Made by a program: the position numbers and the translations under genes. The notes beneath the pieces are model-generated. The model was not told where the DNA came from and did no database searches. It saw only the letters and a list, made by a program, of their open reading frames with translations. Shown piece after piece: positions 1 through 23,900 of a DNA stretch of 23,900 nt. Source of the DNA: Acidithiobacillus montserratensis. GTDB taxonomy: Bacteria; Pseudomonadota; Gammaproteobacteria; Acidithiobacillales; Acidithiobacillaceae. Each line of letters starts with the position of its first letter. The stretch's first letter is position 1. The DNA is taken from contig NZ_JABBOU010000088.1 of assembly GCF_018853465.1 (NCBI RefSeq), positions 1-23,900 on the forward strand, written 5' to 3'.

Positions 1-260
1 CCCGCCTCAAGACCGATGGCGTCTTCCCCATCATGGCCACCCAGATGCTCGCCATCGGCGAGGAAACCGGCGCCATCGAAACCATGTCCGGCAAGGTCGC
101 CGACTTTTACGAAAACGACGTGGAAGAATCCGTCAATCGCCTCAGCACCCTCATGGAACCCATGATCATGGTGGTCCTGGGCGTCATCGTCGGCACCCTG
201 GTGGTCGCCATGTATATGCCCATCTTCAAGATGGGCGCGGTGGTGACGCATGGGGGGTGA
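1..260 (+). CDS. pilC: Type IV pilus inner-membrane platform protein PilC, C-terminal end (partial)
   Basis: Only the last 85 or so codons are present; the reading frame enters at base 3. PilC (GspF family) is the polytopic inner-membrane platform on which the PilB and PilT motors act to assemble and retract type IV pili. The visible part carries the typical final F-domain features: a GEETGA motif, a run ending in EPMIMVVLG, a last transmembrane helix rich in V, G and L, and the family-typical ending MYMPIFKMG. The gene ends just inside the next ORF (11-base overlap if that ORF starts at 250). Finding pilC directly followed by minor pilins makes this a single pilus operon. Family assignment is firm; the 5' end lies outside the window. 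Confidence 0.93.
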   Translation, partial: RLKTDGVFPIMATQMLAIGEETGAIETMSGKVADFYENDVEESVNRLSTLMEPMIMVVLGVIVGTLVVAMYMPIFKMGAVVTHGG

Positions 261-897
261 GGGCTGGATGCTGCCCTGCGCTTCCCGCCAATGGAAAGCG
301 TACTGCTATAGCCTTGGATGCACCCGGTCCACCGGAGTAGAGCCAAGTTCGGCCGGGGATGGACTGGTGCATCAGAGTGCAACCGGTTTCACCCTGATCG
401 AATTGATTGTCATCATCGCCATCATGGCCATCATCGCCGCCGTGGCCATCCCCCAGTACAACATCTGGATGATCCGCGCCAATATTCAGAGTGCTTCCGG
501 GCATTTGCAGCAGGACATGGCCTGGGCGGAAGGCTATGCCATCCGCAGTGGTTATCCGGTGCAGGTTTCTATCACTGGGGGCAATCCCTGCTCATGGACC
601 ATCACCCCCCAGGCAGCCAATGTTCAACAGCAGGTACCGCAAATGAGTGCCGGTGAATTTGCCAGCCGTTATCCGAATACCGTGTGCAAGGTGGTTACGG
701 GTTCGACCGTCAGCATCACGCCTACCGGCATGGTCTATCACTCGGGCAACACCATCGGCGGTGCTGCCGTTACCTTTGGCAATGCGGGCCAGAATGCCGC
801 CACCTATGGCTACTGGCTGACCTTGCTCAGTGGCGCGGGCAATGTCCGCAACTGCGCCACCAGCGGCTCCGGCAGTCGCGTGTGTAACCTGCAATGA
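250..897 (+). CDS. fimT: GspH/FimT-type minor pseudopilin
   Basis: Encodes a prepilin-like protein of the GspH/FimT family, expected to be processed by prepilin peptidase and to join the minor-pilin complex that primes pilus assembly. The cleavage signature is G46 followed by FTLIEL, with Glu at mature position +5, then a hydrophobic helix of about 20 residues and a Cys-containing globular tail. Two starts are possible. ATG 250 overlaps the end of pilC and gives a 46-residue leader. GTG 367 has GGGGA (355-359) at good spacing and gives a conventional 7-residue leader (MHQSATG). I give the longer form because every other junction in this operon overlaps or nearly touches, but GTG 367 is a serious alternative. 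The stop overlaps the next start (ATGA). Confidence 0.85.
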   Translation: MGGEGWMLPCASRQWKAYCYSLGCTRSTGVEPSSAGDGLVHQSATGFTLIELIVIIAIMAIIAAVAIPQYNIWMIRANIQSASGHLQQDMAWAEGYAIRSGYPVQVSITGGNPCSWTITPQAANVQQQVPQMSAGEFASRYPNTVCKVVTGSTVSITPTGMVYHSGNTIGGAAVTFGNAGQNAATYGYWLTLLSGAGNVRNCATSGSGSRVCNLQ

Positions 898-1481
898 GTG
901 CGCGCGCTGTGAATATCTGCACAACGGGCCTGCGAAAACGAAGTTTCGTGGAGCACAGCGGAACAAATTGTCTTGAATCTTTGGGCTTGGAGCCTTTGGA
1001 CTTCGAACCTTTGGGTATGAGGTCTGGGGATTCTTCGACCGGCGCTGGCAGCGTAGAGTTTGCCGCTACCGACCAGACTGGCTTGACGCTGATCGAGGCA
1101 ATGGCCACCCTGGCCATTTTCGCCATTGGTTCCTTGGGCATATTGAGTCTTTTTCTGGGCAGCTTTTCCATGTCCGCCCAGAACCAGAACCTGACCTCGG
1201 GCTATGAAATCGCCCAGAGTGCCGTGGGTGTGCTGCGGGCCAATGGTGCCCAGGCCCTGACGCTCGATGGGGCAACGGTGAGCGCCACCCAGGCCAGCAA
1301 CACCTTGCTGAGCCCGGTTTCACAGGTCATGAGCGCCTATGGTATGCCACCCCAAAGTCAGGTCAATCTGGGCGTTACTCCGCTCAATGGTAATGGTCAG
1401 TGCCCCTGCACGGCGACGGTATCCGTTTCCTGGGGTAATGGCGCCCAGACCTACACCACCCAAACCATCGTGGGTTACTGA
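894..1481 (+). CDS. pilV: PilV-like type IV minor pilin
   Basis: Prepilin-like protein with cleavage motif QTG|LTLIEA (G63/L64), Glu at +5, a hydrophobic helix of about 25 residues and a modest C-terminal domain ending in a typical TQTIVGY strand. Position between fimT and pilW, and its size, point to PilV. The start at ATG 894 overlaps the preceding stop as ATGA, suggesting translational coupling, and gives a 63-residue leader, far longer than usual. The only nearer in-frame ATG is at 1017 (22-residue leader), which lacks a visible Shine-Dalgarno. The leader includes three imperfect 15-base tandem repeats. Expected location after processing: inner membrane, then pilus tip complex with PilW, PilX and PilY1. 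Confidence 0.85.
   Translation: MSARAVNICTTGLRKRSFVEHSGTNCLESLGLEPLDFEPLGMRSGDSSTGAGSVEFAATDQTGLTLIEAMATLAIFAIGSLGILSLFLGSFSMSAQNQNLTSGYEIAQSAVGVLRANGAQALTLDGATVSATQASNTLLSPVSQVMSAYGMPPQSQVNLGVTPLNGNGQCPCTATVSVSWGNGAQTYTTQTIVGY
972..1016 (+). repeat. Three tandem imperfect 15-bp repeats in the pilV leader
   Basis: Three in-frame 15-base units (972-986, 987-1001, 1002-1016) encode LESLG, LEPLD and FEPLG, so each follows the pattern (L/F)-E-x-L-x. They lie upstream of the prepilin cleavage site, in the part that would be removed. Copies differ at several bases, so this is an old or selected repeat rather than a recent slippage product. Function is unknown. Confidence 0.7.
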
Positions 1482-1482
1482 C

Positions 1483-2730
1483 ATGCAATACTTTCCCCTC
1501 CTCCCCGACGCCACCAGCAGAAATCAGACCATCGGCAATCCAGAAAACGCCATTTCATGGAGCGCGGCAGAAGAAAATGGCCTCACCCTGGTGGAGTTGC
1601 TGGTATCTCTGGTAGTAGTCGGCCTGTTGGCTACCGCCATCTTCAGCTTTTTCCTGAACACCAGCCAAAGCGTGAACCAGCAGTCTGCCAATGGCGAAAT
1701 GTGGCAACGCGGTCGCAACGCCCTGACCATCATGCGCCAGGCCATCGAGTCGGCGGGATATGGGTTGCCCAGCTATAGTCAGTGCCCCAATGGGATTGTT
1801 GGCATCAATAGTACCGGTACGCAAGCCGGTGCACTGGTGGCCATCACGGCCTCGGTGCAAAGTGCTGGCAGCAGCTATGATCCCTCCAGCACTTCGCTGG
1901 GCGGGATTTCCACCTACCAGTTTCAGACAGTCATAGGTGGTGGTAGTTTCGGCGGCGCTCCGGCAACGACAGTACAAAATCATCCTGGAAAAAGCTCTGG
2001 CCTGTTTGTGAGCAATACAGCTCCTCTAGACCCTGGCGACTTGGCTCTGATTGCTCCTCAAGGCGGTGGGACTTGCCTGCTGGGGCAAATCACCAATGTT
2101 GTAGGGAAAGGTACTGTGAATACCGATTGCAATGGTTATACAGGAAAGGGTGAACTTAAGTCGGATGGTCATATCGAATTCAATTCCGGCAGTCACGGAA
2201 ACTGTTTCCAGGCAAACCCGACACAGATATTTTCCCTCTTGACCGGTACAGCAGAATCGCCTTCCTTGAGCGGTGCCAATCTCTATGATCTGGGTTCACA
2301 GAGTTTTCTCTTCGCGCAATTTTCCATCCAGGAGAATCCGGCGGGCAGTACACCTACCCTCTATATGACTCAGTACACAGGATTGCAGGCTACGCCACCG
2401 ACACCCCAGGCGCTGGCCACTGGTGTGGTGGACATCCAGATGCAATATGGCATCGGTAGCAATGGCAGCGTCCAGAGCTGGGTAAGCCCAGAAAATTTTA
2501 CCCCGAGCGCCACCCAAAGCATCGTCGCCGTGCAACTTGCCATGCTCATCCGCAGCACCCAATACCTGCCCAACAGTCTGAGTCCGGCGACTTTTTCAAT
2601 CCTTGGAAATACCTACAAAGTCCCGACCACCGGTGGGCCTGGGTGCCTACAGGGCAACTGCAGACACTACGAATACCATTTGTTCCAGACAGTCATACCC
2701 GTGCGCAACGGGATTTGGGGGAGTGAATGA
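1483..2730 (+). CDS. pilW: PilW-like type IV minor pilin
   Basis: A 415-residue prepilin-like protein with cleavage motif ENG|LTLVELL (G33/L34), Glu at +5, a hydrophobic N-terminal helix and the MRQAIESAGYG segment that is characteristic of PilW proteins. The C-terminal part contains the region QIQYG-like (DIQMQYGIGSNG) followed by a VAVQLAMLIRS strand, also typical. The ATG at 1483 lies one base after the pilV TGA; the same frame is open further upstream, but that part overlaps pilV and is unlikely to be used. The 33-residue leader is longer than normal. PilW works with PilV, PilX and PilY1 in the complex that initiates pilus assembly. Confidence 0.88.
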   Translation: MQYFPLLPDATSRNQTIGNPENAISWSAAEENGLTLVELLVSLVVVGLLATAIFSFFLNTSQSVNQQSANGEMWQRGRNALTIMRQAIESAGYGLPSYSQCPNGIVGINSTGTQAGALVAITASVQSAGSSYDPSSTSLGGISTYQFQTVIGGGSFGGAPATTVQNHPGKSSGLFVSNTAPLDPGDLALIAPQGGGTCLLGQITNVVGKGTVNTDCNGYTGKGELKSDGHIEFNSGSHGNCFQANPTQIFSLLTGTAESPSLSGANLYDLGSQSFLFAQFSIQENPAGSTPTLYMTQYTGLQATPPTPQALATGVVDIQMQYGIGSNGSVQSWVSPENFTPSATQSIVAVQLAMLIRSTQYLPNSLSPATFSILGNTYKVPTTGGPGCLQGNCRHYEYHLFQTVIPVRNGIWGSE

Positions 2731-3365
2731 ATACCCGTCCTACCCATGAACGAGACTGTTCAGCCCCCGAGCAGGCGGAGCGCGGCGCAATTCTGGTGGT
2801 CGTACTGGTGCTGATTTTTGCCGTGACCCTGGCCCTGCTTGCCTATCTGTACCTCAACAAGAACAATACCCTCATTGCCAGCAATCTGGCGATACAGAAT
2901 GCCGCGCAGGAAGCGACGGATGTCGGCTTACAAGATGCCGCAGCATGGTTGAATACTCAGCCTAACTGGCCAGAAGTGATGGCAGCAGGCAACAGCTCCG
3001 CACTGGCACCTTATTTTCTTTTGAGCATGCCCGCTAATGGATACGCAACTGCTCCAGTAACCAGCAGCACGCCCATTCAGGCTCCTTCTGACCCCAGTTT
3101 CTGGAGTAACTGTGCAGGAACTAGCTGCCATCAGCTCACAAAACCGGTTACTTTTGCGTCCCAAAGTTTTCAGGTCGAATACGTCATTTTCCCATCTGGA
3201 GGCATGTCCACCCAACTGGGTGGCAATGAACAGAGTCAAACGGGCGGCGGGAATGGCTCTATCCAGTCTCGATATTATGTGGTCTTTGTTCATGCCCAGC
3301 GTAGCAATAGTGGGGGCTTGGGTGTGACGGTGCAGGCGGTGATAAGAAAGGTGATAAGCGGATGA
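2727..3365 (+). CDS. pilX: PilX-like type IV minor pilin
   Basis: A 212-residue protein starting inside the pilW stop (ATGA overlap). After a short polar leader ending ERG (residues 18-20) comes a strong transmembrane helix (AILVVVLVLIFAVTLALLAY), the arrangement seen in PilX proteins, which lack the FTLIE signature but keep the RG-A-hydrophobic start. The conserved PilX pattern of QNAAQEATDVGLQDAAAWL follows the helix. The C-terminus ends in a VQAVIRKV strand. Its position between pilW and pilY1 supports the assignment; PilX is expected to help place PilY1 at the pilus tip. Confidence 0.85.
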   Translation: MNTRPTHERDCSAPEQAERGAILVVVLVLIFAVTLALLAYLYLNKNNTLIASNLAIQNAAQEATDVGLQDAAAWLNTQPNWPEVMAAGNSSALAPYFLLSMPANGYATAPVTSSTPIQAPSDPSFWSNCAGTSCHQLTKPVTFASQSFQVEYVIFPSGGMSTQLGGNEQSQTGGGNGSIQSRYYVVFVHAQRSNSGGLGVTVQAVIRKVISG

Positions 3366-6300
3366 ATACTAGAATCAAAAAAGCTGTATCTGTTCTTCTG
3401 ATGACAGGTATAAATTTCTTACCATTGCAAGGAATAACACCCTTTGCATATGCTGCTAATACTAGCCTGAACACACCTCCTAATGAACAGCCTCAAGTAC
3501 TAATCCTTCTGGATAACTCTCAAGGTATGGCCGGGGTACTTCAGTCCACAAACAGTTATAGCACGCAAACAGCAACAGCACCTGTTCTCTCTACCCAGCT
3601 TTCCGGAGCAATTATGACCGGTTCTGGGTTATCCCCTCAAAACAATGCATCTAGCTCACCACCTTTTTACCAAACAAGCAACTTTATTCCGCCTGCATAT
3701 GGTTCAGCAAACACAGTAGTTCCCTATACCCTGTCATGTGGGGCTCCAGGACTTACTGCGGCAGCACAATCTGCTTGTAGCAGTATAAATAAAAATGGAT
3801 ATGTTGATAATTCCCCATCCATGTTAAATGGTATTGAGGTGTCATTAGCCAGTGTTTTAAGCAACCCGACTTATGAAAACAATCTTCAGTTTGCATTGGA
3901 AACCTATCAGACAGGGACTCCTAGTCTTTACCATACCTGGGTTTATTACATGAGTGGCAATGATGGATTCTCATTCAGCGCCAGCAATAGTGCAAACATA
4001 GCTGTTGCCAATCCCTGCTACAAAAATTTTAGCAATTCATGCAAGGCAATTAACAATAAATTCAAAAAAAATAATAACCCCCCACCAATAGGTACATCTG
4101 CGCTTTTTTCTAGCCCTATATTATATATAAACGATTCAAGTGACGACCCAATCATCAACGATGTTCTATACGATACAAGTGATACAGCAAACGCAGTCGG
4201 ATCCGGACCAAATAAAAAATTATCAGATTTTTCTCTATCAGATTATGAGAATAAATCAATAGTTATATACTACAATAAGTATTCAAATGGCATAGCCGCC
4301 GGAGCTGGCCCGACAAGTGCCGGTTTCACGCCAAGCAGCCCTGAAGTCTGGTATTCTTTAAGGGGATATGGTTTTAACGCTTCAGTTACAAAGAATAGTG
4401 GGAAAATACTCGTCCCATTGTCTTCGTCTTATAATAATACAAACAGTGTAAACAGTATCTTAAAATATATCGGGCCAGAAACCTTTCCCGCCGGAAGTAC
4501 GATTACCGCATCTGCCGGGTATTCGCCAGTTGCTGGCGCTTTTTCCAAAGCACTCAACTACCTCACAGCTAGTTCTACGCCAAAGACCTGTGGACAGAAA
4601 TATGTCATTTTCATTACAGACGGACAACCAACCATGGGTACCAGAGGACATGTTTATCCTCCACTTGGAAGCTTGTCTGCACAAACACTAGGGGTTACAC
4701 CCATCACGGCCAGTACCTGGAGTTCAACTAATAACAAGGCGGTAGTTGAATCCATTCAGGAAATCCAGAAGCTTGCGAATCAGGGTATCAAGACTTATGT
4801 CCTTGGCGTAGGTTCTGCTGTTGCTCCCGCCACTGCTGGAACAACAAGTGCGCAGCAAGCGGTAGCGCAGCAAGGTCAGGCAGTACTCACAGCAATGGCT
4901 CAGGCGGGTGGTACAACCAGTTATTACTCTGCACTGACTCAAAGCGATGTGCGCGCCGCCTTGAATAATATTGTTGCCAATATTCTTGGAAAAAGCGTGG
5001 TATCTTCCTATGCGGCACCGCCGACAGTCACAACGGGATCCCTGGAGTTTCTCCTCAAGAATGTCAATCCAATAAATGGTCAGGGTGATTTATATGCCTA
5101 TCCTGTCACCAACAATGGCAGTGTCAGTAGCACGGCCAGTTGGACTGCCAATGGGATAATGACTGCCGCAACCCGATCTACTGCCTTGTATACAACCCCC
5201 TCGAGCGGGACCAATGGGGGAGGTTCGCCGCAGACTTTTTCAACAGTTGCCTCCAACGACCCGACCGCTTTTGGTACTAACTTGCCCAACAACATGACCG
5301 CCAGCGATATTGCCAGCTACACCACCAATCCCTCTTACGATAATGGCACCTATCTCGGCGGGAGATACTCCGGCTGGTTTGTGGGGCTGCCCAGTTCCTC
5401 ACCGGCCGAGGTGCTCACTCCACCCAGTAACGCCAACCTGCTCAGCAATCCCGGATACCTGAGTTTTGCTTCCAGTCATGCTAACCGGCAGAATACAGTA
5501 CTGTTTTCTGACAACGACGGGTTTCTCTATGCCATTGGTTACACGAATCCAAACCCAGGATCTAACATTGGAACCCAAAAGTTACTCTGGGGCTGGATGC
5601 CCGGTGCGTTGCTATCTTTGCTTCAGGGATACACGAAATTCTGGCAAGGGAGTAACATGGGTAATTTTCAGACGATTGATGCCTACAATAGCACTGGTTC
5701 TAATACGGGTTGGCATACTTATGTCGTAGGTGTGGCTGGCGGTGGCAGTATCTATTACGATTTGCAACTCAAAGGCACGCAAGCACCCCAACTAGGTTCG
5801 GTCGTTGCCCAGTATCAGTTAACCGGAGATTCCCAACCGCAACCCAGTGCCCCGGTGTTCTATCAGGTGAATACGCCCGGCGCAAGCAATTTCGGGGAAA
5901 GCTGGGCGCTTTTTGCCATTAATTCATCTAGCTTATCCTATTTAGGCGTGCTGAATGTAACTAGCGGTCAAGCGACGCTGGACGAATTACCGTTCACGAA
6001 CACGGCCACACCTTATTTAGACAGCAATGGCAATCTCTTTCTAGGAGATAGTAGCGGTAATGTTTATGAGATGAGTGCATCCACTTTGAATACAGTATTG
6101 AACAACAACTCCAGCAACCCCATACCTTATAGCGATTTTGGGTCGACCCCAATTACTAATTATGTCACGAACTGGCCCAGTGGTCTCAAAACCAACGTTC
6201 AGTTCATCGGCGGCACCTATTACCAAGGGAAAAACTATCTGCGTGTGCAGGGGCCCAATGGCATTACCATTTTCAGCCAGATGAACGGCACCTGGTCACC

Positions 6301-6778
6301 CGTATGGACGACCTATGCGGGTGGTGCGGGTACATGGAGTGGTGGAACAGCTTATACATCGTCAAGCAGCTCTGGTAATAGCTCCACCAGTACTAGCATC
6401 ACCCCGTTACCTAGTGGCTCTGCCATATCTGACCAGGCCCTCATCAATGCGGGCAATGTCATCGTACCGGTTACCATTCCTCCCGGCTCTAATACTTGTG
6501 GCACCAATACGGCAGCATATTACATCTACTCATTGGGGAACGGAATATTCCCATCTGGGGCCTATACTTCACCAACAGGCGGTAAAATAACCCAAGGATA
6601 TATAATTGGTGAGGGAAATGCATTCACGCCCACGGTAACCATGTTCAATGGCCGCCAGTTATTGCAAGGTGCAGCCAATAAGAATACTACGGGTGGAACC
6701 TCCAACTTTCCGGCGGCTATAGGTGCTGGCCTCCCGCTGGGTGGCCCTGTGGCCTGGCGGCTGGTCCTGACCCAGTAA
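3362..6778 (+). CDS. pilY1: PilY1-like pilus tip adhesin / assembly protein
   Basis: A 1138-residue secreted protein that starts within the pilX stop (ATGA overlap). A Sec signal peptide is visible, with a probable cleavage at AYA|AN near residue 31. A von Willebrand A-like region follows: the first MIDAS segment reads LLDNSQGM (D51), so the usual DxSxS ends in Gly instead of Ser, and a second Asp lies in FITDGQPT near residue 420. The C-terminal third resembles the PilC/PilY1 beta-propeller domain (VLFSDNDGFLYAIG near 717; LDSNGNLFLGD near 886, which could be a calcium loop). Bases from about 3362 to 5000 are much more AT-rich than the rest. PilY1 is the usual tip adhesin and anti-retraction factor. 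Assignment is firm from order, size and domains. Confidence 0.9.
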   Translation: MNTRIKKAVSVLLMTGINFLPLQGITPFAYAANTSLNTPPNEQPQVLILLDNSQGMAGVLQSTNSYSTQTATAPVLSTQLSGAIMTGSGLSPQNNASSSPPFYQTSNFIPPAYGSANTVVPYTLSCGAPGLTAAAQSACSSINKNGYVDNSPSMLNGIEVSLASVLSNPTYENNLQFALETYQTGTPSLYHTWVYYMSGNDGFSFSASNSANIAVANPCYKNFSNSCKAINNKFKKNNNPPPIGTSALFSSPILYINDSSDDPIINDVLYDTSDTANAVGSGPNKKLSDFSLSDYENKSIVIYYNKYSNGIAAGAGPTSAGFTPSSPEVWYSLRGYGFNASVTKNSGKILVPLSSSYNNTNSVNSILKYIGPETFPAGSTITASAGYSPVAGAFSKALNYLTASSTPKTCGQKYVIFITDGQPTMGTRGHVYPPLGSLSAQTLGVTPITASTWSSTNNKAVVESIQEIQKLANQGIKTYVLGVGSAVAPATAGTTSAQQAVAQQGQAVLTAMAQAGGTTSYYSALTQSDVRAALNNIVANILGKSVVSSYAAPPTVTTGSLEFLLKNVNPINGQGDLYAYPVTNNGSVSSTASWTANGIMTAATRSTALYTTPSSGTNGGGSPQTFSTVASNDPTAFGTNLPNNMTASDIASYTTNPSYDNGTYLGGRYSGWFVGLPSSSPAEVLTPPSNANLLSNPGYLSFASSHANRQNTVLFSDNDGFLYAIGYTNPNPGSNIGTQKLLWGWMPGALLSLLQGYTKFWQGSNMGNFQTIDAYNSTGSNTGWHTYVVGVAGGGSIYYDLQLKGTQAPQLGSVVAQYQLTGDSQPQPSAPVFYQVNTPGASNFGESWALFAINSSSLSYLGVLNVTSGQATLDELPFTNTATPYLDSNGNLFLGDSSGNVYEMSASTLNTVLNNNSSNPIPYSDFGSTPITNYVTNWPSGLKTNVQFIGGTYYQGKNYLRVQGPNGITIFSQMNGTWSPVWTTYAGGAGTWSGGTAYTSSSSSGNSSTSTSITPLPSGSAISDQALINAGNVIVPVTIPPGSNTCGTNTAAYYIYSLGNGIFPSGAYTSPTGGKITQGYIIGEGNAFTPTVTMFNGRQLLQGAANKNTTGGTSNFPAAIGAGLPLGGPVAWRLVLTQ

Positions 6779-6819
6779 GGATTGCTCTCGCAGTGCATAT
6801 CGGAAGCCAGGGAGCAGGC

Positions 6820-7082
6820 ATCAGTACGAAATCGTCGATATGCACCGGGTGGATTGCGCCCGCCTGCTTGCCGAGGACAGTCCTGATGCCCTGGTGCTGG
6901 CCGTCTTATGCGATTTTCAGGATCGTTCGCCACGGGGTGGTCATCCGGTATATTCTGGACCGGCTGAAGGTGCTGACGGAAGGCACCCCGGCGCGTTTTC
7001 GGGATTATCTACAGAACTGGAAGCCTGGGCCGGGCAGGTGCTGGATGGCATCGGCTTGGAGCAGATTTTTCCTGACGCCTGA
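6820..7082 (+). pseudogene. Rpn/DUF4351 family nuclease gene, 3' remnant (copy 1)
   Basis: Bases from about 6820 match the second half of the full-length Rpn gene (from about 8209), including the segment encoding EIVDMHRVDCARLLA. Unlike that copy, this one keeps GAG (Glu) where the other has TAG. It is not functional: an extra base near 6938 (CCACGGGGTGG against CCACGGGCGG) shifts the frame, and a segment equivalent to about 8399-8634 is deleted, joining GGATTATCT to ACAGAACTGG out of frame. The 5' half is missing. It ends with the same C-terminal codons (IFPDA-type, TTTTTCCTGACGCCTGA) and shares the flank ATTTAAATTTT with the full copy. Bases 6779-6819 between pilY1 and this remnant show nothing recognisable. 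Confidence 0.85.
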
Positions 7083-7091
7083 ACGGCCTAT

Positions 7092-7109
7092 CCTTGGCTA
7101 TGACCAAGG
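7092..7109. other. Short hairpin-forming inverted repeat
   Basis: CCTTGG and CCAAGG form a perfect 6-base stem around a 6-base loop, between the Rpn remnant and the antitoxin gene that ends at 7160. There is no T-run on either side, so it is not a convincing intrinsic terminator. It is absent from the matching 3' flank of the full Rpn copy. Confidence 0.3.
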
Positions 7110-7122
7110 TGTTGCAGCCGCG

Positions 7123-7133
7123 ATTTAAATTTT
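7123..7133. repeat. Shared 11-bp boundary ATTTAAATTTT, copy A
   Basis: ATTTAAATTTT follows the Rpn remnant here and recurs at 8747-8757 after the full-length Rpn gene. Sequence similarity between the two Rpn 3' flanks stops at this element; beyond it one flank enters the BrnT/CopG pair and the other the Phd/VapC pair. At 8749 the element contains the stop codon of the vapC-like pseudogene. Confidence 0.55.
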
Positions 7134-7159
7134 GGGGCTTGTATCGCCATGAAAGCGCC

Positions 7160-7435
7160 TCAGTCCGTCCGGCGACTTTCGTTGACATCATCAGAAAGCC
7201 ACACTTTGATGAGTGATTGATAGGGCATATCGCGCTTGTTTGCTTCAATTTTGATGCGATCCAGCAAAGTTTCGGGCAAACGCAATGATATGGTTCTGGT
7301 AGAGGGTTTCAGTTTGGGAAAAGAGGTATGTTGAGCCTGGCCCCAGTCCAGATAATCAGCAGAGTCATGATTTTCCCAAAACACCCTTTCTTCGGCTTCG
7401 TCTTTGAATTCAGGCGTCTTTCTCAGATTGCTCAT
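7160..7435 (-). CDS. CopG-family antitoxin (partner of BrnT)
   Basis: A 91-residue protein whose N-terminal half (KTPEFKDEAEERVFWENHDS, then DYLDW) is the hallmark of CopG-type antitoxins that pair with BrnT toxins. The C-terminal half (residues about 46-85) looks like a ribbon-helix-helix DNA-binding domain (RTISLRLPETLLDRIKIEA, then YQSLIKVWL). It would bind and neutralise the toxin and repress the shared promoter. The toxin gene comes first and the two overlap by 26 bases, the usual BrnT-antitoxin order. GAGG lies 7 bases before the ATG at 7435. Nothing looks broken. A BrnA-type name would also be reasonable; the fold, not the exact subfamily, is what I am sure of. Confidence 0.88.
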   Translation of the reverse strand: MSNLRKTPEFKDEAEERVFWENHDSADYLDWGQAQHTSFPKLKPSTRTISLRLPETLLDRIKIEANKRDMPYQSLIKVWLSDDVNESRRTD

Positions 7436-7724
7436 AAATGGTCCTCTCTTTGCGATGCATGTCCCGCGCAGAAATCACACGAATCATGGTACCGCTCTGT
7501 CTCAACGTGAAAGTAATATGGAGCAACCTTGCATCATCGGTTTTACCCAGTGCGTGGTAACGGATTTCTGCGTGGCTGTGTTTGGCATCTTGCAGTACCA
7601 AAAGCGGTTCATTAAAGAAAACGGCCTCCGCTTCTGATTGGCTAACATCATGTTTTTCCACGTTCTTACGTGAGTTACCTTGATCCCAATCAAAGCCTGC
7701 AACTTTTGCTGCCCAAATATCCAT
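7410..7724 (-). CDS. brnT: BrnT-family ribonuclease toxin
   Basis: A 104-residue protein matching the BrnT (RelE-like fold) pattern: FDWDQGNSRKNVEKHDVS near residues 11-28, EAEAVFF, an ALGKTDD segment, LLHITFTLR, and the terminal strand and helix IRVISARDMHRKERTIYE. BrnT toxins cleave mRNA and block translation until bound by their antitoxin. The conserved FxWDxxKxxxNxxKHxVS and RxISARxxxxxER motifs are both present, so the toxin appears intact. It is the first gene of a two-gene - strand operon with its own promoter and a palindrome at 7729-7758. It lies between two directly repeated Rpn copies. Confidence 0.9.
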   Translation of the reverse strand: MDIWAAKVAGFDWDQGNSRKNVEKHDVSQSEAEAVFFNEPLLVLQDAKHSHAEIRYHALGKTDDARLLHITFTLRQSGTMIRVISARDMHRKERTIYEQSEKDA

Positions 7725-7728
7725 AAAC

Positions 7729-7758
7729 GTATATTACCAACATATACCACAAGGTCAA
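7729..7758 (-). promoter_or_regulatory. brnT promoter with overlapping inverted-repeat operator
   Basis: On the - strand, TTGACC (7758-7753) is followed after 16 bases by TAATAT (7736-7731), a plausible sigma-70 promoter just upstream of the brnT ATG at 7724. An inverted repeat with perfect 6-base arms, GTATAT and ATATAC (7729-7734 and 7742-7747, 7-base spacer), covers the -10 region. Such a site is where a ribbon-helix-helix antitoxin would be expected to bind for autoregulation. The match is by eye; binding is inferred. Confidence 0.55.
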
Positions 7759-8448
7759 AGATACTGCTGTCCATCGCGTATCAGCGCAATGGAAACCTCT
7801 GGCAGCAATCCTACTGATGGCTTATTCTGCGCGTAGTGGGGTGGCGGAGGGCAGACCATGCAGGAAAAGGATGTGGTATCCAAGGACTTACTCAAGCGCA
7901 TCACCCTGGATATTGCCCGCATCCTCCTGGGCCTGGAGGTGGAACAGGCCGAGATCGTGGAAAGCAGCCACCCCCGGGTGGAAGAGCGGCGTGCCGATCT
8001 GGTGGCACGCATGGCAGGGCCAGCGGGTCAGTTTTTGCTGCACATTGAGGTCCAGAACGGCAACGACGGGCAAATGCCCTGCCGGATGCTCCGCTATCGC
8101 AGTGATCTGTGCCTGCAATGCATGGACGAGGACATCCGCCAGGTGCTTTTGTATATTGGCAAGGAACCCTTGCGGATGGCTTCGGGTCTGCGCCAGACGG
8201 GGCTGGATTATCAGTATGAAATTGTCGATATGCACCGGGTGGATTGCGCCCGCCTGCTGGCTTAGGATAGTCCTGATGCACTGGTGCTGGCGGTTTTATG
8301 CGATTTTCAGGATCGTTCGCCACGGGCGGTCATCCGTTATATTCTGGACCGGTTGCAGGTGCTGACGGAAGGCACCCCGGCGCGTTTTCGGGATTACCTG
8401 AAAATGCTGGAGATTCTGTCGAGCAACCGCAATTTGTACGAAGTCGTC

Positions 8449-8706
8449 AAGGAGGAACAAACCATGTTGAGCGAAGTCTTGATCACCGAATTACCTTCTT
8501 ACGGGCTGGGGATGGAACGCGGGATGGAGCGTGGGATGGAGCGCGGCGAACAGCTCATGTTAAGCCGCTTGTTGCAAAAGCGTTTTGGCCCCCTGCCCCC
8601 CCGGATTCAGGCCCGCCTGGAAGCTGCCAGCACCACAGAACTGGAAGCCTGGGCCGAGCAGGTGCTGGATGGGCTGAGCCTGGAACAGATTTTTCCTGAC
8701 GCCTGA
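8449..8706 (+). CDS. Candidate intragenic small protein (RpnS-like) within the Rpn gene
   Basis: Inside the Rpn copy, in its own frame, AAGGAGG (8449-8455) lies 8 bases before ATG 8464; the coding part is 8464-8706, 80 codons. The product would start MLSEVLITELPS, carry the RGMERG repeats, and include the entire DUF4351-like C-terminal domain without the nuclease domain. In published work on Escherichia coli Rpn proteins, internally started C-terminal small proteins inhibit the full-length nuclease. This reading survives the nonsense codon upstream. A caution: the Shine-Dalgarno is also simply the codons for Lys-Glu-Glu, so it could be chance. Expression is unproven. Confidence 0.45.
   Translation, partial: KEEQTMLSEVLITELPSYGLGMERGMERGMERGEQLMLSRLLQKRFGPLPPRIQARLEAASTTELEAWAEQVLDGLSLEQIFPDA
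8509..8544 (+). repeat. Three tandem 12-bp repeats in the Rpn gene
   Basis: GGGATGGARCGY occurs three times in a row (8509-8520, 8521-8532, 8533-8544), encoding GMER each time and continuing into GE. In-frame runs of this RG-x-E-RG kind are common in Rpn/DUF4351 proteins. A 12-base unit keeps the frame when copy number changes. Confidence 0.85.
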
Positions 8707-8746
8707 ACGGCTTCTTCTCGGCATTGATCATGAAGCTGCGGCGGCT

Positions 8747-8757
8747 ATTTAAATTTT
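8747..8757. repeat. Shared 11-bp boundary ATTTAAATTTT, copy B
   Basis: Second copy of the element seen at 7123-7133. It lies about 40 bases after the Rpn stop and overlaps the stop codon of the vapC-like pseudogene on the other strand (8749-8751). Confidence 0.55.
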
Positions 8758-9134
8758 AAGGATGGTATCACTGTAAAGTGCCATCGTAGCATCATGGGTC
8801 AGGAGACGCATCGGTTCGACCATCGCCTGGGCGACGAGCATACGGTCAAAAGGATCCTGGTGATGGGCCGGCAAATTTTTCAGCGCCAGAGCATGTTCCG
8901 TCTCGATGGTCAGGAAGCGATAACCGGACTCACGAAAATAGCGCACGGCGTCCTGACTGGATACGGGCATATCGCCACGACCCAGGCTATGCTTGATGGC
9001 GATTCCCCATACATGGCAACACTGATCCAGATGCTCGCCTGCGGTGTTTGCAGCAGTTCTCGCGCCTGCCGGGATAGTTTTGGGCTGTCGGTGATCGCCC
9101 ACAGGGCTACATGGGTATCCAGCAGCAGATTCAA
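8749..9134 (-). pseudogene. PIN-domain (VapC-like) toxin gene, frameshifted
   Basis: Two overlapping frames together make one PIN-domain protein. The first, from ATG 9134, gives MNLLLDTHVALWAITDSPKL and continues to ASIWISVA. The second gives VWGIAIKHSLG through HALALKNLPAHHQDPFDRML to LTHDATMALY. The join falls near 9012-9015, where one base appears to be missing. PIN nucleases cut RNA using a cluster of acidic residues. Asp in LLLDTH, PFDRM and LTHD are still encoded, but the Glu usual in WEIAIK is Gly here, so the toxin is damaged twice. The start overlaps the antitoxin stop (ATGA), the standard arrangement. Neither ORF alone would be active. Confidence 0.85.
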
Positions 9135-9379
9135 AATGACTCTTTCCCCAGAAAAAGATCGGCAAGCTCCTCGATGTATGCATCGATATCGTCCGGCACC
9201 TCGAATTTTCCTTTGGCGATACCGAGTCGTTGACCGGCAGGCATGGATTCTATGGGAACCAGCCGGGCTGCCGGGCGGCCGTTGCGGGCAATGATGATTT
9301 CGCGCTCCTCCCCCTGCTCGATGGCCTGCACCAGACGCGACAGAGAGGATTTGGCTTGTAACATATTGATGGTCGGCAT
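9131..9379 (-). CDS. Phd/YefM-family antitoxin
   Basis: An 82-residue protein starting MPTINMLQAKSSLSRLV, the usual Phd/YefM fold with a DNA-binding N-terminal half (IEQGEEREIIIARNGRPAAR) and a flexible C-terminal toxin-binding helix (IDAYIEELADLFLGKE). I chose ATG 9379 because GGAGG lies 8 bases upstream; the open frame extends slightly further, to a TTG within that ribosome site. The gene is intact and overlaps the downstream PIN toxin pseudogene by 4 bases. With its toxin broken, this may be an orphan antitoxin that still represses its own promoter or protects against related toxins. Confidence 0.88.
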   Translation of the reverse strand: MPTINMLQAKSSLSRLVQAIEQGEEREIIIARNGRPAARLVPIESMPAGQRLGIAKGKFEVPDDIDAYIEELADLFLGKESF

Positions 9380-9396
9380 TGGGACAACCTCCAAAA

Positions 9397-9406
9397 AACC
9401 GCGGTT
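9397..9406. promoter_or_regulatory. Candidate antitoxin operator palindrome
   Basis: AACCGCGGTT is a perfect 10-base palindrome just upstream of the GGAGG ribosome site of the Phd/YefM antitoxin. Its position fits autoregulation by the antitoxin. No clear -35/-10 pair was recognised nearby, so this remains tentative. Confidence 0.35.
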
Positions 9407-9476
9407 AGTCCAGTCTGGCTAAGATCAGAGTGCAAGTATACCCGTCAGGGTGGCGATACCCATCTGGCCGCAAGTC

Positions 9477-9572
9477 GCTGATGCCTTATTCTGCGCAGAA
9501 CAGAATGGCAACGGGAGCTCCCCCATGCAGGAAAAGGATGTGGTATCCAAGGACCTGCTCAAGCGCATCACC
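9477..9572 (+). pseudogene. Rpn family gene, 5' remnant (copy 3)
   Basis: The segment repeats the upstream flank (CTGATGCCTTATTCTGCGC) and first 16 codons (MQEKDVVSKDLLKRIT, ATG 9525) of the full-length Rpn gene, with only two base differences over the last 49 bases. Similarity stops abruptly after GCATCACC at about 9572. The frame stays open to 9659 but encodes unrelated residues. With copies 1 and 2 it forms a row of three in the same direction, truncated at both outer ends. Bases 9573-9612 show nothing recognisable. Confidence 0.85.
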
Positions 9573-9612
9573 AGCATAGGCTGCAGCTTGCAGGCTCGTC
9601 CATGGAGGCATA

Positions 9613-10005
9613 TCACTGCTCTTGGCGCATTATTACCCTTTTTTGCCAAGCCAGAATAGCATCCACTACCTCCTGATCAAAATCCCGGCTTTCATGATCT
9701 TTGACCAGCTTGCGGACCATTTCTACCTGACTACTGATGGCAAAAGTTTTTTTGATCTCGGCAAAGTAGGGGTCGTTTTCCAGATAACAGTTTTCTTGCA
9801 GCGTGCTGCGTTTTATTTTCAGCTTTTTACCAGCCTCAGACAAACAAAGCACCCATTTGGACTGGATTTCGGTAACCGTGTATTTTTGCACTCCCTTGAT
9901 GGTACCACTGTAGGGAACGTGCTCGACGACCCAGAACACATCGCCAGTTTCAGCATCGGCAAAATCCATTTGTTTATGATAGGCGTCATTTTTGGCTATC
10001 AACAT
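9613..10005 (-). CDS. Hypothetical protein, 130 residues
   Basis: I do not recognise this protein. It is acidic to mixed in charge, without signal peptide or membrane segment. The first 75 residues look beta-rich (FWVVEHVPYSGTIKGVQKYTVTEI, KWVLCLSE) and the remainder is likely helical (residues about 80-125, with QVEMVRKLVKDHESRDFDQE). The ATG at 10005 sits four bases after the TAA of the DUF423 gene, with AAGGA in the right place, so the two are probably one transcript. The gene borders the decayed Rpn/toxin-antitoxin island, so it could be part of that accessory region or belong to the core segment that follows. Confidence 0.7.
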   Translation of the reverse strand: MLIAKNDAYHKQMDFADAETGDVFWVVEHVPYSGTIKGVQKYTVTEIQSKWVLCLSEAGKKLKIKRSTLQENCYLENDPYFAEIKKTFAISSQVEMVRKLVKDHESRDFDQEVVDAILAWQKRVIMRQEQ

Positions 10006-10009
10006 TATT

Positions 10010-10432
10010 TTATTCCTTGATTTGTGCAGATGCGCGCCAGAGCCCCAGCGCGAGCAACAACCAGGCTACAATCCAGGCTGTGCCCCCGAAGGGCGCGAAT
10101 ATGGCCCAGAACTGCTGCCCCGTAATGACCAGCAAATAAAGGCCACCACAGAACAGTAACACACCCAGGGCCATGAGTAGAGCCGAAATGCAGAGCAAGT
10201 GCCGGGTACCCCACAAGCGTATCAGGATTCCCGCCAACACCAGCCCCAGCCCGTTGTACACCTGAAAATGTACGGCAATATCGTAGACATGGAGAGCGCT
10301 TTTACTTACCTTCCCCGCCACCAGATGGTCACCCATTGCGCCGGCAATAATGGCCAGCGCGACAATCAAAGCGCCCAGAGCGGCGATTTGCCCACCCCGA
10401 CGCACGCCTTTATTCATGGAACATTCTGCCAT
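10010..10432 (-). CDS. DUF423 family inner-membrane protein
   Basis: A 140-residue protein with four predicted membrane helices (about 16-36, 62-80, 84-106 and 112-134). The pattern IIAGAMGDHL and AVHFQVYNGLGLVLAG near residues 27-73 is typical of the DUF423 (YgdD-like) family, a small group of membrane proteins without a firmly established function. GAGGAG lies 7 bases before ATG 10432, supporting this start over the internal ATG five codons later. It is the first gene of a two-gene - strand unit with the unknown ORF that ends at 9613. Confidence 0.85.
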   Translation of the reverse strand: MAECSMNKGVRRGGQIAALGALIVALAIIAGAMGDHLVAGKVSKSALHVYDIAVHFQVYNGLGLVLAGILIRLWGTRHLLCISALLMALGVLLFCGGLYLLVITGQQFWAIFAPFGGTAWIVAWLLLALGLWRASAQIKE

Positions 10433-10557
10433 CGCAATCTCCTCAACAGGCCTTCCTTATAGCCTACCTTCATGCCCTGATTCAAACTTTCTGCACCTTC
10501 CGGAGCCGGTAAGCTGTGCTATGCTCTGACAGATAATTTGTGGAGGAGTACCAGCGC

Positions 10558-11601
10558 ATGGCAACACACAAGATCTGTATTCTGGGTGGCACGGGTTTTG
10601 TCGGCAGACATCTGGCGGAACGGCTTAGTCAGGAAGGACATCAAGTCCGTATTCTGACCCGCAATCGTGAGCGTAACCGCGAAAATCTGCTGGTTCTGCC
10701 GCAGGTAGAAGTGGTCGAATGTAATGTGCATGAGTCCATCGCCCTGGAGCAGCAACTACAGGGACGGGATGTGGTGATCAATCTGGTGGGCATTCTTAAC
10801 GAGAACCGCCCCGGGCGAACAGACTATCCGCCTGAACGCCATGGCGATTTTGAAAAAAACCATATCGAATTACCCCGTCGCGTCGCCAATTTATGCGGGC
10901 ATCTCGGCATTCCCCGCCTTCTGCACATGAGCGCCCTGGGGGCGAATCCCATTGCACCTAGTGCCTATTTGCGCTCCAAAGGCATTGGTGAAGAAATTGT
11001 ACGGCAGTCTGGTGAGAATAGCGCCAAAAATGGCTACTTCAATTATCTGAATGGCCCGAAACTGCTCTGGGGACGAGGACTCAAGGTAACCTCATTCCGT
11101 CCTTCCATCATATTTGGCGAAGGCGACAGCTTTTTCAACCGCTTCGCACAATTACTGCGCAACATCCCTTTTTTTCTGCCCATGGCCGGCACCCAGGCAA
11201 AAATGCAGCCGGTATGGATAGAGGACGTGGTCAGCGCTTTTGTGCAGTCTATCGACAATGAAAAAACCTATGGCAAAGCCTATGATCTTTGCGGTCCCAA
11301 GGTGTATACCCTGGGAGAGCTGATTGCTTATACCCAAAGCCTGATCGGCACCCATCGCAAGGTGATTCCCCTCTGTCCCCTGCTCGGCGACCTGCAGGCC
11401 GGGGTGATGGAAAAACTACCCGGCAAGGTGCTGACCCGTGATAATTTGCGATCCCTGTCTGTAGATAACATCTGCAGCAGAAAAGACTTGCAGGAAGTGT
11501 TCGGCATCCAGGCAACCGCTATTGAAAGTATTGTACCGGGTTATCTGGGCAGGAAGAGCCAACATACCGAGCGGCTCTCGGAAATCCGCAACCGGCGCTA
11601 G
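10558..11601 (+). CDS. NAD(P)-binding epimerase-like protein, complex I NDUFA9-like
   Basis: A 347-residue atypical short-chain dehydrogenase of the family that includes the complex I accessory subunit NDUFA9. The nucleotide-binding motif GGTGFVG is at residues 10-16, followed by VRILTRNRER, the DVVINLVGIL strand, HMSALGA and a YLRSK triad-like segment. FRPSIIFGEGDSFFNRFAQLL is strongly characteristic of NDUFA9-like proteins. Compared with the usual arrangement, about 20 extra residues (GENSAKNGYFNYLNGPKLLW) sit before the FRPSIIFG strand. Start is ATG 10558, with GGAGGAG 9 bases upstream; a GTG further upstream overlaps that site. It is monocistronic here, converging on the Sel1 gene, with 50 bases between and no clear terminator. 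The in vivo role is not established. Confidence 0.85.
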   Translation: MATHKICILGGTGFVGRHLAERLSQEGHQVRILTRNRERNRENLLVLPQVEVVECNVHESIALEQQLQGRDVVINLVGILNENRPGRTDYPPERHGDFEKNHIELPRRVANLCGHLGIPRLLHMSALGANPIAPSAYLRSKGIGEEIVRQSGENSAKNGYFNYLNGPKLLWGRGLKVTSFRPSIIFGEGDSFFNRFAQLLRNIPFFLPMAGTQAKMQPVWIEDVVSAFVQSIDNEKTYGKAYDLCGPKVYTLGELIAYTQSLIGTHRKVIPLCPLLGDLQAGVMEKLPGKVLTRDNLRSLSVDNICSRKDLQEVFGIQATAIESIVPGYLGRKSQHTERLSEIRNRR

Positions 11602-11651
11602 GAATGGCGCCTTTTCGTATCTTCTGTCATCTCAGGTTCAATGTAAGCGGT

Positions 11652-12071
11652 TCAATGGGTGCTGGAACCCTGATCACCTCGCCCGAATCGGGCGATGAGC
11701 AGCTCAGCCTGCTCCGCTGAAATCTCACTGAGAATAGCGGTCATGCCCGCCTGGGCGCGGGTATCTCCCTGGGCAGCCGCCAGGCTGAACAATTCGTAGG
11801 CGCTGGGCAGGTCTTGTTGCAATCCCTGCCCCTGATAAAACAGCAGCCCCAGATTGAATTGTGCAGGCGCATCATTTTGGTCTGCAGCAGCGCTGTACCA
11901 GCGCGCTGCTTCCTGATAATTCTGTGGAACGTCGATACCTTCGGCGTATTTTACACCCATGTTGAACTGAGCGACCGGATCTCCCGCCTGTGCCCGCGCG
12001 CGCATGTCTTCCAGGTCATTACGAATACCTGCCAACGCCATGAGATCCAGCGTTTCCCCGTTTTTTGCCAT
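11652..12071 (-). CDS. Sel1-repeat protein
   Basis: A 139-residue protein with two clear Sel1-like (TPR-type) repeats: AQFNMGVKYAEGIDVPQNYQEAARWYSAAA and AQFNLGLLFYQGQGLQQDLPSAYELFSLAA, plus a start of a third (GDTRAQAGM). No signal peptide is visible, so a cytoplasmic protein-protein adaptor is likely. I chose ATG 12071, four bases after the opgH stop; a longer frame begins inside opgH. It is the last gene of the opgG-opgH unit, so its expression is probably tied to glucan synthesis, but Sel1 proteins have no standard role in that pathway. Confidence 0.82.
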   Translation of the reverse strand: MAKNGETLDLMALAGIRNDLEDMRARAQAGDPVAQFNMGVKYAEGIDVPQNYQEAARWYSAAADQNDAPAQFNLGLLFYQGQGLQQDLPSAYELFSLAAAQGDTRAQAGMTAILSEISAEQAELLIARFGRGDQGSSTH

Positions 12072-12075
12072 GGTC

Positions 12076-14163
12076 TTACTGCCCCGCTTCGTGGATGAAT
12101 TCATCCTGATCGTCACTCTCCAGGCCCCAGGCCGTCAAGCGTTTCCGGTCATTCATGGACCATACGGCACGATGCAGAGACAGCATGGAATTACGATCAC
12201 TCAAAAGAATATTCCGCTCACGGTTACTCAGTTGCTGCGGACCTTCTTCCAGCGCCTTGTGACAAAGGCTGGCCGCGCGCGGCCATAATCCGGTGCGATT
12301 GCGCTGCAGAGCACTATGAATGGCATTGAAGCGCGGATCGACCACCACCTGCACAAAGGCGTCTCCCTCGATATGAGGCAGATAAGCCACACTGTCACTA
12401 TCCAGGGCCTGCAACTCTTCGGGTACCAGCACTTCTTCCGGTATCACAAACAGGCGGTGCTGGCGTGCCCAGCGTCCCAAACCGGGCCGACTGGTCCAGA
12501 CACCCAAGGGTACAGCGGCCATCAGCCCCCCCAAAATCGGCACCAGCCAGACAAAATGCCAGAATCCCAGAAAAGGATATAGGGCTACCGCAAGCACCAA
12601 TCCCAGGGCGGAACACCAACCAAAAAACCGCAAGGCCACAGGCCAACTGGTTTCCTGATCACCGCGCACCTGCGCCCCCCAGCGCACCCCTTTTCCCGAC
12701 AGTGTCTGAATCACAAACTGACTGTGAAAAGCCATCCTGATGGGGGCCATCAGTACGGAAAACACACTTTCCATCAACATGCTGAGAATCAGATGAAACA
12801 AACCCCCAAACTGCTGACGTCGGCCCGGCTGACGGGCCACCCAGAGAATAGCCATCCATTTGGGGGAGAGCAGCAAAACCGCCGTTACGCCAAACAACCA
12901 GAAAGGGAGCGGATCAATGCTGCTTCCCCAATGAAATGGGGTAACCGTATCGTCATTTCCACCTCCGGCCCAATGCAGGGAGCCCAGAGCACCGAGAATC
13001 AGAAACAATCCCCAGAGCGGTGCAGCCAGAAAAGACATGGCACCATTGATGAATAAAAAGCGATGGGCGGAGCGCAGCCCCTCTCCCGCCAGCAGGCGCA
13101 GATGCTGCATGTTCCCCTGGGCCCAGCGCCGATCCCGTTTCAGGTCATCGATCAGGGTGGGTGGCACCTCTTCATAGCTGCCGGGCAGGCTGGGTACAAA
13201 CCAGACTTCCCAGCCATTTCTGGCCATCAGGGCCGCCTCGACAAAATCATGACTTAACAGCGGCCCCCCCAGGGGCGGCCGTCCGGGCAGCACCGGTAGC
13301 GCACAATATTCGGTGAAAGGTGCCGTGCGCAATATGGCATTGTGTCCGATATAATGGCCGTCACCCAACTGCCAGAAACGTAATCCGGCGCTGAAAACCG
13401 GCCCGTACAAATGCTGGGCAAACTGCTGCAGACGCGCATAGAGCGTTTCCCGGTTCACCGCGACGGGCTGGGTCTGGATAATCCCCACCTGAGGATTCCC
13501 CTCCATCATTTCCAGCATCCGGTACAAGGTTTCGCCATTCATGACACTATCAGCGTCGAGGACTACCATATATTCGTAATCGCGCCCCCAACGCCGGCAA
13601 AAATCGGCAACATTGCCACTTTTGGCCTTGTTATTGACAGGACGGCGCCGGTAGTGAATTTTGCCGAAGGCATCCAGAGATTCGCAAAGAGCCGACCAGA
13701 CCAGTTCTTCACGGAGCCAGACATCCGGATTGCGAGTGTCACTCAGCAAAAAAAACTCAAAATGGGCCAGAGCCCCGGCGCGTTGCAAGGATTTGAAAGT
13801 CGCCTGCAAGCCTGCGGCAACACGTTCCACTTCCTCATTGTAGATGGGCATGAGGATAGCCACTTTATTGTGCGGATTGGGTTCCGCAAGACGCAACTCC
13901 GGACTGCCGGGAGCGGTATCCGTGCGCCCGCTCATGAGCAGGATAAAGCCAACCAGGGCCGTCCAGAACCCGGCGGAGATCCAGGCAAAGAGCATGGAAA
14001 AAATCAGAAGGGTCGGAATTTCCAGCCAGAGGGGTAAACGATCAGCCAATACCTGATCAAGCATCAAGCCGGCACTGCAAGCCGGCAAAATGATAAAAGC
14101 ACTGAGCCAATAACGTCGGTAGCGGCTGATGGTTTCCCACGGCCGGGCCGGGGTACGGATCAA
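12076..14163 (-). CDS. opgH: Glucans biosynthesis glucosyltransferase OpgH, catalytic and membrane part
   Basis: This part of OpgH (MdoH) makes the beta-glucan backbone of osmoregulated periplasmic glucans from UDP-glucose at the inner membrane. It has paired helices near the N-terminus (YWLSAFIILP; LWLEIPTLLIFSMLFAWISAGFWTA), a GT2 domain with IYNEE, VVLDADSVM (DxD) and DLKRDRRWAQGN (QxxRW-type), and further C-terminal helices. The frame is open to 14352, but residues before about 14163 match no OpgH in this frame. TTG 14163 follows GGAGAGG by 6 bases and lies one base after the stop of the preceding ORF, which encodes the OpgH N-terminal domain. With that ORF the total is about 862 residues, against 847 in E. 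coli. So OpgH appears split or frameshifted. Confidence 0.85.
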   Translation of the reverse strand: MIRTPARPWETISRYRRYWLSAFIILPACSAGLMLDQVLADRLPLWLEIPTLLIFSMLFAWISAGFWTALVGFILLMSGRTDTAPGSPELRLAEPNPHNKVAILMPIYNEEVERVAAGLQATFKSLQRAGALAHFEFFLLSDTRNPDVWLREELVWSALCESLDAFGKIHYRRRPVNNKAKSGNVADFCRRWGRDYEYMVVLDADSVMNGETLYRMLEMMEGNPQVGIIQTQPVAVNRETLYARLQQFAQHLYGPVFSAGLRFWQLGDGHYIGHNAILRTAPFTEYCALPVLPGRPPLGGPLLSHDFVEAALMARNGWEVWFVPSLPGSYEEVPPTLIDDLKRDRRWAQGNMQHLRLLAGEGLRSAHRFLFINGAMSFLAAPLWGLFLILGALGSLHWAGGGNDDTVTPFHWGSSIDPLPFWLFGVTAVLLLSPKWMAILWVARQPGRRQQFGGLFHLILSMLMESVFSVLMAPIRMAFHSQFVIQTLSGKGVRWGAQVRGDQETSWPVALRFFGWCSALGLVLAVALYPFLGFWHFVWLVPILGGLMAAVPLGVWTSRPGLGRWARQHRLFVIPEEVLVPEELQALDSDSVAYLPHIEGDAFVQVVVDPRFNAIHSALQRNRTGLWPRAASLCHKALEEGPQQLSNRERNILLSDRNSMLSLHRAVWSMNDRKRLTAWGLESDDQDEFIHEAGQ

Positions 14164-14164
14164 T

Positions 14165-14668
14165 TCAGGCCTCTCCAGTGAGAATGCGACGGCTGACCAG
14201 CACCTTGCTGCGGCTGAACAGCGTTTGCCACAGACGGGACACCGCGCCCAGCCAGGAACGATCCATGGGGAGAGAGGCCATCGCACTGCGATGAATGGCC
14301 GGAGCCACCTGCTGCCGCAACCAACGGCAGGAATGTAAATCCTGAGACACATGGACCGGGATATTCAGGGAAAGATCCAACCGGGCATCCAGCTCGTCAC
14401 CATCACCCAGGGTTGCCAACGCTTGATGCATACTGGCAAAAGCCCGGGCAGAGAGGGCATCCTGGTCTGCAGTCACTTCTTGCATCTGGGTGACCACCTG
14501 GGCGCGGATCCACAAGCGCTGGGCGTCGGTGAGCGCCAGCCGCGCCAGATAACGCTCCATACGGATAAGAACCGGTGCGCTGTGAGCGACGACCATGGCC
14601 TCTGCTGACCAAGCCGGCAAGCCTTCGCCCGCAGGATTGACGCTGTAGCTTGATTCATCTTTAAACAT
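14165..14668 (-). CDS. opgH: OpgH N-terminal cytoplasmic domain, separate ORF
   Basis: A 167-residue ORF that matches the N-terminal region of OpgH in order and spacing. Its end (SAMASLPMDRSWLGAVSRLW, QTLFSRSKV, then ILTGEA) corresponds to the E. coli segment before the first helix ([20 protein letters not shown] and on). The next ORF continues with PWETISRYRRYWL, matching WRTVGTIRRY. The conserved Trp-to-Trp distance across the junction is the same as in E. coli within what I can count, so no sequence is missing. AAGGAG overlapping the opgG stop precedes ATG 14668 by 8 bases. In E. coli this domain contacts FtsZ and links nutrient state to cell size. It may be a one-base frameshift in opgH or a real two-protein arrangement. 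Confidence 0.75.
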   Translation of the reverse strand: MFKDESSYSVNPAGEGLPAWSAEAMVVAHSAPVLIRMERYLARLALTDAQRLWIRAQVVTQMQEVTADQDALSARAFASMHQALATLGDGDELDARLDLSLNIPVHVSQDLHSCRWLRQQVAPAIHRSAMASLPMDRSWLGAVSRLWQTLFSRSKVLVSRRILTGEA

Positions 14669-14673
14669 GACAC

Positions 14674-16218
14674 CTACTCCTTTGCCGCATGTAGAAGATA
14701 AGTCCAGGTATTGGTCATCACCTGCTTATCGAGGGTTAAATAACAACGTACATTACTGGGGGTGCCCGGCTGGGGTTGAATGACTGCAATCACCCGCCAA
14801 AAATGCGCTTTGGCGTCCCATTCCAGTTTTTGACTGAGCACCTTGCCGCCATTTTCGGCACTGAGATGCGCTACAATAGGCATGCTGCCGGGCAGATTTG
14901 TCAGCGCACCATCTGCAAAATCAATCACCACCGTACGCGCCCCGGGCGTTTTGGGATCATCACCCAGATAGGTACCCACCGGATGGGCCAAGGGGATCAA
15001 GCCGTGATTATCCAGGAAGAAGCGCAGGTTGTAGGCAAAATGCAAGGGGGTCTTTGGGGCGGGTTCCTGGGCAGGCACCCAGAACACATCAATATTATCC
15101 ATGTCGCGGTTATTGGTAGGCAGCTCCACCAAGCGTACCTGTCCCTTCCCCCAATCACCTACCGGCTGCACCCAGACACTGGGACGCCGCTGATACTGGG
15201 TTTCAATACCCTGATAGGCGGAAAACTGACGATCCTGCTGAATCAACCCGAAACCCACGGGGTGATCCATGCTGTAGGTCGTGGTTTGAATCTGCAGCGG
15301 ATTATCAATGGGTCGGGTCAACCATTCGCCATTACCATCCGCCATGACCAGATCGCTGGAATCATGCTGGGCAGGATGCCAGTCTCCGGCCGTAATGCCG
15401 CGACCATGCCCATGCCAGTACATGCTGGTGAGGGGCGCGAGCTCCAGAACCTGCACCGGTTTGCGCAGATAAATGGTCGCCTGCACCTGCACAGTGGTAC
15501 TGTCGCCGGGCTGAATAGTGAAACGATAAGCCCCGGTCGCAACCGGACTGTCCATGAGCGCGTAGACGACCATGTCCTGAGCGCCGGGTTGGGGTTTTTC
15601 CAGCCAGATTTCCTTGAAATACGGGAAAATTTCACCGGAAGGCTGGGCGGTATCAATCCCCAGACCACGAGCGGAAGTGCCATAGATGGCGTGTTTCCCG
15701 ACCGCACGGAAATACGTTGCTCCCAGAAAGGAAATAAATTCGTTGTAACTGGGCGGCGTATTGAGGGGGGCCAGCAAACGAAAACCGGCATAGCCCAGGT
15801 TACCGGGCAGATCTGCAGGTACTTTGAGATCGCCGAAGCTGAAGTCGCTGAGCTTGAAGGGAATGGGACGGACCTGACCATTAACCACTTCCCGGATGAT
15901 CTCCGGCTGATGAAACCATGAACCCGGCAGGTAGAACTGCGCCTGGAAAGGGGTATTGTCATTTTGCCAGAGGGGTGAAGTATCCTGAATCTGACTATAT
16001 TGTTCCGGGCTGAGATTTTTGAGGAAGGCAGGAATCGGCAGAGGCTTGGGATTATATGACCGTTCCACCAGCCTGGAGGCCTTGGACTCCACCGTCTGCA
16101 TGTTAAAATCGCCAGCCAGAGACACAGCACTAAATGCCCAGCCAGTCAGGCCGAGCAACAAAGCTGAAGCAAGCTTCACAGGGGATCTATAATGAGGATA
16201 TTTACGCATACCAGCCAT
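14674..16218 (-). CDS. opgG: Glucan biosynthesis periplasmic protein OpgG
   Basis: OpgG (MdoG) is a periplasmic protein needed with OpgH to make and branch osmoregulated periplasmic glucans. The mature part begins GDFNMQTVESKASRLVERSY and contains the typical FLGATYFRAVGKHAIYGTSARGLGID, EFWSF-like and FWVPAQE segments. I chose ATG 16218, which gives 514 residues (E. coli 511) and a Sec signal peptide (RKYPHYRSPVKLASALLLGL, ending near SLA|GDF). ATG 16209 is an equally acceptable start. The frame extends 45 codons further upstream through AT-rich sequence, which is unlikely to be coding. It is the first gene of the opgG-opgH-Sel1 unit. Confidence 0.93.
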   Translation of the reverse strand: MAGMRKYPHYRSPVKLASALLLGLTGWAFSAVSLAGDFNMQTVESKASRLVERSYNPKPLPIPAFLKNLSPEQYSQIQDTSPLWQNDNTPFQAQFYLPGSWFHQPEIIREVVNGQVRPIPFKLSDFSFGDLKVPADLPGNLGYAGFRLLAPLNTPPSYNEFISFLGATYFRAVGKHAIYGTSARGLGIDTAQPSGEIFPYFKEIWLEKPQPGAQDMVVYALMDSPVATGAYRFTIQPGDSTTVQVQATIYLRKPVQVLELAPLTSMYWHGHGRGITAGDWHPAQHDSSDLVMADGNGEWLTRPIDNPLQIQTTTYSMDHPVGFGLIQQDRQFSAYQGIETQYQRRPSVWVQPVGDWGKGQVRLVELPTNNRDMDNIDVFWVPAQEPAPKTPLHFAYNLRFFLDNHGLIPLAHPVGTYLGDDPKTPGARTVVIDFADGALTNLPGSMPIVAHLSAENGGKVLSQKLEWDAKAHFWRVIAVIQPQPGTPSNVRCYLTLDKQVMTNTWTYLLHAAKE

Positions 16219-16566
16219 AAAGCAATGCTCATGCCAATATTTTAACTGGCTGTTAAAAATGAATTTTTTAAATTTAACTGCGTCAATCTGTCGCTTCAGC
16301 CCGACGCGCTGCACCAGAATTGACCGCAAACAATGCCACGAAACGTCATGCAAGCAATGCCATGTTTTGAGCAGGAGATTACAACAGTCTGAAAATATTA
16401 ATTTATCGTCAAATCCTGTTAAACTGATGCGGCAAACGGGGCCTGGTGAGCAAGGTCATAACAAATATGATGGCGTCGCTGAATAACAACAGCATTATTT
16501 ATGGGCTCCACGAAGCTCATAACCAGCTTTTGAAAAAAGCTTCAAACACATGAAAAGGATGAGTTT
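16219..16566. other. Divergent intergenic region between opgG and the flavoprotein gene
   Basis: These 348 bases hold the upstream regions of opgG (-) and the flavoprotein (+). The part near opgG is very AT-rich. A TTGACG on the - strand near 16283 could be a -35 element, but I could not match a good -10. On the + strand, AGCTTTT and AAAAGCT (16525-16541) form a small inverted repeat about 25 bases before the flavoprotein start. No RNA gene or longer ORF was recognised. Confidence 0.5.
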
Positions 16567-18003
16567 ATGAAAAACTATCAAGTAGATATCACCATTATCG
16601 GCAGTGGTCCCGGCGGCTATCGGGCGGCGGTGCTGGGGGCTTTACGCGGCCGGAAGGTGGCCATTGTCGAAAGCGCCACCTGGGGTGGAACCTGCCTCAA
16701 TCGCGGCTGTGTACCCAAAAAGGACTGGCACGAAACGGCCAAGTGGATTGAACAAAGCCGGCATTATGCGCAACGCGGGGTTGTTGGTCCGGATTTGGCG
16801 GGAGACATGACCCAAGCCTGGGAACATCAGCATCAGGTTGTAAAAACCGTGCGCAGCAGTTATGTCGATTACCTCAAGCGACTGGGCGTACAACTGTTGG
16901 ATGGCCTCGGCAGTTTTCAGGATCCACGGACCATCGTTGTTCGTGGTCAGGATGGTGAAACCCAGCAGATACAGACTCGCTACAGCATTATCGCCACGGG
17001 CTCCACGCCCGCACTGCCCCGTGGCATCCAGACCGTCCCCGGGAAAGTGCTCACCAGCGATATGCTCTACGACGACGCTGCCCCTGCCGGTAAACGCGTC
17101 ATTCTTATCGGTGGTGGCGTCATCGGCACCGAATTTGCCTATATTTTCCGGCAACTGGGCAAGGAAGTGCAGTGGCTGGTGAACTCCCCTTCCCTGTCCC
17201 ATACCCGGTATTCACCCCAGGCCAAGGACACCCTGAAGGCCGCTCTCCATACCCTCGACATTCAGGCCCAGGAACATTTCCGGGTGAGCCGCATTGAAGA
17301 GGACGCCCGGGGAGTGTCCGTATTTGCGGAGGACGGACGACAAGTTCAAGGCGATTGGGTGCTGCTCGCCACGGGGCGGCACGCCTTCACCCAGGGACTG
17401 GGCCTGGAAAACACAGCCGTTCACCTGGATGAACAGGGCTTTGTGGAAACCGATACTTATCTGGAAACCGCAGAGCCTGGCATTTTCGCACTGGGTGATG
17501 TGGTGGGGCCGATCATGAACGCCAATCAGGCCATGAGTGATGCACAGATCATCGTTCATAATCTGCTCAGCGAGGAAAAAACCGCGCGCAATCCCGCCTG
17601 GGTACCGGAACTGGTGTATTCCGCCGTGGAACTGGCGCGCATTGGCCTGGATGAGGATACGGCCGAGGATGAAGGTTTTGAGCCAGCCGTGGGCTTTGCT
17701 GCCTTTGAGACTTCTCCACGCGCCCTGGGGCAGGATGATACCGCCGGTTTTGTGCGGTTGCTGGCGGACATGGACAGCGGTGAATTGTTGGGCGGCGAAA
17801 TTGTCGGCCGGGATGCCGGGGAACTGATTCATCTCCTCGCCAATAGTGGCGATCGTGAGGAGGCCTTGCGCCGCATTGCCGAAACCCGCGTCAACCATCC
17901 CTCGCGCGCCGAGGAACTGGTCAACGCTACCGAAACTCTGGCGGCCCGCTGGGGATTGGAAGCACAGATTTTTGGTGCCGGCGAGTCTGCCGACGCGCTT
18001 TAA
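16567..18003 (+). CDS. Dihydrolipoamide dehydrogenase-like FAD/NAD(P) disulfide oxidoreductase
   Basis: A 478-residue class I flavoprotein disulfide reductase. Visible features: FAD-binding GSGPGG at residues 12-17, the redox disulfide in GGTCLNRGCVPKK (C43, C48), ATGSTP, the NAD(P) motif GGGVIG at 182-187, the second FAD motif IFALGDV near 308, and the C-terminal active-site His-Pro-xxx-Glu (H444, E449), at the same numbers as E. coli Lpd. It should therefore be a working enzyme reducing a disulfide with NAD(P)H or the reverse. No lipoyl E1/E2 genes are nearby, so the partner is unknown; glutathione- or mercury-type reductases are alternatives, but there is no HMA domain. AAGGAT lies 8-9 bases before ATG 16567. 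Confidence 0.88.
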   Translation: MKNYQVDITIIGSGPGGYRAAVLGALRGRKVAIVESATWGGTCLNRGCVPKKDWHETAKWIEQSRHYAQRGVVGPDLAGDMTQAWEHQHQVVKTVRSSYVDYLKRLGVQLLDGLGSFQDPRTIVVRGQDGETQQIQTRYSIIATGSTPALPRGIQTVPGKVLTSDMLYDDAAPAGKRVILIGGGVIGTEFAYIFRQLGKEVQWLVNSPSLSHTRYSPQAKDTLKAALHTLDIQAQEHFRVSRIEEDARGVSVFAEDGRQVQGDWVLLATGRHAFTQGLGLENTAVHLDEQGFVETDTYLETAEPGIFALGDVVGPIMNANQAMSDAQIIVHNLLSEEKTARNPAWVPELVYSAVELARIGLDEDTAEDEGFEPAVGFAAFETSPRALGQDDTAGFVRLLADMDSGELLGGEIVGRDAGELIHLLANSGDREEALRRIAETRVNHPSRAEELVNATETLAARWGLEAQIFGAGESADAL

Positions 18004-18009
18004 GGTACT

Positions 18010-18486
18010 TTACCAGGGCGTGCCGAACACGCCCCATATTCCTACCAGAATGACCACAAAAGACAGGCCGAGATTGATGTTAGCCAACATTCTCACCTGT
18101 CCCAGCGCCTTGGCCCCTGCCTGCCAGTCCTGATCCCGCACCGCCCGCCGCAAACGCTTGAGCGGCGCAAAAAAGGTGTGCAAAACAATCAGCACCATGA
18201 TGGTACCGAGAACAACCATCAGCCATACCGGAACAGACAGAGCGGCGAAACCTCCATAAAAAACAAATACCATGCTGTAGCCGGTCAACAGTAGCAACAG
18301 CGAGGCGATGAGCACCCAGAAAAAGAAACGCCGCAGCAACACATGCATCAGGGCAATGCGCGTGCTGTTCTGGCCGATTTCCTTTTTCAGGGTCGGGGCC
18401 AGAACCATCGTCACGAAAAACAAACCGCCAATCCAGACGATCACCGCAAGAATATGCACAAACTGTTCAATCCATAGATTATTCAT
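18010..18486 (-). CDS. CopD-like small integral membrane protein
   Basis: A 158-residue protein with four hydrophobic helices (about 9-31, 52-75, 81-105 and 132-154). The first contains HILAVIVWIGGLFF, the signature of the CopD/DUF2269-type family, in which paired His residues may bind heme or copper; another His is in LIVLHTFFAP. It ends the three-gene - strand unit, overlapping the esterase stop by 4 bases (ATGA), and converges on the flavoprotein gene 6 bases away. Membrane location is sure; the function is not. Confidence 0.8.
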   Translation of the reverse strand: MNNLWIEQFVHILAVIVWIGGLFFVTMVLAPTLKKEIGQNSTRIALMHVLLRRFFFWVLIASLLLLLTGYSMVFVFYGGFAALSVPVWLMVVLGTIMVLIVLHTFFAPLKRLRRAVRDQDWQAGAKALGQVRMLANINLGLSFVVILVGIWGVFGTPW

Positions 18487-19151
18487 GATGTTACCTTATT
18501 ATCCGGCAGGATATTGTCCACAAATCGCCGTGCATCCGCGAGTTCATCCGCACAAATATGATGATCCATGGGATAGGTATGCGTACTGAGCACATACCCC
18601 TCTGATTCGAGGATTTGTCGGGCAATTTCCATATAATGCAATGGCAGAACGGGATCGGAACGGCCATGCCCCCAAAAAATCGGGACAGACTGTTGCGCTC
18701 TGGGAAGCTGCTGACGTAACGGCAGATAGGCGCTGAGAGCCAGCACGGCGGCCAGGGGATAAGCCTGATGTAAAGCCAGATAGAGAGACATCGCTCCACC
18801 CTGTGAGAATCCACCGAGAATCAGGGGCTGACCATCGGCTTTTTCATGATCCAGCAACAAAGCCAGGCGTTCTCCCATTCTTTGCATGCCCGCAGCATCT
18901 TCTTCCGAATCCTGACCCAGACCGTAAATATCATACCAGGCGCGCATTTTGCGCCCGGCGTTGAGGGTGACGGACTGCTCCGGCGCGTCGGGGATGACCC
19001 AACGAAATTGCTTCTCGGGGTCCATATGTTCTGCAAGAGGCAGCAAATCCTCTTTGGAAGCTCCCAAACCATGCAGCAACACGATGCAGGTTGCCATTTC
19101 CTCACGGGCGGGACGAATCCACAAGCCTTCCGGCCAGATGTGTTCACTCAA
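18483..19151 (-). CDS. Alpha/beta-hydrolase, carboxylesterase/phospholipase family
   Basis: A 222-residue serine hydrolase of the carboxylesterase II / acyl-protein thioesterase-like family. It starts with the oxyanion strand IVLLHGLGASKEDLLPLA, has the PDAPEQSVTLN and MRAWYDI segments typical of this group, the nucleophile in GGFSQGGAMS (about residue 113), an Asp in GHGRSDPVLP and a His in PMDHHICADEL. All three catalytic residues are in place. Substrate cannot be told from sequence. Its start overlaps the end of the sigma-54 regulator by 8 bases and its stop overlaps the next gene by 4 bases, so the three are translated from one message. Confidence 0.9.
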   Translation of the reverse strand: MSEHIWPEGLWIRPAREEMATCIVLLHGLGASKEDLLPLAEHMDPEKQFRWVIPDAPEQSVTLNAGRKMRAWYDIYGLGQDSEEDAAGMQRMGERLALLLDHEKADGQPLILGGFSQGGAMSLYLALHQAYPLAAVLALSAYLPLRQQLPRAQQSVPIFWGHGRSDPVLPLHYMEIARQILESEGYVLSTHTYPMDHHICADELADARRFVDNILPDNKVTS

Positions 19152-20469
19152 GGGGATGTGCCTCCTTCAAAGCATCCAGTTTACGATACAGGGTGCGTTC
19201 ACTGACACCCAGACGCTCGGCCAGACTACGTCGATCTCCCGGAAAAGTACCCCGTGCCCAGCGCAAATATTGCGCTTCCAGCTCTGCCAGAGGCACCAGC
19301 GCATCTACTCCGGGTGGTTTCTGCGCGCCCTCTTGGGGGAGAGATGGCGCCGGCTGCAAAGCCGGGGGTAAATGCCGGGGAAGAATCCACTGCTCCTCGG
19401 CCAGCAATGCGGCTCTTTCGAGAATATTGCGCAACTCCCGGATGTTTCCCGGAAAAGCATACCGTTTCAGTAACTGCAGGGTTTCCGGATGCAACTGCAA
19501 GCCCTTGGCCACCGGAATGCGCTGGAGGATGGCTTCGGCCAACAGGGGGATGTCGTCCAGACGTTCACGCAAAGCCGGCAAAGTGATGGGAAACGTGTTG
19601 ATGCGATAGTAAAGGTCCTGCCGGAAGCGCTCTTCGGCCACCATTTTTTCGAGGTTGCGGTGGGTGGCGGAAATCAGCCGGAACTGAGAACGCAGAGGCT
19701 CTACTCCCCCGACCCGGCGGAACGTCCCGGTTTCTAGGAGGCGCAGCAGCTTCACCTGCAGGCTCAGGGGAATATCACCCACTTCGTCGAGAAACAAAGT
19801 ACCCCCGTTGGCTGCCTCCACCAGACCGGTTTTTCGCGAGTGAGCCCCCGTAAAAGCCCCTTTTTCATGGCCGAATAGTTCACTTTCAAAAAGTGTTTCC
19901 GGCAAACCGGAGCAGTCTACCGTAATGAAAGGACCGTGATGCCGGGTGCTGGCCTCATGGACAGCCACTGCGGCGAGTTCCTTACCGGTTCCGGATTCCC
20001 CGAGCAGCAGCACAGCCGCTTCGCCGGGAGCTACCCGCCTGATCAGGCGTATCATTTCCCGCCAGGCTGGTGATTGTCCGACCATGGCAGGCGCCGTGCG
20101 GACATCATCCGGGACGACATTGAGCAGTTCCAGAAAGTAAACCACTTCGGCCCGCTCATTGCGGATGGGATATAAATCAATCCGGGTGTTCCCGACATTG
20201 TGGGTATGCACCACATGCTGATCTACACCCGTCTGCTGACAGGTATCCAGAGGACAATGATTGCCACTCTGCTGACAGGAAAATCCTGCCTCCGCCATGA
20301 TTTCGGCACAACGCCGTCCTTGCAGGGGTTTGCCATCCCCAAAAGTCCGTCGATAGGCCTGATTGGCGGCCAGGACCGTGTAATCACTGCATAAGAGGAC
20401 TGCCGGGGTACTAAAACAATCCAGTAATGAAGTCATTTCCGGTCGTAATTGCTTGAGCAAATCGGTCAT
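19144..20469 (-). CDS. Sigma-54-dependent activator with Cys-rich PAS sensor
   Basis: A 441-residue bacterial enhancer-binding protein. Residues about 13-118 form a PAS-like sensor carrying Cys54, Cys65, Cys72 and Cys77 around HCPL, a pattern suggesting redox or metal sensing. The AAA+ domain has Walker A GESGTGKE (157-164), the sigma-54 contact loop GAFTGA (204-209) and Walker B GGTLFLDE (222-229). The C-terminus has a Fis-type helix-turn-helix ([16 protein letters not shown]). All parts are intact, so it should activate sigma-54 promoters. No receiver domain is present, so it senses its signal directly. The divergent promoter at 20671 is an obvious target. It heads the operon with the esterase and CopD-like genes. 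Confidence 0.92.
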
Positions 20470-20501
20470 GAACCCTCAACAATCCGGTGTGTGCCCTGAC
20501 A

Positions 20502-20510
20502 ATTGTAGCA
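20502..20510 (-). promoter_or_regulatory. Extended -10 promoter of the regulator operon
   Basis: On the - strand, TGCTACAAT is a good extended -10 (TGn plus TACAAT) placed so that transcription would begin about 25 bases upstream of the regulator start at 20469. It overlaps ACAATTGT, a perfect palindrome at 20499-20506, so an autoregulatory site is possible. The -35 hexamer at standard spacing is weak. Confidence 0.45.
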
Positions 20511-20529
20511 GTCTCTGCCAGATCGTCTA

Positions 20530-20543
20530 TGTCAATTTTGACA
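20530..20543. promoter_or_regulatory. Candidate enhancer (activator-binding) inverted repeat
   Basis: TGTCAATTTTGACA has perfect 6-base arms around TT. It lies about 155-165 bases upstream of the expected sigma-54 start site, a usual distance for an enhancer-binding protein. A second, related site (TGACAATTGTAG, 20497-20508) lies about 33 bases away. An AT-rich stretch (about 20617-20660), which could help DNA bending, separates them from the promoter. Binding is inferred. Confidence 0.4.
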
Positions 20544-20670
20544 GTTTGCCGAGCCGTCGCTGTCTGCTGATCTCCACCGGCTTCACCTTCAATGTTCACG
20601 AAAACTAGCAACGTCATGAATAATATATGCTTTTAAATTATAAAAATATTGGCATATACACATCTGAAAA

Positions 20671-20686
20671 TGGCACGGACTTTGCT
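20671..20686 (+). promoter_or_regulatory. Sigma-54 (-24/-12) promoter
   Basis: TGGCACGGACTTTGCT matches the sigma-54 consensus TGGCACR-N4-TTGCW at every fixed position, with GG and GC separated by the required 12 bases (20672-20673 and 20684-20685). Transcription should start near 20697, about 27 bases before ATG 20724. A sigma-54 activator gene lies divergently next to it. This excludes the longer in-frame starts at 20649 and 20670, which would lie upstream of or within the promoter. Confidence 0.88.
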
Positions 20687-20723
20687 GATACTGCGTATTC
20701 GTGAACTGCTCAGGATGGAACCC

Positions 20724-21440
20724 ATGATTTTCAGACAACTCTGCCATGCGCACAAAGGCACACTCAGTTATCTGCTGGGTGATCCTGTCACCAGGGAGGC
20801 CGTTATCATTGATCCGGTGCCAGAACTTCTGGACAGCATGACCCGTTTCATCGATGAACGGGGGTTAATCCTGACCTATATCCTGCAAACCCATTACGAT
20901 GTGGAGCAACTTGTTGCCGGAGAGCAGTTGAAATCGGGCAGCGCTGCCCGCATGGTCGCCCACGAAAGCACTAAGGATGCGGCCCTGGCTCTGGATCTGC
21001 GTCTGCGCCACAAGGACATTCTCTATTTTGGCGAGCAAAGCCTGCAGGTATTGCATACGCCGGGACACAGTCCTTGCGCAGTGACTTACTACTGGGAAGA
21101 CCGCCTGTTCACCGGCAAGACCCTGCTGGTCAACAGCACCCTGCCCTGTCCCAGCAGCGATGCCACACGCATCTTATATCAAAGCATTACTCAGCAATTG
21201 ATGACTCTCCCGGGAGAAACTCTGGTTTATCCCGGTCTGGAAAATAAAGGAAGACGCCTGACCAGCGTTGAAGAAATCCGCCGCAAAGACCACTGGTTCC
21301 GTAATCAACGCGGGCATCGGGAGCTGTTTGAAAAATACTCCCGACTGTTCAGCACCAGTCAAGCTGTAAAAAACCCCGGGGCACCGGATGAAGAGGTGCA
21401 CCGTTATAGTCCGGATCGTAACGCTCCGGTTTCTTTGTAG
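20724..21440 (+). CDS. ETHE1-like metallo-beta-lactamase-fold protein with degenerate metal site
   Basis: A 238-residue protein that resembles persulfide dioxygenases (ETHE1/PDO) along its length: MIFRQL, YLLGDPVTREAVIIDPV, VLHTPGHSPCAVTYYWEDRLFTG, TLPGETLVYPG and ENKGR. Yet key ligands are changed. The THxHxDH motif reads THYDVEQ (only H57 kept), GDALL is GKTLL (Asp to Lys132), and YPGHDYKG is YPGLENKG (His to Leu172); H115 remains. Of the iron ligands of ETHE1 (two His, one Asp), the Asp is lost. It is intact as an ORF, so it may be a pseudoenzyme with a binding or sensing role, or have a different activity. Start ATG 20724 has AGGA 8 bases upstream. It ends 10 bases before cydA. Confidence 0.85.
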   Translation: MIFRQLCHAHKGTLSYLLGDPVTREAVIIDPVPELLDSMTRFIDERGLILTYILQTHYDVEQLVAGEQLKSGSAARMVAHESTKDAALALDLRLRHKDILYFGEQSLQVLHTPGHSPCAVTYYWEDRLFTGKTLLVNSTLPCPSSDATRILYQSITQQLMTLPGETLVYPGLENKGRRLTSVEEIRRKDHWFRNQRGHRELFEKYSRLFSTSQAVKNPGAPDEEVHRYSPDRNAPVSL

Positions 21441-21450
21441 GAGGATGTTC

Positions 21451-23085
21451 ATGGATATGTTAATCAATCCCACGGTGGTCGAGCTTTCGCGCCTGCAATT
21501 TGCGCTTACCGCTCTGTACCACTTTTTGTTTGTTCCCCTGACCCTGGGCCTGACCTTTATCCTGGCCACCATGGAATCAGTGTATGTCATCACCGGAAAG
21601 CCCATTTATAAGGAAATGACCCAGTTCTGGGGCAAGCTGTTCGGAATCAACTTTGCCCTGGGTGTGGCTACCGGCCTCACCATGGAATTTGAGTTTGGCA
21701 CCAACTGGTCCATGTACTCGCATTTCGTGGGCGATATTTTTGGTACACCCCTGGCCATTGAAGGGCTGATGGCCTTTTTCATGGAATCCACTTTTGTGGG
21801 CATCATGTTTTTCGGCTGGGATCGGATCAGTGCCAAAGCTCACCTGGTCGTCACCTATCTGGTGGCACTGGGCTCCAATCTCTCCGCCTTATGGATTCTG
21901 ATTGCCAATGGCTTCATGCAGGATCCCCGGGGCGGCACCTTTGATCCCAACACCATGCGCCTGGAATTCAGCAGCTTTGTGCAACTGATATTCAATGAGG
22001 ATGCCCAGGCCAAGTTTGTCCATACTTCCATCGCGGGTTTTGTGACCGGCTCCATGTTCGTCATGGGGATCAGTGCCTTTTACCTGCTCACCAACAAGCG
22101 CAAGGACATCGCCCTGCGCTCCTTCCGTATTGCGGCTGTTTTCGGCGTGATTTCCACCATTGGTGTAGTCACCCTGGGTGACGCCCTGGGCTTTATTGAT
22201 GCCAAGGCCCAACCCATGAAAGTGGCGGCCATGGAAGCCATCTGGAATACCGATTACAACACGGCATCCGCCTCCTGGAATCTGATTGCCTTTCCAGACA
22301 AGACGGCTGGGGAAAACCTGTTCGAAATAGGTATTCCCTATGTATTGACGCCTTTGCTGACCCATTCCGAAGACACGGTCATTCCCGGCATTCACCAACT
22401 GGTGGATGAAGCCAAACCCAAGGTGGTCAATGGCATCAAGGCCATGGTGGCGCTGAAGGAATACAATCATGACCACAGCAACCTGCAGGCTCTGGCGACC
22501 TTCAAGCAATATCAGGCCGATATGGGTTACGGCTTCCTGGCCATGCAGTACGCTCCCGATCAGGATCTGAAAAAGGTCGATGCCGGCAATATGACCAGCG
22601 TGGTGGACAAGACCGCACAGGAAACCGTTCCCAATGTCTGGGTGGAATTCTGGGCTTTCCGCATCATGGTGGCTTTTGGTTTCATCATGCTCGCTATTTT
22701 CGCCTTTGCGGCTTATTTCAGCCTCAAGAATGATATCGAAAAACATCCCCTGTTGCTGAAAGTGGCCATGTGGAGCATTCCCCTGCCCTGGTTCGCCTGC
22801 GAGTTCGGCTGGATTACCGCCGAAAATGGCCGGCAACCCTGGACGGTGTACAACATGCTACCCACCTTTGTTTCTGCCTCCAGTCATAGCGTCGGCTACA
22901 TGATTTTTTCCTTGATCGGCTTTGTGCTGCTCTATAGCTCCTTCATCGCCGCCGAAATGTATCTGATGTTCAAATATGCCCGGCTCGGCCCGCAAAGTTC
23001 GCATCACGGGCATGACAAGGCTCCGGCCGGTGGTGGTATGGCAGCTCAGCCTGCTTTCGCCAAACCCAGCCTGAACAAGCAATAA
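21451..23085 (+). CDS. cydA: Cytochrome bd ubiquinol oxidase subunit I
   Basis: A 544-residue quinol oxidase subunit that carries the heme groups and quinol site and reduces O2 to water at the inner membrane. Visible are the heme ligand His in TALYHFLFVP (residue 24), KFVHTSIAGFVTG (second heme ligand His), FRIMV (Met ligand) and the quinol-site motif ENGRQPW. The length (E. coli 522) suggests the long Q-loop type. Start ATG 21451 has a perfect AGGAGG (21439-21444) 6 bases upstream, which overlaps the stop of the preceding gene. The frame is open further upstream but overlaps that gene. It is therefore probably on the same sigma-54-driven message, followed by cydB 12 bases on. A short His-rich tail (SSHHGHD) precedes the C-terminus. 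Confidence 0.97.
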   Translation: MDMLINPTVVELSRLQFALTALYHFLFVPLTLGLTFILATMESVYVITGKPIYKEMTQFWGKLFGINFALGVATGLTMEFEFGTNWSMYSHFVGDIFGTPLAIEGLMAFFMESTFVGIMFFGWDRISAKAHLVVTYLVALGSNLSALWILIANGFMQDPRGGTFDPNTMRLEFSSFVQLIFNEDAQAKFVHTSIAGFVTGSMFVMGISAFYLLTNKRKDIALRSFRIAAVFGVISTIGVVTLGDALGFIDAKAQPMKVAAMEAIWNTDYNTASASWNLIAFPDKTAGENLFEIGIPYVLTPLLTHSEDTVIPGIHQLVDEAKPKVVNGIKAMVALKEYNHDHSNLQALATFKQYQADMGYGFLAMQYAPDQDLKKVDAGNMTSVVDKTAQETVPNVWVEFWAFRIMVAFGFIMLAIFAFAAYFSLKNDIEKHPLLLKVAMWSIPLPWFACEFGWITAENGRQPWTVYNMLPTFVSASSHSVGYMIFSLIGFVLLYSSFIAAEMYLMFKYARLGPQSSHHGHDKAPAGGGMAAQPAFAKPSLNKQ

Positions 23086-23097
23086 GGAGTCAACATT

Positions 23098-23900
23098 ATG
23101 GATCTTTATATCGGACTCAAAGTATTGTGGTGGGTACTGCTGGGCGTACTGCTCATGGGGCTCGCCATCATGGTGGGCATGGATATGGGCGTCGGCACTC
23201 TGCTGCGCTTTGTCGGCAGAAATGACGGCGAACGCCGCCAGGCCCTGAATGTGGTCGGCCCGCACTGGGATGGCAATCAGGTCTGGTTCATTCTCGGGGG
23301 CGGTGCGATATTTGCCGCCTGGCCTACGCTCTATGCCACTTCTTTTTCGGTGTTTTACATTGTCATGATCCTGCTGCTGTTCAGCATGATTCTCCGGCCG
23401 GTGGCTTTTGAATATCGCTCCAAAGTGGCAGCCAGCAAATGGCGGGACTCCTGGGACTGGGTGTTTCTGGTCTCCGGCTTTCTACCCATGTTTGTTTATG
23501 GTGCGGCCATCGGTAACATTCTCGAAGGCGTCGGCTTTCATTTTGGCTGGGATGGTCAGTATTACCAGACTGAGTCATTTATCTGGTATCTGCTCAATCC
23601 CTTTGCCATTCTCAGTGGCCTGCTGGCGGTCAGCATGTCTATCTATCAGGGCGGCGCCATGCTGATGCTGCGAGGTACCGACCCCATCTCCAGCCGGGCG
23701 CGCAACTATGCCAGCACGGCCGGGCTGGTGGCCATAGTGCTCTTTGTGATCGGTGGCTTCATGATTGCCGGTATGCCTGGTTATCGCCTGATCAGTGGCG
23801 ATCCGGGTATGCCCGCCAATGCGGTGAGTGGTCAGGTCGTGCATTTGGCATCCGGTGCCTGGCTGGATAATTATGCGGCCCAGCCGATTTTGTGGCTTGT
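23098..23900 (+). CDS. cydB: Cytochrome bd ubiquinol oxidase subunit II (partial)
   Basis: Starts at ATG 23098, with AAGGAG 9 bases upstream and 12 bases after cydA. The first 267 codons are in the window; the rest is beyond the end. It matches E. coli-type CydB closely: MDMGVGTLLRFVGRND, PHWDGNQVWFILGGGAIFAAWP, LYATSFSVFY, RPVAFEYRSK and LLNPFAIL. CydB is the second core membrane subunit, pairing with CydA. Whether a small CydX follows cannot be seen. Confidence 0.97.
   Translation, partial: MDLYIGLKVLWWVLLGVLLMGLAIMVGMDMGVGTLLRFVGRNDGERRQALNVVGPHWDGNQVWFILGGGAIFAAWPTLYATSFSVFYIVMILLLFSMILRPVAFEYRSKVAASKWRDSWDWVFLVSGFLPMFVYGAAIGNILEGVGFHFGWDGQYYQTESFIWYLLNPFAILSGLLAVSMSIYQGGAMLMLRGTDPISSRARNYASTAGLVAIVLFVIGGFMIAGMPGYRLISGDPGMPANAVSGQVVHLASGAWLDNYAAQPILWL

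Follow-up and report, generated by a model that had tools for sequence, protein, structure and literature searches.

A putative FisR-type sigma-54 switch for quinol oxidases, with a probable persulfide-dioxygenase pseudoenzyme, in Acidithiobacillus montserratensis

The cytochrome bd operon of Acidithiobacillus montserratensis lies behind a conserved sigma-54 promoter, and on balance we favour, with moderate confidence, the view that it belongs to a sigma-54 switch of the FisR type that acts on quinol oxidases and includes a persulfide-dioxygenase pseudoenzyme. In this mechanism, sigma-54 RNA polymerase would transcribe pMBL-cydAB from 20671-20686, and the divergently encoded activator REG would bind two candidate dyads, 128-174 nt upstream of the -24/-12 site, and fire on sulfane-sulfur modification of its N-terminal cysteines (C54/C65, perhaps C72), as FisR does, with the result that quinol oxidase would be made during the oxidation of reduced sulfur. 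The product of the first gene, pMBL, a putative descendant of persulfide dioxygenases, should no longer bind catalytic iron and may instead handle persulfide via Cys118, as a sensor partner, a buffer or a relay.

The sigma-54 promoter by itself is no news: sigma-54 control of this type of operon is already published and is not new as such, because the start of the orthologous cyd operon of Acidithiobacillus ferrooxidans ATCC 23270, ahead of AFE_0956, has been mapped by 5' RACE to a sigma-54 promoter (Moinier et al. 2017, PMC5506826), a relative for which a 5' end with a -24/-12 promoter is thus in print, and AFE_0957 has been proposed as the activator for AFE_0956-cydAB (PMC5506826). What goes beyond the initial annotation is the ligand loss in the MBL protein, the upstream dyads, and the FisR-like spacing of cysteines in the activator. 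The open-access literature searched, which is without most subscription journals, yielded no account of the cysteine step shared by REG and FisR or of TGYCA-N4-TGRCA dyads here, of a ligand-deficient pMBL with Cys118, of reuse at cyo operons, or of REG-pMBL in other gammaproteobacterial MAGs; likewise, the accessible text on A. ferrooxidans does not describe a pseudoenzyme, enhancer dyads, cysteines like those of FisR, or copies linked to cyo (PMC5506826). Were sulfane sulfur the signal, sulfur oxidation would be linked directly to which terminal oxidase is made and to how much of it, an unsettled point for sulfur oxidisers, and, if the mechanism is true, persulfide biology would gain a pseudoenzyme that is conserved and carries a new conserved cysteine.

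The operon, its promoter and the upstream dyads

The window, that is, the whole stretch of 23,900 nt that was analysed, is the whole of contig C166, the right end of which cuts cydB. Its relevant features are as follows:

19144..20469, minus strand: REG, sigma-54 enhancer-binding protein of 441 aa (PF00158, GAFTGA), with C18, C54, C65, C72 and C77 in its N-terminal domain
20497..20510, no strand: distal imperfect dyad TGACAATTGTAGCA, candidate REG site (conserved block in an alignment of 23 upstream regions)
20530..20543, no strand: proximal dyad TGTCAATTTTGACA, candidate REG enhancer, 33 nt from the distal dyad (conservation and shuffles)
20639..20651, plus strand: weak, tentative IHF-like site with 1 mismatch (pattern scan)
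20671..20686, plus strand: -24/-12 promoter TGGCACGGACTTTGCT, predicted start at about 20697 (conservation, genome scan, shuffles, orthologous RACE 5' end)
20724..21440, plus strand: pMBL, MBL-family protein of probable persulfide-dioxygenase descent (HDEQHKL at the positions of the HHDHHDH ligands; Cys118 retained)
21439..21444, plus strand: AGGAGG, the cydA Shine-Dalgarno sequence, which overlaps the stop codon of pMBL
21451..23085, plus strand: cydA, cytochrome bd subunit I (PF01654, 541.6 bits)
23098..23900, plus strand: cydB, cytochrome bd subunit II, incomplete at the contig end (TIGR00203, 277.7 bits)

The gene order given in the initial annotation, with an MBL gene ahead of cydA, AGGAGG over its stop codon and cydB next, is borne out by these coordinates and by the PF01654 and TIGR00203 matches, cydA and the truncated cydB being adjacent. 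The start of pMBL is best placed at ATG 20724 (MIFRQ..., 238 aa) and not at the mechanical TTG 20649. The junction with cydA (pMBL end 21440, TAGGAGG at 21438-21444, cydA start 21451) recurs, with TAGGAGG and a gap of 10 nt, at 18 of the 21 cydA-bearing loci by script, the frameshifted L016 being a 19th by eye.

The earlier reading of TGGCACGGACTTTGCT as a sigma-54 promoter stands, as does that of sigma-54 control of MBL-cydAB, which the published 5' RACE of the orthologous operon also supports (PMC5506826). The comparison across related genomes proposed at that stage places a site with GG at -24, GC at -12 and 10 nt between them, with 10-13 of 13 matches, 49-58 nt ahead of the second codon of pMBL at all 23 REG-pMBL loci. 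Within the same 23 upstream regions, the reversed pattern reaches at most 9 matches and the opposite strand at most 10, while among 4600 dinucleotide shuffles 323 reach 10, 50 reach 11 and 2 reach 12; the loci being related, counts over them are not independent trials. TGGCACGGACTTTGCT is a single copy in the genome, in which rpoN is present, and the relaxed pattern TGGCAYRNNNWTTGCW occurs at 8 places in 2.83 Mb as against 0 for a reversed control pattern. That the match might be due to chance, with the operon's promoter unseen, is a bare possibility and nothing more, and the conservation, the controls and the mapped 5' end in a relative (PMC5506826) make it exceedingly improbable.

The A. ferrooxidans operon resembles that of the window in its sigma-54 promoter and in the gene order of locus L010, with which the printed A. 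ferrooxidans promoter sequence is identical over 117 nt (PMC5506826), and an IHF motif has been predicted at that promoter as well (PMC5506826). It differs in that an extra sigma-70 promoter has been reported further upstream (PMC5506826), and these two cyd 5' ends raise the alternative that cyd is transcribed mainly from the upstream sigma-70 promoter (and under RegA), with the sigma-54 promoter playing a minor part. We consider this improbable for the window. The published stretch lies within reg, 592 nt ahead of the ATG of pMBL, and no more than a 17-nt core of it aligns here; the -24/-12 site, by contrast, has been retained at all 23 loci. A simple sigma-70 scan of the plus strand from 20625 to 21500 found no site.

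Sigma-54 control would be exerted through the dyads, to which REG may bind. The motif TGYCA-N4-TGRCA is present in 23 of 23 upstream regions as against 16 of 4600 shuffles. Taken alone it is unspecific (the genome has 26 occurrences, as against 10 of the reversed control); when a -24/-12 site with at least 10 matches was sought 40-320 nt from each of the 26 dyads, 3 of them so close to the end of a contig that one side could not be scanned in full, only the window (13/13) and the weak L187 (10/13) were recovered. A second, CIO-type cydAB was considered as a REG target and rejected, since 29 of its 30 upstream regions are without the dyad and the blocks conserved there are others; the lone dyad belongs to L075, a locus with an unreadable start. 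Contig C108, which carries a canonical MBL gene, CRP and a third cydA, has no site with at least 10 matches within 1 kb ahead of that cydA.

The activator REG and its cysteines

REG is the likely partner of the sigma-54 promoter at MBL-cydAB. It had been described at the outset as a divergent, Cys-rich PAS activator, of which the sigma-54 activator and the Cys-rich part hold (PF00158 at 227.5 bits, GAFTGA, conserved cysteines), together with an HTH_8 match of 22.1 bits against a cut-off of 22 that completes a FisR-type architecture; the 'PAS' label is tentative, since the N-terminus matches PAS_4 at 21.2 bits, under the Pfam cut-off of 23.1. A search with the sensor domain returned 24 proteins, the named ones being from Acidithiobacillus and Igneacidithiobacillus. 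C18 is found in 23 of 23 orthologs, and C54, C65, C72 and C77 in all 22 readable ones, so that the C54-x10-C65 step, equal to that of the sulfane-sulfur pair C53/C64 of FisR, is a constant of the readable family. The third cysteine of FisR is C71. FisR has three cysteines (PMC9774590), and in Cupriavidus pinatubonensis C53-C64 forms a tetrasulfide (PMC8614764).

The likeness to C. pinatubonensis FisR thus covers a sigma-54 activator with a sulfane-sulfur cysteine pair at the same step and extends to its targets, sulfide-oxidising genes, which represent the enzyme group ancestral to pMBL; the difference is that the output of REG would be a terminal oxidase and a ligand-deficient dioxygenase relative (PMC8614764, PMC9774590, PMC7315123). 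REG may accordingly be taken to respond to a thiol or sulfur signal, and the FisR-like cysteine step, together with the persulfide-dioxygenase descent of pMBL, points to sulfane sulfur. With promoter and REG control both real, the cysteines could instead sense redox state, oxygen, a metal or the quinone pool (e.g., by disulfide formation or metal binding): all five, including the C72-x4-C77 pair, are unchanged in readable orthologs, the outputs are respiratory oxidases and not sulfur enzymes, and in A. ferrooxidans RegA binding has been reported and RegBA redox control also reaches cyd (PMC5506826). Given the two features that favour sulfane sulfur, we regard such another cue as rather unlikely. 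The A. ferrooxidans cydAB genes are more highly expressed on sulfur than on Fe(II) (PMC2754497).

In Acinetobacter baumannii, FisR is likewise a sigma-54 activator, divergent from pdo1-sqr, and CydAB also rises with sulfide; it differs in being without the regulatory cysteines, and the accessible text does not present CydAB as a direct FisR target (PMC7315123). This absence of cysteines counts against the mechanism that we propose, as does the Ser found at the C65 position in the REG-like protein of L149. The same is true of the sigma-70 promoter and RegA binding reported for A. ferrooxidans cyd and the sigma-70 dependence of its cyo operon (PMC5506826), of the low specificity of the dyad by itself, of the weaker sites at cyo, of REG-pMBL in G014 and G012 with no cydA beside it, and of the two ligand-deficient homologs that have no Cys118.

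pMBL, a probable pseudoenzyme

Membership of the MBL/ETHE1 group is apparent from the PF00753 match of pMBL (25.8 bits, cut-off 22.7) and from its likeness to the ETHE1-type persulfide dioxygenases (PDB 4ysb, 9rhq, 4chl), residues 1-188 matching 4ysb at 125 bits. The difference from these enzymes lies in the ligand set: in place of HHDHHDH the window protein has HDEQHKL, with five of seven metal ligands replaced, a sixth not constant among orthologs, and replacements that vary from one ortholog to another. Among the 120 homologs listed, 74 keep HHDHHDH and 46 are ligand-deficient, and Cys118 is the rule in the latter (44 of 46, being absent in two) and rare in the canonical ones (6 of 74); a smaller count of 35/35 came from 50 chosen sequences. 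From its sequence, pMBL probably descends from persulfide dioxygenases and is probably a pseudoenzyme, whose job would be one of those proposed above for Cys118.

It might also still be catalytic, with an altered metal site or a different substrate, as could be argued from purifying selection (dN/dS of 0.09-0.37 across 8 pairs of orthologs), from a model that is confident from residue 1 to about 190 (mean pLDDT 85.3), and from ligand-deficient homologs that retain much of the set, e.g., HHSHHHR. The extent of replacement in the window, and its variety between orthologs, make this distinctly improbable, and we retain the pseudoenzyme.

Reuse at cyo operons and in other lineages

Other species have cyo (bo3-type) operons, encoding a haem-copper oxidase (PF00115), that begin with the same MBL gene, preceded by dyads of a similar kind and by -24/-12-like sites that are weaker. 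REG lies beside thiC in G002, G004 and G005, where there is no cydA match at all: G004 has a dyad and a -24/-12-like site ahead of pMBL-cyo, G005 only imperfect dyads and a 9/13 site ahead of pMBL-cyo, and G002, found by a dyad-first search, a dyad and a -24/-12-like site ahead of a pMBL remnant and cyoB. Of eight cyo-linked sites, five reach 10/13, one is without GG-N10-GC and one without a perfect dyad. A dyad inside several cyo-linked pMBL genes was not counted, because its position is a conserved coding stretch. The cyo operon of A. ferrooxidans is sigma-70 dependent (PMC5506826). Cytochrome bd has been described as refractory to sulfide (PMC7315123); cyo being a haem-copper oxidase, a 'sulfide-proof oxidase' can explain the arrangement in part at best.

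A bolder reading, possible and still doubtful in our judgement, is that REG and pMBL constitute a portable sulfur switch, made of two parts, for aerobic respiration, in which a FisR-type activator and a pseudoenzyme whose iron site gave way to a persulfide-reactive Cys118 would sense or carry sulfane sulfur beside a quinol oxidase, the cassette having been set before two unrelated oxidases (bd and bo3-type), kept in G014, and being present in other gammaproteobacterial lineages. In G014 and G012, REG-pMBL is retained with no cydA beside it, and in the G014 genome cydA was not detected. A contig search with a single pMBL sequence found no relatives; with alignment A1 as the query it recovered six loci, and three of these, L150-L152 (Novosphingobium, 26-31% identity), were put aside. 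In three other gammaproteobacterial MAGs, pMBL is accompanied by a dyad, a -24/-12 site and a REG-like gene that is divergent, with cydA next in one of them.

Promoter, proposed activator site and precedent

In our best reading, quinol-oxidase operons that open with the gene of a persulfide-dioxygenase pseudoenzyme are under a sigma-54 switch whose activator resembles FisR. The promoter is established, and comparison supports the activator site; sulfane sulfur as the signal, like any role for the pseudoenzyme, is a hypothesis. The window is one entire contig (C166) of a 2.83-Mb genome, and in it a 254-base gap separates the gene of the activator (REG) from an operon that opens with pMBL, an MBL-family gene whose nearest named relative (80% identity) comes from A. 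marinus:

19144-20469, minus strand: REG, divergent activator
20497-20510: distal dyad TGACAATTGTAGCA
20530-20543: proximal dyad TGTCAATTTTGACA
20671-20686: -24/-12 site TGGCACGGACTTTGCT, within the gap
20724-21440, plus strand: pMBL, first gene of the operon
21451-23085, plus strand: cydA, second gene
23098 onward, plus strand: cydB, third gene, incomplete at the contig end

The initial annotation placed a sigma-54 promoter before the MBL gene and cyd, and put the AGGAGG of cydA right after or over the stop codon of the MBL gene; the promoter reading holds, and the pMBL stop codon does lie inside that AGGAGG. An MBL-family match was found in 28 of the 29 family genomes and REG in 26, with REG and pMBL being divergent neighbours in 23 and cydA following pMBL in 21 of these. 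A GG-N10-GC site matching at 10-13 of 13 positions is present at all 23 REG-pMBL loci, which share ancestry and are not 23 independent trials, and starts 49-58 nt before the second codon of pMBL. The same 23 upstream regions gave best scores of 9 with a reversed pattern and 10 on the opposite strand, and among 4600 shuffles 323 scored at least 10 and two at least 12. Genome-wide, a looser pattern occurs at 8 places versus none for its reversed control, and rpoN is present as a single copy (507 bits). Together, the conservation, the controls and rpoN bear out the annotated promoter.

The dyads, whose starts lie 33 nt apart in the window, are a candidate REG binding site, a reading supported by comparison: TGYCA-N4-TGRCA occurs in 23/23 upstream regions versus 16/4600 shuffles. 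Alone, the dyad is common in the genome (26 places versus 10 for the reversed control); combined with a nearby -24/-12 site scoring at least 10, it yields one further case, a weak one.

Sigma-54 control of cyd, the central claim here, was already known in a relative, because Moinier et al. (2017, PMC5506826) mapped the A. ferrooxidans cyd operon by 5' RACE in sulfur-grown cells and their printed promoter sequence equals our locus L010 exactly over 117 nt. That paper describes AFE_0956 as the first gene of the operon, two promoters (one sigma-54, the second sigma-70), AFE_0957 as the proposed activator, a predicted IHF site and demonstrated RegA binding. Its printed sigma-70 stretch is located within reg, 592 nt ahead of the pMBL ATG, and aligns to the window over a 17-nt core only.

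Separately, a -24/-12-like site lies at 16221-16236 (minus strand) near the start of opgG/mdoG (PF04349; ATG at about 16209); at all four such sites (window, L131:9311, L132:1858, L133:2146) the predicted 5' end falls 1-2 nt before the ATG, which suggests a leaderless sigma-54 transcript.

The pMBL protein and its activator

Residues 1-188 of pMBL match persulfide dioxygenases in sequence (4ysb, 125 bits; ETHE1 4chl, 84.5 bits), and it is by sequence that the fold is assigned; the AlphaFold model of pMBL has a mean pLDDT of 85.3, with residues 211-238 below 50. Its ligand positions read HDEQHKL where the canonical set is HHDHHDH. Among the 120 matches listed of 839, the canonical set is intact in 74 and lost in 46, and position 118, three residues past the fifth ligand, is Cys in 44/46 ligand-deficient versus 6/74 canonical proteins, the two ligand-deficient exceptions among those listed being P0082 and P0085. 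At the loci read, in one set, this Cys is found in 26/26 ligand-deficient and 0/3 canonical proteins, and, in another set that overlaps with the first, in 7/7 cyo-linked pMBL proteins. Eight ortholog pairs gave dN/dS of 0.09-0.37. We propose that pMBL is a persulfide-dioxygenase pseudoenzyme with a hypothetical role.

At G001:C164 (L016), pMBL is frameshifted, possibly by sequence error, and the seen parts of REG and cydA look intact. The window's own genome also has a canonical, persulfide-dioxygenase-like relative (ETHLHADH) on C108, where its gene is grouped with one for a CRP-type regulator and with a third cydA (L091:6634-10558).

In REG, C18 is invariant in 23/23 family orthologs, C54, C65, C72 and C77 in 22/22 readable ones, and C27 is kept in 15/23. 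The 11-residue step from C54 to C65 equals that from C53 to C64 of C. pinatubonensis FisR, which a tetrasulfide joins (PMC8614764); three conserved cysteines are reported to be involved in FisR (PMC9774590). Against a FisR-like pair stand the Ser at the second Cys position in the REG-like protein of L149 (NAT125) and an A. baumannii FisR described without these cysteines (PMC7315123). Within the genome, the activator domain has 17 matches, 13 of them strong (at least 161 bits), and the REG sensor domain occurs once. We regard the activator as FisR-like, and sulfane sulfur may be its signal.

Reuse at other oxidase operons

Seven genomes (G004, G005, G013, G014, G017, G020, G026) have cyoAB-type genes with a pMBL paralog as first gene ahead of them, subunit I being assigned by Pfam on G004 and G002 (PF00115) and subunit II on G004 (COX_ARM). 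With G002 added, a perfect dyad lies upstream in 7/8 cyo loci (exception G005) and a -24/-12-like site scoring at least 10 in 5/8; at loci with an intact gene this site starts 48-55 nt ahead of the ATG. In G002, G004 and G005, REG adjoins thiC (identified by Pfam on G004 only), and cydA has no match anywhere in these genomes; of all 14 dyads checked in G002, one has a 10-of-13 site, 133 nt off, and the pair lies ahead of a remnant of pMBL, matching at 29% over 156 residues, and of cyoB. Since the same switch serves a haem-copper oxidase, the rationale cannot lie wholly in bd being resistant to sulfide; oxidase supply matched to sulfur-derived quinol would fit bd and cyo alike.

REG was not found in G019, G023 and G024 (71, 91 and 61% complete), and these genomes show no close ligand-deficient pMBL, G019 giving no match and the other two canonical best matches. 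At G012:C418 and G014:C97 (L210, L211), REG, dyad, -24/-12 site and pMBL are kept and thiC-like sequence, not cydA, lies downstream; G014 (90% complete) gave no cydA match, and G012 a partial one on a different contig. In G005:C139 (L094:5016-5717, minus strand), a bc1-type cluster, with cytochrome b and Rieske identified by Pfam, opens with a pMBL paralog that has neither dyad nor -24/-12 site.

A second ligand-deficient group, HHSHHHR/HHSHHHK (P0036, P0041, P0047, P0057, P0063, P0065), lies outside Acidithiobacillaceae as far as its members are named. A second scan of genome contigs, with homologs of this ligand type as query, found six loci, of which three were read: L147 (HyVt-519), L148 (Thiogranum MAG) and L149. 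Each carries a REG-like gene divergent from pMBL and, ahead of pMBL, both a dyad and a -24/-12 site (11 of 13 by scan in L148 and L149, 10 of 13 by eye in L147). After pMBL comes a small protein, Tll0287-like in L149 (78 bits) and of similar appearance in the others. In L149, cydA comes directly after it; in L148, the contig ends there and cydA was found on another contig; the L147 genome gave no cydA match.

The window's own genome also has a second, CIO-type cydAB operon with a perfect -24/-12 site (G000:C168:39874-39889; L038, L059, L089). In the family, 23/30 CIO-type cydA loci carry an upstream site of at least 10 of 13; other conserved blocks upstream, GGTT...AACC, suggest that another activator may act there.
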